Of a stretch of 64,000 bases of DNA, positions 1 through 64,000 are shown one piece after another. The stretch comes from Streptomyces clavuligerus (lineage in GTDB: Bacteria; Actinomycetota; Actinomycetes; Streptomycetales; Streptomycetaceae): NCBI RefSeq assembly GCF_005519465.1, contig NZ_CP027858.1, positions 558,001 through 622,000 of the forward strand. The letters are read 5' to 3'. The position numbers and the translations under genes were made by a program. The notes beneath the pieces were generated by a model. It was given only the letters and a program-made list of their open reading frames with translations. It searched no databases and was not told the origin of the DNA. Position 1 is the first letter of the stretch; every line of letters starts with the position of its first letter.

Positions 1-2
1 AC

Positions 3-173
3 GTCCTTCGCAAGATCGCCGGACACGGGTCCCTGCTCACCACCCAGCGCTACCTCCACCCCGACATGCACAAGATCACCGAAGCGGGTACCGCACTCAC
101 CGCCTACCTCAACCCCGTACGCATGCCGGTCAACCTGCCCGTGTCCCCAGCAGCACCCGGCAGACACCGCTAG
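3..173 (+). CDS. Tyrosine site-specific integrase, 3' end (partial)
   Basis: Only the last 56 codons are inside the window; the gene enters from the left edge. The readable C-terminus begins VLRKIAGHGSLLTTQRYLHPD. This carries the family's conserved His (GH at residues 7-8 of the fragment) and the nucleophilic Tyr (RYLHP, residue 17), the end of the catalytic box of tyrosine recombinases. The protein would cut and rejoin DNA at an attachment site. The stop codon lies 88 bases before the 3' end of a tRNA-Pro gene, the normal layout for actinobacterial integrative elements that insert into tRNA genes. The tail after the Tyr box is proline-rich and variable. Family assignment is firm; which element it belongs to cannot be seen. 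Confidence 0.85.
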   Translation, partial: VLRKIAGHGSLLTTQRYLHPDMHKITEAGTALTAYLNPVRMPVNLPVSPAAPGRHR

Positions 174-179
174 ACCCAC

Positions 180-199
180 TGGTCCCCACATGGTCCCCA
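180..199. repeat. Two 9-bp direct repeats after the integrase gene, possible arm sites
   Basis: TGGTCCCCA occurs twice, separated by two bases, starting seven bases after the integrase stop codon. An 11-bp period is about one helical turn, so two protein copies would bind the same DNA face. Role as integrase or excisionase binding sites is inferred from position only. Confidence 0.4.
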
Positions 200-211
200 A
201 GAAAACGGAAA

Positions 212-241
212 AGGCGGTACCGGATATCTCCGATACCGCCT
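212..241 (-). terminator. Rho-independent terminator downstream of tRNA-Pro
   Basis: AGGCGGTA pairs with TACCGCCT, and inside it CGGA pairs with TCCG around a TATC loop, with one C/A mismatch between the stems. On the minus strand the hairpin is followed by a T-rich run (CCTTTTCCGTTTTC). This fits termination of the tRNA transcript; the hairpin could also stop integrase transcription on the other strand. Confidence 0.7.
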
Positions 242-261
242 ACGACCTGCGAAAACGCTGG

Positions 262-335
<74 letters not shown>

Positions 336-486
336 TTACCCGCCTGACCTGGGCTTTCCCCCTGGCCGAGCGCGCATGAGAACAATACCGCACTTCGACC
401 GGTGGTCACGAACCGCTTCCCGGCGAGCGGGGCGCGTCCAGGGCATTGACCCCCTGTGCGCCCGTATCTACGCTGTGCGACGCAGA

Positions 487-502
487 TGGAAAGCGCTTTC
501 CC
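487..502. promoter_or_regulatory. LacI-type operator palindrome upstream of the ThuA gene
   Basis: GGAAAGCGCTTTCC (488-501) is a perfect 14-bp palindrome with a central CG, the usual form of LacI-family operators. It lies 46 bases before the start codon of the next gene, where a repressor would cover the promoter. A second site with the same 12-bp core occurs at 8285-8300. No LacI-family gene is in the window. Confidence 0.65.
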
Positions 503-547
503 CCGTACTCCGCACGGTCCGCCGCCCACCCAGGACATGGGAGCGCC

Positions 548-3500
548 ATGACCAGTCGCCGCCGCGCAGCACAGTGGACGCCCCGGACGCGCCGCCGGGA
601 CGGGACGGGGCGGCGGGTGGCCCTGGCCGTGGCCGCCGTGGCGGCGCTGCTCGCCGGGCTGGTCGGGCCGGGGCCCGCCCAGGCGCGGGGGACCGGGGCC
701 GCGGCGGCCTTCCGGGTCCTGGTCTTCTCCAAGGTGACGAATTTCGCGCATGCCTCGATCCCTGACGGCATCGCGGCGATCGAGCGGCTCGGGGCGGAGC
801 ACGGCTTCGCGGTGGAGGCGACGGACGACGCCACCGTGTTCGGCGACGCCTCGCTCGCCCGGTTCCAGGCGGTGGTCTTCAACAACACCAACTCCACCCC
901 CGCCTCCGGGGCCCTCCTCGACCCGGAGCAGCGCGCCGCGCTCCAGCGGTACGTCCGGGGCGGCGGCGGCTGGGTCGGGCTGCACTCGGCGTCCGCGAGC
1001 GAGCGGGACTGGCCCTGGTACGAGGGGCTGGTCGGCGCGATCTTCGACAAGCACCCGCCGGTGCAGACGGGACGGATCAAGGTCCTGGACCCGGTGCACC
1101 CCTCCACCCGGGGCCTGCCCGAGCTGTGGGAGCGTACGGAGGAGTGGTACAACTGGCGCACCAACCCCACGGGCAAGGTGCACACCCTCGCCCAGATCAA
1201 GGTGCGGGACGGGATCACCGGGCTGGACGAGGGGGTCGACCACCCCTGGTCCTGGTGCCAGAAGTACGACGGCGGCCGGTCCTGGTACACGGCGGGCGGC
1301 CATGCCCCGGCGGCCTTCCGGGAGCCCGGTTTCCTCCGTCATCTGCTGGGCGGAATCCGCTGGGCCGCCGGAGCCGAGCCCGGGGACTGCACCGCGAGCC
1401 GGACCGGCGCCTTCCAGCGCACCCCCCTGGTCACCGAGGATCTCGCCGACCCCTTCGAGCTGGCCGTCGCCCCGGACCGGCGGGTCTTCTTCATCCAGCG
1501 GACCGGCAAGCTCCGGGTGATCGACCAGCGGACCCTCAAGGTGACCACCGCGCTGGACCTCGCGTACACACCGGACATGACCAACCAGTCGGACGGGCTG
1601 CTGGGGCTGGCACTCGACCCCGGTTTCGCGACGAACCACCGGCTCTATCTGCTCCACTCCGACCGCACCGAGAAACGGCTGAACCTCTCGCGTTTCACCG
1701 TCACCGGGAACACCGTGGACCCCGCGTCCGAGAAGCGGCTGCTCACGATTCCCACCTGGCGGGGCGAGGGCCGGGCCAACTCCCATATGGCCGGTTCGCT
1801 CGCGTTCGACCGGGCGGGGCGGCTCCATGTCGCGACGGGGGACAATACGGACCCCTTCGCCTCCGAGGGCTTCGCCCCGCTGGACGAGCGGCCCGGGCGG
1901 CGGGCCTGGGACGCCCAGGCCACCTCGGCGAACACCGACGATCTGCGCGGTAAGATCCTGCGGATCGTCCCCCGGGACGACGGCAGCTACACGATCCCGG
2001 AGGGGAACCTCTTCCCGCCGGGGACCGAGCGGACCCGGCCCGAGATCTACGCGATGGGGATGCGCAATCCGTTCCGTATCACCACCGACCCGCTGAGCGG
2101 GGCCCTGCTCGTCGCCGACTACGGGCCGGACGCGCGGGCCGCGAAGCCGGACCGGGGCCCCGAGGGGACCGTCGAATACACCAGGATCACCGGGGCGGGC
2201 AACTACGGCTGGCCGTACTGCGTGGGCGACAACACCCCGTTCCACGACTTCGACTTCGCCACCCGCACCCCCGGCCCGGCGTTCGACTGCGCCCGGCCCG
2301 TCAACGACTCGCCCCACAGCACCGGGCTGCGCGAGCTGCCGCCCGCGCAGCCCGCCACGGTCTGGTACACCTACTCCGCGTCGGCGCGCTTCCCGGAGCT
2401 GGGCACGGGCGGCGGCGGGCCGATGAGCGGGCCGGTGTACGACTACGACCCGGCGAACGGCTACCGGACCAAGTTCCCCGAGTCCTTCGAGGGGCGGTGG
2501 CTGGCGTTCGAGCTGACCCGCAAGTGGTTCAAGTCCTTCTCCCTCCAGCGGAACGACCAGAGCTTCAGCGATCCGCGCTTCCCGCCGGTGCGGGCCGGTG
2601 ATCTCCACTCCATCAACACGATCTTCGCGGACATGAAGTGGAACCAGCCCTTCGAAGCCGAGTTCGGTCCCGAAGGGGCGCTGTACGTCATCGACTTCGG
2701 GCTGGGCAGCGGCACCGGGCGCGGCGGCAGCAACGAGGGCGCCGGGATCTACCGGATCGACCACGTCGGCGACGACCGGCTGCCCGAGGCCCGCGCGGCG
2801 GCGGCGCCTGACACCGGGCGGACCCCGCTGACCGTGGCGTTCTCCAGCGCGGGGTCCGGGCTGGCCGATGGGCGGCCGGTCTCCTACGCCTGGGACTTCG
2901 ACGGCGACGGCACCACCGACTCCACCGAGCCCCACCCGACCCATGTCTACCGGACCAAGGGGGCCTGGACGGCGACGCTGACGGTCACCGGACCCGGCGG
3001 GCTGACCGGCTACGCCGTCCGGGAGATCACGGCAGGCAACACCCGTCCGGAGGTGGTCGTGGAGCGGCCCGCCCGGGGCGGGATGTTCTCCTTCGGTGAC
3101 ACCGTCCCGTTCAAGGTACGGGTCCGGGACCGGGAGGACCGCCGGATCGACTGCTCCCGGGTGGTGGTGCAGTCCCAGCTCGGCCATGACAGCCATCTGC
3201 ATCCGCTGGACAACCACACCGGCTGCCGGGGCGAGATCAGGACCGACGCGGGCGAGAGCCACGGCCCCGGCCAGAATCTGTACTACGGGATCAGCGCCCG
3301 CTACGAGGACCGGGGCGCCCCGGGAGCACCCCCGCTCACCGGCTCGTCGGCGCTGACCCTGCACCCGTCGTTCCGCGAGGCCGAGCACCGCACGGCCACC
3401 GGGGGCGAGGGCGGCGGCACGGTCACGGAGAGCCGGGCCGACGCCTCGGGGGGCAAGCGGCTGGGCGGGATCCAGCACGGCGACTGGGTCGCGCTGGACC

Positions 3501-4057
3501 CCGTCTCCCTCACCGGTGTCCGCTCGGTGACGGTGGGCGCGTCCTCCGGCGGCCCCGGCGGTACGGTCGAGTTCCGGGCGGGCGCGCCCGACGGCCCGCT
3601 GCTCGGTTCGGTCGCGATCCCGCCGACGGGCGGCTGGGGGCAGCTCGTCTCCCCCACCACCCCGCTGCGGAACCCCGGTGGCACGGTACGGCTCCACGCG
3701 GTCTTCACCCGCTCCGAGCCGCCGACCGGGCAGGGCGATCTGCTCGCGCTGGACTGGCTGCGCTTCAACGGGCCGGGGGTGGAGCGGCGGCCCGCGGCCC
3801 GGGTGGGGATCGCGGCCGAGCCCGCGGGCGGCGGCGCGCCGCTGACCGTGGCGCTGAGCGGCAGCGTACGACCACGGCCGGGCCGCACGATCGCCGCGTA
3901 CCACTGGGACTTCGGCGACAACTCCCGCCCGGCGGGTCCCGAGGGCCCCACGGCCACCCATGTCTATCCCCGGTCCGGCGCGTACACGGTGGCGCTGACG
4001 GTCACCGACGACCGGGGCGACACCACCACCGCCCAGCTGCCGCTCCGGGTGGACTGA
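548..4057 (+). CDS. Secreted ThuA / sugar-dehydrogenase / PKD / CBM protein
   Basis: This is a large exported protein of 1169 residues. An arginine-rich N-terminus (RRR near residue 5, RTRRR near 15) precedes a hydrophobic signal sequence to about residue 45. The domain order read from the sequence is: ThuA-like domain (about 55-272); PQQ-dependent sugar or sorbosone dehydrogenase beta-propeller (about 292-745); PKD domain with the WDFDGDG motif (about 760-828); a CBM6-like beta-sandwich beginning REAEHRTATGG (about 942-1076); a second PKD domain to the end. This combination suggests binding and oxidising or otherwise processing a polysaccharide outside the cell. The start is chosen because GGGAG lies 5-9 bases upstream and the hydrophobic signal follows. 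A palindromic operator lies just upstream. The substrate is unknown. Confidence 0.88.
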   Translation: MTSRRRAAQWTPRTRRRDGTGRRVALAVAAVAALLAGLVGPGPAQARGTGAAAAFRVLVFSKVTNFAHASIPDGIAAIERLGAEHGFAVEATDDATVFGDASLARFQAVVFNNTNSTPASGALLDPEQRAALQRYVRGGGGWVGLHSASASERDWPWYEGLVGAIFDKHPPVQTGRIKVLDPVHPSTRGLPELWERTEEWYNWRTNPTGKVHTLAQIKVRDGITGLDEGVDHPWSWCQKYDGGRSWYTAGGHAPAAFREPGFLRHLLGGIRWAAGAEPGDCTASRTGAFQRTPLVTEDLADPFELAVAPDRRVFFIQRTGKLRVIDQRTLKVTTALDLAYTPDMTNQSDGLLGLALDPGFATNHRLYLLHSDRTEKRLNLSRFTVTGNTVDPASEKRLLTIPTWRGEGRANSHMAGSLAFDRAGRLHVATGDNTDPFASEGFAPLDERPGRRAWDAQATSANTDDLRGKILRIVPRDDGSYTIPEGNLFPPGTERTRPEIYAMGMRNPFRITTDPLSGALLVADYGPDARAAKPDRGPEGTVEYTRITGAGNYGWPYCVGDNTPFHDFDFATRTPGPAFDCARPVNDSPHSTGLRELPPAQPATVWYTYSASARFPELGTGGGGPMSGPVYDYDPANGYRTKFPESFEGRWLAFELTRKWFKSFSLQRNDQSFSDPRFPPVRAGDLHSINTIFADMKWNQPFEAEFGPEGALYVIDFGLGSGTGRGGSNEGAGIYRIDHVGDDRLPEARAAAAPDTGRTPLTVAFSSAGSGLADGRPVSYAWDFDGDGTTDSTEPHPTHVYRTKGAWTATLTVTGPGGLTGYAVREITAGNTRPEVVVERPARGGMFSFGDTVPFKVRVRDREDRRIDCSRVVVQSQLGHDSHLHPLDNHTGCRGEIRTDAGESHGPGQNLYYGISARYEDRGAPGAPPLTGSSALTLHPSFREAEHRTATGGEGGGTVTESRADASGGKRLGGIQHGDWVALDPVSLTGVRSVTVGASSGGPGGTVEFRAGAPDGPLLGSVAIPPTGGWGQLVSPTTPLRNPGGTVRLHAVFTRSEPPTGQGDLLALDWLRFNGPGVERRPAARVGIAAEPAGGGAPLTVALSGSVRPRPGRTIAAYHWDFGDNSRPAGPEGPTATHVYPRSGAYTVALTVTDDRGDTTTAQLPLRVD

Positions 4058-4120
4058 TGCGGGTGGACCGGCACCCCGCACCGGCCCGTCCGCCGGTGGA
4101 GCGGCCCCCGCACGACGACC

Positions 4121-4180
4121 CATACGGAACGACCTCATACGGAACGAGACCGTGCGGAACGATGCCGTGCGGAACGATGC
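4121..4180 (+). repeat. Four tandem 15-bp repeats between two genes
   Basis: Four 15-base units follow each other: CATACGGAACGACCT, CATACGGAACGAGAC and two identical copies of CGTGCGGAACGATGC, with a fifth partial unit (CGTGCGG). They fill the gap between the ThuA-type gene and the next start codon. Units of 15 would preserve any reading frame, but no gene is convincing here. Function unknown; slippage-prone sequence is the simplest view. Confidence 0.7.
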
Positions 4181-4233
4181 CGTGCGGGCGCGGGACGGCG
4201 TCCCGGCGAGGGACGCGGAAGGGAGCACCGACG

Positions 4234-5142
4234 ATGGACGACGGGCGGGTACCTCCGGCAGGACGAGGGCTCCCGGGCAGACGGGCGGTGCTCGGCACCG
4301 CGCTGGGGACCGCGGCGGCCCTCGCCCTCCCCGCGTCACCCGCGCGGGCCGGTGCGCCGGTCCCCGCCGGGGGCGGCTGCGGACGGCGGCGCATCCCCCG
4401 TTCCGGGATCGGCATGCACCTGTACACCATGCGGACCGCGCTCGCCGCCGACTTCGCGGGCACCCTGGCCCGGCTCGCGGAGATCGGGTACGCCACCGTC
4501 GGCGTGAGCGGTCGGCACGGCCATGGCGCGGAGGCGATCCGGCGGATGCTGGACGCCGCCGGGCTGCGGGCGGTGCTGGAGCACATCGGGTACGACACCC
4601 TGCGGGGCCCGGCGCTGCCGCAGGCGCTGGCGGACCTCCGTACGCTGGGCGCGCGCTGGCCGGTGGTGCCGAGCCTGCCGAGGGCGATGCACACCCCGGC
4701 CGGTTTCCGGGAGGCGGCGCGGGAGTTCAACCGTATCGGCGCCGCGTCCCGGGCCGCCGGGCTCGGACCGCTGCTCTTCCACAACCACGGCTCGGACCAC
4801 GAGGTCGTGGCGGGGGAGCTGCTCTACGACATCCTGCTGGCGGAGACCGATCCGGAGCTGGTCGGCTTTGAACTCGACCTCTACTGGGCGGTCAAGGGCC
4901 GGGCCGACCCGCGGACGCTCTTTCTGCGCCACCCCGGCCGCTTCCCCGCCCTCCATGTCAAGGACATGGCCCCGGACGGCGACATCGCGGACGTGGGCTC
5001 GGGTGTCCTGGACTTCCCCTCGATGTTCGCCACCGCGGCCGACGGCGGGGTGCGGCAGTGGCTCGTCGAGCACGACCGGCCCGCCGACCCGTTCGCGACG
5101 GCGCTCACGAGCCATCGGTATCTCGCGGCGCTGCGGTACTGA
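4234..5142 (+). CDS. Tat-exported sugar phosphate isomerase/epimerase-like TIM-barrel protein
   Basis: The protein has 302 residues. The N-terminus contains GRRAVLG followed by an alanine-rich hydrophobic stretch ending PASPARA near residue 40, a twin-arginine signal. The rest reads as a xylose-isomerase-like TIM barrel: FHNHGSDHE near the middle and FELDLYWA and LHVKDM after it carry the His, Glu/Asp and Lys residues usually found at the metal site. Members isomerise or epimerise sugars. The start is supported by GAAGGGA nine bases upstream. It follows the ThuA-type gene on the same strand, so the two may act on the same exported substrate. The exact reaction is not known. Confidence 0.82.
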   Translation: MDDGRVPPAGRGLPGRRAVLGTALGTAAALALPASPARAGAPVPAGGGCGRRRIPRSGIGMHLYTMRTALAADFAGTLARLAEIGYATVGVSGRHGHGAEAIRRMLDAAGLRAVLEHIGYDTLRGPALPQALADLRTLGARWPVVPSLPRAMHTPAGFREAAREFNRIGAASRAAGLGPLLFHNHGSDHEVVAGELLYDILLAETDPELVGFELDLYWAVKGRADPRTLFLRHPGRFPALHVKDMAPDGDIADVGSGVLDFPSMFATAADGGVRQWLVEHDRPADPFATALTSHRYLAALRY

Positions 5143-5205
5143 GGGACCGGCCGCGCCGGGCCCCCGGGCGCGTTCCCCCGAGCCCGCGCGGACGGGGCAC
5201 CGGCC

Positions 5206-6069
5206 TCAGTCCCCGGTGGACGAGGCTCCGAGCAGGGCCCGGACCCGGGCGGCGGCCGTGTGGAACTCCGGCCGCTCCACGGTGGCCGCGTACTCCCGCA
5301 GGACCGGCAGGCCGACCTCGACGACCTCCGTGATCGTCCCGGGTCTCGGGCTCATCACCACCACCCGGTCGGCGAGCGCGCACGCCTCCGAGATGGAGTG
5401 GGTGACCAGCAGGACCGTGGTCCCGGTCTCCCGCCAGATGCGGTTCAGCTCGGTGTTCATCTGCTCCCGGGTCAGCGCGTCGAGCGCTCCGAAGGGCTCG
5501 TCCATCAGCAGGACGGGCGGCCGGTGCAGCAGCGCCCGGCAGAGGGCGACCCGCTGCTGCATACCGCCCGACAGCTCGTGCGGATAGGCGTCCTCGAAGC
5601 CCTCAAGGCCGGTCATGGCGATCAGCTCGGCGGCCCGGGCGCGGGCGGTCTCCTTCGGCATCCCGCGGATCTCGGCCTGGAGCAGGATGTTCCGCCGGGC
5701 CGAGCGCCACTCCAGCAGGGCGGCGCGCTGGAAGACATAGCCGATGTCATGGCGGGGGCCGTGGACCCGTTCACCCCCGAGGCTCACCTCGCCGCCGGTC
5801 GGCCGCAGCAGCCCCGCGACCAGTTTGAGCAGGGTGGACTTGCCGCAGCCCGAGGGGCCGACGATGGCCAGGAACTCCCCGGCGGCGACGGTGAGACAGA
5901 CCCCGGTCAGCGCGGTGACCTCACGGCGCCGGGTGCGGAAGCGGACCTCCACCCCGTCGATCCCGACCGCGCCGGCCGACGCCCCGCCGCCCGCGCGGCC
6001 CTTCGCCGGACCCTCCCCGGTCGCCCCGTTCCTCGTCACGCTGCCTCCGGTCGTGCCGCCGCCGTCCAC
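5206..6069 (-). CDS. ABC transporter ATP-binding protein, nitrate/sulfonate/taurine type
   Basis: This 287-residue ATPase energises an uptake system. Walker A is GPSGCGKST (about residue 73), the signature is LSGGMQQR, and Walker B is VLLMDEPFGALDALT followed by the H-loop THSISEA. This pattern is typical of SsuB/TauB-like ATPases. The first 35 residues are Gly-rich and specific to this protein. It starts at GTG with GGAG five bases upstream. It is the last gene of a permease, binding protein, ATPase set read on the minus strand, with a 32-base gap from the binding-protein gene. Confidence 0.9.
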   Translation of the reverse strand: MDGGGTTGGSVTRNGATGEGPAKGRAGGGASAGAVGIDGVEVRFRTRRREVTALTGVCLTVAAGEFLAIVGPSGCGKSTLLKLVAGLLRPTGGEVSLGGERVHGPRHDIGYVFQRAALLEWRSARRNILLQAEIRGMPKETARARAAELIAMTGLEGFEDAYPHELSGGMQQRVALCRALLHRPPVLLMDEPFGALDALTREQMNTELNRIWRETGTTVLLVTHSISEACALADRVVVMSPRPGTITEVVEVGLPVLREYAATVERPEFHTAAARVRALLGASSTGD

Positions 6070-6101
6070 GCCATCTCCGTGCCCTCCCGGCTCCCGGCCG
6101 T

Positions 6102-7190
6102 TCAGCCCCGCGGCGCGAGGGCGCCGTCCCAGTACGCGCGGACCGGGCCGGGCTTCTCGACCAGCCCGGCCCGGGTGAAGACATCGATGGTCTGCCGCCA
6201 GTCGGCCTCGGTGTTGACGCCCGGCGCCCTGCCCCGGGTCGCCGGGGTGTTCAGCAGGGTCAGCGTCGTGGCGAACTGCTCCTTGAGCACCTTCGCGGGC
6301 GGCAGTTGCCCGCTCGCGCCCGCCATCGCGGCCACCGCGTCGTCGGGCGCCTTCTTCGCGGCGGCGAACGACTCGCTCACCGCTGCGGCCATCCGCCGGG
6401 CCACCCCGGCGCGCCGGGAGATCAGCCGTTCCCCGGCGACGAGGCCATTGGAGTAGAAGGTGAGCCCGTGCTCCGAGAAGCGCAGATAGCCGACCTTCCG
6501 CCCGGCCTTCTCCTGCATGGTGGGGCCCTGGTCGCTGGCGTAGCCGAGCAGCCCGTCGGTACGGCCCGAGAGCACCGCGGCGATCTTGCCCGCCGGGTCG
6601 GTGTTCTGGACGGTGACATCGGACGCGCTCAGTCCGTTGCGTTCCAGGAAGACGGGGAAGGTTTTGGAGAGCGCGTCCCCCGCGGTGCCCGCGATGGTCC
6701 TGCCCTTGAGGTCGGCGGGGGTGGAGATGTTCTCGGACGCGAAGAACTGCACGGAGGACGGGGTGGTCTGGAGGAAGACCCCGAGACTGCGCACCTTGAC
6801 ACCGGCGTCGACCCCGGCGAGCAGCGCGGGGGTGTCCGTCCAGCCGAAGTCGGTCTGGCCCGCGCCCGTGGCCTGGACCGTCTTCTGGGAGCCCTGACCG
6901 GCCCGGACGGTGAGGTCGATGCCGTGCTTCTCGAAGATCTTCTGCTGTCGGCCGTAGTAGAACGGCGCGTGCTCGCCGTAGGGGTACCAGTTGAGCGTCA
7001 GGGTCACCCGGTCCAGTTTCCGGCCCGACTCAGTGGTGGTGGTCCCACCGCCGTCGTCGCCGCACGCCGTCGCGGTCAGCAGCAGGGACAGGACGGATAC
7101 CACGGACACCGCGGACGCCCTGGGCAGGGGACGCGGGGCGGAGGTACGGGATGCGCGGCCGGTGGGCGCTGAGCGCGCGGTCACGGTCAT
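6102..7190 (-). CDS. ABC transporter substrate-binding lipoprotein (SsuA/THI5-like)
   Basis: The 362-residue protein has a lipoprotein signal: a hydrophobic stretch ends in LTATAC, with the lipidated Cys near residue 43. The mature part starts with VTLTLNWYPYGEHAPFYYG and contains GIDLTVRAGQGS and KTVQATGAGQTDFGW, typical of the NMT1/THI5 family that binds pyrimidines, sulfonates or aromatic acids. It would sit on the outer face of the membrane and deliver ligand to the permease encoded upstream. GGAAGGA supports the ATG start. The ligand cannot be read from sequence; the neighbouring enolase-family gene suggests a carboxylic acid. Confidence 0.88.
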   Translation of the reverse strand: MTVTARSAPTGRASRTSAPRPLPRASAVSVVSVLSLLLTATACGDDGGGTTTTESGRKLDRVTLTLNWYPYGEHAPFYYGRQQKIFEKHGIDLTVRAGQGSQKTVQATGAGQTDFGWTDTPALLAGVDAGVKVRSLGVFLQTTPSSVQFFASENISTPADLKGRTIAGTAGDALSKTFPVFLERNGLSASDVTVQNTDPAGKIAAVLSGRTDGLLGYASDQGPTMQEKAGRKVGYLRFSEHGLTFYSNGLVAGERLISRRAGVARRMAAAVSESFAAAKKAPDDAVAAMAGASGQLPPAKVLKEQFATTLTLLNTPATRGRAPGVNTEADWRQTIDVFTRAGLVEKPGPVRAYWDGALAPRG

Positions 7191-7229
7191 GGCGGGTCCT
7201 TCCCGTCGGCGTGGGGGGGGGTACGGGCC

Positions 7230-8096
7230 TCAGTAGGCGGTGGTGCCGGTCCGGGGGTCGCGGCGGCTGGCGTGCCACGGGAGCAGCAGCCGTTCGGCGG
7301 CCTCCACCAGGACGAAGAGGACGACGCCGATCAGGGACATCACCAGGAGCGCGGCGAAGAGCATCGGAGTGTCCAGATTTCCGTTGGCCTGGAGGATGAC
7401 ATAGCCGAGCCCTTCGTCGGCCCCGACGAACTCGCCGACGACGGCGCCGGTCACGGCGAGGGTGACGGCGACCTTGAGCCCGGAGAACAGATGCGGCAGC
7501 GAGGCGGGGAAACGTATCTTCACAAAGGTCTGCCAGGGTCTCGCCCCCATGGTCGCGGAGAGCTGGAGCATCTCCGGATCGACCGCCTTGAGCCCGGTCA
7601 CCATGGAGATGACGACGGGGAAGAAGGCGATCAGCACCGCGATGAGGATCTTGGGCGCGATCCCGAAGCCGAGCCAGACCACGAAGAGCGGGGCGATGGC
7701 GATCTTGGGGATGACCTGGGCGAAGAGCAGGACCGGGTAGAGCGTCTTCTCGACGGTGGGCGAGGAGACCATGACCACGGCGGAGAGCACCCCGACGGCC
7801 ACGGCGATCCCGAAGCCCAGCAGGGTCTCGTAGGTGGTGACCCAGGTGTGCCGCCAGAGGTGGTCGGCCTCGCCGGTGAGGACGTCGAACGTGGCGCCGG
7901 GCGAGGGCACCAGATAGGGCTCGACGAGTTCGGCCGCGGCGGTCGCCCACCAGGCCGCGCAGCAGACCAGCAGCAGGGCCGCGGGGCGCCAGCTCCGTCC
8001 GGCGGCGCGGGCGAGCCGTTCCCCGGCCGTGGGGCCCTTGCGGCGGGCGGCTCCGGGCGCGTCCCGGGGCGCTCCTTCGGCGGCGCTCTGGCTCAC
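7230..8096 (-). CDS. ABC transporter permease, SsuC/TauC type
   Basis: This 288-residue membrane protein has about six hydrophobic segments (for example ALLLVCCAAWWAT and LLGFGIAVAVGVLSAVV). The EAA-like loop reads LQLSATMGARPWQTFVKIRFPASLP and docks on the ATPase. I prefer the GTG start because GGAG lies six bases upstream. Longer frames reach back across the operator at 8285-8300, which would put the operator inside the gene. It is the first gene of the transporter operon. Confidence 0.88.
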   Translation of the reverse strand: MSQSAAEGAPRDAPGAARRKGPTAGERLARAAGRSWRPAALLLVCCAAWWATAAAELVEPYLVPSPGATFDVLTGEADHLWRHTWVTTYETLLGFGIAVAVGVLSAVVMVSSPTVEKTLYPVLLFAQVIPKIAIAPLFVVWLGFGIAPKILIAVLIAFFPVVISMVTGLKAVDPEMLQLSATMGARPWQTFVKIRFPASLPHLFSGLKVAVTLAVTGAVVGEFVGADEGLGYVILQANGNLDTPMLFAALLVMSLIGVVLFVLVEAAERLLLPWHASRRDPRTGTTAY

Positions 8097-8284
8097 GGTC
8101 GGCTCCTGGAGGTCTCCCACGCGGCCACGGACGTGGGCGCGGCGGTGCGGTCGCGGTGCGCACGGCGAGCGGTGCGGCGCGCTGCCCCGGAGCCGTCCCG
8201 GGAGCCGCCCGGACCCGCTGCGGCCCTGGCCGGTACGCGCCCTGTCGATCGGTACGGAGGTCGGCGATGATGGGAAAACGCCTT

Positions 8285-8300
8285 CAGAAAGCGCTTTCTG
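8285..8300. promoter_or_regulatory. LacI-type operator between divergent transporter and enolase genes
   Basis: CAGAAAGCGCTTTCTG is a perfect 16-bp palindrome. It shares the 12-bp core GAAAGCGCTTTC with the site at 488-501. It lies 188 bases before the permease start and 174 bases before the enolase-family start, so one protein could control both directions. The rest of the 8097-8474 gap shows no gene. Confidence 0.65.
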
Positions 8301-8474
8301 ACCGTGTATCGCCACGCTAGTGACTGGCTGGACACACGGTCAAGAGGGCGGAGTCCCCGGGTTTCGGCACGCCCTGGACGCCCCGGGCACCGGCCGGGCG
8401 GCGGGCCGCCGGACTCCGGCGCGGCGCGCGGGGGCGGCCGTCCGCACGGCGCGGACGGCGGACGAGAGGAGCCG

Positions 8475-9698
8475 ATGTCCGTGCCGAACCCCCGCCCCGG
8501 CCCGCCCGGGGACGCCCTGCCCCCCGCTTCCGCCGCTCCCCTCTGGGCGCCCGCCCGGATCGAGCGCGTCGAGACCTTCGCGGTGGCCCTGCCCGCCGTC
8601 CGCTCCTTCGGCATCTCCGGCGGCCCGGTCACCGTCGCGGGCACCCCCGCGATCCGGGTGCTGGTCAAGGTGACCGCGGCGGACGGGGCCCAGGGCTGGG
8701 GCGAGGCGACCCCGCTCCCCAGTTGGACGGACGAGACCGCCGAGTCCATCGTCACCACGATCGACCGCTATCTGGCGCCCGCCGTCCTCGGACTGCCCGC
8801 ATGGCATCTGGACGCCGCCGACCGGGCCTTCGACCGGGCCGTCAGCCGCGGCTTCACCATCGGCGCCCCGCTCGCCCGGAGCGCCGTCGACATGGCCCTG
8901 AACGATCTGCTGGGGCGTGCCGCCGGGGTGCCGCTCGGGGTGCTCTGGGGCCGCCGCCGGTGCGAGACGGCCGAACTGGGCTGGATCGTCTCCGGGCGGG
9001 CCCCCGCCGAGGTCGCCGACAGTGTCGCGGAGGGCCTGGCCCTGGGGTACCGCGCCTTCAAGGTGAAGATCGGCCTGTACGGGGAGGAGGGCGACGAGGC
9101 CGTGGTGGCGGCGGTCCGCGAGCACGCCCCGCCCGCCGCGCCGATCTGGGTGGACGCGAACCAGGCGTACACCGCCCAGAGCGCGCTGCGGATGGCCCGG
9201 CGGCTGGACGGCATCGGGATCTCCGCGTTCGAACAGCCGCTCCCGGCCAATGACATCGTGGGGCTGCGACGGCTGCGGGAGCACTCCCCCGTGCCCGTGG
9301 CCCTCGACGAGAGCCTGCGCCATCCGAGCGATCTCGCGACGTTCGTCCGGCTGGACGCGGTGGACGTGGCCATCGCGAAGGTGCAGCGCAGCGGCGGGCT
9401 CACCCTCTCGCGGCGGCTCTGCTCCCTGGCCCAGGAGTGCGGTGTGCGGCTGATGGGCTCCGGGCTCACCGACTCCGATCTGGGGCTCGCGGCCTCGCTC
9501 CATCTCTTCGCGGCGTACGGGATCGACACCCCGGTCGATCTGAACGGCCGGCAGTTCATCGAATCGCCCTACGCGGTCGAGACCGTTCGGGTCGAGGGCG
9601 GAAAAGCGTATGTTCCCGACACCCCGGGTCTCGGTGTCGTAGTGAATGAGACGGTGGTCCGACGACTTTCGGTCGATGTGCTGGAGCGGCGGGTGTGA
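8475..9698 (+). CDS. Mandelate racemase/muconate lactonizing enzyme family protein
   Basis: The enzyme has 407 residues. It is an enolase-superfamily member that abstracts a proton next to a carboxylate. The N-terminal capping domain is followed by a (beta/alpha)7 barrel with AFKVKIG (the catalytic KxK pair), metal ligands in WVDANQAYT, FEQPL and ALDES, and the second-side Lys in IAKVQRSGG. The KxK plus Lys pattern places it in the muconate-lactonizing subgroup, which also contains dipeptide and proline-betaine epimerases. AGAGGAG precedes the ATG. It is divergent from an ABC uptake operon, so it probably acts on the imported compound. I do not assign a specific substrate. Confidence 0.88.
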   Translation: MSVPNPRPGPPGDALPPASAAPLWAPARIERVETFAVALPAVRSFGISGGPVTVAGTPAIRVLVKVTAADGAQGWGEATPLPSWTDETAESIVTTIDRYLAPAVLGLPAWHLDAADRAFDRAVSRGFTIGAPLARSAVDMALNDLLGRAAGVPLGVLWGRRRCETAELGWIVSGRAPAEVADSVAEGLALGYRAFKVKIGLYGEEGDEAVVAAVREHAPPAAPIWVDANQAYTAQSALRMARRLDGIGISAFEQPLPANDIVGLRRLREHSPVPVALDESLRHPSDLATFVRLDAVDVAIAKVQRSGGLTLSRRLCSLAQECGVRLMGSGLTDSDLGLAASLHLFAAYGIDTPVDLNGRQFIESPYAVETVRVEGGKAYVPDTPGLGVVVNETVVRRLSVDVLERRV

Positions 9699-10210
9699 AA
9701 TCGGGTCGCGTCCGCATGCCCGCACGCTCCGGAACATGAGGGGAGGACCCCCGGCACTCCCCGGCATTCCCTATCCAAATGGGGCAAATCGCCGACTCCT
9801 CCTTCTCCGCCGAGGGGGCGCCCGCACATCGGGACGCCTCCTTGTGCGCCCCGCGCCCCCCGGGGTCACGACGCACGCCCGCCGAATGCCTCCAAGCGCC
9901 GGGACGGCTGGTTCTGTGCTCCAACCCCGCTGCTCAGATGCGTCCGCTTCCGGTCAGGTCTATGACGTATCGGTTTTTCAACTGGTGCCGGATGACGCGG
10001 CTGTGTACGCCTGGGGCGGGGTGCGGGTCCCCGGGGCTCCCGGGGCGGGAATCCATCGCGGTCGGCAGGTGGCACACCAGAGCGCGGGGGGAATGCCGTA
10101 CGGCAGTAACCGAGGTGGTCGGCCTCTCTCTCGGTACGGGGGACCACTGCCACATGCACCACCTGCTCGAACAAACGCCCGAGCAGGCATGTCGCACAGG
10201 AAGGCTCGCG
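9699..10210. other. Gene-free 512-base stretch before the acyl-CoA dehydrogenase gene
   Basis: No convincing reading frame is present. It is somewhat richer in AT than its surroundings near 9960-9985. Close to the downstream gene, CCTGCTCG (10162-10169) pairs with CGAGCAGG (10180-10187) around a 10-base loop, a possible leader hairpin 23 bases before the start codon. An in-frame ATG at 10154 exists but has no ribosome binding site. Confidence 0.4.
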
Positions 10211-11407
10211 ATGGACGGGTACTTCACCAATCGGCTTCACGACCAGTTGCGCAGGGATGTCCGGGACTTCGCCGAGCGGGAGGTTCGACCGCGGATCGCC
10301 GCCATGGAGGCATCACGCTCCGCGCATCGCGAATTGTCGCGATTGATAGCCCGGCAGGGCTGGTTGGGGGCCACGATCGACCGTGACCACGGCGGTATGG
10401 CGGCCGGCCATCTGGCCAAGACGGTGATCATCGAGGAACTGTCCCGGGTCAGCGGGGCGATGGGCGCCATGGTCCAGGCGTCCCAGCTCGGCGTTGCCAA
10501 GATCATCCACTTCGGCGACGCGGCGCAGAAGCGGACCTGGCTGCCCCGGATCGCTCTCGGCCACTGTCTGCCGACCATCGCCGTGACCGAACCCGAGTCG
10601 GGGGGCCATGTACTCGGGATGACGGCCACCGCCGTACGGGACGGCGACGACTACGTCCTCAACGGCCGCAAGGTCTACGTCGGCAACAGCCATGTGGGCG
10701 ATCTGCACGGCGTGGTGGCCAGAACGGGTCCGGGCTCCAGAGGGCTGACCGCGTTCCTCGTCGAGGCGGGGCGGCCCGGCTGCGTCCTCGGGGAGCAGCG
10801 CCCCTCGATGGGTCTGCACGGATTCAGCTTCGGGGAGCTGTCCTTCCAGGACTGCCGGATTCCGGCGGCCAACCGGCTGGGCCAGGAGGGCGACGGGCTG
10901 GCCGTGGCGTACTCCTCCAGCGTGCTGTACGGGCGGGCCAATCTGACCGCCGTGTCGCTCGGTATCCATCAGGCGATCCTGGACGAGACCACGGCCTTCT
11001 GCGCCCAGCGCCACCGCTACGGCAAGCCCCTGCACGACCTGCCGTCGGTCAAGCTCAAGCTGGGCAAGCTCCAGTCCCGGCTGATGACGGCGCGGCTGGC
11101 GGCGTACCACGCGGTGCATCTGCTGGACCAGGGGCTGCCCTGCGACGCGGAGCTGATGAACGCCAAGCTGATCAATGTGGAGTCGGCGATCGACTCGGCG
11201 CGCAACGCGATGGAGATACACGCGGCCATCGGGCTCTCCACGGACCGGCCCATCGAGCGGTATCTGCGGGACGCCTTCCATATGTTCGCCCCGGCGGGGA
11301 CCTCCGACGTCCAGTTGCTGCGGCTGGCGGAGGTGGCGCTCGGCGCGGACAAGGGGCAGTGGTCCGAGCGGCTGTCCGGGACCGTACGGCTGGAGCCCGC
11401 GCTCTGA
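10211..11407 (+). CDS. Acyl-CoA dehydrogenase-like flavoprotein lacking the usual catalytic Glu
   Basis: The 398-residue protein has the full acyl-CoA dehydrogenase fold: N-terminal helices with RQGWLGATIDRDHGG, the flavin-binding TEPESGG and GRKVYVGNS region, and a C-terminal helical bundle with RHRYGKPLHDL and IHAAIGLSTD. It therefore should bind FAD and an acyl thioester. The C-terminal motif that normally reads YEGT, whose Glu is the catalytic base, reads APAGT near residue 360. The alternative Glu used by isovaleryl-type enzymes is also absent (YGRANL). The start is set by AGGAAGG before the ATG. It stands alone between a terminator and a long leader. It may be a dehydrogenase with another base, or a flavoprotein of different function. 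Confidence 0.85.
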   Translation: MDGYFTNRLHDQLRRDVRDFAEREVRPRIAAMEASRSAHRELSRLIARQGWLGATIDRDHGGMAAGHLAKTVIIEELSRVSGAMGAMVQASQLGVAKIIHFGDAAQKRTWLPRIALGHCLPTIAVTEPESGGHVLGMTATAVRDGDDYVLNGRKVYVGNSHVGDLHGVVARTGPGSRGLTAFLVEAGRPGCVLGEQRPSMGLHGFSFGELSFQDCRIPAANRLGQEGDGLAVAYSSSVLYGRANLTAVSLGIHQAILDETTAFCAQRHRYGKPLHDLPSVKLKLGKLQSRLMTARLAAYHAVHLLDQGLPCDAELMNAKLINVESAIDSARNAMEIHAAIGLSTDRPIERYLRDAFHMFAPAGTSDVQLLRLAEVALGADKGQWSERLSGTVRLEPAL

Positions 11408-11445
11408 CCTCCCCGCCCGTGCCGCCCCGTGGTGTCGTCCGACGA

Positions 11446-11481
11446 CCCGGCGGGCCCGCCCGATCAGCGGTGCCCGCCGGG
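11446..11481. terminator. Bidirectional terminator between convergent genes
   Basis: CCCGGCGGGC and GCCCGCCGGG form a perfect 10-bp stem around a 16-base loop. The hairpin lies between two genes that converge (acyl-CoA dehydrogenase and GAF protein). There is no U-run, which is common in Streptomyces. Confidence 0.6.
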
Positions 11482-11528
11482 CGGGTGCGCCGGACCCGCC
11501 CGGACGGCCGTTCGGCGGGGGCGGAGCG

Positions 11529-12101
11529 TCACAGATATCCGTCCTCGCGGCGGTGGATCTGCTCCACCAGCTCCGCCGCCAACGCCTTGATCGTCTCCAG
11601 TCCCGCCCGGCCCCAGGGCCGCGGCTCGGTGTCGACCACGCAGATCGTGCCCAGCGCGATACCGGTGCGGTCGATGAGCGGAGCGCCGAGGTACGAGCGG
11701 ATGCCGATCTCGTCCACGACCGGGTTCCCCGCGAACCGCGGATAGTCGCAGACGTCCTCCAGGACCAGCGCCTTGCGCCGCACCACGACATGGGGGCAGT
11801 AGCCGTGGTCACGGGCCATGCAGCGGCCGACCGCCCCGCCCGAGGCGGCGGCGGCCGTCAGATCGCTCCCGCTGTGCCGCCCGGACGGCGTGTGCAGCCC
11901 GGCGAAGTACTGCCGGTTCTCGTCGATGAAGTTGACCATCGAGTACGGGGCTCCGGTGACCTCGGCGAGCCGGTCGGCGAAGGCATCGAACGCCGGATCG
12001 GGGCGGTCCCCGAAGCCCAGCCGTCGCAGCCGCCTCACCCGCACCGGCGCCTCCTGGTCGACGGGGGTGAGCAGCAGATGGCCCGTGGGGTCGTACGTCA
12101 T
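11529..12101 (-). CDS. GAF-domain protein at the end of the conservon
   Basis: The protein has 190 residues and is a single GAF-type sensor domain: MVNFIDENRQYFAGLHTPSGR, CMARDHGYCPHVV and SYLGAPLIDRTGIALGTICVVD follow each other in the family's order. GAF domains bind small ligands or chromophores; Cys residues in GRCMARDHGYCPH could bind a metal or haem, but this is not shown. The ATG overlaps the GTPase gene's stop in ATGA, which implies translational coupling. It is the fifth gene of the conservon and takes the place often held by a cytochrome P450. Confidence 0.85.
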   Translation of the reverse strand: MTYDPTGHLLLTPVDQEAPVRVRRLRRLGFGDRPDPAFDAFADRLAEVTGAPYSMVNFIDENRQYFAGLHTPSGRHSGSDLTAAAASGGAVGRCMARDHGYCPHVVVRRKALVLEDVCDYPRFAGNPVVDEIGIRSYLGAPLIDRTGIALGTICVVDTEPRPWGRAGLETIKALAAELVEQIHRREDGYL

Positions 12102-12751
12102 GTCGGTGCTCCCTGGCTCGGCCGCGGGGCGGGGACCGCGGCGGTGGTGGTGAGAAGGTGCTGGACGAGGGTGACCAGGGTGCCGATGCCCGAGCTGGCG
12201 ATCCGCGCGTCGCACATCACCACGGGCACCCGCGGCGGCAGGCCGAGCGCGGTCCGCACCTCGTCCGGTTCATAGCGGTACGCGCCGTCGAACTCGTTCA
12301 CCGCGACGACGAAGGGCATGCCGCGCCCCTCGAAGAAGTCCACGGCGGAGAACGAGTCCTCCAGTCTGCGGGTGTCGGCGAGGACGATCGCGCCCAGGGC
12401 GCCCCGGCACAGCTCGTCCCACATGAACCAGAAACGCTCCTGGCCCGGGGTCCCGAAGAGATAGAGCACATGGCGCGCGTCCAGGCTGAGCCGGCCGAAG
12501 TCCATGGCCACCGTGGTCGCGGACTTGTCCTCGACGCCGTCGAGCGGGTCGGTCGCCACGCTGACCTGGGTCAGCAACTCCTCGGTGCTCAGCGGTTCGA
12601 TCTCGCTGACCGCCCCCACAAAGGTCGTCTTGCCCACCCCGAAACCTCCCGCCACCAGGATCTTCAGGGCGGTGGGAGCGTCGTCGGGTGTGCCGCCGCC
12701 GGGGTGTCGCCCCCCGAAGCGGTCGGTGTCAGAGCCGTTGTCGTAGGCCAT
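12098..12751 (-). CDS. cvnD: Conservon GTP-binding protein CvnD
   Basis: This is a small Ras-like GTPase of 217 residues. GGFGVGKTT is the P-loop (about residues 35-43), LFGTPGQERF is the DxxG-type switch II region in its conservon form, and VAVNEFDG stands at the NKxD position. CvnD proteins work with the sensor ATPase and roadblock protein at the membrane, like a eukaryotic G-protein module. GGAGG lies nine bases before the ATG. It overlaps the DUF742 gene by 23 bases and the GAF gene by 4, so all are read together. Confidence 0.92.
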   Translation of the reverse strand: MAYDNGSDTDRFGGRHPGGGTPDDAPTALKILVAGGFGVGKTTFVGAVSEIEPLSTEELLTQVSVATDPLDGVEDKSATTVAMDFGRLSLDARHVLYLFGTPGQERFWFMWDELCRGALGAIVLADTRRLEDSFSAVDFFEGRGMPFVVAVNEFDGAYRYEPDEVRTALGLPPRVPVVMCDARIASSGIGTLVTLVQHLLTTTAAVPAPRPSQGAPT

Positions 12752-13097
12752 CGAGCACTGCCTCCAGCAAGGAACGGTCGGTCGGTGGAACGGGACTGCG
12801 GGGTGCTCGCGCGACGACCGCGCCGCAGTCGACGAGGTCGGAGAGCAGCACTTTGGTGACGGCCGCGGGGAGCCCGAGGTGCGCGGAGACCTCGGCCACC
12901 GAGACCGGTCGGGCGCACAGGCCGAGCGCCAGGGCGTGTTCGGGCCCCAGCGCCCGCGCGGGGGCCCGCCCGGTGGCCGTCACCAGGGAGAGCAGATCCA
13001 GGGGCGCGGTGGGGCGGGTCCGGCCGCCGCTCGCCGTGTACGGCCGGACGATCCGGCCGGCCTCGTCGTCGACGAGCGGCCTGTCGGGGGCCGGCAC
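12729..13097 (-). CDS. cvnC: Conservon DUF742 protein CvnC
   Basis: This 122-residue protein is the usual third member of a conservon. It contains IVRPYTASGGRTRP near the N-terminus and a winged-helix-like C-terminal part (VSVAEVSAHLGLPAAVTKVLLSDLV). It starts at GTG two bases after the roadblock gene's stop. The 3' end overlaps the GTPase gene by 23 bases. Its biochemical role in conservons is not settled. Confidence 0.9.
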   Translation of the reverse strand: MPAPDRPLVDDEAGRIVRPYTASGGRTRPTAPLDLLSLVTATGRAPARALGPEHALALGLCARPVSVAEVSAHLGLPAAVTKVLLSDLVDCGAVVARAPRSPVPPTDRSLLEAVLDGLRQRL

Positions 13098-13099
13098 GG

Positions 13100-13534
13100 T
13101 CAGTGCCCCGCGGCGCCCGGCGCTCCCCCGGACTGCCGGGCCGGGGTGGTGAGATAGGGGCGGACGCTCTTGACCAGCATCGCCATCTCATAGCCGAGGA
13201 CGGCGGCGTCGGCCTCCCGGTCCGCGAGGACGGCGAGACAGGTCCCGGAGCCCGCGGTGGAGACGAACAGCAGGGTGGAGTCGAGTTCGACGACCACCTG
13301 GCGCACCTCCCCGCCGTCACCGAAGCGGACTCCCGCGCTCCGCCCCAGGGAGTAGAGACCGGACGCCAGCGCCGCCAGATGGTCGGCGCTGTCGGGTTCC
13401 AGGCCGTGGACGGACTTCACCAGACCGTCGGAGGAGAGCAGAACCGCGCTGCGGGTGTACGGCACCCGCTGCACCAGACCGCCCAGCAGCCAGTCGAGAT
13501 CCGATACATGGCCGGTCGGCACATCGCTCGCCAT
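13100..13534 (-). CDS. cvnB: Conservon roadblock/LC7 protein CvnB
   Basis: The protein has 144 residues and a roadblock/LC7 fold: LDWLLGGLVQRVPYTRSAVLLSSDGL begins the family's first helix and strand, and VVVELDSTLLFVSTAG and LAVLADREADAAVLGYEMA follow. Such proteins regulate small GTPases, here probably the CvnD product. AAGGAG precedes the ATG. It lies four bases after the sensor gene. Confidence 0.92.
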   Translation of the reverse strand: MASDVPTGHVSDLDWLLGGLVQRVPYTRSAVLLSSDGLVKSVHGLEPDSADHLAALASGLYSLGRSAGVRFGDGGEVRQVVVELDSTLLFVSTAGSGTCLAVLADREADAAVLGYEMAMLVKSVRPYLTTPARQSGGAPGAAGH

Positions 13535-13538
13535 GGTG

Positions 13539-15560
13539 CTACTCCTTGGGGATGTCGTCGTGGCGCTCTGGCTCGGGGTGGGGGGCGGGGGTGTCCGCCG
13601 GGAGGGTGTAGAGCAGGGACGGCGGGGGCTCGGCCTCGGCGAGCCGGATGCCCCGCCGGAAGGCGGCCATCAGCCCGGGGTCGTGGACCGGCCGGCCCGT
13701 CCCGCCGGTCCGCCCGGCCCCCTTTCCCGGCGGGCCCGCCCGCAGTTGCGGGGCGAGGTGTTCCTGGCTGCGCCGGGTCGGGAGCTGCGGCCGTCCCGGT
13801 CCGTCGGACACGGCGCCGATGGGGAGGACGGGGGTGCCGGGCCGCTCCCGGGCCTGGGGGGCGGCGGGCGCGGTCCGCCGGTGGGCGCCGGGGCGCGCGG
13901 CTCCCGGGCGGGGGCGGTCGGCGCCCCCGGTGCGCACCGGCAGGGGGGCGAGGGTACGGGGGACCCCGTAGGCGGAGCCGGGCTCCTGTACGGAGGGCCG
14001 CGACCGTTCCTCCGGGTGGCCCCACTCCCCGTGGGCCGTCCCCTCCCCCGCCGTACGGCACTCCGCGCCGGGGGCCCCGGGGCGGGCGGGTGCCGCGCAG
14101 CCGGGCGTCTCGCACCCCGCCGTCTCGCAGCCGGGCGGAGGCTGTTGTTCCGGGACGCGCGGGAGCTGGGGCACGGGAGCGCTCCGGGGGATCGCGGCGG
14201 GTTCGGGGGCGGGGGCCCGGGGGACGGGCACCGGCGGTGTCCTGGGCGTACGGGGGTCCGCGCCCCTGGACGCCTCGGCGGGGTGCAGTCCGCCCCCCTC
14301 GCTCCCGATCAGCCCCTGGGGCAGGACGAGCACGGCCTGGACTCCCCCGTAGATATTGGACTGGAGCCGGACCGCGATGCCGTGGCGGCGGGCGAGCGAG
14401 GCGACCACGAAGAGACCGATCCGCCCGTCCTGGAGCAGCCGGGCCACGCTCACCTGGTCGGGATCGGCAAGGAGGGCGTTCATCCGGTTCTGCTCGTCCA
14501 CGGGCATGCCGAGCCCGCGGTCCTCCACTTCGACGGCGATCCCGGCGGTGACCTGCTGGGCGCGCAGATGCACCTGGGTGTGGGGGCTGGAGAACGCGCA
14601 GGCGTTCTCGACCAGTTCGGCGAGGAGATGGATCACATCGGCGACGGCGTGGCCGCGCAGGGTTCCCTCGACCGGGGGCACCACCTTGACCCGGGGGTAC
14701 TGCTCGACCTCGGCGATCGCCGAGCGCAGCACCTCGGTCATGGTGACCGGGTTGGACCACTGCCGCCGGGAGATGGCTCCGCCCAGCACGGCCAGGTTCT
14801 CCGCGTGGCGGCGGATGCGGGTGGCGAGATGGTCGATCTGGAAGAGGCCCTTGAGGAGGTCGGGGTCCTCGACCTCGTTCTCCAGGTCGTCCAGGAGCTG
14901 GATCTCCCGCTGGACGAGCGACTGGAGCCGCCGCGCCAGATTGACGAACACCTCCAGTTTCTGTTCGTTGCCGATGTTGTGGGAGAGCCGCGCCGCCTGG
15001 ACCACGGCCGAGACGGCGCTCTCGTGCGCCCGGCCCAGCTCCACGGCGAGTTCGTCGAGTTCGTCGCGGTGCGGCGGGTCGGGCTGGGGCCCGCCCGGGG
15101 GCGGGCCGCCCTCGCCGTGCCGCAGGCCCTCCACCACCGTGCGCAGGTCGGCCTGGCGGCGCTCGGTGGCGCGGCGCAGGGCGTGGCAGCGCTGAAGGAG
15201 GGAGGCGGCCATCCGCTCGGCCCCGGACGCGGCGGCGGCCACGGAGGCCATGGCCAGCCCGGCGGTGCCCGTGAGCACCGTCCACAGCGTGGTGGAGGGC
15301 TCGGGGTCGGCGCTGTGCACGGTGAAGGCCACCGCGGCGGCACCGCTGACGGCGGTGACGAGGGTGGGCAGGACCGCGGTGCGGAGCAGCCGCGGCCGGA
15401 TGCGGTCCTCGGGCACGGACCGGGCCGACGGCGGTGGGTGCGGTGGTGACGAGGGGGGACGCCGGCCGTCCGCCGGGGCGGCGGAGTGGGGCTCCGGCCT
15501 GCCGGGGCGCCCGTCCGCACGGCGTTCCGGCCGTGTCACGGGTGCGCGTAAGGGAGTCAT
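13539..15560 (-). CDS. cvnA: Conservon sensor kinase-like ATPase CvnA
   Basis: The protein has 673 residues. After a proline-rich start, two membrane segments (LLRTAVLPTLVTAVSGAAA and TLWTVLTGTAGLAMASVA) lie at about 50-110, then a helical linker, then a histidine-kinase-type ATPase domain with N-box ELVENACAFS and G-box EDRGLGM. The last 250 residues are Pro/Ala/Arg-rich and probably disordered. CvnA proteins sense a signal at the membrane and control the CvnB-CvnC-CvnD module. I choose the ATG with AAGGA seven bases upstream; a frame starting 23 codons earlier has no such site. It is the first gene of the five-gene operon. Confidence 0.9.
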   Translation of the reverse strand: MTPLRAPVTRPERRADGRPGRPEPHSAAPADGRRPPSSPPHPPPSARSVPEDRIRPRLLRTAVLPTLVTAVSGAAAVAFTVHSADPEPSTTLWTVLTGTAGLAMASVAAAASGAERMAASLLQRCHALRRATERRQADLRTVVEGLRHGEGGPPPGGPQPDPPHRDELDELAVELGRAHESAVSAVVQAARLSHNIGNEQKLEVFVNLARRLQSLVQREIQLLDDLENEVEDPDLLKGLFQIDHLATRIRRHAENLAVLGGAISRRQWSNPVTMTEVLRSAIAEVEQYPRVKVVPPVEGTLRGHAVADVIHLLAELVENACAFSSPHTQVHLRAQQVTAGIAVEVEDRGLGMPVDEQNRMNALLADPDQVSVARLLQDGRIGLFVVASLARRHGIAVRLQSNIYGGVQAVLVLPQGLIGSEGGGLHPAEASRGADPRTPRTPPVPVPRAPAPEPAAIPRSAPVPQLPRVPEQQPPPGCETAGCETPGCAAPARPGAPGAECRTAGEGTAHGEWGHPEERSRPSVQEPGSAYGVPRTLAPLPVRTGGADRPRPGAARPGAHRRTAPAAPQARERPGTPVLPIGAVSDGPGRPQLPTRRSQEHLAPQLRAGPPGKGAGRTGGTGRPVHDPGLMAAFRRGIRLAEAEPPPSLLYTLPADTPAPHPEPERHDDIPKE

Positions 15561-16277
15561 CTGCGTCCTTGGTACGTGGGGGGTCCCAGGGTTCGGCGGT
15601 GCTGCGGGGGTCTCGCTCGGTGGGGGCACGACGCGGTCAACGGCGTTCCGGCACGGGCGGGATCAGCCCACCGTTGATCACCGGCCACACACGGTAGTCG
15701 TCCAACGAGCAAAGATGCGGGGGAGTTGACAAACTTCCCCGCTATTCACCCTGCTCTGGTATGAGGCCCCGTACTCCGGTACGAAAACGGCGCCGCGCGA
15801 CCGGGTGTCCGGCGTCAACCCGCGACCGGGCGCGGTCGCCCGCGCGATGTCCGCGTTCGACGCCCGCGCGGTGCCGCCGGGTGCCGCAGGGGCCGGGCCG
15901 GGAGACGGGCGGCCCCCGTCGCAGGGCGGGGGTCCGGCGGTGGACCGGGCGGCGGACCGGGGCACGTCACGCGCGGGCGGCCTCGACCGGCGGGCCGGGG
16001 GGCCGGGGCGCGGGCCGGAAGTGGCGCACCGAGCCATACGGCAGCCGGGGGGCCGGCGCGGGAGTGACGCATGCCCCGGGCCCCAAGGAACCCGGCCAAC
16101 GCGGCGGAACCCCCCGCCGGAGGGGCGGGAGGCCCGGAGCCGGAGGGGCCCGGGCCCCGATCGGACGGCGGGCCGGGAGTGGCGCGAGGGCGGCGTCGGG
16201 CAGTGGGGCCGGCCGGAGGGCGGGCCGGGCCCGGAGGCGCCTTCAGGAGGTGGAGGCCGCCGGGCCCGGCGGTGTCC
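15561..16277. other. Gene-free 717-base stretch upstream of the conservon, with a hairpin
   Basis: I see no credible gene. From 15743 onward the sequence is very GC-rich and low in complexity. GCGGGGGAGTT (15717-15727) and AACTTCCCCGC (15732-15742) form an 11-bp inverted repeat with one mismatch and a 4-base loop, 157 bases before the sensor gene. The surrounding 15 kb region is AT-richer than average, so the conservon promoter probably lies here. Confidence 0.4.
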
Positions 16278-17546
16278 TCAGGAGGTGGGGGCCGCCAGGC
16301 CCGGGGTGCCGGTGCCGCCCGTCCCCTCGGGGCCGCCGGGGCCGGAGCCCACCCCCGCCGGGGCCGACCCGGCCTCACGGACGGTGACCGGGGACCCGGC
16401 GGGCGCGCCGGGCCCGCCGGAGCGGTCGGGCACCGCGACGGCGCGCCACCAGTGCTCGGCGGGGAGGGCGCCCGCAGTGGGCTCGAAGGGCTCGCCGGGC
16501 CGGGGCAGCGCGATCGCCGCGCCGCTCTCCGCCGCCGCGGCGGCCGTGCCCTCGGCGGGCTCGGACCACGGGTGCGGAGCGAGGTTGAAGGTGCCCCAGT
16601 GGATCGGCAGCATCGCCCCGGAGGGACGGCCGCCCTGGAGGTCGAGATGGGCCCGCATCCCCTCGGCGGGTGTCATATGGATGTCGGGCCAGTACTCGCT
16701 GTACGCACCGATCTGGATCATGGTGGCGTCGAAGGGGCCGTGTCCGGCGCCGATGTCGCGGAATCCGGGGAAGTACCCCGTGTCCCCGCTGTGGTAGATC
16801 CGGTGCTCGGGCCCCGCGACGGCCCAGGAGGCCCACAGGGCGTGCTGCCGGTTGCGCAGCCCGCGTCCGCAGAAGTGCCGCGCCGGGGTGGCCGTCAGCC
16901 GGACGCCCGCCACCTGGGTGGTCTCGTTCCAGTCCAGCTCGCGCAGCCGGTCGGGGGCGACCCCCCACCGTTCGAGATGGGCGCCGACGCCCAGCGGGAC
17001 CGCGAAGACGGTGCCGGTGGCGGCCAGTGCCCTGATGGTGGGCAGGTCGAGGTGGTCGTAGTGGTCGTGCGAGATCACGACGGCGTGGACGGAGCCGAGG
17101 GCGGCGAGCGGGGCGGGCACCGGGTGGAGCCGCTTGGGCCCGGCGAAGGCGAAGGGGGAGCAGCGCTCGCCCCAGACCGGGTCGAAGAGCAGCCGGGCCC
17201 CGTCGATCTCCGCGAGCACGCTCGAATGGCCCATCCAGGTGAGCCGCAGTCCGCTCGCCGGGGGGACGGCGAGATCCGCGCGGGTGGTGGGGTGGAGGGG
17301 CACCGGGCCCGCGGGCGCCCTGCGGACCCGGGCCTCACGCTGGAAGTAGATCTTGGCGAACTCTGCCAGCGAGGCGCCCGACGGCCGGGTCCTGGCCCCC
17401 AGGGGGTTCTGGAAGGACCCGTCGGCGAACTGCGGTGAGCGGCGGATTCGCTCCATCCGGGCGCCGGCGGGGTCGGCACCGAAGGCCGCCGGGCGCAGGG
17501 AGCGCAGCCGGGTCGTCAGCGAGCGGGGATAGCCAGCGCCGGTCAC
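16278..17546 (-). CDS. Metallo-beta-lactamase-fold hydrolase, UlaG/NAPE-PLD-like
   Basis: The protein has 422 residues and no signal peptide, so it is cytoplasmic. VISHDHYDHLD is the first zinc motif, TPARHFCGRG the second and IYHSGDTGY the third; LPIHWGTF gives the late His. The order matches the UlaG / NAPE-phospholipase D branch of the metallo-beta-lactamase fold, hydrolases that often cut phosphodiesters or lactones. The last 40 residues are Gly/Pro-rich. It begins at GTG with AGGAGGTG just upstream. No neighbour shows its substrate. Confidence 0.87.
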   Translation of the reverse strand: MTGAGYPRSLTTRLRSLRPAAFGADPAGARMERIRRSPQFADGSFQNPLGARTRPSGASLAEFAKIYFQREARVRRAPAGPVPLHPTTRADLAVPPASGLRLTWMGHSSVLAEIDGARLLFDPVWGERCSPFAFAGPKRLHPVPAPLAALGSVHAVVISHDHYDHLDLPTIRALAATGTVFAVPLGVGAHLERWGVAPDRLRELDWNETTQVAGVRLTATPARHFCGRGLRNRQHALWASWAVAGPEHRIYHSGDTGYFPGFRDIGAGHGPFDATMIQIGAYSEYWPDIHMTPAEGMRAHLDLQGGRPSGAMLPIHWGTFNLAPHPWSEPAEGTAAAAAESGAAIALPRPGEPFEPTAGALPAEHWWRAVAVPDRSGGPGAPAGSPVTVREAGSAPAGVGSGPGGPEGTGGTGTPGLAAPTS

Positions 17547-17914
17547 GGCACCTCCTGGTGTCGGGTCTTCCTATTATGTGCGCGGGTCGCCGCAGCGCGG
17601 CTGGAGTGCCGCCGCACGGGAGCGCCCGCGGACCGTGACCCGGGCGCCGCACCGGGCCGGTGCGGCGCCCGTCCGCGCGGGCCGGGGCCGGTGCGGCGCC
17701 CGGCCGTGGCCCCGGGTGGGACCCGGGGGCGGACATGCTCGGTCACGCACGGACCAACGTCCCGGGCGCCAGGGGTGTTCCTGGGCGGGCAGCGGGGCAC
17801 CGGGCGGGGCCGGGGCGGCACGGCGGGCTCCGGGCGGCCGGGGCCCGTCCCCGGGGCGGGGCTACCGCGCGGTACAGTCCACGCCAATCCGGCCCGCCGC
17901 TGTCGGTGATCATG

Positions 17915-17961
17915 TTGACAGCGGGCGTCACCGCTCCGGCATACTGACCGACTGTTCAGTC
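17915..17961 (+). promoter_or_regulatory. Promoter with overlapping palindromic operator
   Basis: TTGACA (17915-17920) and CATACT (17940-17945) are spaced 19 bases. Immediately after, GACTGTTCAGTC (17950-17961) is a palindrome with a 2-base centre where transcription would begin. A TetR-family gene lies two genes downstream, so it may bind here. The rest of 17547-18049 is GC-rich and shows no gene. Confidence 0.5.
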
Positions 17962-18049
17962 AAGAGGCGTGACGGGTGACGCGCCCCGGCCGGCCCGGTG
18001 CCGCCGGGGCCGACGACCGCTGTCCCTCACCACCCCCGAGGAGCCCTCG

Positions 18050-19228
18050 ATGACCACCCCCCTGTTGTCGCTCACCTGGACCGACCATGTCACCGGCCGC
18101 CGGGGCCACCTCGTCGTGGACCGGCTGGTGCGCGGCGTCGCGAGCGGCGGCCTGCGGATGCGCGAGGGCTGCACCCTGGAGGAAGTGGCGGGCCTCGCCC
18201 GGGGGATGACCATGAAGGAAGCCCTCCACTACAACCCCGAGGGCAAGTACATACCGCTCGGCGGCGCCAAGGGCGGCATCGACTGCGACCCCCAGGACCC
18301 ACGCGCCTTCGGCATCCTGGTGCGCTATCTGCGCGCCATGCGGCCCTATGTCGAGCATCTGTGGACCACCGGGGAGGATCTGGGGCTGAGCCAGGACACG
18401 GTGGACCGGGCCATGGCCGAGGCCGGTCTCGTCTCCTCCGTCCAGGCCGTGTACCGGCTGCTCGACGACGAGACCGCAGCCCGGCGACGGCTGGCCGACG
18501 CGTTCGCGGTCACGGTCGACGGCAGGGGGCTCGACGAACTGGTGGGCGGCTGCGGGGTCGCCGAGTCGGTGCTCACCGCCCTGGACCGGGCCGGGGTCCC
18601 GCACCGGGGCACCCGGGTCGGCCTCCAGGGCTTCGGGACGATGGGCGGGGCCACCGCCTACTTCCTCGACCGGGCGGGACTGCGGATCGTGGCGGTCGCC
18701 GACATCAAGGGCACCATGGCCAACCCCGGCGGCCTGGACGTGGCCCGGCTGCTCGCCGGGCGGGACGCGCACGGCGCCGTCGACCGCGCGGCGCTGCGGC
18801 CCGGGGACCGGGAACTGCCCGGCGATTCCTGGCTCGCCGTCGACGCGGACGTCCTGGTTCCGGCGGCGGTCTCGTACGCCGTGGACACCGCCAACGAGTC
18901 CGGGGTGCGGGCCCGGTGGATCGCCGAGGCCGCGAACATGCCCGTCCTGCCGGAGGCCGAGGCGCGGCTCGCCCGGCGCGGGGTGACGGTCCTGCCCGAC
19001 GTGGTCGTGAACTCCGCCACCAACGCCTGGTGGTGGTGGACCCTCTTCGGGGACATCGGCGCCGACGCCGAGGAGGCGTTCGCCCATGTCCGGCGCTCCA
19101 TGCGGGAGCTGACGGGCCGAATGCTGGAACGGGCGGACGCCGACGGCATCAGCCCCCGCGCCGCCGCCCACGCGATAGCGGCCGACCGCCTCCCGGTGAT
19201 CACCGAGCGCTTCGGCTGGTACGGCTGA
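18050..19228 (+). CDS. Glu/Leu/Phe/Val dehydrogenase family protein
   Basis: The enzyme has 392 residues and should deaminate an amino acid oxidatively with NAD(P). The N-terminal dimerisation and substrate domain contains GLRMREGCTLEEV, MTMKEALHY and the catalytic-Lys motif GGAKGGID; the C-terminal Rossmann domain has GLQGFGTMGG. NWWWW-like NAWWWWTLFGD near residue 325 is unusual. GAGGAG precedes the ATG at a good distance; the frame extends 27 codons upstream, but without a binding site. It is followed by a TetR regulator. Which amino acid it uses is not clear. Confidence 0.85.
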   Translation: MTTPLLSLTWTDHVTGRRGHLVVDRLVRGVASGGLRMREGCTLEEVAGLARGMTMKEALHYNPEGKYIPLGGAKGGIDCDPQDPRAFGILVRYLRAMRPYVEHLWTTGEDLGLSQDTVDRAMAEAGLVSSVQAVYRLLDDETAARRRLADAFAVTVDGRGLDELVGGCGVAESVLTALDRAGVPHRGTRVGLQGFGTMGGATAYFLDRAGLRIVAVADIKGTMANPGGLDVARLLAGRDAHGAVDRAALRPGDRELPGDSWLAVDADVLVPAAVSYAVDTANESGVRARWIAEAANMPVLPEAEARLARRGVTVLPDVVVNSATNAWWWWTLFGDIGADAEEAFAHVRRSMRELTGRMLERADADGISPRAAAHAIAADRLPVITERFGWYG

Positions 19229-19304
19229 GCCCCCGCCCGGACGGCGTCCCTCCGCCCCGCTCCGGCGGGAGGACACCGGCCGGGTCCGCCCCGGAGCCGC
19301 TGTG

Positions 19305-19316
19305 TACGCTGGCCCA
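19305..19316 (+). promoter_or_regulatory. -10 box placed for a leaderless TetR mRNA
   Basis: TACGCT ends six bases before the ATG of the TetR gene and no Shine-Dalgarno sequence is present. Transcription would begin at or next to the start codon. Confidence 0.45.
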
Positions 19317-19937
19317 ATGGCCAGAGTGCGGTTGAGCGTTGCGGAGCGGCGTGAGGAACTTCTCGGTGCCGCGGTCGAACAGATCGAACAGCGGGGCGTC
19401 GCCGCGGTGCGGATCGCGGACGTCGCCTCGGCGCTCGGGGTGAGCAACGCCCTGGTGCTGTACCACTTCTCCACCAAGGAGAAGCTGGTGGCCGCCGCCT
19501 TCACGCACGCCGCCGACGCCGACCTCGCCCATCTGCGCAAGCTGCTGAGCCGCCGCACCACCGCGCTGCGCCGACTGCGCAGCGCGGTCCGCTGGTACGC
19601 GCCCACGGGCACCGCCAAGGGCTGGCGGCTGTGGATCGAGGGCTGGGCGGTGGCGCTGCGCGAGCCCGCGCTGCGGGAGGTGGCGCGCGATCTCGACCAG
19701 CAGTGGAAGGCCGCGCTGACCGAGGTGATCGCCGAGGGCGCGGCGAACGGCGAGTTCCCCTGCGCCGACCCGGCCCAGGCCGCCTGGCGGCTCACGGCCT
19801 TCCTGGACGGGCTCGCGGTCCAGATGACCTCCTACGCGGGGTCGCTGTCGCGGGCGGCCATGCTGGCGTGGACCGACGAGGCCCTCGCCCGTGAGCTGGG
19901 GCTCGACCGGGACGCGCTGACCGCCGCCGTCCGCTGA
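19317..19937 (+). CDS. TetR-family transcriptional regulator
   Basis: The regulator has 206 residues. The N-terminal helix-turn-helix reads VRIADVASALGVSNALVLYHFSTKEKL (about residues 28-55), the core TetR motif; the C-terminal part resembles the BetI-type ligand-binding domain (DLDQQWKAALTEVI, AWRLTAFLDGLAVQM). It probably represses the upstream dehydrogenase gene, itself, or both; a palindrome lies before the dehydrogenase. It appears to be leaderless. Confidence 0.9.
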   Translation: MARVRLSVAERREELLGAAVEQIEQRGVAAVRIADVASALGVSNALVLYHFSTKEKLVAAAFTHAADADLAHLRKLLSRRTTALRRLRSAVRWYAPTGTAKGWRLWIEGWAVALREPALREVARDLDQQWKAALTEVIAEGAANGEFPCADPAQAAWRLTAFLDGLAVQMTSYAGSLSRAAMLAWTDEALARELGLDRDALTAAVR

Positions 19938-20006
19938 GCCCCGCCGCCGTATCGCCCGCTCCCCCGCCCGGGAGTGCCGGGCCCGTTTCCCGGCGGTCCG
20001 CCCCGC

Positions 20007-20235
20007 CCCTGCGACGTCCTGGTGACCGGCGGCACGAGGGGCGACACCGTCGTCCGGGTGGACGCCCTGCCGGTGCCGCTCGCCGACGCGCACCCCGTCG
20101 GACCGGTCCGGGAGTGGCCGTGTCACCCCGGGCTGCCGGGCCCTGGGGCTCGACGCCACCCTGATCGACTGCACCGGCGGCGACTGGTCGGACCGGACGG
20201 TCCGGGACCGGTGCCGCTCGCGCGGCTCGGCGAAG
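20007..20235 (+). pseudogene. Remnant of a PfkB-family sugar kinase gene
   Basis: The first part reads CDVLVTGGTRGDTVVRVDALPV, the typical N-terminal strand and GG motif of PfkB/ribokinase proteins, followed by PLADAHPVGPVREWP. The match then continues in another frame as ALGLDATLIDCTGGDWSDR, which fits the next family strand. The frame shift near 20135 and the lack of the remaining 250 residues mark it as a decayed fragment. It fills the gap between a TetR gene and a convergent hydrolase gene. This rests on my memory of the family, not on an alignment. Confidence 0.5.
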
Positions 20236-20332
20236 TGGCGGGCGCCCACGCCCGTATGGGCGCGGGCACGTTGGCCGGGCGGGCGGAGCCGACGGTTCCG
20301 CGCCCCGCCGTGGAACCAACCGGCCGGACGGG

Positions 20333-21142
20333 TCAGAGCGGGAGCAGGTCCGGACGCTTCGCCTCGATGTCGTCGCCCGAGCTGACGCCGCGCAGCCGCC
20401 GCCCGATCCAGGGCGCCAGATACTCGCGCGCCCACTGGACGTCGTCGCGCCGCACCTCCAGGGTGCCCCGGGGCGGCAGCGGCGGCCAGGGCTGGTCGGG
20501 GTCGGCGGGGGCCGGGAGCCCCAGCACCTGGGCGGCGCGCAGGGCGACCCGGGTGTGCCCCTCGGGGGAGAGGTGGAGCCGATCGTCGTCCCAGGCGCGC
20601 CGGTCCTGCACGGACCGCAGCGACCACAGGTCGAGGACCGGGCAGCCGTAGCGGTCGGCGATGGCCCGGACGTGCGCGGTGTAGGTGGCGACCTTGCCGC
20701 GCAGATGGCGCAGGACCGGCACGCCCCGGGTGTCGAACCCGGTCGTCACCATCACCGTGCCCACGGCACCGGTCAGCTCGGCGACGGCGCGCTCGAAGCG
20801 TTCGGCCACGTCGTCGGGGTCGCTGCCGGGCCGGATGATGTCATTGCCCCCGGCGCAGAACGAGACCAGGTCCGGTGCGAGCGCCTTGGCCCTCGGCACC
20901 TGCTCGGCCACGATCTGGTCGAGGAGCCGGCCGCGTACCGCGAGATTGGCGTACCGGAAGCTGTGCTCCGGCACCCGGTCGGCGAGCAGGACCGCGAACC
21001 GGTCCGCCCAGCCGACATACGCTCCGTCCGGCCCGGGGTCCCCGACACCCTCGGTGAAACTGTCACCGATCGCCGCGTACGACCCGATTCCGCCGATTCC
21101 ATTCACGTTCTTTGTTCTCGAATCGTCTGCCACGGCAACCAT
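20333..21142 (-). CDS. SGNH/GDSL hydrolase
   Basis: The protein has 269 residues and no signal peptide. SYAAIGDSFTEG is block I with the nucleophilic Ser, NLAVRGR carries the block II Gly, CAGGNDI is block III with the Asn, and DDRLHLSPEGH is block V with the Asp-His pair. It should be an esterase or lipase acting in the cytoplasm. I use the ATG; the site upstream is weak (GGACAAG). It converges with a kinase remnant and lies downstream of the peptidase terminator. Confidence 0.88.
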   Translation of the reverse strand: MVAVADDSRTKNVNGIGGIGSYAAIGDSFTEGVGDPGPDGAYVGWADRFAVLLADRVPEHSFRYANLAVRGRLLDQIVAEQVPRAKALAPDLVSFCAGGNDIIRPGSDPDDVAERFERAVAELTGAVGTVMVTTGFDTRGVPVLRHLRGKVATYTAHVRAIADRYGCPVLDLWSLRSVQDRRAWDDDRLHLSPEGHTRVALRAAQVLGLPAPADPDQPWPPLPPRGTLEVRRDDVQWAREYLAPWIGRRLRGVSSGDDIEAKRPDLLPL

Positions 21143-21238
21143 CTTGTCCGCACGGATGTGACCTACGCGACCGTAAGGAGGGGTTGACGCGGCGTGATGT
21201 TTACCACCATCGATATCACGCGCGGGGGGAATACGCCG

Positions 21239-21270
21239 GTCCCCCGGACCGCCGGAGCGGTACGGGGGAC
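21239..21270 (-). terminator. Terminator downstream of the M23 peptidase gene
   Basis: GTCCCCCG/CGGGGGAC and inside it ACCGC/GCGGT form a 32-base hairpin with a CGGA loop and one G/A mismatch. It begins 42 bases after the peptidase stop codon. Confidence 0.7.
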
Positions 21271-21312
21271 GGATGGGCTGCAGTGCCCCGGGCCGGGGGC
21301 GCGGGCCACGGG

Positions 21313-22266
21313 TCAGAGGGTGACGCCGTACTGGCGCAGATGGGCGACGGGGTCGATGTCCGAGCCGTAGCCGGTGCCGGTGCGGATCTCCAGGTGCAGA
21401 TGGGGTCCGCTGGAGTTGCCGGTGGAGCCGACGAGACCGATCTCCTGGCCACCGGTCACGCCCTGGCCCGCGGCGACGGAGACGGCGGAGAGATGGGCGT
21501 ACTGGGAGTAGGTGCCGTCGGCGTGCCGGACGACGATCTCGTTGCCGTACGCGCCGTTCCAGCCCGCGGAGACGACGGTGCCCGGGCCCACCGAGCGGAC
21601 CGGGGTGCCGGTGGCGGCGGAGAAGTCGACGCCGGTGTGGTAGCCGCTGGACCACAGGGAGCCGGTGGCGCGGTAGGGGGTGGTGACGCCGCCGGAGGCG
21701 AGCGGGGTGGTCCACCCGCCGGAGGCGGGGGCGGCGGGCTCCTCGGCCTGCGGGACGGCCGCCACGGCGGGAGCGGTCGGCACGGCGGGAGCCGGGGCTG
21801 CGGCCGGGCCCTGGCCGCCCGCAGCGGCGGCGGCGCGGGCGGCCGGACGGTCGTCACCCCGGTCGCGGTCGCGGCCGTCCGCGCCCGCCGCCAGGGTCAG
21901 TTCGAGCCCGGGGTGGATCAGCGCGGGGTCGCCGCCCACGGCCTCCCGGTTGTCGGCGTAGAGCCGCTGCCAGCCGCCGGGGATCTGCCGCTCCTCGGCG
22001 ATCCGGGCCAGATGGTCCCCGGCGACGACACGGTGGACGGCCGCCTCCGGAGCGCCGTCCCGCGCCGCACCGGCGGGCGCGGCGGCGCTCCGCTCGGCGG
22101 TGGCCGGGGCCACGGCGGCCGAGGGGGCCGCGGCGGAGGCGGAGGCGGCATGGGCGCCGGAGGCGCCGATCAGCGGCAGCGCGAGGGCCGCCCCTCCGGT
22201 CCCCGCGGCGAGGAGCCCACGGGTGATCGAGCGGTTCCGGGTACGTCGGTGCTTGCCCTGGGGCAT
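21313..22266 (-). CDS. Secreted LysM / M23 peptidoglycan peptidase
   Basis: The protein has 317 residues. A basic start (KHRRTRNR) and hydrophobic stretch ending GASGAHA (near residue 40) form a signal peptide. A LysM domain follows (HRVVAGDHLARIAEE to HPGLELTL, about 80-130), then an Ala/Pro linker, then an M23 domain with the zinc motifs YHTGVDF and GPHLHLEI. LysM anchors the enzyme on cell wall glycan and the M23 domain cuts peptide cross-links. GAGAGGAA supports the ATG. A c-di-AMP riboswitch lies directly upstream, as for many Streptomyces wall hydrolases. Confidence 0.93.
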   Translation of the reverse strand: MPQGKHRRTRNRSITRGLLAAGTGGAALALPLIGASGAHAASASAAAPSAAVAPATAERSAAAPAGAARDGAPEAAVHRVVAGDHLARIAEERQIPGGWQRLYADNREAVGGDPALIHPGLELTLAAGADGRDRDRGDDRPAARAAAAAGGQGPAAAPAPAVPTAPAVAAVPQAEEPAAPASGGWTTPLASGGVTTPYRATGSLWSSGYHTGVDFSAATGTPVRSVGPGTVVSAGWNGAYGNEIVVRHADGTYSQYAHLSAVSVAAGQGVTGGQEIGLVGSTGNSSGPHLHLEIRTGTGYGSDIDPVAHLRQYGVTL

Positions 22267-22278
22267 GGCGCTGTTCCT

Positions 22279-22428
22279 CTCCGGCGCCTGCGAGGTGAGC
22301 TGTCGGGTTCGGGCTGGAGCTGCCCGGCCGCGCTCGCGCGCGGCTTCACCCCGAGCCGTCCGGCGCGCGGTGTGCGCGGCCGTCCGGCGCTGTACCTGGG
22401 GTACCTGGGTCCCCCGCTCCTGCCACAC
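22279..22428 (-). ncRNA. Cyclic di-AMP riboswitch (ydaO/yuaA leader)
   Basis: On the minus strand the leader has the recognisable conserved pieces in order: GGAGCGGGGGACCCAGGTACC, then CGGCTCGGGGTGAAGCCG, then CCCGAACCCGACAGC, TCACCTCGCAGGCG. These match what I know of the ydaO family, where the GGGGTGAA and GACAGCTAACCTCG-like blocks bind two c-di-AMP molecules. It ends 12 bases before the start codon of a LysM/M23 peptidase, a known target class in Streptomyces. In this class c-di-AMP usually turns expression off. The ends are estimates. Confidence 0.85.
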
Positions 22429-22751
22429 GGTGCTGTCCGATGGGAGGTCCGGACGGCGGCAGGACTCGGCGGTCCGCCCGGACGGCCAGGACCGTAGACG
22501 AACGCCGCCAACCGGAACAAGCCGCTCCACCAAGGGAACGAAGATCCACAGAGTGACGACGGCACCCCGGTCCGTCACCCTCCGTAGAACCGGAACCGTT
22601 AACTCCGAGAACCCGCCCTCCCTTGACGCGGAGTCATACCGCACGGACGGTCACCACTATGATCCTGCTCACCAACGGGGCGCCCCACGCCGCAAGATGG
22701 GGCATGCGCGATGAATCACTCAAAACGGTCAGAAGTGATGGACAGGGCCAT
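22429..22751. promoter_or_regulatory. Non-coding stretch with the riboswitch promoter
   Basis: No gene is seen between the alpha-galactosidase stop and the riboswitch. Base composition falls to lower GC around 22640-22745, as expected for a promoter reading toward the riboswitch; I cannot fix the -10 and -35 boxes with confidence. Confidence 0.35.
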
Positions 22752-24890
22752 TCACGGTGATGGCTGACGCTGAAGCCGGATCACCTCGGCGTCCAGATCC
22801 CCGCTGAGACCGGTGTGCAGCCCGTGGTGGAGCAGGACCGCGCCCCGATGGGTCTCCCCCGTCTCCGGACGGACATAGACGGCCGCCGGATCGAGACCGC
22901 GCAGCCGCAGCCGGGGCGGACGCTCCCCGTAGTGCTGGGCCTGGAGCCAGGCGAGCACCACACTCTCCCCGCCCCGCAGATACTGCACCGCGCTCAGCCC
23001 GCCCCCGGGGGGCCGCAGCCGGTACAGCTCGCCGTGCTGCACCAGCGGGCGGATGCGTTTGTACAGCGCCACCCAGTCGCGTGCCTCGGCCAGCTCCGCC
23101 TCGCTCCACCCGGTGAGCTGCCCCCCGATGCCGAGCACCCCGGCCATGGCGCTGACGAAACGGAAGCGGAGCGAGCTGCGCCGCCCGTTGAGCTGGGTGT
23201 TGGGGCTGTCGGTGACCCAGGCCGCCATCACCCGCGCCGGATGGATCTGGGTGAAGCCGTGCTGGATGGCCAGCCGGTCCAGCGGGTCGGTGTTGTCGGA
23301 GGTCCACACCTGGTCCGTACGGGAGAGGACGCCCAGGTCGATCCGGCCGCCGCCGCCGGAGCAGGACTCGAACGCCACCGCCGGATACGCCGCCCGCAAC
23401 CGGTCGAGCAGCCCGTACAGGCCCTCGACATGCTCGACCCACAGCCGCTGCGGATAGGGGTCGCCGGGCCAGCCCGGGTCCGTGAAGCAGCGGTTGAAGT
23501 CCCATTTCACATAGTCGATCCGGGCGCTGCCGAGCAGCCGGTCGAGCTGCCGCCACAGATGTTCGCGGACATCGGGGCGGGCCGCGTTCAGGACGAGCTG
23601 ATGGCGCAGCTCGGTCCGGGTGCGGCCGGGGTGGTGCTGGACCCAGTCGGGGTGGGCGCGGTAGAGGTCGCTGTCCTGGTTGACCATCTCCGGTTCGACC
23701 CAGATGCCGAAGCCCATCCCGAGCGCGTGCACCGCGTCGGCGAGCGGTGCGAGCCCGCCGGGGAACCGCTCCGGGTTGGGGGTCCAGTCGCCGAGCCCGG
23801 CGCGGTCGCTGGTGCGCGCGCCGAACCAGGCGTCGTCGACGACGAACAGCTCCACCCCGAGACCGGCGGCCCGGCGGGCCAGCGCAAGCTGCTGGTCCGC
23901 GGAGATGTCGAAGCCGGTGGCCTCCCAGGAGTTGTAGAGGACGGGCCGCTCCCCCGCGGCGCCCGGGACGACATGGGCGAGCTGCCAGGCGTGCCAGGTC
24001 CTGCTGGCGCCGCCGAAGCCGTCCGGGCTCCAGAGCCCGGCGAAGACGGGTGAGGTCCAGGACTCCCCGGGGGCGAGCCGGAGCAGCCCCGACCCGTCGT
24101 GCCCGGCGCCCCCGGTGATCTGCACCTGTCCGTCGGGCAGCCGCTGGACGGCGATGCGCCAGGAGCCGGACCAGCCCAGCGCGCAGCCGTACACCTCGCC
24201 GCTCTCCTCGGTGGCCCCCTCGGCGTCCAGGGCGACCCAGGGCAGATGCTGATGGCCGGTGTGGCCCCGGCGGCTGCCGATGATCTGCTCGCCGTGGGCC
24301 AGCGGGGTGCGTTCGAGCCGGGACTCGGCCGCCCACCGCCCGTGCAGCTTGCTCAGCCGCCAGGAGTCGCGTCCCGGCAGGGTCCAGGCGGCGGAGTCGG
24401 CCCGCAGCAGCTCCAGCGCGGGCCCGTCCCCCTCGTGCGTCAGGGTGACGTGGCGTTCGACGACGTCGAAGCCCTCGCGCAGCCGGTAGTGGAGGACGAG
24501 GCCGAGGCCGTGGACGGGGTCGTGGAAGCCGAGGCGCAGCTCCTCGCCGTCCCCGGGCCCGCCGGGGCGACCGGGGCCGCCGGGCCCGCTGACGGACGCG
24601 CCCGTGAAGCGCCACTCGGTGCCGCGGGCCTCGGGGGTGCGGACCGAGAGCGCGGGCCGGACGAAGCGCGGGCCGCCCTCGACGGGGTACTCCTCATGGC
24701 CGTCCAGCGGGGATTCGAAGGGCCAGTAGGGCGGCAGCGCGCCGACGGCCAGCTCCTCGGCGTCCGCGCCCGTGATCCGGGGCCCCCAGTGGAGGTGCAG
24801 CAGCTCGTCGCGGTCCGTGAGGTGGAGCGCGTAGCTGCCCGAGGGGCCGGAGAGGACCCACGTACGCCCCTGTCCGACGGTCTCGATCAT
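22752..24890 (-). CDS. GH36-family alpha-galactosidase
   Basis: The enzyme has 712 residues and no signal peptide, so it would act in the cytoplasm. A beta-rich N-terminal domain precedes a TIM barrel. YVKWDFNRCF carries the nucleophilic Asp (about residue 461) and SDNTDPLDR the acid/base Asp (about 531); ESCSGGGGRID and WVEPEMVN are further family motifs. It should release terminal alpha-galactose from raffinose-type sugars. The ATG is preceded by GAGGGG; a frame 10 codons longer has no such site. No transporter is adjacent. The region before it holds two tandem CACAGGTCCG copies and little else. Confidence 0.92.
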   Translation of the reverse strand: MIETVGQGRTWVLSGPSGSYALHLTDRDELLHLHWGPRITGADAEELAVGALPPYWPFESPLDGHEEYPVEGGPRFVRPALSVRTPEARGTEWRFTGASVSGPGGPGRPGGPGDGEELRLGFHDPVHGLGLVLHYRLREGFDVVERHVTLTHEGDGPALELLRADSAAWTLPGRDSWRLSKLHGRWAAESRLERTPLAHGEQIIGSRRGHTGHQHLPWVALDAEGATEESGEVYGCALGWSGSWRIAVQRLPDGQVQITGGAGHDGSGLLRLAPGESWTSPVFAGLWSPDGFGGASRTWHAWQLAHVVPGAAGERPVLYNSWEATGFDISADQQLALARRAAGLGVELFVVDDAWFGARTSDRAGLGDWTPNPERFPGGLAPLADAVHALGMGFGIWVEPEMVNQDSDLYRAHPDWVQHHPGRTRTELRHQLVLNAARPDVREHLWRQLDRLLGSARIDYVKWDFNRCFTDPGWPGDPYPQRLWVEHVEGLYGLLDRLRAAYPAVAFESCSGGGGRIDLGVLSRTDQVWTSDNTDPLDRLAIQHGFTQIHPARVMAAWVTDSPNTQLNGRRSSLRFRFVSAMAGVLGIGGQLTGWSEAELAEARDWVALYKRIRPLVQHGELYRLRPPGGGLSAVQYLRGGESVVLAWLQAQHYGERPPRLRLRGLDPAAVYVRPETGETHRGAVLLHHGLHTGLSGDLDAEVIRLQRQPSP

Positions 24891-25090
24891 CCGACCCCTC
24901 CGTCTGCCGCAGATACTCACAGGTCCGCACAGGTCCGCACATCATCCGTCGGGAGGGAGCGGGGTGCAACGGGCCCTCGTCCGCCAGGCCGCTCGGAAAC
25001 GCGCGTAAACAGACGGAAACGGGTGCCGTATCGTCAGGAAAATGCCACCGTCGGCGAGCCGCGCCGACGGCCGTGACCGAAGGAGACTTG

Positions 25091-25903
25091 GTGACGCAGC
25101 AGCTGCCGCGGGTCCCGTCGACCGAGCCCGAGCTGACCGGGGTGCGCAACTTCCGCGACGTGGGCGGACTGCCGACCACGGACGGCCGCCGGGTGCGGCA
25201 CGGACGCCTCTTCCGCAGTGGCCATCTGGCCCACGCGACCGAGGCCGACGCCGCCTTCCTGGACACACTGGGGCTGCACACCGTCTTCGACTTCCGCAAC
25301 GCCGCCGACGTCCGCCTGGAGGGCCCGGACGTGGAGCTGCCCGGGGTGCGGCTGGTGAGCATGCCGCTGAGCGACCCGGCGGCCGGGGCGGAGTTCTGGC
25401 GGATGGTCCGCGAGGGCGATCTGGACCAGCTCCGCTCGATCCTGGCCGAGGGCAGGGGTGCCGCGCGGATGACCGATTCCTATCGGTCGATGGTCCTGGA
25501 GCGGACCGGCGAGCACGGCCGTCTGCTGCGTGCCCTCGCGGAGGACAGCGTGCCCGCGCTGATGCACTGCGCCGCGGGCAAGGACCGGGCGGGGCTCTCC
25601 ATAGCGGTGACGCTGCTCGCGGTGGGGGTGGAGCGGGAGGCGGTCGAGGCCGACTATCTGGTGTCGAACGATCCGCACCGCCGCTACCGGGTGCGCCGCC
25701 GCGACGACTCCCCGGCCGCGATGGCACCGGAGGTGATGGAGCTGCTCGCGCCGCTCTTCGACGCGCGGCTGGAGTATCTGCGGGCCGCCTTCGAGACCAT
25801 GGAGCGGACCTGGGGAAGCGTCGAGGGCTATCTCGGCCGGGGGCTGGGGCTCGCCCCGGCGACGCGTGAACGCCTGCGGGAGCGGCTGCTCGACAAGGAG
25901 TGA
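25091..25903 (+). CDS. Tyrosine/serine protein phosphatase
   Basis: The protein has 270 residues. It opens with LTGVRNFRDVGGLPTTDGR, the typical N-terminus of this phosphatase family, and has the P-loop HCAAGKDRAG (Cys near residue 159, CX5R). FDFRNAADVRLEGP contains the general-acid region. Members remove phosphate from protein Tyr/Ser or phosphoinositides. It begins at GTG with AAGGAG upstream; an in-frame GTG six codons earlier has none. It is divergent from the alpha-galactosidase gene. Confidence 0.9.
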   Translation: MTQQLPRVPSTEPELTGVRNFRDVGGLPTTDGRRVRHGRLFRSGHLAHATEADAAFLDTLGLHTVFDFRNAADVRLEGPDVELPGVRLVSMPLSDPAAGAEFWRMVREGDLDQLRSILAEGRGAARMTDSYRSMVLERTGEHGRLLRALAEDSVPALMHCAAGKDRAGLSIAVTLLAVGVEREAVEADYLVSNDPHRRYRVRRRDDSPAAMAPEVMELLAPLFDARLEYLRAAFETMERTWGSVEGYLGRGLGLAPATRERLRERLLDKE

Positions 25904-25944
25904 CCCCACGGGGTCCGGCCGCCGCCGCACGGATGCCCGGCGGC

Positions 25945-25976
25945 GGCCGGACCCCAGGGGCCGTCCGGGTCCGGCC
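25945..25976. terminator. Bidirectional terminator between convergent genes
   Basis: GGCCGGACCC and GGGTCCGGCC form a perfect 10-bp stem around a 12-base loop. It lies between the phosphatase gene and the small membrane protein gene, which converge. Confidence 0.65.
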
Positions 25977-25988
25977 GGCCGCCCGCCG

Positions 25989-26177
25989 TCACTTCGCGCC
26001 GACCTCGAAGAGCAGATAGAGGAAGAAGGCGAAGACATGGCCCGCGATCAGATAGGCGAAGAGCCGGATCACGAGCCCCCGGGGGAACTTCCCCTCCTGC
26101 TTGCCCTGGGTCCTCCCGGGCAGCGGTGCCGCGGCGGAGGGGGCGGAGCCTGCGGAGTTGTCAGATATCTCGGACAT
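25989..26177 (-). CDS. Small one-helix membrane protein (DUF6126-like)
   Basis: The peptide has 62 residues. Its N-terminal half is polar, with Ser, Pro and Ala; the C-terminal half is basic (GKFPRG) and then a single membrane helix (LVIRLFAYLIAGHVFAFFLYLLF). I choose the inner ATG because GAGGAG lies five bases before it; an ATG four codons upstream has no site. It follows the XRE-cupin regulator gene by 64 bases. I recall the same pair at the end of other Streptomyces hopanoid clusters. Function unknown. Confidence 0.78.
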   Translation of the reverse strand: MSEISDNSAGSAPSAAAPLPGRTQGKQEGKFPRGLVIRLFAYLIAGHVFAFFLYLLFEVGAK

Positions 26178-26241
26178 GTCGCTCCTCATAGCGAATAGCG
26201 ATGGGCGAAGAGAGCCGGACAGGGCACGGCGGACGGGGCGC

Positions 26242-26862
26242 TCAGGGGTGCGGATGGAGGTCGGGGCTCTGCAACAGGGTGTGGACGAACAGCAGCTCGG
26301 CGCCCTCCCGTCCGGCCGCCGCCAGCCGGTGCGGGGTCAGCGAGTCGAAGTGCGCGCTGTCCCCGGGGCCCAGCTCGTGCACGGCCTCCCCGAGGGTGAG
26401 GCGCAGCCGCCCGTCGAGGACGTACATCCACTCCTCGCCCGGGTGGACGCGGACCAGATCGCCCTGGGCCCCGTACGGCACGAGCAGCCGCAGTGGCTGC
26501 ATGGCGCGGCCGGGGACGCCCGCCTGGTGGTAGGTCCAGCCGTCGGCCGCCGCGGGCTCGCGCCGCCCCGCCCGGACGACCGGGTCGCTCTGCGGGGCCG
26601 ACTCGCCCAGCAGCTCGGCGATCGTCGTACCGTAGATACGGGCGAGGGAGAGCAGCATCGGCAGCGAGGGCTGCCGTCGGCCGGTCTCCAGCCGGGAGAG
26701 GTGGGCGGGTGAGAGCCCTGCCCGCTGGGCCGCGGCCTCCAGGGTGAGCCCCCGGAGGCGGCGCAGGTCGCGCAGCCGGGGCGCCACGTCGGGCAGCTCG
26801 GCCGGGAGCTGCCCCGCGGGGGTTCGGAGGTCCGGGGGGTGGCCCCCGGGAGGGGTCTGCAT
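26242..26862 (-). CDS. XRE-family regulator with cupin domain
   Basis: The regulator has 206 residues. The N-terminal HTH spans about 30-85 (LRDLRRLRGLTLEAAAQRAGLSPAHLSRLETGRR), and a cupin barrel follows with HPGEEWMYVLDGRLRLTLG and LGPGDSAHFDSLTPHR. Such proteins bind a small ligand in the cupin and switch DNA binding; relatives control polyamine or metabolite genes. Two strong palindromes directly upstream suggest autoregulation. It sits next to the hopanoid operon end, so it may also control that operon, but no copy of its operator was seen in the hopanoid promoter region. Confidence 0.92.
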   Translation of the reverse strand: MQTPPGGHPPDLRTPAGQLPAELPDVAPRLRDLRRLRGLTLEAAAQRAGLSPAHLSRLETGRRQPSLPMLLSLARIYGTTIAELLGESAPQSDPVVRAGRREPAAADGWTYHQAGVPGRAMQPLRLLVPYGAQGDLVRVHPGEEWMYVLDGRLRLTLGEAVHELGPGDSAHFDSLTPHRLAAAGREGAELLFVHTLLQSPDLHPHP

Positions 26863-26883
26863 AGGACCATTGCGCCAGGAAAC

Positions 26884-26917
26884 TGCCTCTGAGGCAAGTT
26901 TCTTGCCTCAGAGGCAA
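26884..26917. promoter_or_regulatory. Two operators, TGCCTC-N-GAGGCA, before the XRE-cupin gene
   Basis: TGCCTCTGAGGCA (26884-26896) and TTGCCTCAGAGGCAA (26903-26917) are both perfect palindromes with a single central base. Their centres are 20 bases apart, about two helical turns, so two dimers would bind on one face. They lie 21-55 bases upstream of the regulator's start, over its likely promoter. Confidence 0.8.
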
Positions 26918-26960
26918 AATCCGCCGGTTTCCCCGGGCTCTTCTTCGGGATCGGCCCAGG

Positions 26961-28469
26961 TCAGCGCGGTCGGCGCGGCTGTGCCAGGGCCTGCCCGGCC
27001 AGGGTCCGGCCGAACTCCCAGATCAGTCCGCCCCCGCCGTGGGCGTCGTCCATCACCGCTGTGAAGGCCGTCACAAAGCGGTCCACCTCCCGCTCGCCGA
27101 TCGTCAGGGGCGGGATCAGCTTGATCACCTCCAGCCGATCGCCGGAGACCTGGGTGAGAATCCGGTGCCGGTGCAGCAGCGGGGCCACCACCATCTGGGC
27201 GAAGAGCCCGGGCCTGGCCGCCTGGAGCATGCTCCAGCGGGCCCGCAGCCCCAAGGAGCGGGGGCGGCCGAACTCGATCCCGATCATCAGCCCCCGGCCG
27301 CGCACCGCGTGCAGGAACTCGTACCGGTCCACCAGCGCGGCCAGCCGCTCCCGCAGCAGCCCGCCGGTGGTCCTGGCGCGCTCGGTCAGCCGCTCGTCCT
27401 CGATGACCGAGAGGACCGCGAGTCCGGCGGCCATGGCCTGGGCGTTGCCGCCGAAGCTGGCCGAGTGGACCAGTACCCGGTCCATCGAGGAGTAGACGGC
27501 GCGGAAGATCCGGTCCCGGCCGAGGGTGGCCCCGACCGGGACCGAGCCGCCCGAGAGCGCCTTCGCCACACAGATCAGATCGGGCTCGACACCGGGCTCG
27601 TGCTGGTACGCGTAGAAGTCCCCCGTGCGGCCCAGACCGGTCTGCACCTCGTCGGCGACGAGCAGGGCCCCGTGGCGGCGCAGCGCCTCCTGGGCGGCGC
27701 GCAGAAAGCCGGGCGGGGCCTCGTGGACCCCCTTGCCCTGGATGGGCTCCACCACCAGCGCGGCCACGTCGCCGCGCGCCAGCTCCCGTTCCAGCGCGGC
27801 GAGGTCGCCCAGCGGGACGGCGGTGTCGGGGAGCAGCGGCCCGAAGCCGTCGCGGAAGCAGTCCTCCCCGTTCACCGAGAGGGAGCCGCAGGTCAGTCCG
27901 TGGAAGGCGTGCTCGCAGTAGAGGACTCGGGGGCGGCCCGTGGCGCAGCGGGCGAACTTGAGCGCGGTCTCGACGGCCTCCGTGCCGCTGTTGCCGAAGA
28001 AGACCCGGTCCAGATGGGGGCTGTGGACGAGCAGCCGCTCGGCGAGCAGTCCGGGCAGCGGCGGGCAGTCGAAGCGGGTGAGGTCGGCGAGAGAGGCGTC
28101 GAGGACGTCGTGGAGGGCCCGGCGGACCACGGGGTGGTGGCGGCCGAGGCCCATCACGCCGAAGCCCGCGAGCATGTCGAGGTAGTCGAGGCCGTCCGCG
28201 TCCCAGAGGTAGGCGCCCTCGGCGCGTTCGTAGACGCGGTCGAAGCCGATGGTCCGCAGCATCCTCGGCAGTTGGGGGTTGAGGTGGCGGCTGTGCAGCT
28301 CGTGGCGCTCGCCCCCGCGGGCGGCGAGCAGCGCCCGCAGATCGAAGCCGGGCGGCGGCGCCGTCCCGGCCCCGGCGGGCGCGGACACCGGTACGGGCCG
28401 CCCGGGGCCGCCGCGGGGTCCGGCCGCCGCGGGGCCGGGGGCCCCGGGCGGCGCCGGGGGCTCAGCCAC
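26961..28469 (-). CDS. Class-III aminotransferase of the hopanoid cluster (HpnO-like)
   Basis: The enzyme has 502 residues. After a Pro/Gly-rich tail of 40 residues the PLP fold begins (YLWDADGLDYLDMLAGFGV); FGNSGTEAVETALKFAR is the phosphate-binding region, LLVADEVQTGLGRTG carries the Asp that contacts the PLP ring and CVAKALSGG the Schiff-base Lys (about residue 303). In hopanoid clusters this enzyme converts the ribose-derived side chain to the aminotriol. It starts at GTG, overlapping the HpnH gene by 8 bases (GTGGCTGA), so translation is coupled. In S. coelicolor I recall dxs and ispG between these two genes; here they are missing. Confidence 0.88.
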   Translation of the reverse strand: MAEPPAPPGAPGPAAAGPRGGPGRPVPVSAPAGAGTAPPPGFDLRALLAARGGERHELHSRHLNPQLPRMLRTIGFDRVYERAEGAYLWDADGLDYLDMLAGFGVMGLGRHHPVVRRALHDVLDASLADLTRFDCPPLPGLLAERLLVHSPHLDRVFFGNSGTEAVETALKFARCATGRPRVLYCEHAFHGLTCGSLSVNGEDCFRDGFGPLLPDTAVPLGDLAALERELARGDVAALVVEPIQGKGVHEAPPGFLRAAQEALRRHGALLVADEVQTGLGRTGDFYAYQHEPGVEPDLICVAKALSGGSVPVGATLGRDRIFRAVYSSMDRVLVHSASFGGNAQAMAAGLAVLSVIEDERLTERARTTGGLLRERLAALVDRYEFLHAVRGRGLMIGIEFGRPRSLGLRARWSMLQAARPGLFAQMVVAPLLHRHRILTQVSGDRLEVIKLIPPLTIGEREVDRFVTAFTAVMDDAHGGGGLIWEFGRTLAGQALAQPRRPR

Positions 28470-29484
28470 GGTTCCCCGACACGGTCTCGCGGGCCGCGCG
28501 CAGGGACTCCCGGAGGGAACCCATGGTGGCGAGCACGGCGGTGGGTTCGTAGCCGCAGTGCGCCATGCAGTTGGCGCAGCGCGGGTCGCGGCCCCGTCCG
28601 TACTTCTCCCAGTCGGTCTCCTCGACGAGCTGCCGGTAGGTGGGGACATAGCCGTCGCTCATCAGATAGCAGGGCCGCTGCCAGCCGAAGAGGGAGTAGT
28701 TGGGGATCGCCCACGCCGTGCAGGGGAAGTCGGCCCTGCCCTCCAGGAAGTCCAGGAAGAGCGGCGAGTGGTTGAGCCGCCAGCGCCGCCGGTTGCCGTT
28801 CGCGAACGCCCGGCGGAACAGTTCCCGGGTCTGTTCGACGCCGAGGAAGTGCTCCTGGTCGGGCGCCTTCTCATAGGCGTACGCGGGCGAGATCATCATC
28901 TGGTCCACCCGCAGCTCGTCGTTGAGGTAGTCGAGCACTTCCACGACGGTCTGGGGGGTGTCCGTGTTGAAGAAGGTCGAGTTGGTGGTGGTCCGGAAGC
29001 CGCGCGCCTGGGCCTCCTTGATCGCCGCCACCGCCTCGTCGAACACGCCCTCCTTCGCGACGGACGCGTCGTGCCGCTCCCGCAGTCCGTCGATGTGCAC
29101 GGCGAAGGCGAAGTAGCGGGACGGGGTGAACTTGTCGAGCTTCTTGCGGAGCAGCAGGGCGTTGGTGCAGAGGAAGACGTATTTCCGCCGGGCCACGAGT
29201 TCGCGCACGATCTCGTCGATCTGCGGGTGCATCAGCGGTTCGCCGCCCGCGATGGAGACCATGGGGGCGCCGGACTCCAGCACCGCGCCGACGGCCTGGG
29301 CGACCGGCATCCGCTGCTTGAGCACCCCGGCCGGGTGCTGGATCTTTCCACAGCCCTCGCAGGCGAGATTGCAGGCGTACAGCGGCTCCAATTCGACGAT
29401 CAGCGGAAACTTCTCCCGCTTGCGCAGCTTCTGACGGAAGAGATATGTCCCGATCCGGATGGTCTGGCGGAGCGGCATGGCCAT
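28462..29484 (-). CDS. hpnH: Radical SAM adenosyl-hopene transferase HpnH
   Basis: The enzyme has 340 residues. CNLACEGCGK near residue 38 is the CX3CX2C iron-sulfur motif that makes the 5'-deoxyadenosyl radical. IAGGEPLMHP is the SAM-binding GGE motif, and CANCMAHCGYEP near the C-terminus is the family's extra cysteine cluster. HpnH joins adenosyl to hopene, the first side-chain step. AGGAGGTGA lies five bases before the chosen ATG; a second ATG follows two codons later, and a longer frame has no site. It lies between the HpnG and aminotransferase genes. Confidence 0.95.
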   Translation of the reverse strand: MAMPLRQTIRIGTYLFRQKLRKREKFPLIVELEPLYACNLACEGCGKIQHPAGVLKQRMPVAQAVGAVLESGAPMVSIAGGEPLMHPQIDEIVRELVARRKYVFLCTNALLLRKKLDKFTPSRYFAFAVHIDGLRERHDASVAKEGVFDEAVAAIKEAQARGFRTTTNSTFFNTDTPQTVVEVLDYLNDELRVDQMMISPAYAYEKAPDQEHFLGVEQTRELFRRAFANGNRRRWRLNHSPLFLDFLEGRADFPCTAWAIPNYSLFGWQRPCYLMSDGYVPTYRQLVEETDWEKYGRGRDPRCANCMAHCGYEPTAVLATMGSLRESLRAARETVSGNRG

Positions 29485-29489
29485 CTGGC

Positions 29490-30227
29490 TCACCTCCTGG
29501 GGAGCGGCAGGGAACGGTGCCATTCGTGGAACGCGGGCAGCACGGCACGAAGTACACGGAAAGCCGATACTCCACCGCGTACCGTGCCCGGGCGGATCAG
29601 CTCGTGCCCGGGGGCGTCCACGACCACCCGGACGGCCGCAACCGGGCGGGCACCGGCGGCCAGGGCGGCCCGCAGCACGGCGGCGGACTCCATGTCGACG
29701 GCGAGGGCCCCGGTGGTGCGCAGCCGGGCCCGCTCGGCGCCCCGGACCACATGGCCGGAGCAGAGCAGCGGGCCGGTGCGCACCCGGTGGCCGGGGACGG
29801 CCCGTGCGACGGCGGCGGCCAGCAGCGCGGTGGCGGTGCAGCGGACGACGGCGCCGAAGGGGCCGCCGCCGACCGCGTCGGCGACCACGACGTCCCCGGG
29901 GCGCATGCCCGGGACCAGACCGGCGCAGAAGCCGGACACCAGGACCGGCGTGCCCCGCGGCGGACCGTCGGCGAGCGCCGCGGCCACGGCGCGGCCGGCC
30001 CGGGCGGGTCCCATGCCGGTCCGGAGCACGGTCACCGGCCCCGGCGGGCGGGCCTCGCGGAGGGCGAGGCGCTCGACCCCGAGCGCGCAGACGAGGAGCA
30101 GCGGCCCCGGGCCGTCCGGCCGGACGGGCTCCCCGGGGCCGCCCGGCCCGGCACCGGGAGCCGTTCCCGGGCCGGACGGGGCGGGCGCCCGCCCCGTCCC
30201 GGGCCCCGGTGGCTCGGGGCGGGCCAT
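29490..30227 (-). CDS. hpnG: Adenosylhopane nucleosidase HpnG
   Basis: The enzyme has 245 residues and belongs to the MTA/SAH nucleosidase fold. LLVCALGVERLALRE opens the fold, RTGMGPARAGRAV is the phosphate-like loop, and GALAVDMESAAVLRAA carries the Glu-Ser pair that binds ribose. In the pathway it removes adenine from adenosylhopane, leaving ribosylhopane. The first 40 residues are Pro/Gly-rich. The ATG shares one base with the cyclase stop (TGATG), so translation is coupled. It is short of only a few residues compared with typical family members. Confidence 0.88.
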   Translation of the reverse strand: MARPEPPGPGTGRAPAPSGPGTAPGAGPGGPGEPVRPDGPGPLLLVCALGVERLALREARPPGPVTVLRTGMGPARAGRAVAAALADGPPRGTPVLVSGFCAGLVPGMRPGDVVVADAVGGGPFGAVVRCTATALLAAAVARAVPGHRVRTGPLLCSGHVVRGAERARLRTTGALAVDMESAAVLRAALAAGARPVAAVRVVVDAPGHELIRPGTVRGGVSAFRVLRAVLPAFHEWHRSLPLPRR

Positions 30228-32260
30228 CAGCCGCCCTGCCGGAGAGGGGCGGCGACGGCCGCCGCGCCCTCGCCGTGCAGATAGCGGCCGAGCGCGGTGA
30301 GCGGGAAGACCTGCCGGTACAGGTGGTAGTTGATGGAGAAGTCCCACGGGAAGCCGGTCCCCGTGTAGTGCGGCTCGTCCCAGGAGCCGTCGCCCCGCTG
30401 GGTACCGGCCAGATACGCCACGCCCCGCTCGGCCGCCCCGCCGTCGCGCTCCCCGGCGGCGAGCAGCGCCAGCAGCGCCCAGGCCGTCTGGGACGCCGTC
30501 GACGCGCCGCGGCCCGCCCAGCCCTCCTCCTGGTAGGAGCGCTGGTCCTCGCCCCAGCCGCCGTCGTCGTTCTGCACGGAGACCAGCCAGTGCACGGCGC
30601 GGCGCACCGCCGGGTGGGCCGCCGGGATTCCGGCCGCGATCAGGGCCGGGACCACCGCCCCCGTCCCGTAGAGGTAGTTGGTGCCCCAGCGGCCGAACCA
30701 GGCGCCGCAGCTCTCCTGCCGCTCCAGCAGCCAGTCGATGCCCCGGCGGGCGCGCGGATGGTGGGCGCGGCCCTCGTACGCCAGCATCTCCACGACATGC
30801 GCGGTGACGTCGGCCGACGGCGGGTCGGTCACCTCGCCGAAGTCGCAGAACGGGAGCAGGTCGGGGAAGGGGCTGGTGTTGTCGGCGTCGAACGCGGCCC
30901 AGCCGCCCTCGGCCGACTGCATGCCCAGCGTCCAGCGCCCGGCGCGGGCGACGGCGGCGTCCACCCGGGCGGGGTCGGGATGGCTGACCCGGCGCAGCGC
31001 GAGGATCACCTCGGCGGTGTCGTCGATGTCGGGGTAGGTGTCGTTGTGGAACTCGAAGGCCCAGCCGCCGGGGGCGAGTCCGGGGCGGCGCACCGCCCAG
31101 TCCCCGGTCCGCACGACCTCCTCGCCGAGGAGCCACTCGGCGGCCCGGACCAGGGCCGGGTGGTCGGCGGGCAGCCCGGCGTCGGCGAGGGCGACGGTGG
31201 CGAGGGCGGTGTCCCAGACCGGCGACTGACACGCCTCCACCATCCGGGAGCCGTCGGGGCGCCACACGGCGAAGCGGTCCAGGGAGGCGATGCCGGACCG
31301 GAGCACCGGGTGGTCCAGATCGTGGCCGAGGAGGTTCAGGGCGATGAGGGAGTAGACGGCGGGTGGCTGGATTCCGCCCCAGCAGCCGTCGCTCTCCTGC
31401 CGTTCCACGATCCAGCGGGCGGCGGCGGCCAGGGCCGCCCGGCGCAGCCGGCGCGGCACCAGCCGCCGGTGGCGGCGCAGCGTCCGGTCCGCGCGTTGGA
31501 AGAGTCCGTCCCAGGTGGTGGCCGGGGCGAGCGGGCGCGGCGGCCGGGGGTTCGCGGGGTCGGTGTGCAGCTCGTCCAGGGCGAAGGGCGCGGCGCGCAC
31601 GGGCCGCATCGCGGAGACGACGGTGAGCGGGACGATCGTCTGCCGGGCCCAGCAGCCGAAGTCGTAGATGTTCAACGGGAACCAGGAGGGCAGGAAGATC
31701 AGCTCGGGTGGCAGCTCGGGCAGTTCGTCCCAGGGCCACCAGCCGAAGAGGGCCAGCCAGATCCGGGTGAAGACCCGGGTCCCGGCGATGCCGCCGTGGT
31801 GGCGGACCCAGGCGGAGGCACCGGCCAGGTGCGGGTCCCCGGGCAGGTCCCCGGCGAGCCGGAGGGCCACATACGCCTCGACGGTGGTGGACAGATCGCC
31901 GGGGCCGCCGTGGAAGGTGGCCCACGCCCCGTCGGAGCGCTGCTCGCCGCGGATGAACCGGGCCGCGGCCTCGGCGGTGCGGGCGTCCAGGATGCCGAGG
32001 AACTGCCGCAGCAGCAGATCCTCGGCGTCCATCGTCACATTGGTCTGGAGGTCGCCCTTCCACCAGCCCTGGCTGTGCTGCCGGCCGAGCAGGTGCTCGA
32101 CCGAACGGGTGGTGGCCCATCGGGCCGTCTCGGTGAGCCCGGGGGTGCCGGGCGCTCCCGGCCGGCCCGGTACGGGGGGCCGCCGGCCCGCCGTGTCCGC
32201 CGCCGTGCCGGTCGCCGCCGGCCTGAGGGGCCCGCCGTCGGAATCGGTCGTCGCTGTCAT
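30227..32260 (-). CDS. shc: Squalene-hopene cyclase
   Basis: The enzyme has 677 residues and turns squalene into hopene at the membrane. YPDIDDTAE (about residue 410) contains the catalytic DXDD motif that protonates squalene. Repeated QW motifs are visible, for example QRSDGAWATF, QSAEGGWAAFDAD, QNDDGGWGED and QRGDGSWDE. The N-terminal 40 residues are Pro/Gly-rich. The ATG is preceded by AAGGGGAAG. It is separated from the polyprenyl synthase gene by 310 bases and coupled to HpnG. Confidence 0.96.
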   Translation of the reverse strand: MTATTDSDGGPLRPAATGTAADTAGRRPPVPGRPGAPGTPGLTETARWATTRSVEHLLGRQHSQGWWKGDLQTNVTMDAEDLLLRQFLGILDARTAEAAARFIRGEQRSDGAWATFHGGPGDLSTTVEAYVALRLAGDLPGDPHLAGASAWVRHHGGIAGTRVFTRIWLALFGWWPWDELPELPPELIFLPSWFPLNIYDFGCWARQTIVPLTVVSAMRPVRAAPFALDELHTDPANPRPPRPLAPATTWDGLFQRADRTLRRHRRLVPRRLRRAALAAAARWIVERQESDGCWGGIQPPAVYSLIALNLLGHDLDHPVLRSGIASLDRFAVWRPDGSRMVEACQSPVWDTALATVALADAGLPADHPALVRAAEWLLGEEVVRTGDWAVRRPGLAPGGWAFEFHNDTYPDIDDTAEVILALRRVSHPDPARVDAAVARAGRWTLGMQSAEGGWAAFDADNTSPFPDLLPFCDFGEVTDPPSADVTAHVVEMLAYEGRAHHPRARRGIDWLLERQESCGAWFGRWGTNYLYGTGAVVPALIAAGIPAAHPAVRRAVHWLVSVQNDDGGWGEDQRSYQEEGWAGRGASTASQTAWALLALLAAGERDGGAAERGVAYLAGTQRGDGSWDEPHYTGTGFPWDFSINYHLYRQVFPLTALGRYLHGEGAAAVAAPLRQGG

Positions 32261-32570
32261 CGCTTCCCCTTGCCGTGCGTGGTGCCTGGTGCTGTGCGGG
32301 GATCGCCGTCAGCGGGTGAACGGGGTCAGCCGGTCACCGGCCGTCGGCGGCGACGGCTATGGAGGAGGCCCGGGGTGCCGGGAAGGGACGGGGCGGCGGT
32401 GCCGGACGGCGGGGAGGCTGCATGGTCCGGTGGTCTCCCGGGGTCACGGGGTGTTCGGGGGTGGCGCGCCGCCGGGCGGTGGACCGGCGGCGCGGGCCTG
32501 TGACAGCGTCAACGCCCGGGGACGGCTTTGGTCACCGTCCGGGGGCGGACGGGGGCCGTGCCGGACCCGA
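32261..32570. other. 310-base gap between polyprenyl synthase and cyclase genes
   Basis: No gene is seen. CCGTCCG and CGGACGG (32535-32552) form a 7-bp hairpin with a GGGG loop just after the polyprenyl synthase stop, which could attenuate transcription into the cyclase. A separate cyclase promoter here is possible but not identifiable. Confidence 0.4.
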
Positions 32571-33647
32571 TCACCGCTTGCGGACGACGACGAAGTCCGC
32601 GAGGGCGGTGAGCTGGGCCTTGACCAGGCCGGGCATGGCGACGTCGTCGAGCGCGGCGACGGCGATCGCGTGCTGGCGGCGGGCCTCCTGGGTGGTCCAC
32701 TCCCGGCCGCCCGCCTCCTCGATCAGGGCCGCGCGGGTGGCGAACTCCTCCTCGGAGAAGCCGTCGAGGTCCGGGCTCTTGGCGTCGGCCGCGAGCAGTT
32801 CGCCCAGCCGGGCGGAGGCGGGGCCCTGGGCCGCGAGGGCGGCGACGACGGGCAGGGACTTCTTGCGCTGGCGCAGATCGCTCCAGGTCTGCTTGCCGGT
32901 GGCCTCGGGGTCGCCCCAGATGCCGAGCAGGTCGTCGACGGCCTGGAAGGCAAGGCCGAGGTGGTAGCCGTACGCCTCCAGGGCGTCGGCGGTACGGTCG
33001 TCCGCGCCGCCGAGCACGGCGCCGATGGAGACGGCGCAGGCGAGCAGCGCGCCCGTCTTGTTGCCCTCCATCTCCAGGCACTCCTCGACGGTGACCCGCT
33101 CGCGGTGCTCGTAGGAGATGTCCTGGGCCTGGCCGTCGATGAGGCGGAGGGTCGCGGTGGTGAGGCGGCGGGTGGCCCGGCCCGCCTCGACCGTGTCCAG
33201 CTCCAGCAGGATCTCGTTGGCGAGCGCGAAGAGGGCGTCGCCGACGAGGATCGCCTGCGCGGGCCCGTGCACCTTCCACACCGTGTCCCGGTGGCGGCGC
33301 TGCTCGTCGCCGTCCATCAGGTCGTCGTGCAGCAGCGAGAAGTTGTGCACCAGCTCCACGGCGACGGCGCCGGGGACGCCGATCTCGGGCGGGGCGCCCG
33401 CGGCCTCGGCGGACAGCAGGGCGAGCGCGGGGCGCACGGCCTTGCCGCCGTCGCCGTCGGCGGGCCGCCCCTGGGCGTCGATCCAGCCGAAGTGGTAGGC
33501 CGCGACGGTGTCCATGGGGCTGGCCAGCCGGTCGACGGCGGCGCGCAGCACCGGCGTCGACATGGCTCTTCCGCGTTCCAGCAGCGCGGCGATGTCCACG
33601 CCCGCCGCGGTGTCGTCAGCCGGGTTCGCCGAAGGCACAGTCGGCAC
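32571..33647 (-). CDS. Polyprenyl (farnesyl-type) diphosphate synthase
   Basis: The enzyme has 358 residues. The first Asp-rich motif is LLHDDLMDGD (about residue 107), the second is FQAVDDLLGIWGD (about 239). It condenses isopentenyl diphosphate onto an allylic primer; in the hopanoid cluster it should supply farnesyl diphosphate for HpnC/HpnD. Chain length is not certain from sequence. The GTG start has AGGAG six bases upstream. It lies 29 bases after the HpnE gene. Confidence 0.92.
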   Translation of the reverse strand: MPTVPSANPADDTAAGVDIAALLERGRAMSTPVLRAAVDRLASPMDTVAAYHFGWIDAQGRPADGDGGKAVRPALALLSAEAAGAPPEIGVPGAVAVELVHNFSLLHDDLMDGDEQRRHRDTVWKVHGPAQAILVGDALFALANEILLELDTVEAGRATRRLTTATLRLIDGQAQDISYEHRERVTVEECLEMEGNKTGALLACAVSIGAVLGGADDRTADALEAYGYHLGLAFQAVDDLLGIWGDPEATGKQTWSDLRQRKKSLPVVAALAAQGPASARLGELLAADAKSPDLDGFSEEEFATRAALIEEAGGREWTTQEARRQHAIAVAALDDVAMPGLVKAQLTALADFVVVRKR

Positions 33648-33676
33648 GGTCTCTCCTCTTGTTCCGGTACTCGGAC

Positions 33677-35062
33677 TCACGCCGCCTCCTTGAGCGGATG
33701 TTCGTGGGGGCGGCCGAGAGCACGGAGCGCCGCGCCCGCGGCGGTGAAACCGCTGCGTACGGCGCCCTCCATGGTCGCAGGCCAGCCGGTGGCCGTCCAC
33801 GCGCCCGCAAGGTACAGGCCGGGCGCACGGGTGTGCGCGCCGGGACGCAGTCTGCCGACGCCGGGAGCGGGGGCGAAGGTCGCCGTGCGCTCCCGGGTGA
33901 CGAAGAAGTCGCGTACCCCGGCGTTCCGTGCGGGTGGCAACAGCCGCTCCAGCTCGGGCAGATAGCGCTCGCGCAGCTCGGCCACGGGTGTGTCGATCTC
34001 GTCCTCGGCCGCGGACTGGGAGAGCGCCAGATACTGGCCCTCGGTCAGTCCGGCTGCCTCGGTGCGGTCGAACACCCACTGGACGGGGCTGCCGATCGCG
34101 GCGAAGAAGGGGCGGCGCAGCACTGTGCGGTCGTAACGGACATGGATGTTGAGGATCGGTGCGGTGCCGATGTCCAGCAGCCGGTCGGGGTCGTCGAGCG
34201 CCCCCTCGGGCAACAGGGCATGGGCCTCGCGCTGGGCCACGGCGAGGACCACCGCATCGGCCTGAAGGATCTCACCGTCGGTCGCGACGGACCAGAGGGC
34301 GTCGTGAGTGCGGCTGATTCCCCGTACCCGCAGGCCGGTCACGGTACGGACACCGGCCGCCGCGAGGGCCTTGCGGGCGAGGGTGTCGTGGAGTTCGCCC
34401 AGCGGCACCCGGGCCCAGCCGATGTCGGCGGCCGAGGGGTCGGAGAGCAGCCCGGTCTTGAAGACCATCGCGGCCAGACCCATGGAGACATGGGGGGCGG
34501 TGGCGTTCAGCGTGGCGACGCCGACGAGGTCCCACAGGGCCTCGACGGCGCGCGGGCCCTGGCCGTGGCGGCCGAGCCAGGTGGCGAAGTCGATGCCGTC
34601 GAGCGCGGGGTCGGCGGGGTCGAGGCCGCCGAGCGCGAGCGCCGCACGGGCCGCCCCGGCCCGCTCGGCGAGCGAGAGATGGGGGTAGGTCGCGAGGCTG
34701 GCGGCCAGATGCAGGGGAACGGGCAGGGCGCTGCGCCGCAGCCGTCCCAGCCGGGCCCCTTCGGGCCTGCGCGGGTCGACGACGGGCACGTCCAACCGGT
34801 CCTGCACGGGGGCGAGATGCGCGCCGTCGATCCGGTCCAGGAACCAGCGGTAGGCGGTGCAGCAGCGCAGATACACATGCTGTCCGTTGTCGACGGTCAG
34901 CTCGCCGCGCTGGAAGGAGAAGGCGAGGCCGCCGAGCCGGGGCCTGCTCTCCACCAGGGTGACCTCGCTCCCGGCGTCGGCGAGCCGGAGCGCGGCGGTG
35001 GTCCCGGCGAGCCCGCCGCCGATCACGACGGCACGGGGGCGCGGGGCGTCGTGGCCGGTCAT
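33677..35062 (-). CDS. hpnE: Squalene-forming FAD oxidoreductase HpnE
   Basis: The enzyme has 461 residues. AVVIGGGLAGTTAALRLADAG is the FAD-binding dinucleotide motif and VTLVESRPRLGGLAFS follows; LYLAGAWTATGWPATMEGAVRSG is the C-terminal flavin motif of the amine-oxidase/phytoene-desaturase fold. HpnE reduces hydroxysqualene to squalene, the last step of the HpnC-HpnD-HpnE route. The start lacks a clear ribosome binding site. It is 55 bases after the HpnD gene. Confidence 0.93.
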   Translation of the reverse strand: MTGHDAPRPRAVVIGGGLAGTTAALRLADAGSEVTLVESRPRLGGLAFSFQRGELTVDNGQHVYLRCCTAYRWFLDRIDGAHLAPVQDRLDVPVVDPRRPEGARLGRLRRSALPVPLHLAASLATYPHLSLAERAGAARAALALGGLDPADPALDGIDFATWLGRHGQGPRAVEALWDLVGVATLNATAPHVSMGLAAMVFKTGLLSDPSAADIGWARVPLGELHDTLARKALAAAGVRTVTGLRVRGISRTHDALWSVATDGEILQADAVVLAVAQREAHALLPEGALDDPDRLLDIGTAPILNIHVRYDRTVLRRPFFAAIGSPVQWVFDRTEAAGLTEGQYLALSQSAAEDEIDTPVAELRERYLPELERLLPPARNAGVRDFFVTRERTATFAPAPGVGRLRPGAHTRAPGLYLAGAWTATGWPATMEGAVRSGFTAAGAALRALGRPHEHPLKEAA

Positions 35063-35117
35063 CGGGGTGCCGCCACGGCGCGCGGGGCGGGGGCCGCGGG
35101 GCCGGGCCGCGGGGTCA

Positions 35118-36071
35118 TCACACCCGCCCCCTCGGGGCCGTCAGCCGGCCGATGTGCCGGGCGTCGAGCCCGGAGAGGCCGCGCACGGCCACATACGCCT
35201 TCTCCCGGCCCGGGAGCGAGACCCGGCCGCGCAGCACGGCCCCGGGGTCGCGCTCGATCCGGTCGAGGAGACGGCGGTAGATCCCGGCCATGGCGGCGAC
35301 GCAGGCGCCGCTGCGCCGGTCGAGCAGGGGCAGCAGCCGGTAGCCCTCGGCGAAGAGGGCGCGGGCGCGCCGCACTTCGTAGTGGACGAGCCCGGCGAAG
35401 TCGGACCCGGCGGGCGGGACCGGGGTGTGGAACCCGGCGGAGCAGCCGAATTTGGCGAGGTCGTCGGCGGGCAGATAGGTGCGCCCGTTCGCCGCGTCCT
35501 CCCTCAGGTCCCGCAGGATGTTGGTGAGTTGGAGGGCGAGCCCGAGGGTGTCGGCGTACTCGGGGGCCCGCTCGGCGCCCGGGGCGCCGCTCTGGGTGCC
35601 GAAGACGCCGAGGGAGAGCCGTCCGATGGCCCCGGCGACACAGCGGCAGTAGGCCCTGAGGTCGTCCCAGGTCTCGTAGGTGGCGCCGCGGACGTCCATG
35701 AGCACCCCGTCGATCAGCTCGTCGAGGGCGTCGAGCGGGACGGGGAAGCGGCGCGCGGTGTCGGCGAGGGCCACGGCGACGGGGTCGGTGTCGTCGTCGG
35801 CGACGGCCCCGGCGCGGACCCGCGCGAGCAGTTCCCGGGTGGCCTGGAGGCGCTCCCGCTTGGCGGCGGGCGCGAGGGTGCCGTCGCCGATGTCGTCCAC
35901 CCGGCGCGAGAGCGCGTAGAGCGCCGACATGGCCTGGCGTTTGTCGGTGGGCAGCAGCCGGATGCCATAGGCGAAATTGCGTGCCTGCGCGCCGGTGACG
36001 GCCTCGCAGTAGCTGTAGGCGGCCTGCACCGGTGCCGGGGGATGGGTGGTGTGCTCCACGGTCCGGCTCAC
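35118..36071 (-). CDS. hpnD: Presqualene diphosphate synthase HpnD
   Basis: The enzyme has 317 residues and the phytoene/squalene synthase fold. SRRVDDIGDG near residue 55 is the first Asp motif and LTNILRDLREDAANGRTYLP the second; EAVTGAQARNFAYGIRLLP opens the fold. It joins two farnesyl diphosphates to presqualene diphosphate. The GTG start overlaps the HpnC stop in GTGA. A second GTG four codons on has a better-spaced AGGAGAGGTGA, so the first residues are uncertain. Confidence 0.92.
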   Translation of the reverse strand: MSRTVEHTTHPPAPVQAAYSYCEAVTGAQARNFAYGIRLLPTDKRQAMSALYALSRRVDDIGDGTLAPAAKRERLQATRELLARVRAGAVADDDTDPVAVALADTARRFPVPLDALDELIDGVLMDVRGATYETWDDLRAYCRCVAGAIGRLSLGVFGTQSGAPGAERAPEYADTLGLALQLTNILRDLREDAANGRTYLPADDLAKFGCSAGFHTPVPPAGSDFAGLVHYEVRRARALFAEGYRLLPLLDRRSGACVAAMAGIYRRLLDRIERDPGAVLRGRVSLPGREKAYVAVRGLSGLDARHIGRLTAPRGRV

Positions 36072-37009
36072 CTCTCCTTACGCGCTCTGCGCAGTACGGC
36101 TCCCACATCGTGCAGAAGTCGCGTCCTTGCTGGTCTGGGCGGTCCGGGCAGAACGTCGTACCCGGCGGCGGCGATGGCGGCCAGCGCCGCCCGGCCACCG
36201 CCGACGAAGCCGGCGAGCAGCAGACGCAGCCGGCCGTGGACACTGCCCACCAGCGGGACTCCTTCGTCCAGCAGTCGGTGGGCCCGGTCCGCCTGATAGG
36301 CAACGAGGGCGCGGACGGAAGCGTTCCCGGTCGGGGCGGCGAGATCGTTCTCGCTGACGTGGAAGCGTCGCAGGTCCTCGGCGGGGAGGTAGATCCGGTC
36401 GCGGGCGAGGTCCTCGCTCACGTCCTGGAGGTGCTCGACGATCTGGAGCGCGGTGCACACCGCGTTCGACCTGCGCAGCCGCTCGGGGGTGAGGGTTCCG
36501 CTGACCTGGAGGACGAGAAGGCCCACGGGGTTGGCGGAGAGTTCGCAGTACGCGAGCAGCTCCTCGTAGGTCGCGTAGCGCCGGACGAGCTGGTCCTGCC
36601 GGTTGGCCGCGATCAGGCCAAGAAACGGCTCGATGGTGAGGGAACGGTCCCGCACCGGCGAGCGCAGGGCCCGCAGCAGCGGGTGGCGCGGGCCGGGGAC
36701 GCCGCCGGGGGCGGGGTCGAAGACCCGGCGCAGATCCGCTTCGAGGGCGTCGAGGAGGGCGAGCCGGTCGTCGGCGGCCTCGGGGGGGACCCCCAGCAGC
36801 CGGGCGTCGCCGCCGCCGGGGGCGAGGTCGCCGTCGCCGATGTCGTCCACCAGGCGGGCGTAGCCGTAGAGGGCCATGAGGTCATGGCGCCAGGCGCGGG
36901 GCAGGAAGAAGGGGGCCACCGGGAAGTTCTCGGCCGTGGCCTGGTCGAGTGTGTGGCGCGTGACGGGGTCCGCGGGGGCCTCGGCAGGCGTCTGACGGGT
37001 CTCGGTCAT
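36068..37009 (-). CDS. hpnC: Hydroxysqualene synthase HpnC
   Basis: The enzyme has 313 residues. YARLVDDIGDGDL and VEHLQDVSEDLARDRIYLP are the two Asp-rich motifs of the squalene/phytoene synthase fold. HpnC converts presqualene diphosphate to hydroxysqualene. No strong ribosome binding site is visible before the ATG. It is the first gene of the hopanoid operon, which then runs HpnD, HpnE, polyprenyl synthase, cyclase, HpnG, HpnH and aminotransferase on the same strand. Confidence 0.93.
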   Translation of the reverse strand: MTETRQTPAEAPADPVTRHTLDQATAENFPVAPFFLPRAWRHDLMALYGYARLVDDIGDGDLAPGGGDARLLGVPPEAADDRLALLDALEADLRRVFDPAPGGVPGPRHPLLRALRSPVRDRSLTIEPFLGLIAANRQDQLVRRYATYEELLAYCELSANPVGLLVLQVSGTLTPERLRRSNAVCTALQIVEHLQDVSEDLARDRIYLPAEDLRRFHVSENDLAAPTGNASVRALVAYQADRAHRLLDEGVPLVGSVHGRLRLLLAGFVGGGRAALAAIAAAGYDVLPGPPRPARTRLLHDVGAVLRRARKER

Positions 37010-37439
37010 GCGTGGCCGCCGGGTGCGGGGACGGCGAAAGCCTCGCGAAGCTGGAGATCTTTGATCATTGCCGTCACAGCTCCCGTTCTACACTGCCGAT
37101 CCAATCCATCCTATTTCGGACACGCCGCTGGTCATCAGGACTGCGGGGGGTCCGTCCGCCGGACACGGCATCAGGGATGTATCGCCACACTTACCGCGAT
37201 TCCATACCCGGTACAGCTTACGTTGCCCCCTGGCCCGGCCTGCGTCCGGGCGGGGTCCTTGCGGCAGCGGCGCGTCAGGGGCGGCCAACCGCGCCCCCCG
37301 GGTCCGGACTTGGGCCCCGCGCCACCCCTGCGGGGAGGGGCGGCGGGCCGGACAGGGCCGGGGCCCCGCCCGCACAGTGCGGCGGGGACCCGGCCGGGGA
37401 GCCGAAGCGGCCGACGCCCCCGCTCCCGCGGCCCGGCGG
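37010..37439 (-). promoter_or_regulatory. 430-base gap with the likely hopanoid operon promoter
   Basis: No gene is seen. On the minus strand TAGGAT (37108-37113) is a -10-like box about 100 bases before HpnC, with TGATGA 18 bases further upstream as a weak -35. A short AT-richer patch lies at 37175-37220. I did not find the TGCCTC-N-GAGGCA operator of the nearby XRE regulator here. Confidence 0.35.
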
Positions 37440-38225
37440 CTACTTGCCGGTTTCCTTCTCGTACGCCTTCAGCACCTCGTCGGTGGGGCCGTCCATCAGC
37501 AGCTTGCCGTGCTCCAGCCAGAGCACCCGGTCACAGGTGTCCCGGATCGACTTGTTGCTGTGGCTGACCAGGAAGACGGTGCCCGCCTGCTTGCGCAGCT
37601 CCCGGATCCGCTGCTCGGAGCGGATCTGGAACTTGCGGTCACCGGTGGCCAGCGCCTCGTCGATCATCAGGACGTCGTGGTCCTTGGCCGCCGCGATGGA
37701 GAACCGCAGCCGGGCGCCCATGCCGGAGGAGTACGTGCGCATGGGCAGGGTGATGAAGTCGCCCTTCTCATTGATCCCGGAGAAGTCGACGATCGACTGG
37801 TAGCGCTCCCGGATCTGCTCCCGGGACATGCCCATGGCCAGACCGCCGAGGATCACGTTCCGTTCACCGGTGAGATCGTTCATCATGGCCGCGTTCACGC
37901 CGAGCAGCGAGGGCTGGCCGTCGGTGTAGACATGGCCGCGCTCGGTGGGCAGCAGCCCGGCTATGGCGCGCAGCAGGGTCGACTTGCCGGAGCCGTTGGT
38001 GCCGATCAGCCCGATGGCCTCGCCCCGGTAGGCGGTGAAGGAGACGCCCCGCACAGCGTGCACCTCGCGCATGCCGCGCTGCTTCTGGCCCTTCTTGCCG
38101 CGCAGGATGCGGCTGAGGGCCGCGGTGGCGCTGCCCTTGCCCCCGGCGCCGCCGCTCACCCGGTAGACGATGTGCACATCGTCGGCGATGACGGTGGGAA
38201 TCCGTCCGGTGTTGTTCTCAGCCAC
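37440..38225 (-). CDS. Teichoic-acid-type ABC exporter ATPase (TagH-like)
   Basis: The protein has 261 residues. GLIGTNGSGKSTLL is Walker A (about residue 76), YSSGMGARLRFS the signature and VLMIDEALATGD Walker B; this SSGM signature and EALA pattern mark polysaccharide and teichoic acid exporters (TagH, Wzt). It lacks the C-terminal substrate-recognition domain of long TagH or Wzt proteins. It starts at GTG inside the end of the permease gene (8-base overlap), so both are made together. It would power export of the product made by the genes upstream. Confidence 0.9.
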   Translation of the reverse strand: MAENNTGRIPTVIADDVHIVYRVSGGAGGKGSATAALSRILRGKKGQKQRGMREVHAVRGVSFTAYRGEAIGLIGTNGSGKSTLLRAIAGLLPTERGHVYTDGQPSLLGVNAAMMNDLTGERNVILGGLAMGMSREQIRERYQSIVDFSGINEKGDFITLPMRTYSSGMGARLRFSIAAAKDHDVLMIDEALATGDRKFQIRSEQRIRELRKQAGTVFLVSHSNKSIRDTCDRVLWLEHGKLLMDGPTDEVLKAYEKETGK

Positions 38226-39147
38226 GGCCGTACCGCTCCTCCGCCTTCCAGAAATACACAAAACCGAAGACGCCGATCAGCAGCGACCAGCCCAGGGCCA
38301 GCGCCCAGACATGGTCCGGCAGGTTCTCCGAGCCATAGCCGTCGATCAGCGCGAAGCGGATCAGGTCCATGTACACGGCGGCGGGGTTCCACTGGAGGAT
38401 GTCCGCGATCCACGCGGGCTTGTCCTTCAGCATCATCGGGATGGAGAACATCACACCGGACGCGTACATCCAGGTCCGCATGACGAACGGCATGAGCTGG
38501 GCCAGGTCGGGCGTCTTGCTGCCGAGCCGGGCCATGATCATCGCGAGCCCGGTGTTGAAGACGAACTGGAGCAGCAGCGCCGGGAGCACCAGCAGCCAGG
38601 AGAGCGAGGGGTAGCTGCCGAAGCCGACCACGATCGCCAGCAGCACGACCATCGAGAACAGGAGCTGCTGGAGCTGCTGGAGGGCGAACGAGATGGGCAG
38701 CGAGGCGCGCGGGAAATGCAGGGCCCGCACCAGGCCCAGATTGCCGGAGATCGCCCGTACGCCCGACATCACCGAACTCTGGGTGAAGGTGAAGACGAAC
38801 ACACCCGTCACCAGGAACGGCACGAAGACATCGTTCGAGAAACCGTTCTTCGTCCCGAGGATCAGACCGAAGATCAGGTAGTAGACCAGCGCGTTGAGCA
38901 GCGGGGTCACCACCTGCCAGAGCTGTCCCAGCTTGGCCTTGCTGTACTGAGCGGTCAGCTTGGCCTGCGAGAACGCCAGGATGAAGTGGCGCCGGCCCCA
39001 GAGCTGGCGGATGTACTCGACCAGACCCGGCCGGGCGCCGCTGACCGAAAGACCGTACTTCGCGGCGAGCTGCGCCGGGGACAGACCGTCGTCGGCCGAT
39101 GGCCGGGCGGTCGTCACGGTCGCTCCGTCGGGGGTTGTGTCACTCAC
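38218..39147 (-). CDS. Teichoic-acid-type ABC-2 permease (TagG-like)
   Basis: The protein has 309 residues. A cytoplasmic N-terminus of 45 residues leads to an amphipathic RRHFILAFSQAKL segment and about six membrane helices (for example LNALVYYLIFGLILG and PFLVTGVFVFTF); this is the ABC-2 export layout. WNPAAVYMDLIRFALI is typical of O-antigen and teichoic acid permeases. It pairs with the ATPase gene directly downstream. A 274-base gap separates it from the CDP-alcohol phosphotransferase gene. Confidence 0.92.
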   Translation of the reverse strand: MSDTTPDGATVTTARPSADDGLSPAQLAAKYGLSVSGARPGLVEYIRQLWGRRHFILAFSQAKLTAQYSKAKLGQLWQVVTPLLNALVYYLIFGLILGTKNGFSNDVFVPFLVTGVFVFTFTQSSVMSGVRAISGNLGLVRALHFPRASLPISFALQQLQQLLFSMVVLLAIVVGFGSYPSLSWLLVLPALLLQFVFNTGLAMIMARLGSKTPDLAQLMPFVMRTWMYASGVMFSIPMMLKDKPAWIADILQWNPAAVYMDLIRFALIDGYGSENLPDHVWALALGWSLLIGVFGFVYFWKAEERYGRG

Positions 39148-39302
39148 AAGTGGAAACTTTCGTCTTCGAGATGCGCGGCAGTGGGGGCGCGGCCCCGGGC
39201 GACGCCGGGAACCCGGAGTGCTCGGGGCCCCAGCTTGTCAGATCACCGGGGACCGGCCCAGTCGGTCCGGGGGCCTCGCGGTCCTCCCCGGCCCGGGGAC
39301 GG

Positions 39303-39421
39303 GCCCCTGAGAGGCATCTCCCGCCGGGCAGCGGGCCCGGCGGGGCGAGCCGGCCCCTCCGGACCGGGGAACAAGCCCATGAGAAGCATCTCCCGCCGGG
39401 CGGCGGGCCCGGCGGGGCGAG
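39303..39421. repeat. Two direct copies of a ~48-bp GC-rich unit
   Basis: A unit beginning TGAGAGGCATCTCCCGCCGGGC at 39308 recurs at 39380 with few changes, 72 bases later; each copy ends in GGGCCCGGCGGGGCGAG. The second copy touches the stop codon of the phosphotransferase gene upstream on the minus strand. Each copy can form a hairpin (GCCGGGC/GGCCCGGC-type pairing), so tandem terminators are possible. Confidence 0.6.
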
Positions 39422-40201
39422 TCACCGAAGCCTGCTGGAGGCCAGGATCGACACCAGGTGCAGCAGGGTCTGGAGCACGGCGATCCCGGCGAGGACCGCG
39501 ATCCCGAGGCGGGTGAAGAACAGGTCCCCCTGGACCAGGTCGAGCACCGCCATCACCAGGATGAAGAGGCTGGCCTCGATACCGCCGACGAGCCGGTGGA
39601 ACTTGAGCGCCGCAGCGGCCCGCCGGGCCAGCGCCAGACCGGAGGAGCGGGGCACGGACGCCTCGTCCTTGACGGCGGGCAGTCCGCTGCGGGAGCGGGC
39701 CACGTCCACCAGATCGGTCTCGGCCTTGATCAGGATCGCGCCGAGCGCGGCGAGGGTGCCCAGGAAGGCCCACAGCCACGCGGGGTCGCCCGCGCCGAAG
39801 AGGTCGGCGCCCCGCAGCCCGAAGCCGATCAGCAGCGCCGCCTCGCAGAGGTAGTGGCCGATCCGGTCGAGGTAGACCCCGGTGATCGAGGTCTGGCCGC
39901 GCCAGCGGGCCACCTCGCCGTCGACGCAGTCGAGCAGCAGATAGATCTGGAAGAGCACCGCCGCGAGGATCGCCCCGGTCAGCCCCGGGATCAGCAGGGC
40001 GGCGCCGCCTATGACCCCCACCACGATCATGAGGTAGGTGAGCTGGTTGGGGGTGATCCGGGTGTTGACCAGATACGGGTCGCAGCGCAGCGAGATCTCG
40101 CGCATGTACAGGCGGCCGGCCCAGTGCTCGCCGCTGCGCCGGTCCTTCACGCCCTCGGGGTGGACGACGGGGCGGAGCTCAGCTACGGATGGTCTTGGCA
40201 T
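39422..40201 (-). CDS. CDP-alcohol phosphotransferase with altered motif
   Basis: The protein has 259 residues and about six membrane helices. The family motif is present as DCVDGEVAR, eight residues, G, three residues, D, three residues, but its last Asp is His (LDRIGHYL, His near residue 117). The fourth Asp normally acts as the base that activates the acceptor alcohol, so this change matters. The family transfers a phospho-alcohol from CDP-alcohol to a second alcohol in the membrane. The ATG overlaps the dehydrogenase gene by 23 bases and lacks a clear ribosome binding site. Confidence 0.85.
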   Translation of the reverse strand: MPRPSVAELRPVVHPEGVKDRRSGEHWAGRLYMREISLRCDPYLVNTRITPNQLTYLMIVVGVIGGAALLIPGLTGAILAAVLFQIYLLLDCVDGEVARWRGQTSITGVYLDRIGHYLCEAALLIGFGLRGADLFGAGDPAWLWAFLGTLAALGAILIKAETDLVDVARSRSGLPAVKDEASVPRSSGLALARRAAAALKFHRLVGGIEASLFILVMAVLDLVQGDLFFTRLGIAVLAGIAVLQTLLHLVSILASSRLR

Positions 40202-41240
40202 AGTCGGCGTACGCGTCCCTGATCTGGTCGGTGGTGAGGTCGAGGTGTTCGAGGATGGTGAAGCGGCCGGGCCGGGTCCGCGGCGCGTACTCCACGGCGC
40301 GGATGAACTCGTCGACGCCGAAACCGATGTCCTCGGGGAGCACCGGGAGCCCGTGGCGGCGCAGCACATCGGCGAAGAGGCCCGCCTGCTCCGGGGCGCC
40401 GCGCAGATGCATGGCGAACGCGGCACCGAGGCCGACCTGCTCGCCGTGGCTGGCCGCGCGCTGCGGGTACAGCAGGTCGAAGGCGTGGCTGATCTCGTGG
40501 CAGGCGCCGGAGGACGGCCGGGTGTCCCCGCTGATCGACATCGCGATCCCGGTGAGCACCAGGGCCTCGGCGAGCACGATCAGGAACTCGTCGTCCCCGA
40601 CACCGCCGGGGTGGCGCAGCACGGACTCGCCCGCGGTGCGGGCCATGGCGGCGGCGAGGCCGTCGACGTTCTCCCCGTTGATCCGCTGGGACAGCTCCCA
40701 GTCCGCGAGGGCGGAGAGGTTGGAGACGGTGTCGCCGATGCCGGAGCGGATGTAGCGGGCGGGTGCGTCGCGGATCACATCGAGGTCGATGACCATGGCG
40801 ATCGGCGAGGGCACCCCGTAGGAGCCGCGCCCGTTGTCGTTGTCCAGGGTGGCGACCGGGGAGCAGATGCCGTCGTGCGCCAGGTTCGTGGCGACCGACA
40901 CCATCGGCAGCCCGACGCGGGCCGCCGCGTACTTGGTGACGTCGATGATCTTGCCGCCGCCGAGGGCGACGACCGCGTCGTAGTGGCGGCCCCGGATCTC
41001 GTCGGCGAGCCGGACGGCCGCGTCGATGGTGCCGTCGGCGACCTCGTACCAGTCGGCTCCGGGCAGCAGCGGGGCCAGCCTGGTCCGCAGCGCCCGGCCC
41101 GAGCCGCCGCTGAGGGCGACGGCGAGCTTGCCGGAGGCGGAGATCCGCTGGTCGGCGAGGAGACCGGCCAGATCGTCCAGCGCTCCCGACCGGATGTCGA
41201 CGACGACCGGCGACGGGATCAGCCGGGTCAGTACTGGCAC
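40179..41240 (-). CDS. sn-glycerol-1-phosphate dehydrogenase-like enzyme
   Basis: The enzyme has 353 residues in the iron-containing alcohol dehydrogenase superfamily. GGGKIIDVTKYAA is the nucleotide-binding motif, TNLAHDGICSPVA resembles the HDGIASP signature of glycerol-1-phosphate dehydrogenases, and TRPSSGACHEISHAFD plus SHGEQVG supply the metal-binding His residues in that family's order. Such enzymes reduce dihydroxyacetone phosphate to sn-glycerol 1-phosphate, as EgsA in archaea and AraM in Bacillus. It overlaps the nucleotidyltransferase gene by 13 bases. The exact polyol product is inferred. Confidence 0.85.
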   Translation of the reverse strand: MPVLTRLIPSPVVVDIRSGALDDLAGLLADQRISASGKLAVALSGGSGRALRTRLAPLLPGADWYEVADGTIDAAVRLADEIRGRHYDAVVALGGGKIIDVTKYAAARVGLPMVSVATNLAHDGICSPVATLDNDNGRGSYGVPSPIAMVIDLDVIRDAPARYIRSGIGDTVSNLSALADWELSQRINGENVDGLAAAMARTAGESVLRHPGGVGDDEFLIVLAEALVLTGIAMSISGDTRPSSGACHEISHAFDLLYPQRAASHGEQVGLGAAFAMHLRGAPEQAGLFADVLRRHGLPVLPEDIGFGVDEFIRAVEYAPRTRPGRFTILEHLDLTTDQIRDAYADYAKTIRS

Positions 41241-41965
41241 GCGATCTCACGGCCCTTCGCGAGGTCGTCGTGGTTGTCGATCTCGACCCAGCGGATGTCC
41301 CCGATGGGGGCCACGTCGACGGTGTGGCCGCGGTCGACCAGCTCCTGGTAGCCGTCCTCGTAGTAGAGGTCGGGGTCGCGCTCGAAGGTCGCCTTCAGCG
41401 CGTCGGCCAGCTCCGCGGCGGCCTCGGGCTCGATCAGGGTGACGCCGATGTACTCGCCGGTCGCGCCCGCGGGGTCCATCAGCTTGGTGATCCGGCGCAC
41501 ACCGCGGCCGTCCGCGCAGATGACCTTCATCTCCTCGTCGGCGAGGGACTTCACCGTGTCGAGAGCGAGGATGATCTTCTTGCCGTCCCCGCGCGCGGCC
41601 AGCAGGGTGCGCTCGACGGAGACCGGGTGGACGGTGTCGCCGTTGGCGAGGATGACGCCCCGCTTCAGGACGTCACGGGCGCACCACAGGGAGTAGGCGT
41701 TGTTCCACTCCTCGGCCTTGTCGTTCTCGACCAGGGTGAGCTTGATCCCGTAGCGGGCCTCCAGGGCGGCCTGGCGCTCGTACACGGCCTCCTTGCGGTA
41801 GCCGACGACGATCGCGGCCTCGGTGAGGCCCACCTCGGCGAAGTTCGCCAGGGTGAGGTCGAGCACGGTCTTGTCGCCGTCCACGGGCACGAGGGCCTTC
41901 GGCAGGGTGTCGGTGTAGGGACGCAGACGGCGTCCGGCACCGGCGGCCAGTACGAGGCCGATCAT
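41228..41965 (-). CDS. LicC-like nucleotidyltransferase
   Basis: The enzyme has 245 residues. LVLAAGAGRRLRPYT is the nucleotide-binding loop and LPKALVPVDG its continuation; WNNAYSLWCARDVL and ILANGDTVHP follow, and IRWVEIDNHDDL near the end matches phosphocholine cytidylyltransferase (LicC) relatives. It probably activates a phospho-alcohol with CTP. AAGGAGAA precedes the ATG, which overlaps the stop of the gene before it in ATGA. Given the neighbours, CDP-glycerol or another CDP-polyol is the likely product; the nucleotide is not certain. Confidence 0.87.
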   Translation of the reverse strand: MIGLVLAAGAGRRLRPYTDTLPKALVPVDGDKTVLDLTLANFAEVGLTEAAIVVGYRKEAVYERQAALEARYGIKLTLVENDKAEEWNNAYSLWCARDVLKRGVILANGDTVHPVSVERTLLAARGDGKKIILALDTVKSLADEEMKVICADGRGVRRITKLMDPAGATGEYIGVTLIEPEAAAELADALKATFERDPDLYYEDGYQELVDRGHTVDVAPIGDIRWVEIDNHDDLAKGREIACQY

Positions 41966-43758
41966 GCGAGTTCTCCTTCGTCGTGTACGGCGGGTGCCCC
42001 GGAGGACACCCAGAAGCGGACGCTCTCCACCAGCACCACGAGCGCGACGGCGGCGGCCAGGGCGGTGAGCGCCCAGCGGAAGTCCGGGGCGGCGACGAGG
42101 GCGGCCAGCAGGGTGACGGCCAGGACTCGGCCCTCGTGCCCGCCGATCACCCGCACCAGCCACCGGGGCGGCGCTCCGGTGCCTCCCCGGATGCGGTAGA
42201 CCGTGTCGTAGTGATGGTAGGCGACCGCGGCCACCAGCCCGAAGGCCGCCGGGAGCGCGCCCGGGGCGTCCGCGCGGGCGGCGAGCGCCAGGACCGTGCC
42301 GTACTCGGCGGCCCGGAAGAACGGGGGGACCAGCCAGTCGAGGGCGCCCTTCAGCGGGCGGGCGACGGCGATCCCCGAGGTCAGGACGTACACCGCGGCG
42401 GCGGCGAGCGGCCAGGGGGAGCCGAAGTCGGCGAGGGCGGCCGTCGCGGTCACCGCGACGGCGCCCAGCAGGGCGATGACGGGGGCGGCCAGGGCGGGCA
42501 GCCTGCGGGCGAGCGGGGCGGTGACCCGGGCGACGGCCCCGGCGAGCGGGCCGGAGTCCGCGAGGTCGGCGAGGGCCTGTGCGGCGCGGTCCGTCCGCAC
42601 GGCCTTGCGGGTCACCGAGCGCAGCAGCCGCCCGGCGGTGGTGTAGCAGGCGGCGAAGCCGCAGCCGATGAGCAGGGCCCAGAAGACGATCCGGGGCGTG
42701 GTCAGGGCCGTCAGCACGGCGATCATGGCCCAGCGCTCGCCGATCGGCAGCACGATCATGCGGCGGACCCAGACCGTCCAGCCCACGCTGTCGAGCCGAC
42801 CGGAGAGGGCGGCGGTGGGGCTGGTGTTGGCGACGGCGTCATGGTTGGCCTCGTTGAACGAGAAGTCCACGACATGCCGGCAGGTCTGGAGCACCATCGC
42901 GCCGAGCGCCAGGGCCCAGACGTCGTCGCCGCCCCGGGCGGCCCCGAGGGCGAGGCCCGCGTAGTAGGCGTACTCCTTGGCGCGGTCGAAGGTGGCGTCC
43001 AGCCAGGCGCCCATCGTCGAGTACTGGAGGGAGTAGCGGGCGAGCTGCCCGTCCGTGCAGTCCAGGACGAAGGAGACGATCAGGAGCACCCCGGCGGCGA
43101 CATAGCCGCCGCGGGTGCCGGTGGCCGCGCAGCCCGCCGCGATCAGCGCGGTGAACAGGGAGGCCGTGGTGACCTGGTTGGGGGTGAGGCCCCGGCGGGC
43201 GCACCAGCGCGCGATGTAGCGCGAGTAGGGGCTGACGCCGTACGTGGTGAAGAAGCCGTCGCGGGCCTTGACCGCGGAGCGCAGCCGCACGGCCTCGTCG
43301 TCGACGGCGGCGACGGCGGCGACGGCCTCCTCGCGGGACCCGTCGTCGCCGGGCACGGTCGCGACCAGGGAGCCCAGCTCCGGGTGGTGCACGGCGGTCC
43401 CGGAGTCGGCCAGGGCCCCGGCGAGGGTGTCGGGCAGCACCCCGGCCCCGGCGGGGCCGGTGGCGGCCCCGGCGAGGGCGCGGGTCAGCGCCCCGCGGGC
43501 CTCGGGGCGCGCGGTGAGCGCGCCGGGGACGGCGGCGGCCGGGAAGCGGGGGTCGGTGAGGGCGAGCCGCAGCGCGTGGACGTGGCCCACGAAGCGGGTG
43601 TCCACGACGGCGACCCGGTCGGCCGCGGGGGCGGCGGCGATCAGCGCGGCGGTCTCCTCGGCGCCCGGGGAGACCCGTACGTCGAAGCCCAGCGACCGCA
43701 GATCGCCCTCAAGCGACGAACCGGGCACGGGCGGACCGGTGAGGATGGCGGTCGACAG
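41962..43758 (-). CDS. CDP-alcohol phosphotransferase fused to extra domains (DUF5941-like), CTG start
   Basis: The protein has 598 residues: a soluble alpha/beta N-terminal domain (about 1-165), a CDP-alcohol phosphotransferase domain whose motif is complete (DCTDGQLAR, eight residues, G, AWL, D, ATF, D), and a C-terminal membrane region with several helices (DUF5941-like). The frame reads LSTAILTGPPVPGSSLEGD after an in-frame TGA three codons before the CTG. AAGGAG lies nine bases before that CTG; the next possible start, GTG at 43728, has no site. So CTG is probably the start. It heads the run of genes that ends with the TagGH-like exporter. Confidence 0.83.
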   Translation of the reverse strand: MSTAILTGPPVPGSSLEGDLRSLGFDVRVSPGAEETAALIAAAPAADRVAVVDTRFVGHVHALRLALTDPRFPAAAVPGALTARPEARGALTRALAGAATGPAGAGVLPDTLAGALADSGTAVHHPELGSLVATVPGDDGSREEAVAAVAAVDDEAVRLRSAVKARDGFFTTYGVSPYSRYIARWCARRGLTPNQVTTASLFTALIAAGCAATGTRGGYVAAGVLLIVSFVLDCTDGQLARYSLQYSTMGAWLDATFDRAKEYAYYAGLALGAARGGDDVWALALGAMVLQTCRHVVDFSFNEANHDAVANTSPTAALSGRLDSVGWTVWVRRMIVLPIGERWAMIAVLTALTTPRIVFWALLIGCGFAACYTTAGRLLRSVTRKAVRTDRAAQALADLADSGPLAGAVARVTAPLARRLPALAAPVIALLGAVAVTATAALADFGSPWPLAAAAVYVLTSGIAVARPLKGALDWLVPPFFRAAEYGTVLALAARADAPGALPAAFGLVAAVAYHHYDTVYRIRGGTGAPPRWLVRVIGGHEGRVLAVTLLAALVAAPDFRWALTALAAAVALVVLVESVRFWVSSGAPAVHDEGELA

Positions 43759-43767
43759 ACGAACTCA

Positions 43768-43773
43768 CTCCTT
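43768..43773 (-). promoter_or_regulatory. Ribosome binding site that supports a CTG start
   Basis: AAGGAG on the minus strand lies nine bases before CTG (43758-43756). The same frame has TGA at 43767-43765, so no ATG, GTG or TTG can start upstream near this site. Confidence 0.65.
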
Positions 43774-43969
43774 GGGACCGAGGGTGTGGGCGCGCGGCGG
43801 CCCGGCCCGAGGACATGGGCGGCGGCACGTCGGCGAAGGCTTCGGCAGAGGCTATCGGATGCGCTGGGGCGGGAACCCACGGGCCGTTTCACTGCCCTGC
43901 GGGCCCCGCGGCTGTAGATCATCATCGTCGATCACCGCTTCCCCGGCAAAACCCGCGCCGTCCTCTCCC

Positions 43970-44250
43970 CCGGAGGACCGTGCCCGCCTCCGGCGCCGGA
44001 CGGCCGTCTCCCCGCGGCGGGGGCCCACCCGATGCGGGCTGGCGCCGTCCGTCTCCCACCGGGCGGGAGTGTGCCCGCTTCCCGCAGTGGAGCCCCTGAC
44101 GGGACCCGAGGCGTCCGTCCCCCACCGGACGGCACTGTGCCCACTCCCCGCACCCGGGCGGGCCGTCTCCCCACGCCGGGGGCCCACCCGATACGGGCCG
44201 GGGCCGTCTCTCCCACCGGGCGGGACGGTGCCCACTTCCGGCACCGGGAC
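43970..44250. repeat. Imperfect ~80-90-bp repeats in a gene-free region
   Basis: The segment CGGCCGTCTCCCC...CGGGGGCCCACCCGAT...CGGGC...GCCGTC...TCCCACCGGGCGGGA...GTGCCC appears at about 44001-44080 and again at 44161-44237. The part CCGTC-TCCCACCGG-CGG-GTGCCC recurs a third time at about 44113-44152, and a shorter piece lies near 43970. The wider gap 43759-44669 shows no credible gene on either strand. Such GC-rich interspersed repeats are common in Streptomyces; function unknown. Confidence 0.65.
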
Positions 44251-44445
44251 GGCCCGGCCCCGTGGTGGGGGGTGCAGGGTCGTCCCCGGAAGGGACCGGC
44301 GGAGAACCGCCCGCGTCCAGACATCGGACGTCCGGTCTGCCGGCCCTGAGGAGTCGAGCCCGGAGGCCCCCACATCCCGCACGGTGGGTCCGCCGGCACC
44401 CCGACCGCCCCTGGGCACAGGCGGACCCGCACAAAACAAGCCCGT

Positions 44446-44560
44446 CCGGCGTTTGAGGACGGACCCCGCACCAGCGGAAAGCCTCACGCGCAAGCCGACC
44501 GCCCCCGCGCAGCCCCGTCGTCGGGGGCCAGCCCCCGAACCCCCGCTCCTCAATCGCCGG
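44446..44560. repeat. Long inverted repeat with nested hairpin upstream of galE
   Basis: CCGGCGTTTGAGG (44446-44458) and CCTCAATCGCCGG (44548-44560) are inverted copies with one mismatch, 89 bases apart. Inside, CGGGGGC and GCCCCCG (44522-44537) form a perfect hairpin. The first arm with its flank (CAAGCCCGTCCGGCGTTTGAGG) is a sequence I recall as widespread between Streptomyces genes. Confidence 0.6.
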
Positions 44561-44669
44561 AGAGGCTGAAATTCGGGCACCCCCACGACGCTGAACACGC
44601 GCAGGCCAAGCCCCACCGTCAGGGACTCGGCGCGACGGCCCCCACGCCGCAGGATCTAGGCTGGCGGTC

Positions 44670-45665
44670 ATGACTTGGCTGATCACAGGTGGAGCGGGCT
44701 ACATCGGCGCGCATGTGGCGCACGCGATGACACAGGCGGGCGAGGCGGTGGTCGTCCTGGACGACCTGTCGTCGGGTGTCGCCGGGCGGCTCCCCGCCGG
44801 AGTCCCGCTGGTGCGGGGCGGGATCGGGGACCGCCCCGCCCTGGACCGGGTCCTCGCCGAGCACCGGATCACCGGCGTGGTCCACCTGGCGGCCCGCAAG
44901 CAGGTCGGCGAGTCGGTGGCGCAGCCACTGCGCTACTACCGGGAGAACGTGCACGGACTGACCGTCCTCCTCGAAGCCGTGGTCGCGGCGGACGTCCGCA
45001 CCTTCGTCTTCTCCTCCTCGGCCGCGGTCTACGGGGTCCCCGATCAGACCCTGATCGCGGAGTCGGCCCCCTGCGCGCCGATCAACCCGTACGGGGAGAC
45101 CAAGCTGGCCGGCGAGTGGCTGGTGCGCGCCACCGGCCGGGCGCACGGGCTGGCGACGGCCTGTCTGCGCTACTTCAACGTCGCCGGCGCGGCCCGGCCC
45201 GAGCTGGCGGACACCGGTGTCTTCAACATCATCCCGATGTTCTTCGACCGGATCACCCGCGGCGAGGAGCCGAGGATCTTCGGCGACGACTATCCGACGC
45301 CCGACGGCACCTGTATCCGCGACTACATCCATGTCGCCGATCTCGCCGACGCGCATCTGGCCGTGGCCCGCCGGCTGGCGGACGGGGAGCGGCCCGGCGA
45401 TCTCACCGTGAACATCGGGCGCGGCGAGGGTGTCTCGGTGCGGGAGCTGGCCTCCCTGGTGGGCGAGGTCACCGGGGTGCCGCTGAAGCCGGTCGTCGAG
45501 CCGCGCCGCCCGGGGGACGCCGCGCGGGCGGTCGCCTCCGTGGAGCTGATCGCCCGGGAGCTGGGGTGGTCGGCCTCGTACGGGGTGCGCGAGATGGTCG
45601 AGTCGGCCTGGGAGGGCTGGTGTCTGCGCCACCCCGGGGCCGCGGCCCGCGGTGACCGCCCATGA
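44670..45665 (+). CDS. galE: UDP-glucose 4-epimerase-like protein
   Basis: The enzyme has 331 residues. TGGAGYIGAHV is the NAD-binding motif, SSSAAVYG carries the catalytic Ser and NPYGETKLAGE the YxxxK pair; RYFNVAGA and GDDYPTPDGTCIRDYIHV are GalE signatures. It interconverts UDP-glucose and UDP-galactose, supplying sugars for wall polymers or galactose use. TAGGCT ends seven bases before the ATG and no ribosome binding site is visible, so the mRNA is probably leaderless. It is divergent from the CDP-alcohol gene run. Confidence 0.9.
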   Translation: MTWLITGGAGYIGAHVAHAMTQAGEAVVVLDDLSSGVAGRLPAGVPLVRGGIGDRPALDRVLAEHRITGVVHLAARKQVGESVAQPLRYYRENVHGLTVLLEAVVAADVRTFVFSSSAAVYGVPDQTLIAESAPCAPINPYGETKLAGEWLVRATGRAHGLATACLRYFNVAGAARPELADTGVFNIIPMFFDRITRGEEPRIFGDDYPTPDGTCIRDYIHVADLADAHLAVARRLADGERPGDLTVNIGRGEGVSVRELASLVGEVTGVPLKPVVEPRRPGDAARAVASVELIARELGWSASYGVREMVESAWEGWCLRHPGAAARGDRP

Positions 45666-45825
45666 CCGTCCGTGACCAACCGCACCGGCCGGACACGGGG
45701 GACGGCCGGACGCCGGGCCTGAGCGGCGACCGGCCCCGCGGCCGGGGGCGTACCGGGTGCGCCCAGCGCGCCGGGCGCGCTCCGCACCAGGGGCGCGCAC
45801 CCCTCGCCGCGATCCGTACAAACGT

Positions 45826-45854
45826 CTGACCTGCGGATCGTTTCCGCAGGTCAG
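45826..45854. terminator. 11-bp perfect hairpin between galE and the cation transporter gene
   Basis: CTGACCTGCGG and CCGCAGGTCAG pair perfectly around the 7-base loop ATCGTTT. It lies 161 bases after the galE stop and 103 before the transporter start. It may end galE transcription or act in the transporter's leader; no U-run is present. Confidence 0.5.
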
Positions 45855-45956
45855 GGGTAATGACAACGGTGTTCAGTGCCGTGTTGCCCATACCCCCCTC
45901 CCGTAGTTCACTGGGGTCTCGTCAGAGCGGTTCCCGCGACGATCCGGAGGCATTTC

Positions 45957-46898
45957 ATGGGGGCTGGGCACGATCACGGACACAGCCACGGAGGGTCCCT
46001 TCCCACGGGCACCGCGGCCGCCGCCTACAAGGGGCGGCTGCGGATCGCACTGACCATCACCCTGAGTGTGATGGTGCTGGAGATCGTCGGCGGCTTTGTG
46101 ACGGGCTCCCTCGCCCTCGTCGCCGACGCGGCCCATATGGCGACGGACGCCATCGGGCTCGGCATGGCGCTGCTGGCGATCCACTTCGCCAACCGCCCGG
46201 CGAGCGTCAACCGGACCTTCGGGTTCGCGCGGGCCGAGATACTCGCGGCGCTCGCCAACTGTCTGCTGCTGTTCGGCGTCGGTACCTATGTGGTCTTCGA
46301 GGCGGTGCAGCGCTTCATCACCCCGACCCAGACCGAGGGCGGGCTGACGATCGTCTTCGCGCTGGTCGGCCTGGTCGCGAACGTGATCTCGCTCTCGCTG
46401 CTGATGCGCGGGCAGAAGGACAGCCTCAATGTGCGCGGCGCCTATCTGGAGGTGCTGAACGACGCCCTCGGCTCGGTCGCCGTCCTGGTCTCGGCCACGA
46501 TCATCCTCACCACCGGCTGGCAGGCGGCCGACCCCATCGCCTCGATCGTGATCGGCCTGATGATCGTCCCGCGTACGGTGAAGCTGCTGCGGGAGACGGT
46601 GAACGTCCTGCTGGAGGCGGCCCCCAAGGGCGTCGACATGGCCGAGGTCCGCACCCATATCCTGGAGCTGCCCGGGGTGGAGGACGTCCACGACCTCCAC
46701 GCCTGGACGATCACCTCCGGCATGCCGGTGCTCTCGGCTCATGTGGTGGTCAGTCCGGGCATCCTGGACTCGGTCGGCCACGAGAAGATGCTGCACGACC
46801 TCCAGGAGTGCCTGGGGGACCACTTCGACGTCGCGCACTGCACCTTCCAGCTCGAACCGGCCGGACACGCCGCGCACGAAGCGGGGCTCTGCCACTGA
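45957..46898 (+). CDS. Cation diffusion facilitator (zinc-type efflux)
   Basis: The protein has 313 residues: a His-rich start (GHDHGHSHGG), about six membrane helices and a C-terminal cytoplasmic domain (VEDVHDLHAWTI). It should export a divalent metal in exchange for protons. The first metal motif is HMATD in helix 2. In helix 5 the second motif reads EVLND, so Glu stands where zinc transporters of the ZitB type have His. This may change the metal preference. CCGGAGG precedes the ATG. It is not in an operon with its neighbours. Confidence 0.9.
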   Translation: MGAGHDHGHSHGGSLPTGTAAAAYKGRLRIALTITLSVMVLEIVGGFVTGSLALVADAAHMATDAIGLGMALLAIHFANRPASVNRTFGFARAEILAALANCLLLFGVGTYVVFEAVQRFITPTQTEGGLTIVFALVGLVANVISLSLLMRGQKDSLNVRGAYLEVLNDALGSVAVLVSATIILTTGWQAADPIASIVIGLMIVPRTVKLLRETVNVLLEAAPKGVDMAEVRTHILELPGVEDVHDLHAWTITSGMPVLSAHVVVSPGILDSVGHEKMLHDLQECLGDHFDVAHCTFQLEPAGHAAHEAGLCH

Positions 46899-47175
46899 GG
46901 GCCTCGCCGCCGGGGCCGGGCGGGGGGCGGCGTCGGAGTCCTGTTCGATGTCCTGTTCGATCATGATCCGGGCCGTGGACCCGGTGTCCGATCCGGGCTC
47001 CCGGGGGATGGTTCCCCGGGGGTCCGCCTGGGCACGATCCGGTAGTCCGCCGGGCCGTCGCGACGGAGCCGACGGCGCGGGCCGGGACATGCCAGGGTCT
47101 GCGGAGTGCGGACAAAGCAGTTGTGTACGGCAGACTGATCAGGCCCACAGGGCGAGACCACAGCGAAGGATGGTT

Positions 47176-47799
47176 ATGCCGACCTCACCGACCTCACCGA
47201 CCGCCGCGAACAGCGTGTCGAACGGCACTTCGAACGATGTGCCGGACGGCGCCGCGCGGGAGATCCTGCTCGAACTGGTCGATGAGCACGGGACCACGAT
47301 CGGCACCGCGGAGAAGCTGGCCGCCCATCAGCCCCCGGGGCTGCTGCACCGCGCCTTCTCGGTCTTCCTCTTCGACGACCGCGGACGGCTGCTGCTCCAG
47401 CAGCGCGCACTGGGGAAGTACCACTCCCCCGGCGTCTGGTCGAACACCTGCTGCGGCCACCCCTACCCGGGTGAGGCCCCCTTCGCGGCGGCGGCCCGGC
47501 GCACCCATGAGGAGCTGGGGATCTCGCCCGCGCTGCTGGCGGAGGCGGGCACGGTCCGCTACAACCACCCGGACCCGGATTCCGGCCTGGTGGAGCAGGA
47601 GTACAACCACCTCTTCGTCGGGCTGGTGCAGGCGTCGCCCGAGCCGGACCCGGAGGAGGTCGGCGGGACGGTCTTCGTGACCCCCGGCGAGCTGGCCGAG
47701 CGGCATGCCGCGGCGCCGTTCTCGTCCTGGTTCATGACGGTCCTGGACGCGGCCCGTCCGGCGATCAGGGAGCTGACGGGCCCCTCCGGCGGCTGGTAG
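47176..47799 (+). CDS. idi: Isopentenyl-diphosphate delta-isomerase, type I
   Basis: The enzyme has 207 residues with a Nudix fold. WSNTCCGHPYPGE contains the catalytic Cys and first metal His, and EQEYNHLFVG the catalytic Glu region; RRTHEELGI is the Nudix helix. It balances isopentenyl and dimethylallyl diphosphate for isoprenoids, including the hopanoids made about 10 kb to the left. The ATG with GAAGGA five bases upstream is chosen; another ATG two codons earlier is too close to that site. The 277-base gap before it holds a short tandem (CCTGTTCGAT twice) and no gene. Confidence 0.95.
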   Translation: MPTSPTSPTAANSVSNGTSNDVPDGAAREILLELVDEHGTTIGTAEKLAAHQPPGLLHRAFSVFLFDDRGRLLLQQRALGKYHSPGVWSNTCCGHPYPGEAPFAAAARRTHEELGISPALLAEAGTVRYNHPDPDSGLVEQEYNHLFVGLVQASPEPDPEEVGGTVFVTPGELAERHAAAPFSSWFMTVLDAARPAIRELTGPSGGW

Positions 47800-47828
47800 C
47801 CGGGGCCCGGGGCGGGGGCCTTCGGGGG

Positions 47829-48281
47829 TCAGGCGAGTTTGAGCGGCAGCTCGGCCCAGACGGCCTTGCCGCCGTTCGCGGTGCGCTCCACGTCGCACCG
47901 GCCGCCCGCCTCCAGCGTGATCTCCCGGACGAGCAGCAGACCGCGGCCCCCGGTCTGCCCGCCGTCGGTCTCCACCGCCCGGGGGCGGTAGGGGTGGCGG
48001 TCCTCGACGGAGATCCGGATCCAGCCGCCCCGTACGGCGACCTCGACGGTGGCCTCGGGCGAGACCACGGCCGCGTGCCGTACGGCGTTGGTCACCAGCT
48101 CGGAGACGATCAGCAGCACCCCCGCCTCGATGTCCTCCTGGAGGGGTAAGCCCTCCCCGCGCAGCACTCCCCGGACGGCGGCGCGGGCCCGGGGCACCGA
48201 CACCTCGATCGTGGGGACGGTGAAGCGCCAGACTCCGTCGTAGGACAGTGGCCGAACGGGTACGCTCCCGCGGCTCTCCAT
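47829..48281 (-). CDS. Anti-sigma-type ATP-binding regulator (RsbW-like)
   Basis: The protein has 150 residues with the single HATPase_c domain common in Streptomyces anti-sigma and anti-anti-sigma networks. SELVTNAVRHA is the N-box, SVEDRHPYRPR the G1 box (with EDRHP in place of the usual DxGxG) and GRGLLLVREI the G2 box. No sigma factor or antagonist gene is adjacent. The start is uncertain: this ATG has only a weak site, and a GTG 16 codons upstream is possible. Confidence 0.85.
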   Translation of the reverse strand: MESRGSVPVRPLSYDGVWRFTVPTIEVSVPRARAAVRGVLRGEGLPLQEDIEAGVLLIVSELVTNAVRHAAVVSPEATVEVAVRGGWIRISVEDRHPYRPRAVETDGGQTGGRGLLLVREITLEAGGRCDVERTANGGKAVWAELPLKLA

Positions 48282-48484
48282 GAATCCGGCACCCACTCTC
48301 TGCTCGACCGTCACGGACCATCGGAGCACCAGTGTTGGCGGGGAGTCGGTCCGCGCCAGGTGACTGAACGCAAGTCAGCGTCAATCGACGGCTTCTGACC
48401 GGGTGCGTATGACAGAGGCGCTTGCGCGACTCATCCTGATCCGCTTGCGGCCGTTCGCCCGGGTATGCGGCACTGACCCCGTCT

Positions 48485-48522
48485 GCCCCGGCCCCGGGGC
48501 ACCCGGCTTCCGGGGCCGGGGC
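48485..48522 (-). terminator. Terminator after the HdeD-like gene
   Basis: GCCCCGGCCCCGG and CCGGGGCCGGGGC form a perfect 13-bp stem around a 12-base loop, 54 bases after the stop. A second palindrome, CGCGTCCGG-A-CCGGACGCG (48548-48566), lies in between and could back it up. Confidence 0.65.
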
Positions 48523-48575
48523 GGAGGTCCGGCCCGGCCCCGGGGGACGCGTCCGGACCGGACGCGCGGGGTGTC

Positions 48576-49160
48576 TCAGTAGGTCCGGCCGGGTGGCTCG
48601 CCCTCGGCGACCATGCCGACGATCCGGCGTCCGCCGACCCCGATCGCGATCAGCCCGAGCCCGTCGAAGAGCAGCGCCAGCGAGAAGAAGAGCCCAAGGA
48701 CATAACGGCTGCTCTCGGGCCAGTTCGCGAGCACCAGGATGCCCAGCAGCAGTCCCACGGCGCCCTGGAAGAGCATCCAGCCGAACTGCGGTCCCCGTAC
48801 CACCAGACTGCCCACCAGCCGGAACAGGCCACCGGTCAGGAAGAGCAGGGCGGCGAAGAGGGTCAGGGCCTCGGCCGACCCCCGGGGATGCAGGATCACC
48901 ACCACACCGGCCGCGATGTTCAGGGCGGCGACCACCACCGCCAGCCAGAAGTAGTCGCTGCCCCGGGACTCGATCGCGTGCACCAGGCCGACCAGCCCGC
49001 CGATCAGCAGCAGCCAGCCGAAGAGCAGCATCGAGGTCAGGGTGGCGAACCCGGTGTAGACGAGGCCGACGACACCGGCGATCACCAGGATCACTCCGAG
49101 GGTGGCCAGCAGGCCGAAGCTGCGCTTCAGCTTCCGGGGCTCCGTACTGGTACCGGCCAT
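48576..49160 (-). CDS. HdeD-like membrane protein (DUF308)
   Basis: The protein has 194 residues and about six membrane helices (for example LLATLGVILVIAGVVGLVY and GWLLLIGGLVGLVHAI). The repeated hairpin of helices with Gly-rich turns and SRGSDYFWLAVVVAALNI matches the HdeD / DUF308 family, whose members are linked to acid resistance in enterics; the role here is unknown. GAGGAAG precedes the chosen ATG. Confidence 0.85.
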   Translation of the reverse strand: MAGTSTEPRKLKRSFGLLATLGVILVIAGVVGLVYTGFATLTSMLLFGWLLLIGGLVGLVHAIESRGSDYFWLAVVVAALNIAAGVVVILHPRGSAEALTLFAALLFLTGGLFRLVGSLVVRGPQFGWMLFQGAVGLLLGILVLANWPESSRYVLGLFFSLALLFDGLGLIAIGVGGRRIVGMVAEGEPPGRTY

Positions 49161-49240
49161 CGCTTCCTCCTCGCCGCACCCCCCTCGTATCCGCCCCATC
49201 CTTGATCGTAGATCCGCCGGCGCCGGATAGCATCCGGCGC

Positions 49241-50086
49241 ATGGAGCGGAGCGGGGAGCACGCGGCGGAGCGGGACACCGGGCGGGGCCGGCCGGGCGGG
49301 GCGGCGGACGGGGCGGGGCCGCCGCGGCTGACGCACACCGTCACGGACGGGGTCGCCACCGTCGTGATCAGCAACCCGGCCAAACGGAACGCGATGACCG
49401 CGGCGATGTGGCGGGCGCTGCCGGAGCTGCTGGACGCGCTCGCCGCCGACCCCGCGGTGCGGGTGCTGGTGCTGACCGGCGACGGGGAGACCTTCTGCGC
49501 GGGCGCGGACATCGCCTCGCTGCGGGAGCCCGGCCCCTCCCCGCGGGAGCTGGCCGTGCTCGCCGAGGAGGCGCTGGCCGCGTTCCCCCGGCCGACGCTC
49601 GCGGCGGTGCGCGGCCACTGCGCGGGCGGCGGCTGCCAGCTCGCGGCGGCCTGCGATCTGCGGTTCGCCGAGGAGGGGGCGCTCTTCGCGGTGCCCCCGG
49701 CCCGGCTCGGTGTGGTCTACCCGCCCTCCGCCGTCCGGCGGCTGGTCGCGCTCACGGGACCGTCGACCGCGAAGTATCTGCTGTTCTCGGGGGAGCCGGT
49801 CGACACCGCGCGGGCGCTGCGCACCGGTCTGGTGGACGAGGTGCTGCCGCCCGGCGGGCTGGCCGGGCGGGTCGCCGCGTTCACGGCCGTCCTCACCCGG
49901 CGTTCCCTGCTGACGCAGACGGCGGCCAAGGAGTTCGTGGCGGGGGACGTACCGCCGGGGCGGGCCGCGTACTGGGAGCGTCAGGCGCGGGAGCAGGCGG
50001 AGCCCGGCGGTGACACCGCCGAGGGGGTCGCGGCCTTCCTGGAGCGCCGGACGCCCCGCTTCACCTGGACCGGGCCCGGCGACTGA
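49241..50086 (+). CDS. Enoyl-CoA hydratase/isomerase family protein
   Basis: The protein has 281 residues with a crotonase fold. NPAKRNAMT is the N-terminal motif, FCAGADIASL and GHCAGGGCQLAAACDLRFA form the oxyanion hole. The position of the first catalytic Glu of hydratases (usually PEI) reads PPARLG, so it may be an isomerase, hydrolase or other crotonase member. No ribosome binding site is seen; TAGCAT ends seven bases upstream, so the mRNA is probably leaderless. It is divergent from the HdeD-like gene. Confidence 0.85.
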   Translation: MERSGEHAAERDTGRGRPGGAADGAGPPRLTHTVTDGVATVVISNPAKRNAMTAAMWRALPELLDALAADPAVRVLVLTGDGETFCAGADIASLREPGPSPRELAVLAEEALAAFPRPTLAAVRGHCAGGGCQLAAACDLRFAEEGALFAVPPARLGVVYPPSAVRRLVALTGPSTAKYLLFSGEPVDTARALRTGLVDEVLPPGGLAGRVAAFTAVLTRRSLLTQTAAKEFVAGDVPPGRAAYWERQAREQAEPGGDTAEGVAAFLERRTPRFTWTGPGD

Positions 50087-50155
50087 GCCGCCGCCGGGCG
50101 TCGGCCCCGGGGGACGCGGGCCCGGCTCCCCCGCCGGACCCGCGCCCCCCGTCCC

Positions 50156-50800
50156 TCAGCTCCCGGTCCGGTCCGTCTCCGCCCATCCGGCCCGCACCCG
50201 GGCGACGACCGCGGCCGGGGCCCGGTCGGGCGAACCGGCGTCATAGGGAGGCTGCGGGTCGTACTCCGTCAGGAGCTGCATCTGCTGGGCCAGTTCGTCG
50301 CCACCGATCCGGGCCAGCAGATGCAGGGCCATGTCGATGCCGGAGGACACCCCGGCCGCGGTGACGTACTTCCCGTCGAAGACGACCCGCTCACCGGTCG
50401 GTTCGGCCCCGAACGGCACCAGTTCGTCCAGGGTGGGCCAGTACGAGGTCGCCCGGCGGCCCGCCAGCAGCCCGGCGGCGGCGAGGATGTGCGAGCCGGT
50501 GCAGACGGACGTGGTCCAGGTGGTGGCGGCGTCGGCGGTCCGCACCCAGTCGAGGATCTCCTCGTCCCGCATGACCTCCCGCGAACCGGGCCCACCGGGC
50601 ACCAGCACGATGTCGGGCGCGGTCACCTCGGCGAGGGCCGCGTCGGCGACGAGCGCGACCGATCCCTGATCGCCCCGGACCGGACCGGGCCGCCGGGCGA
50701 CGAAGACGGTCTCGACGCCGGGGGCGCGGCCGAGGAGTTCGTAGGGGCCGATGGCGTCGAGCGTGGTGAAGCGGTCGTAGAGCAGAACGGCAATCTGCAT
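50156..50800 (-). CDS. DJ-1/PfpI-family protein
   Basis: The protein has 214 residues. IAVLLYDRFTTLDAIGPYELL opens the fold with the Glu that assists the Cys, DIVLVPGGPG carries the glycine loop and TSVCTGSHILAAAGLL the nucleophilic Cys (near residue 100). Members include isonitrile hydratases and glyoxalases; the exact role is not clear. AAAGGA precedes the ATG. It shares its fold with the GlxA-type regulator encoded 0.9 kb away on the same strand, but the two are not in one operon. Confidence 0.88.
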   Translation of the reverse strand: MQIAVLLYDRFTTLDAIGPYELLGRAPGVETVFVARRPGPVRGDQGSVALVADAALAEVTAPDIVLVPGGPGSREVMRDEEILDWVRTADAATTWTTSVCTGSHILAAAGLLAGRRATSYWPTLDELVPFGAEPTGERVVFDGKYVTAAGVSSGIDMALHLLARIGGDELAQQMQLLTEYDPQPPYDAGSPDRAPAAVVARVRAGWAETDRTGS

Positions 50801-51735
50801 GACATGTCCTTTCGACGGGATCAACGAGTTCAACGGGACGGCCGGGCACAGGGGCCCGGCCCCGTTCTGTCCGGGCCGGGGAGCCGGATGGTCCGGCCCA
50901 ACCTGGACAGAGCGGAGTGTGAGGGCCGCGCGGCGGGTCGCGGCCGAGCCCCCGGCGGACCGCCGCGCCCCGCCGGGGAGTGCCGTCGCCGGCGGGGTCC
51001 GCCCGGAGCGCGGTCGCCCCGAAGCCCAAGCCGGAAGAGCGTCCCCCGGAGCGCGGGCACCGGGGCACGGCGTGTGCGGACGCACCAGCGGTGGCGGAGG
51101 TACCGGCCGGGCCGCCGGGCCCGGGGGCGGCCACGGCTCGCGGGGGCGCTGAACGCGCTGGGGCGGGCCCGGCGGACCGCCTCACCGGTGCTGCGGGCGG
51201 CCGGACTCCGGAGCGCCCGCTTCCGCCGCTGGCACGGGTCACGTTCCGGCGGGGCGCGGAAGCCGATGACGGGGTGGCGGACACCGACGCGGGCGCTCCG
51301 GGCAGGAGTGTTCCCGGCGGGGGCCTTCCGGCCGGGCCGCCGCCGCTCCATCGGCGACCGGCCGTGACGAACCCCTTCCGCCGGGGGCGGCGGGACGTGT
51401 GACCGTCCGGGCACCGCCGGGCCCGCGCCCCGCCGGGGAGTGCCGTCACGGTGGCGGGAGCCGCCCCCTCGTTCCGCCGCGCCCGGGGCAGGCCCCTGCC
51501 GCAGAGGCGGCCACCGCGCACCGGGGCGCCGGACGATCCGGACGGCGGGGCCCGGCACTCCCTCGCGGAGGAGCGGGTCCCGCGGCGAAGGAGGCCGCCG
51601 GACCACCACGGCTTCATCCGCGACCGGCGGCGACGGACACACCGGGCCGCCCCTTCGCTCCGCCGGGGGCGGCGCGGAGGAGAGGGCGGCAGGACGCCTG
51701 CGCGTCCGGGGCGGGGAGGGCGCCGGCGGCACGGG
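50801..51735. other. 935-base gene-free region with a 23-bp direct repeat
   Basis: Open frames here are all Arg/Pro/Gly-rich and show no family. GCGCCCCGCCGGGGAGTGCCGTC occurs exactly at 50965-50987 and 51425-51447, 460 bases apart. The region may be a decayed gene or a duplication scar; I cannot tell. Confidence 0.4.
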
Positions 51736-52704
51736 CTAGTACCCGCCCGCGGGCGGGCGGAAGCGGCGGCGGTACTCGGCGGGCGGGGTGCCCAGGGTCT
51801 TCACGAAGGCGCGGCGCATCGCCTCGGGCGTGCCGTAGCCGCAGGCGCGGGAGATCTCCTCCACACCGCCGCCGGTGTCCTCCAGGAGCCGCCGGGCGTG
51901 TTCCAGGCGGACGCGTTCGGCGTACCGCCCGGGGGTCACCCCGGTCTCCGCCCGGAAGGCGCGCGTGAAGTGCCGGGGCGACAGCGCGGCGCGGGCGGCC
52001 AGCGCCGGTACGGACAGATCGGCCGCGGGGTGCTCGGCGATCCAGCGCTGGACCTCCCGCAGCGGCTCGCGGCGCGCGGTCTGCGCGGCGAGCTGGGCGC
52101 TGAACTGGGCCTGGTTTCCCGGGCGCCGCAGAAAGACCACCAGGTGGCGGGCGACGGCGAGGGCGGCGTCGCGCCCGTGGTCCTCCTCGACCAGCGCGAG
52201 CGCGAGGTCGATGCCCGCGGTCACCCCGGCGGAGGTGGCGACCCTGCCATCCCGTATGAAGATCGGATCGGGGTCGACCGCGACCTCGGGATGGGCGCGG
52301 GCGAGGAGTTCGCAGGCGGCCCAGTGGGTGGTGGCCCGGTGGCCGTCGAGCAGCCCGGCGGCGGCGAGCAGCAGGGAACCCGTGCAGACGGCGACCAGGC
52401 GTTCGGCGCGCGGGCCGTGCGTACGCAGCCAGTCGATCAGCGCCGGGTCGGCGGTCCGGGTGCCCTCGCCGCCGGGGACCAGGAGGGTGTGCGGACGGGG
52501 CGCGGCGCCGAGCGGCCCGTCCGGTACGAGGGTGAGACCGCTGGTGGTGCGGACCGGGCCGCCGTCGAGGGTGGCGGTGCGCACGGGGTACGCGCCGGGG
52601 TCGCCCACAGCGCGCCCCGCTCCGGTGAACACCTCGACGGGGCCGGTCACATCGAGGCTCTGGACATCGTCGAACAGCACGACAAGCACGGATCGCTCGT
52701 TCAT
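51736..52704 (-). CDS. GlxA-type AraC regulator with DJ-1 domain
   Basis: The protein has 322 residues. The N-terminal DJ-1/PfpI domain contains [19 protein letters not shown] and [17 protein letters not shown]; the C-terminal AraC HTH spans about 210-322 ([38 protein letters not shown]). Such regulators sense a small molecule in the DJ-1 domain. I use the ATG nine bases after GGAAGG; the earlier in-frame ATG lies directly on that site. It is divergent from tex. Confidence 0.92.
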
Positions 52705-52974
52705 GCGGGCCATCCTTCCGGGGGGACCGGGATGGCGGCAATGACGGGGAACCCACTCTTCGCGCCATACCGCCGGGGACGGGCGCGCGGGCGCGGAACG
52801 GGCCGGTCCCGCCGTCCGCGCGACGGCGTCCGGGACAGCCGCGCCCGGCCCGGCCCGGGCGCGGCGCGCGGCGGGCGACATCCCGGCACACCGGGGCGGA
52901 CGCGACACGCGCCGGGTCCACCCGGCACAATGCACTCTCCAGCACAGCCAGCAGGGAAGGCGAGTCGGGGAATC

Positions 52975-55335
52975 GTGACGACGTCCATCGAAGGCAGGAT
53001 CGCCGAGGAGCTCGGGGTACGGGAGCGGCAGGTCAGGGCCGCCGTCGAACTCCTCGACGGCGGTTCGACCGTGCCGTTCATCGCCCGGTACCGCAAAGAG
53101 GCGACCGAGATGCTCGACGACGCGCAGTTGCGCACGCTGGAGGAGCGGCTGCGCTATCTGCGGGAGCTGGAGGACCGGCGCGCCACGATCCTGGAGTCGG
53201 TGCGCGAGCAGGGGAAGCTGGACGGGGAGCTGGAGGCCCGTATCCGGGCCGCCGACACCAAGGCCCGGCTGGAGGACATCTATCTCCCCTTCAAGCCCAA
53301 GCGCCGCACCAAGGCGCAGATCGCGCGCGAGGCCGGTCTGGAGCCGCTGGCGGACGGGCTGCTCGGGGACCCCTCGGTGGAGCCGGCGGCGGCGGCCGCC
53401 GCCTTCGTGGACGCGGACCGGGGGGTCGCCGACCCGGCCGCCGCGCTGGAGGGCGCACGGGCCATTCTGGCCGAGCGGTTCTCCGAGGACGCCGACCTCA
53501 TCGGCGAACTGCGGGAGCGGATGTGGACCCGGGGCCGCCTCGCGGCGAAGGTGCGTGAGGGCAAGGAGGAGGCGGGCGCCAAGTTCGCCGACTACTTCGA
53601 CTTCGCCGAGCCGTTCACGGAGCTGCCCTCGCACCGGGTGCTCGCGCTGCTGCGGGGCGAGAAGGAGGACGTCCTCGATCTGGTCCTGGACCCGGAGCCC
53701 GCGGCGGAACGGGCGGCCGAGGGGGCACCGTCCGGCTACGAGGCCGCCGTGGCCCACCGCTTCGGCGTCGCCGACCGGGGGCGCCCCGGCGACGCCTGGC
53801 TCCGGGACACCGTCCGCTGGGCCTGGCGCACCCGCGTCCTGGTCCACCTCGGCATCGATCTGCGGCTGCGGCTGCGGACGGCGGCGGAGGACGAGGCGGT
53901 CCGGGTCTTCGCGGCGAACCTGCGGGACCTGCTGCTCGCCGCGCCCGCCGGGACCCGGGCCACGCTGGGGCTCGACCCCGGTTTCCGTACCGGGGTGAAG
54001 GTCGCCGTCGTGGACGCGACCGGCAAGGTGGTGGCCACCGACACCATCCATCCGCACGTCCCGGCGAACCGGTGGGACGAGTCGCTGGCGACGCTCGCCC
54101 GGCTGGCCCGGGAGCACTCCGTCGAGCTGGTCGCGATCGGCAACGGCACGGCCTCCCGGGAGACCGACCGGCTCGCGGCCGAACTGCTCGCGCGCCACCC
54201 GGAGCTGAAGCTCACCAAGGTGATAGTCTCGGAGGCGGGCGCCTCGGTGTACTCGGCGTCCGCGTTCGCCTCGCAGGAGCTGCCGGGGCTCGATGTCTCG
54301 CTGCGCGGCGCGGTCTCCATCGCGCGCAGGCTCCAGGACCCGCTGGCCGAGCTGGTGAAGATCGACCCCAGGTCGATCGGGGTGGGGCAGTACCAGCACG
54401 ACCTGTCCGAGGTGAAGCTGTCGCGCTCGCTGGACGCGGTCGTCGAGGACTGTGTGAACGGGGTCGGGGTGGACGTGAACACGGCGTCGGCCCCGCTGCT
54501 GGCCCGGGTCTCCGGCATCAGCGCCGGGCTGGCCGAGAACATCGTCACCCATCGGGACACCCATGGCCCGTTCCGCTCCCGGCGGGGTCTCAAGGACGTG
54601 TCCCGGCTGGGTCCGAAGGCGTACGAGCAGTGCGCGGGCTTTCTGCGCATCCGGGGCGGGGACGACCCGCTGGACGCGTCGAGCGTGCACCCGGAGGCGT
54701 ATCCGGTGGTGCGGCGGATGGTGAAGCGGACGGGTGGCGAGGTCGCGGCGCTGATCGGCAACGCCGGGACGCTGCGGTCGCTGCGGCCCGAGGAGTTCGT
54801 GGACGAGACCTTCGGGCTGCCGACGGTGACGGACATCCTGCGGGAGCTGGAGAAGCCGGGGCGCGACCCGCGTCCCGCGTTCCGCACGGCCTCGTTCAAG
54901 GAGGGCGTGGAGAAGATCGGGGACCTGGCGCCCGGGATGGTGCTGGAGGGGGTCGTCACCAATGTGGCGGCGTTCGGGGCGTTCGTGGACATCGGGGTGC
55001 ACCAGGACGGTCTGGTGCATGTGTCCGCGATGTCGAAGACCTTTGTGAAGGACCCCCGGGACGTGGTGAAGCCGGGGGACGTCGTGAAGGTGAAGGTGCT
55101 CGACGTCGATGTCCCGCGGAAGCGGATCTCGCTGACGCTCCGGCTGGACGACGAGGCCGCCGCCGGTGGTGGCGGTGGTGAACGTGCGCAGCAGCGCCGG
55201 GGCGAGCGGCAGCAGCAGCGTCCGCAGAAGGAGCGCGGCGGACGTCCGCAGCAGCGCCGGGGCGAGGGGCGGCAGGCCCCGCCCCCGGCGAACAGCGCCA
55301 TGGCCGACGCCCTGCGCCGGGCGGGTCTGACCTGA
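52975..55335 (+). CDS. tex: Tex-type S1 RNA-binding protein
   Basis: The protein has 786 residues. The helical N-terminal part has [19 protein letters not shown], the YqgF-like RNase H fold has [17 protein letters not shown], the helix-hairpin-helix region has [18 protein letters not shown], and an S1 domain at about 650-725 reads [21 protein letters not shown]. The C-terminus is a Gln/Arg/Gly-rich tail with two [12 protein letters not shown] repeats. Tex binds nucleic acid and affects transcription and stress survival. The GTG with GGGGA upstream is chosen over a long frame that runs back over the AraC gene. Confidence 0.95.
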
Positions 55336-55352
55336 GCGGTCCCCCGGTGTCC

Positions 55353-55389
55353 GGCGGCCCCTGACAGCCCGTGGGGTCAGGGGGCCGCC
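55353..55389. terminator. Bidirectional terminator after tex
   Basis: GGCGGCCCCTGAC and GTCAGGGGGCCGCC pair over 13 bases with one bulged G. The loop is 10 bases. The right arm includes the stop codon of the convergent gene, so that gene ends inside its own terminator. Confidence 0.7.
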
Positions 55390-56447
55390 GCCGGGGTCAC
55401 CAGGACCTGGCCGAGGGTCCGGGCCACCAGGAAGGCCCGGTCGCGGGCGCGGACGGTGCCGGGGTCCAGCGGGATCCGGTGGTGCCCGGGCGGCAGGGTG
55501 CCGTCGAAGAGGGTCCGGCCCCGGGTGCGGTGGACGCGGTCCGGCCGATAGGCGGTCAGCCGCACCCGGCAGGCAGAGGCCACGTCCACGCCCGCCCCGC
55601 CGGGCCCGGCCGTCAGCCCGCCCAGCCGCCGCACCGCGCACGGCCGCCGGTCCAGCGCCTCCTCGATCTGCGCGAGCAGCAGCGGGACGACCGGGGCGAG
55701 CCCGTCGACGCACACGGCCCCGGCGCCCGCCGCCGCGAGGAGGTCCCGGACGGCGGCGCGCTCCCCGGGGGCGGCCGTGGGGCCGAGGACCACGGCCCCG
55801 TAGGAGCGCAGCCCGGCGGCGGGAATCCGCCCGGCGTCCGCCGCGTCCCGGGCGGTGTCGGCCCGTACGCCCTGGGGCCGCAGCGCGGCGGCGAGCCGGG
55901 TGAGGTGCCGGGCGCGCTCCCCGATCAGCAGGACCCGCGGGAGTCCCGCGCCGTCCCCGGCCGGGTCGGCCAGCAGTTCCGTCAGTGTGGCGCGGTACTC
56001 CTCCGGCCGGAAGCGGAACGGTCCCACCTGCGCGTACCCCTCCCGTTCCAGATCCACCGGCTCGTCGGTCTGCCAGGCGAAGTCCCGCCAGATCACGGCG
56101 GAGTCGGCGCGTTCGACGACGGCGGTGACCGCGCCGCAGCCCAGGGAGGCGCAGTCGGAGCAGGCGTAGATCACCCGCCGTCCGCCGCCGAGGAGGGCGG
56201 GGGTCCCGGGCAGCAGGCGCGCGATCTCGGCCCGGGGGATCGCCGGGGGCAGGTCGGCGGCGAGCGGGGAGACGGCGTCCCCCGCGCTGAGCCGGACGAG
56301 CAGGGGCAGGCCGTCGACGACGAAGTCCAGCCGGTCCGGCGGGCCCGGCGGGCCCGGGTCCGCGGGCGCGGCCGGGGTGCCGTCCGGCGGGAATCCCCCG
56401 GTCCGCACCGCCGGTGCCAGTCCGAAGCTCGCGTATTCGGCAGACAT
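55377..56447 (-). CDS. Unknown protein with CX2CX4C motif
   Basis: The protein has 356 residues and I do not recognise the family. The N-terminal half has a beta-rich stretch (LDFVVDGLPLLVRL) and then YACSDCASLGCGAVTAVVER near residue 95, three cysteines that could bind a metal, followed by IWRDFAWQTDE. The C-terminal half looks like an alpha/beta domain with VLLIGERARHL. No signal or membrane segment is seen. GATACT lies six bases before the ATG, so it may be leaderless. It is divergent from the D-amino-acid oxidase gene, from which it may share a regulatory site. Confidence 0.75.
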   Translation of the reverse strand: MSAEYASFGLAPAVRTGGFPPDGTPAAPADPGPPGPPDRLDFVVDGLPLLVRLSAGDAVSPLAADLPPAIPRAEIARLLPGTPALLGGGRRVIYACSDCASLGCGAVTAVVERADSAVIWRDFAWQTDEPVDLEREGYAQVGPFRFRPEEYRATLTELLADPAGDGAGLPRVLLIGERARHLTRLAAALRPQGVRADTARDAADAGRIPAAGLRSYGAVVLGPTAAPGERAAVRDLLAAAGAGAVCVDGLAPVVPLLLAQIEEALDRRPCAVRRLGGLTAGPGGAGVDVASACRVRLTAYRPDRVHRTRGRTLFDGTLPPGHHRIPLDPGTVRARDRAFLVARTLGQVLVTPAAAP

Positions 56448-56457
56448 ATGCCGAGTA
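56434..56457. promoter_or_regulatory. Inverted repeat over the start of the cysteine-motif gene
   Basis: TATTCGGCA (56434-56442) and TGCCGAGTA (56449-56457) are inverted copies with one mismatch and a 6-base spacer. They span the start codon and the putative -10 box of the cysteine-motif gene, 56 bases from the oxidase start. An operator for both divergent genes is possible. Confidence 0.4.
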
Positions 56458-56512
56458 TCCCCGTCGGCCACCTGTTCCGAACGCGCGGCGCGGCGTTCGC
56501 TACGGTCTCGGT

Positions 56513-57481
56513 ATGACCGGTGAGGTGATCGTGGTGGGGGGCGGCGTCAGCGGGCTGACGACCGCCGTCGTCCTGGCCGAACAGGGCCACCGGGTGCGGG
56601 TGCGGACCCGGGAGCCCGCGGAGCTGACGACGTCCGCGGTGGCGGGCGGGTTGTGGCTGCCGTACCGGATCGAGCCCGGGGAGCAGGTCGCGCGGTGGTC
56701 GGTGGAGTCGTTCGCGGTGTACGAGGAGTGCGCGGCCGACCCGGGGACCACCGGGGTGCGGATGGTCCCGGGGGTCCTGGCGGGCCAGTCCCCCGACTCC
56801 CTGGGGGCGTGGGCGCGGCAGGTCGGCGGGGTGCGGACGGCACGGTCCGGGGAGCTGCGCGGCGCCCACCCGCGGGGGGCGCGGGCGCGGCTGCCGCTGA
56901 TCGACATGCCCGCCCATCTGGGGTGGCTGCGGCGGCGGCTCGAAGCGGCGGGCGGCGCGGTCGAGTCCCGGGCCGTCGGCTCGCTGACGGAGGCCGCCGC
57001 GACGGCGGCCACGGTGGTGAACTGCACGGGGCTGGCCGCCCGGGAGCTGGTGCCCGATCCGGGGGTGCGCCCGCTGCGGGGCCAGTTGGTGCTGGTGGAG
57101 AACCCCGGCGTCACCGAGTGGTTCTGTCTGGAGGACGAGGCCGAGGAGGCCGCGTCCCTCAGTACCTATCTGCTGCCGCAGCCGGGGCGGCTGGTCCTGG
57201 GCGGGACGGTGGAGGACGGCGACCGGCGGCTGGAGCCCGACCCGGCGACGGCGGCGGCGATCGTGGCGCGCTGCGCCCGCTTCTTCCCCGGGGTGGCGAA
57301 GGCCCGGGTGCTGGGCCACCGGGTGGGGCTGCGCCCGCTCCGCCCGGCGGGGGTGCGGATCGGGGCGGAGCCGCTGCCGGGCGGGGGGCTGCTGGTGCAC
57401 AACTACGGTCACGGCGGTGCGGGGGTGACGGTCGCCTGGGGCTGTGCGCGGGCGGCGGCGGCGCTGGTGCCCGCGGCCTGA
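56513..57481 (+). CDS. D-amino-acid oxidase-like FAD enzyme
   Basis: The enzyme has 322 residues. VIVVGGGVSGLTTAVVLAEQG is the FAD-binding motif, TSAVAGGLWLPYR the flavin-contacting loop and VVNCTGLAARELV the middle strand; RPLRGQLVLVE, VGLRPLRPAG and HNYGHGGAGVTVAWG near the end match D-amino-acid oxidases. It oxidises D-amino acids to keto acids and H2O2. No ribosome binding site is seen; TACGGT ends six bases before the ATG (leaderless). It is followed by a terminator. Confidence 0.92.
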   Translation: MTGEVIVVGGGVSGLTTAVVLAEQGHRVRVRTREPAELTTSAVAGGLWLPYRIEPGEQVARWSVESFAVYEECAADPGTTGVRMVPGVLAGQSPDSLGAWARQVGGVRTARSGELRGAHPRGARARLPLIDMPAHLGWLRRRLEAAGGAVESRAVGSLTEAAATAATVVNCTGLAARELVPDPGVRPLRGQLVLVENPGVTEWFCLEDEAEEAASLSTYLLPQPGRLVLGGTVEDGDRRLEPDPATAAAIVARCARFFPGVAKARVLGHRVGLRPLRPAGVRIGAEPLPGGGLLVHNYGHGGAGVTVAWGCARAAAALVPAA

Positions 57482-57552
57482 GCCCGGCTGGGCCCGCCCG
57501 TGCCCGCGGTCCGGGGCCGGGTCCGGCCTGTGCCCGGCCTGTACCGGCCTGT

Positions 57553-57580
57553 GTGCCCGCCGCTCGGACACGGCGGGCAC
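57553..57580. terminator. Bidirectional terminator between oxidase and BCCT genes
   Basis: GTGCCCGCCG and CGGCGGGCAC form a perfect 10-bp stem around the 8-base loop CTCGGACA, between two convergent genes. Confidence 0.72.
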
Positions 57581-57602
57581 CCGGGGCCGGGCGGAGGGCC
57601 TT

Positions 57603-59471
57603 TCAGCGGGGGCCCACCGGGTCGCGGCCGTCCTCCGGTCCGGTGCCGGGCCCGATCCGGATCTCGAAGTCCCCGTCGTACTGCTCATGCCCCGCGATCA
57701 CCGCGGACTCGATGACCTCCACGCCCATCTCGCTCCGGACGATCAGCGGGTCGTGCCGCAGATCGCGCATCAGGGCCACGCACATGCCCACCATCACGAC
57801 CACGAACGGCGCGGCGACCAGGATGGTCAGATTCTGCAAGCCGGCGAGCGCGTCGCCCCCGCCCTCGCCGACCAGCAGCATGATCGCGGCGACTCCGCCG
57901 GTGACGACGCCCCAGAAGACCACGACCAGCCGGGCCGGTTCGAAGGTGCCCTTCTGCGAGAGCGTGCCCATGACCACCGAGGCGGCGTCGGCGCCGGAGA
58001 CGAAGAAGATCCCGACCAGCACCATCACCAGGATGCTCATGACCGTGGCCCCGGGGAACTGCTGGAGCACGGCGAAGAGCTGCCCCTCCGGGGTGGCCTC
58101 GTCGCCGAGCCTCCCGCCCTCCTGGAGCTTCATCGCCGTACCTCCGAAGACCGAGAACCAGACCAGGCTGACGGTGCTCGGCACCAGGATGACCCCGCCC
58201 ACGAACTGACGGATCGTCCGCCCCCGGCTGATCCGGGCGATGAACATGCCGACGAACGGGGTCCAGGAGATCCACCAGGCCCAGTAGAAGACGGTCCAGT
58301 TGCCGAGCCACTCGGCGACGCCCTCGCCCCCGGTGGCCTCGGTGCGCCCGGCGAGCTGCGGCAGTTCGCCGAAGTAGGCGGCGATGGAGGTCGGCAGCAG
58401 ATCGAGCACCAGGATGGTGGGGCCCGCGACGAAGACGAACAGCGCCAGCAGCAGCGCCAGCACCATATTGGTGTTGGACAGCCACTGGATGCCCTTCTCG
58501 ACACCGGAGACGGCGGAGAGGACGAACGCGACCGTGAGCACGGCGATGATGGCGACGAGCAGCCCGGTCCCGGTCCTCTCCAGCCAGTTCAGCTCGTGGA
58601 AGCCGCTGCTGATCTGGAGGGCGCCGAGGCCCAGGGAGGCGGCCGAGCCGAAGAGGGTGGCGAAGATGGCGAGGATGTCGATGAACCGCCCCACCCCGCC
58701 CCGGGAGTGCCGCTCCCCCAGCAGCGGTTCGAAGACGGCGCTGATGGTCTGGCGGCGTCTGCGGCGGAAGGTGCTGTAGGCGATGGCGAGCCCGACGACG
58801 GCGTAGATGGCCCAGGGGTGCAGGGTCCAGTGGAAGAGCGTGGTGGCCATGGCGATCTGCATGGCATCCGCCGAGTCCTTCGGCTCGGTGCCGGGCGGCG
58901 GGTCGATGTAGTGGGCCAGCGGTTCGCTCACCCCGTAGAACATCAGCCCGATGCCCATGCCCGCGCTGAACATCATCGCCACCCAGGAGACAGTGCGGAA
59001 GTCCGGCTCCTCCCCCTCGCCGCCGAGCGGAATCCGGCCATAGCGGCTGATGGCCAGCCAGAGGGCGAAGACCACGAAGCCGGAGGCGCACAGGACGAAG
59101 GCCCAGCCGCCGTTGTGGATCAGTGCCGAGAGCAGGGAGCCCGCGAGGTTCTCCAGGGTCTCGGTGGCGACGGCGCCCCAGACGACGAAGGCGAGGGTGA
59201 GCACGGCGGTGACGCCGAAGACCACCCGGTCCGTGACGGGGCTCCCGGCCTCGTGGGGGTGGCCGGGGAGCCCGGTGGTCGCCGGCCGGTGGGCCCGGCC
59301 GCCGTCCCGTCCCTCCCCGCCGTCCGCGTCGCCTCCGGCCCCGCCCGTCCCCTGCCGCCCGCTCCCTCCGCCTCCTCCGTCCCTCCCACTTCTTCGGTCT
59401 CCTCCGCTCCCTCCGTCTCCCTCGCCCCGCCCGTCTCCGGCCCGCCGATCCGGTCGTTTTCCGTCCGCCAC
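57603..59471 (-). CDS. BCCT-family compatible-solute transporter
   Basis: The protein has 622 residues. A hydrophilic N-terminus of about 85 residues, rich in Gly, Arg and Asp, precedes about 12 membrane helices. GMGIGLMFYGVSEPLAHY and FHWTLHPWAIYAVVGLAIAY carry the substrate-site Trp and the Gly-rich unwound helix of betaine/choline/carnitine carriers, and the acidic loop GTEPKDSADAMQIA follows. It would import glycine betaine, choline or ectoine with sodium. The GTG start has AAAGGTG upstream; a frame 19 codons longer lacks a site. Confidence 0.93.
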   Translation of the reverse strand: MADGKRPDRRAGDGRGEGDGGSGGDRRSGRDGGGGGSGRQGTGGAGGDADGGEGRDGGRAHRPATTGLPGHPHEAGSPVTDRVVFGVTAVLTLAFVVWGAVATETLENLAGSLLSALIHNGGWAFVLCASGFVVFALWLAISRYGRIPLGGEGEEPDFRTVSWVAMMFSAGMGIGLMFYGVSEPLAHYIDPPPGTEPKDSADAMQIAMATTLFHWTLHPWAIYAVVGLAIAYSTFRRRRRQTISAVFEPLLGERHSRGGVGRFIDILAIFATLFGSAASLGLGALQISSGFHELNWLERTGTGLLVAIIAVLTVAFVLSAVSGVEKGIQWLSNTNMVLALLLALFVFVAGPTILVLDLLPTSIAAYFGELPQLAGRTEATGGEGVAEWLGNWTVFYWAWWISWTPFVGMFIARISRGRTIRQFVGGVILVPSTVSLVWFSVFGGTAMKLQEGGRLGDEATPEGQLFAVLQQFPGATVMSILVMVLVGIFFVSGADAASVVMGTLSQKGTFEPARLVVVFWGVVTGGVAAIMLLVGEGGGDALAGLQNLTILVAAPFVVVMVGMCVALMRDLRHDPLIVRSEMGVEVIESAVIAGHEQYDGDFEIRIGPGTGPEDGRDPVGPR

Positions 59472-59573
59472 CGTGGCACCTTTCAGGGTCTGCGCGCCAT
59501 GTGCGCGAGATGTCCGCGGAAGAACCATTTGGTCCCCCGCTACCCCCTACCACAGGACGGGCACCGCGCACGG

Positions 59574-60869
59574 TCAACAGGCGGTGAGGGGCGTTCCCTT
59601 TGTGAGGTGATGACCCGCCCGGGAGTCCAGCAGCAGCGGGATCAGCTTCCGCCGGGACTGCCGCAGCGGCACCAGCGCGCCGCCCGCGCCGTCGGGCAGC
59701 GCCACCACACCGTGCAGGGCGAGTTCGTCGCGCACACCGGTGAACTGCGCGGCGTCGAGACGGTAGCCGCAGGGCGGGTCGGCCAGGATCTGTCCGGGCT
59801 CGGCGGGGGCGTTGTCGGCGCCGCCGAGATAGACGGGGCCGCGGTCGGCGAAGCCCGCGAGCCGGGCCCCGGCGGTCGCCCGCCCGATCGGGCCGCGCCG
59901 TTCGTCGGCGAAGGACATCAGGCCCTTGAGCGCGGCGAGTTGGCTGTGCACCCTGCGGCGGTTGTTCAGGGCCTCGTCGGCGCGCTCCGCGTCGGTGAGG
60001 GCGTCCACCCGGCTCTCGATGAGCAGCCCGATCGCGTTCTTGACGCCCGTGGCGTTGCGCAGGATGCGCTCCTGGCCGTCGCCCGCGGTCTGCCGGATCG
60101 GCTCCCCGGTGACGGGGTCGGTCCAGATGCCGTAGGTGCCGGTGGTGTACCCCGCCCGTCCGGCCGCCGGGCGGACGTACCGTTCGGACAGGGTCCGGGA
60201 CTCCTGGTGGACCCGGGCGTCGGTGTTGAGGTTGCGCGGCCACAGATCGATGAGTTCACGGTGGTAGTACGGCGGGGTGGCGCCGTACTCGTGCAGGTCG
60301 TAGACGACGTCGGGGGCGTGGTCGCGGACGGCGGCGGCCAGCGCCCGCCCTTCCGCGCTCTCCAGGGCGAGGTGGTCGCGGTTGACGTCGACGCCGTGGG
60401 AGTTGCGCCGGGTGTCGGCGGCCCGGCCGTCGGGGTTGGCGGTGGGGACGACGAGCAGCCGGGTACGGGCGAGCCGGGCGCGGGTCTGCCGGTCCCGGGC
60501 GAGCGCGAGATCCCTGATGGTGGTCAGACAGGCTTCCCGCCCGGCGGGCTCGTCCCCGTGCTGGGAGCAGACCAGCAGCACCGTGGTGGGGGCCCGCCGG
60601 TCGCCGAGCGCCACGAGCCGGAGCGGGCGCCCCTGCGCGGTGGTCCCGATCCGGCCGACGCGGACCCGGTCCCCGGCGGCCCGGCCGACGGCGGCGAGGA
60701 ACTCCTGCTCCTCGTCCTGTCCGGTCCAGCGCGCGCCGTCGCTGCGTTCGAATCCGGTACGGGGCGGGGGCGGTCCTTCGGCGGTGGCCGTGGCCGGGAC
60801 GGTGAGCAGCGGTACGGCGAGCGCCGCGGCCAGGGCGGTGAGCAGGAGCGTGCGCGGCCAGGGGGTCAT
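59574..60869 (-). CDS. Secreted M14-family zinc carboxypeptidase
   Basis: The enzyme has 431 residues. A hydrophobic signal ([15 protein letters not shown]) ends near residue 28. [12 protein letters not shown] gives the zinc His and Glu (about residue 103) and YDLHEYGA the third zinc His (about 191); [21 protein letters not shown] is the substrate-binding Asn-Arg region. It trims peptides outside the cell. AGAGGA precedes the ATG; a longer frame runs into antisense sequence. It lies downstream of an S15 peptidase gene and a terminator, so it probably has its own promoter. Confidence 0.92.
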
Positions 60870-60971
60870 CGGTCCTCTTCCGTGGGGGGAACGGTGGGCG
60901 TGGTCGTGCCGTGCGCGCGGCCCGGCCCCGCCGCGGGGGCGGGACCGGGCCACGGAGGGTGGGGTCCACCG

Positions 60972-61001
60972 GGGGCCCGGGCGGCGAGCGGCCCGGGCCC
61001 C
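60972..61001 (-). terminator. Terminator after the S15 peptidase gene
   Basis: GGGGCCCGGGC and GCCCGGGCCCC form a perfect 11-bp stem around an 8-base loop, starting six bases after the stop codon. Confidence 0.7.
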
Positions 61002-61006
61002 TCGGC

Positions 61007-63019
61007 TCAGCGCCCGCCGCCCCTCCGGGGGCCGTCGCCCCCGGGGAGCGGACGGGCGGCACGCGGGCCGTCGACACCGCGCAGCGGCCGGGCGGCGGCG
61101 TCCGCGGCGACCGGCACACCGGCTCCGGCGGTGGCCCCGAGCAGGGCGGGCAGCCCGCCGACGACCGGCAGCCGGGCCGAGGTGCGGCTCAGGTCGAGGG
61201 TGAGCGTCGGGGTGCTCGCGGGCGGGTCGATCAGCCCCCGGTCGGTACCCGCGATGATCAGCGCGAGCCGGTGCCCGGCGGGGATCACCTGGTCGGCGGC
61301 GTGCAGATCGAGGGTGATGGTGTAGGCCCGGCCGGGGGTCAGGGCCCTGCCCTCGGCGTCGGACGCGTGGTTGCCGAGGTCGGCCCAGCCCCGGCTGAAG
61401 ACGGTGTAGTCGACGGCCTTGGTCCGGGCCCGGGTCTCCTTGTAGCAGGAGCTGTCACCGGAGCCGCTCGGCCCCCAGCAGGTGCGCCGGCTCAGGGTGG
61501 TGATCCCTTCGCCGACGTCGGCGTAGTCCCGGATGGTGTCGGGTCCGAGGTCCACCAGGACCGCCGACAGATGGGCGCTGGAGGTGCTGGGCGTCGCGGT
61601 GACCCGTACCGTTCCGGACCCCGAGATCCGCAGGTCGCGGGTGAGGGGACGGCTGATGAACCCGGCCTGGGCGCCGGTGGGCCGGTGGATGCGGCCGGCC
61701 CAGTCGGCCTCGCTCAGGGCCGGGTCGTCGGTGAAGGTCTCACTCGCGCCGGGCAGCGCCGGGATCGTGGAGAGCGTGCCCGCGCCGGGCCGGGCGCCGT
61801 TCCCCGGGCGGAGTTCGACGGGCGCGGTGCCGCGCGGGGGCCAGGAGGAGTCGGTGGTCCACCGGTCGGGGGCGTGCTCGACATCGGCCATGGGTTCGTC
61901 GTCGATACCGTTGTCATGGCCCATCAGGTAGTGGTCGAACCAGCGGTGGAGCGTGCTGACCCAGTGGGCCCGGCGGAAGTCGAACGGGTCGACATGGCCG
62001 GTCTGCGAGAGCCAGAGCTTGCGCTCCACCCCGTGGGCCGCGAGCGCGTCCCACCACTGGCCGAGGTGTTTGGCCCGGACGTTGAGGTCCTGGGTGCCGT
62101 GGACGGCGAAGACGCTGGCGGTCACCTTGGCGGCGTCGGGGACGTAGTCCCGTTCGGCCCAGAGCGGGGTCAGATCGCCGGTGCGCGGGGCCCCGTCGAT
62201 CAGCCGCTGCTGCACCCCCTGGCAGCGCTGCCGGGCGGCAGGGCTGTTGACGTGGTAGGAGAGCCAGTCGGGTCCGGTGCCGTAGAGCGGGGCGCCCTTG
62301 GCGAAGTAGTAGTCGTACCAGGTGGAGATGGCGCCGATGGAGACGATGGTCTTCAGGCCCTCCACCCCGGTGGCGGCGACGGCGTTGGCAACGGTCCCGT
62401 CGTAGCTCTTGCCGATCATCCCGGTCTCGCCGTTGCTCCAGGCGGCGGAGGCGCGGACGGTCCCGGTACGGCTGGTGTAGCCGTCGGCGCGGCCGTTGAG
62501 CCAGTCGACCACGGCCTTGGCGGACTGGACGTCCGAGGCGCCGCCGACGTCGATACAGCCGTCCGAGCGGCTGGTTCCGGTCAGATCGACGGCGATGTAG
62601 CCGTAGCCGCGGGGGACGAAGTAATTGTCGTAGTAGAGCGGGAACTGGGCGGGCCTGCCGTCCGCGTCGTAGGTCTTGCGCTGTCTTTCGTTCCCCCGTC
62701 CACAGCAGGAGTAGTAGGGGCTGGGGTCCATGATCACGGGAATGGAGCGGCCCTGCCGCGCGGCTTCGCGGGGGCGGATGATGTCGACGGCGACCCGGTC
62801 GGTACGGCCGTTGCCGTCGCCGTCGAGCCCGGTGTCCACCCAGACGGACTCCCGTATCGCGTCCTCGTAGGAGTGGACGGGGGTGCTCTCGCCTGGCCCC
62901 CGGGCATCGGGAGCGCCGAACGCCCCGGCCGGGGAGAGGGTCACGGTCATCAGGGCGGCTAAAGCCGCCACTACGAGCGATCTGTACGGGAGACGGGTGC
63001 CCCGCGCGGATATCGGCAT
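61007..63019 (-). CDS. Secreted S15-family Xaa-Pro dipeptidyl-peptidase
   Basis: The enzyme has 670 residues. A signal peptide spans about 1-37 ([25 protein letters not shown]). [10 protein letters not shown] carries the catalytic Ser (about residue 204), VHGTQDLN the Asp (about 309) and [11 protein letters not shown] the His (about 341). CCGRGNERQ suggests a disulfide region. A C-terminal jelly-roll domain follows. It releases Xaa-Pro dipeptides from exported peptides. TACCGT lies six bases before the ATG and no ribosome binding site is present, so the mRNA is probably leaderless. Confidence 0.93.
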
Positions 63020-63193
63020 GGCGGGACGGTACCCCCCGGGTCCGGTCCGCAACAGAGGACAATCCACGCGTGGTGACAGGTGCACCCCGACGGTGGGCAC
63101 CGGTGCCCGCGGACGGGCACCGGACGGCGGGCCGTCGGCCATCCCGGCTGGTGGGATGGTTGCACCGGCCAGCCAACCCGGGCCGGACGGCCG

Positions 63194-63415
63194 TCATCGT
63201 GCGCAGTGCTCCCGCGGGAGCCGCTCCGGTCCGGTGACACCCCAGGTGAAGCCCTGCCGGTCGGCTCCGGTGGGCTCCCACCGCCGTCGGCACCCGGCGC
63301 AGTACCACAGCCAGCGCTCCGGACGGTGCAGGGCCGCGGTCGTCGTGTCCTTCCACAGCGGCGGACGATCGGGGCACAGGGAGCAGTTCGGGGGAACCGG
63401 GTGCGATCGCGTCAT
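63194..63415 (-). CDS. Small zinc-ribbon-like protein
   Basis: The peptide has 73 residues. CSLC near residue 14 and CAGC near residue 40 are two CX2C pairs that could hold one zinc ion, with WLWYCAGCRRRWEP around the second. The rest is basic and polar. I do not recognise a function. The ATG lies after GGTTCCCC, a weak site. A real gene is supported by the paired cysteines and the lack of other coding sense here, not by homology. Confidence 0.55.
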   Translation of the reverse strand: MTRSHPVPPNCSLCPDRPPLWKDTTTAALHRPERWLWYCAGCRRRWEPTGADRQGFTWGVTGPERLPREHCAR

Positions 63416-63669
63416 GCCGGGGAACCTAGTCCGCCTCCCCGCCCCGGACCGGAACTCCCCTCCCGTATCACCCGATAGAGGGGCAGAGTGCTGCATGGCG
63501 CACCCAAGAGCCCCGGACGGCGGCGGGTTTCCGCCGGGACGCGGCACGGAACCGATGACTCCGCACCCCTCTTGTCTGCCTGACAGGGGCATGCCACATT
63601 GGTCACGGCCGGTCCACCGGCCCACCGCTTCCCGGCAGCCCCTCACGGACACAGCGAAGGAGAAGCCCC

Positions 63670-64000
63670 ATGAGACGCTCGCTCCGCGCGCGTATCTGTC
63701 TCACCGTCCTGCTCACCCTGCCCGCGCTCGGACTCGGCACCGGTACGGCCGGGGCCGCCCCCGACCCGTCCCCGGTCCCGGTGCCGGAGCAGGGGGTCGC
63801 CGCCTCCCCCGATCAGTACCGGCTCAGCGACCGGCTGGAGCGGACCCTCGGCGACGACACGGCGGGCGCCTATCTCGACCCGCGCTCCGGGGAGCTGGTC
63901 GTCACCGTCACCTCCGCGGAGGCCGCGGCCGAGGTGGAGGCCCAGGGCGCCCGCGCGGAGATCGTGCGGCGCGGCCCGGCCGAGCTGCGGGCCGCCGTGA
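63670..64000 (+). CDS. Streptogrisin-like secreted serine protease, 5' end (partial)
   Basis: The gene runs off the right edge; 110 codons are visible. A signal peptide (RRSLRARICLTVLLTLPALGLG, to about residue 33) is followed by a pro-region of the alpha-lytic type: DQYRLSDRLERTLGDDTAGAYLD and LVVTVTSAEAAAEVEAQGA. Such pro-regions fold the protease and are then removed. The catalytic domain lies outside the window. AAGGAG lies eight bases before the ATG. Family membership is well supported; substrate class is not visible. Confidence 0.85.
   Translation, partial: MRRSLRARICLTVLLTLPALGLGTGTAGAAPDPSPVPVPEQGVAASPDQYRLSDRLERTLGDDTAGAYLDPRSGELVVTVTSAEAAAEVEAQGARAEIVRRGPAELRAAV

Follow-up and report, generated by a model that had tools for sequence, protein, structure and literature searches.

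Wall teichoic acid is built from CDP-sn-3-glycerol, and the sn-Gro-1-P units of type I lipoteichoic acid (LTA) are derived from phosphatidylglycerol (PMC8341164). Streptomyces and other actinobacteria have polyglycerolphosphate LTA without a clear LtaS ortholog, and sharing of LTA synthesis with the wall teichoic acid machinery has been proposed (PMC3196553). In one Streptomyces region, crtB, tagH, tagG and araM occur with genes for a CDP-alcohol phosphotransferase (CDP-AP), a GT2 and a nucleotidyltransferase; synteny across Streptomyces has been reported and linked to teichoic acid biosynthesis (PMC13118837). The accessible part of that report covers synteny and numbers of duplications and uses the term "teichoic acid biosynthesis"; it gives neither reactions nor a loss of motifs, and it does not assign DUF5941. 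A preliminary description of the locus analyzed here had called its pathway undescribed. This holds for mechanism and product within the open-licence PMC literature, where our searches turned up no paper on DUF5941, CDP-sn-1-glycerol or a glycerol-1-phosphate cytidylyltransferase and, for the cluster, no reaction or product, no lost motif and no assignment of DUF5941. It does not hold for the synteny, which is already in print. Every enzyme of the cluster belongs to a known family.

We analyzed a 64,000-nt stretch of the Streptomyces clavuligerus genome (NZ_CP027858.1, 558,001-622,000, forward strand), here called the window, to which all positions refer. Six genes lie in order on its minus strand and encode A (41962..43758), with an N-terminal cytidylyltransferase-like domain, a CDP-AP core with four Asp and a C-terminal DUF5941; B (41228..41965), a LicC-like nucleotidyltransferase (PF00483) proposed to be a CTP:sn-glycerol-1-phosphate cytidylyltransferase; C (40179..41240), an sn-glycerol-1-phosphate dehydrogenase-like enzyme; D (39422..40201), a CDP-AP relative (PF01066) in which the fourth, catalytic Asp is replaced by His; a TagG/Wzm-like ABC-2 permease (38218..39147; PF01061); and a TagH/Wzt-like ATPase (37440..38225; PF00005). 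The overlaps are 4 (A/B), 13 (B/C), 23 (C/D) and 8 bases (TagG/TagH), and a 274-base gap (39148..39421) separates D from the TagG-like gene. The shared strand, overlaps and gap are exactly as first described, and the end chosen there, 43758, is retained; the count of "five enzymes or carriers" was mistaken, since the set comprises four enzymes and two exporter genes. CTG at 43758 is the most likely start of A because AAGGAG lies nine bases upstream and an in-frame stop just before it; GTG at 43728 is the alternative. A Pfam match for every cluster gene, together with a gene order that recurs in distant actinobacteria, argues that the cluster is more than a chance assembly. Upstream lie a divergent galE and cation efflux gene, and a hopanoid cluster whose first gene is HpnC lies downstream of the six-gene set. 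The S. coelicolor genes of the cluster are presumably SCO6753-SCO6757.

We propose, with moderate confidence, that enzymes of the cluster make CDP-sn-1-glycerol, an activated glycerol of archaeal handedness, in the cytosol and that this donor is used at the membrane to make an exported glycoconjugate. C would convert dihydroxyacetone phosphate to sn-glycerol 1-phosphate, from which B, with CTP, would form CDP-sn-1-glycerol. D, with or without A, would then load glycerol phosphate onto an acceptor bound to the membrane; in Streptomyces, A would take part in this transfer, with its DUF5941 half as a pseudo-CDP-AP partner. A sugar would be added by GT2, which is missing here and perhaps replaced by a paralog, and the TagGH-like exporter would move the product, predicted to be a lipoglycan- or lipoteichoic-acid-like sn-glycerol-1-phosphate glycoconjugate, out of the cell. 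We infer these reactions, their stereochemistry, the acceptor and the product from homology, gene neighborhoods, motif states and predicted folds.

Core and accessory genes of the cluster

In a sample of 396 genomes from the phylum, 94 had a match to C at E <=1e-10, including 12/12 of the genus; many weaker matches in this sample were GldA- or AraM-like. A scan of named genomes returned at least 571 relatives, and we examined the best 80 loci, which include Micromonosporaceae, Streptosporangiaceae, Thermomonosporaceae, Nocardioidaceae, Thermoleophilia and Nitriliruptorales. Among these best 80 of at least 571, B lies beside C in 80/80, a CDP-AP of either kind is present in 72/80 (a CDP-AP other than the D family in 70/80), the D family and DUF5941 are each found in 31/80, and GT2 in 28/80. 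The B-C pairing and the frequent CDP-AP would favor the proposed pathway; the scarcity of exporter genes in the same 80 loci (TagG in 7, TagH in 8) speaks against it. In Micromonosporaceae, B, C and a CDP-AP occur without GT2 and, as a rule, without an adjoining exporter, which likewise speaks against the proposal. In all eight Streptomyces neighborhoods (L066-L073) the gene order is A-B-C-D-GT2-TagG-TagH, and the presence of TagG and TagH in each of them supports the proposal; three further loci (L077, L079, L080) hold all seven genes, and L085 holds all except A. Many actinobacteria of the soil share the cluster, and its gene order is conserved across Streptomyces and distant actinobacteria; on this point, named in the preliminary description as a possible refutation, its reading was not refuted.

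DUF5941 was present in 28/28 genus genomes sampled and in 91/121 family genomes, in some as fragments only. We searched for C in 30 family genomes, comprising 19 of the 30 without a DUF5941 match and 11 with a weak or partial one, and found it kept in 28. Eight of these 28 neighborhoods were inspected: A is absent from four (L122, L123, L125, L128), fragmented in three (L124, L127, L129) and split in one (L126). B, C, D, GT2 and TagG nevertheless remain together in 8/8 neighborhoods with lost or broken A, a further point for the proposed pathway, and TagH is adjacent in 5/8. The two genomes without C are also without D, and 4/4 tested C-bearing genomes have D. What stays constant in the cluster is the B-C pair; of the two phosphotransferases, A is dispensable and D is conserved.

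The TagH-like ATPase scores 173.6 bits against NCBIfam TagH, under the cut-off of 320. A second TagH, 81% identical to that of the window, lies elsewhere in one Streptomyces genome with a full cluster, and the three A-deficient genomes without an adjacent TagH have a TagH of 73-76% identity elsewhere. In view of these copies away from the cluster, export may be shared. The assignment of a TagGH-like exporter is borne out by likeness, although scores are under the NCBIfam cut-offs, adjacency is not constant and close TagH copies lie elsewhere in some genomes.

In this strain, a 72-base tandem repeat fills the gap between D and the TagG-like gene, the site of GT2 in other Streptomyces, and GT2 has no match anywhere in the 64-kb window. 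Relocation of the gene was rejected, as the best match in the strain's own genome is 62% identical, within the range of a GT2 paralog class (about 56-66% identity) seen in many congeners. Across 81 genus genomes, a full-length GT2 ortholog (>=79%) is found in 75 and a partial one in three (G439, G565, G574); the window's genome has only paralogs, as do G422 and G577, whose assemblies are in at least 250 contigs. The cluster as first described needs amending here, since GT2 is usually part of the set in relatives but is missing from this strain, where the GT2 step is either dispensable or carried out by another gene. The missing ortholog counts against the proposed pathway.

Squalene synthase genes adjoin the cluster in Streptomyces. 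An obligatory hopanoid link was rejected: L122 and L123 have no hopanoid or squalene synthase genes beside the cluster, and HpnC had no match in the distant loci L075-L085.

CDP-alcohol phosphotransferase relatives and DUF5941

In the CDP-AP signature D1xxD2GxxAR...GxxxD3xxxD4, the proposed catalytic base is the fourth Asp (PMC4634129; PMC9385802), and its change to Asn nearly abolished the activity of a mycobacterial CDP-AP (PMC4634129). As first described, one CDP-AP of the cluster is complete and one altered. A has all four motif Asp, 120/120 homologs among the matches listed have the Asp, and the catalytic Asp is kept in 29/31 A copies upstream of C in the named loci (L202 and L203 are without the motif). 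D has three, with His at the fourth position of its motif DCVDGEVAR...GVYLDRIGH; it matches PF01066 at 42.7 bits (gathering score 22), and its best PDB match is the CDP-AP AF2299 (E 1.5e-13). Every D-family row lacks the fourth Asp, having His or Ala; where a CDP-AP is encoded downstream of C, as in Micromonosporaceae and similar loci, it has this Asp in 39/39 cases. In D the position is His in the window, in 31/31 named loci, in 120/120 homologs among the matches listed and in 28/28 rows drawn from 21 genomes where A is lost or broken; it is Ala in 11/11 further Streptomyces genomes of the sample, each of which carries DUF5941. The apparent association of Ala or His with the presence of A is suggestive only; because the window and all 120 close homologs among the matches listed have His, Ala is the mark of a single lineage.

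In Streptomycetaceae, the phosphotransferase kept longest with B-C is therefore the one without the catalytic base. That D lacks a residue whose change to Asn nearly abolished a related enzyme argues against the proposed pathway. D may use a different base, take a phosphate acceptor as substrate or pair with a catalytic subunit, and where A is gone the first two options fit better.

The cytidylyltransferase-like fold of A (residues 1-160; 43279..43758, minus strand) is reduced in Streptomyces, and its DUF5941 (residues 391-598; 41965..42588, minus strand) has the fold of a CDP-AP and lacks the catalytic motif. The latter assignment was decided by predicted-fold comparison (VIA-align run on Foldseek's list) and not by profile comparison, in which hhalign aligned the expected helices at E 0.046 and 0.062 with a probability of about 1%. 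The DxxDGxxAR motif occurs in 0/25 and 0/12 DUF5941 rows, and a second motif in 0/120 A homologs among the matches listed. DUF5941 is thus placed, on predicted structure, as a probable catalytically empty partner. AF2299 and IPCT-DIPPS of Archaeoglobus, the best PDB matches of D, share with A a cytidylyltransferase-like domain and a CDP-AP core. They differ from the cluster in that A bears a second, pseudo-CDP-AP domain, D is without the catalytic Asp and B is a separate gene. Both use soluble donors, and a hydrophilic pocket of AF2299 binds CDP-glycerol (PMC4634129).

One alternative, which we consider possible but rather unlikely, is a membrane-lipid pathway in which a lipid alcohol, for example diacylglycerol or a polyprenol, receives glycerol phosphate from CDP-glycerol through the action of A or of the Micromonosporaceae-type enzyme, in the manner of choline phosphotransferases; GT2 and the exporter, where present, would modify and move the lipid. 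A shared fold is no proof of function, and the identity of A to eukaryotic choline/ethanolamine phosphotransferases is about 10%. A is lost while B-C-D-GT2-TagG stay, and the Streptomyces sets are accompanied by GT2 and a polymer-type exporter.

The dehydrogenase, its nucleotidyltransferase partner and the donor

The HDGICSP and SSGACHEISH motifs of the preliminary description are both in C. The best NCBIfam family of C is glycerol-1-phosphate dehydrogenase (G1PDH; PRK00843) at 234.1 bits, far under the equivalog cut-off of 413, which counts against the proposed pathway; C matches the PDB G1PDH 4rgq at E 7.2e-39. In a 52-row tree (L216, L217 and L074 excluded beforehand; four PDB rows partial; "AraM-like" a label assigned here), a 100/100 split places C, archaeal EgsA (4rgq, 5fb3), 9h4x with two AraM-like rows, and 3ce9 apart from six GldA-like rows. 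The concern that C might cluster with unrelated alcohol dehydrogenases was not borne out, as it groups with EgsA/AraM and apart from glycerol dehydrogenases. C also keeps the RPxSGxxH signature and the D/H/H metal-site positions common to 4rgq, 5fb3 and 9h4x; the signature is present in 120/120 C homologs among the matches listed and absent from the GldA-like rows of the alignment. Tree position and signature together would favor the proposed reaction. C differs from archaeal EgsA and Bacillus AraM in falling within a separate 27-row actinobacterial clade (98/100) and in sitting with a cytidylyltransferase and CDP-APs.

B matches the solved LicC structure 1jyk (E 1.2e-13) as well as PF00483, in agreement with its first description. 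Substrates of LicC-like family members include phosphocholine, inositol 1-phosphate and phosphoglycerate, and CpgD, a relative of B, gave no product with glycerol 1-phosphate, a point against the proposed pathway (PMC12275187). Homology therefore does not settle the substrate of B. In L055, from another actinobacterial family, B-C adjoin a homolog of the PF04464 CDP-glycerol glycerophosphotransferase (E 1.9e-93) and a GDPD gene; this neighborhood and the binding of CDP-glycerol by AF2299 support CDP-glycerol as the donor. It is improbable, in our view, that C acts on a free polyol or another keto-phosphate, with B hence making a different CDP-alcohol. The sub-cut-off score of C and its top PDB match, 3ce9, named a glycerol dehydrogenase, would fit such a substrate, but 3ce9 itself groups with the G1PDH rows in the tree, and the tree position of C, its signature and the PF04464 neighbor of B-C point away from it.

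The TagD-TagF-TagGH system shares with the cluster an exporter of the same kind and, by inference, a CDP-glycerol-type donor; the cluster differs in using phosphotransferases of another family and in the opposite glycerol enantiomer predicted. PF04464 matches occur in 57/61 genus genomes and TagD matches reaching the cut-off in 0/61, as if TagF-type polymerases of wall teichoic acid drew their CDP-glycerol from B-C and the exporter were that of wall teichoic acid. The 81%-identical TagH elsewhere in one genome and the published tie of the region to teichoic acid (PMC13118837) would also fit, but we regard this reading as quite improbable. Wall polymers use the sn-3 donor (PMC8341164), and D and A would be left unexplained. 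The window's genome keeps the cluster with no TagD (TIGR01518) match and a single weak PF04464 match (E 3.2e-5, although by the family tally this genome still passes the cut-off), which makes feeding of a typical TagF by the cluster unlikely here. Least probable of all is a stress solute in the form of a soluble phosphodiester, either di-glycerol or glycero-inositol phosphate, like those that related archaeal CDP-APs make. In its favor, the closest solved relatives, AF2299 and IPCT-DIPPS, use soluble donors, and A combines cytidylyltransferase-like and CDP-AP parts in the layout of these proteins. Against it, the Streptomyces sets include GT2 and an exporter, and we know of no need for such a solute in mesophiles.

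Glycerol phosphate polymers in actinobacteria without LtaS

The polyglycerolphosphate LTA of actinobacteria without a clear LtaS (PMC3196553) favors the route to an exported glycoconjugate that we propose. We suggest more tentatively, as an unlikely extension, that CDP-sn-1-glycerol is a standing actinobacterial metabolite from which a CDP-AP without the usual Asp, aided in some lineages by a pseudo-CDP-AP, builds LTA or a related lipoglycan. The predicted metabolite has the opposite glycerol stereochemistry to the precursor of wall teichoic acid, and activation of an sn-1 donor by a nucleotide would add a third route beside CDP-sn-3-glycerol and phosphatidylglycerol. The CDP-AP subfamily to which D belongs is widespread and lacks the proposed catalytic base, and it offers a natural test of the accepted mechanism. 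Since the marker domain DUF5941 is in 28/28 genus genomes sampled, knockouts in laboratory Streptomyces should be straightforward. The cluster provides candidate genes for LtaS-free, lipid-anchored glycerol phosphate polymers in Streptomyces and other actinobacteria and, if this extension is true, would explain how actinobacteria that lack LtaS come to carry such polymers on lipid anchors.

The site of the GT2 gene and the start of gene A

In congeners, the position that corresponds to window 39148-39421 is occupied by GT2, the glycosyltransferase gene missing from this strain. This region contains two copies of a 72-base tandem repeat, 78% alike, accompanied by strong inverted repeats, and is possibly a deletion scar. 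The rare codon CTG at window 43758 appears to be the start of gene A, which encodes the CDP-alcohol phosphotransferase (CDP-AP) with DUF5941.

CDP-AP motifs in Actinomadura

In two Actinomadura loci (L202 and L203), the CDP-AP-like match upstream of B, the LicC-like nucleotidyltransferase gene, lacks the DxxDGxxAR motif, and D, the CDP-AP relative, has His in place of the fourth, catalytic Asp. Judging from sequence, neither protein seems to carry the full catalytic set.

Cluster genes in other genomic settings

A TagH 81% identical to that of the window is located apart from the cluster in one genome (G128:C1:5753616-5754374), and another genome (G467) has kept TagH despite the absence of D and of C, the sn-glycerol-1-phosphate dehydrogenase-like gene. 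C has a duplicate with 72% identity in L074 (G334:C1:856393-857448), where it occurs by itself next to genes whose initial stretches resemble, as judged by eye, those of obg and the L27/L21 ribosomal genes.

In Micromonosporaceae, B and C are followed by a different CDP-AP with four Asp (L153:11052-11768 and L134:11037-11762). A different actinobacterial family supplies two genomes (L055 and L057) in which a GDPD gene adjoins the B-C pair, joined in L055 by a neighboring TagF-family gene. Based on the L055 and L057 neighborhoods, the B-C module appears to be portable.
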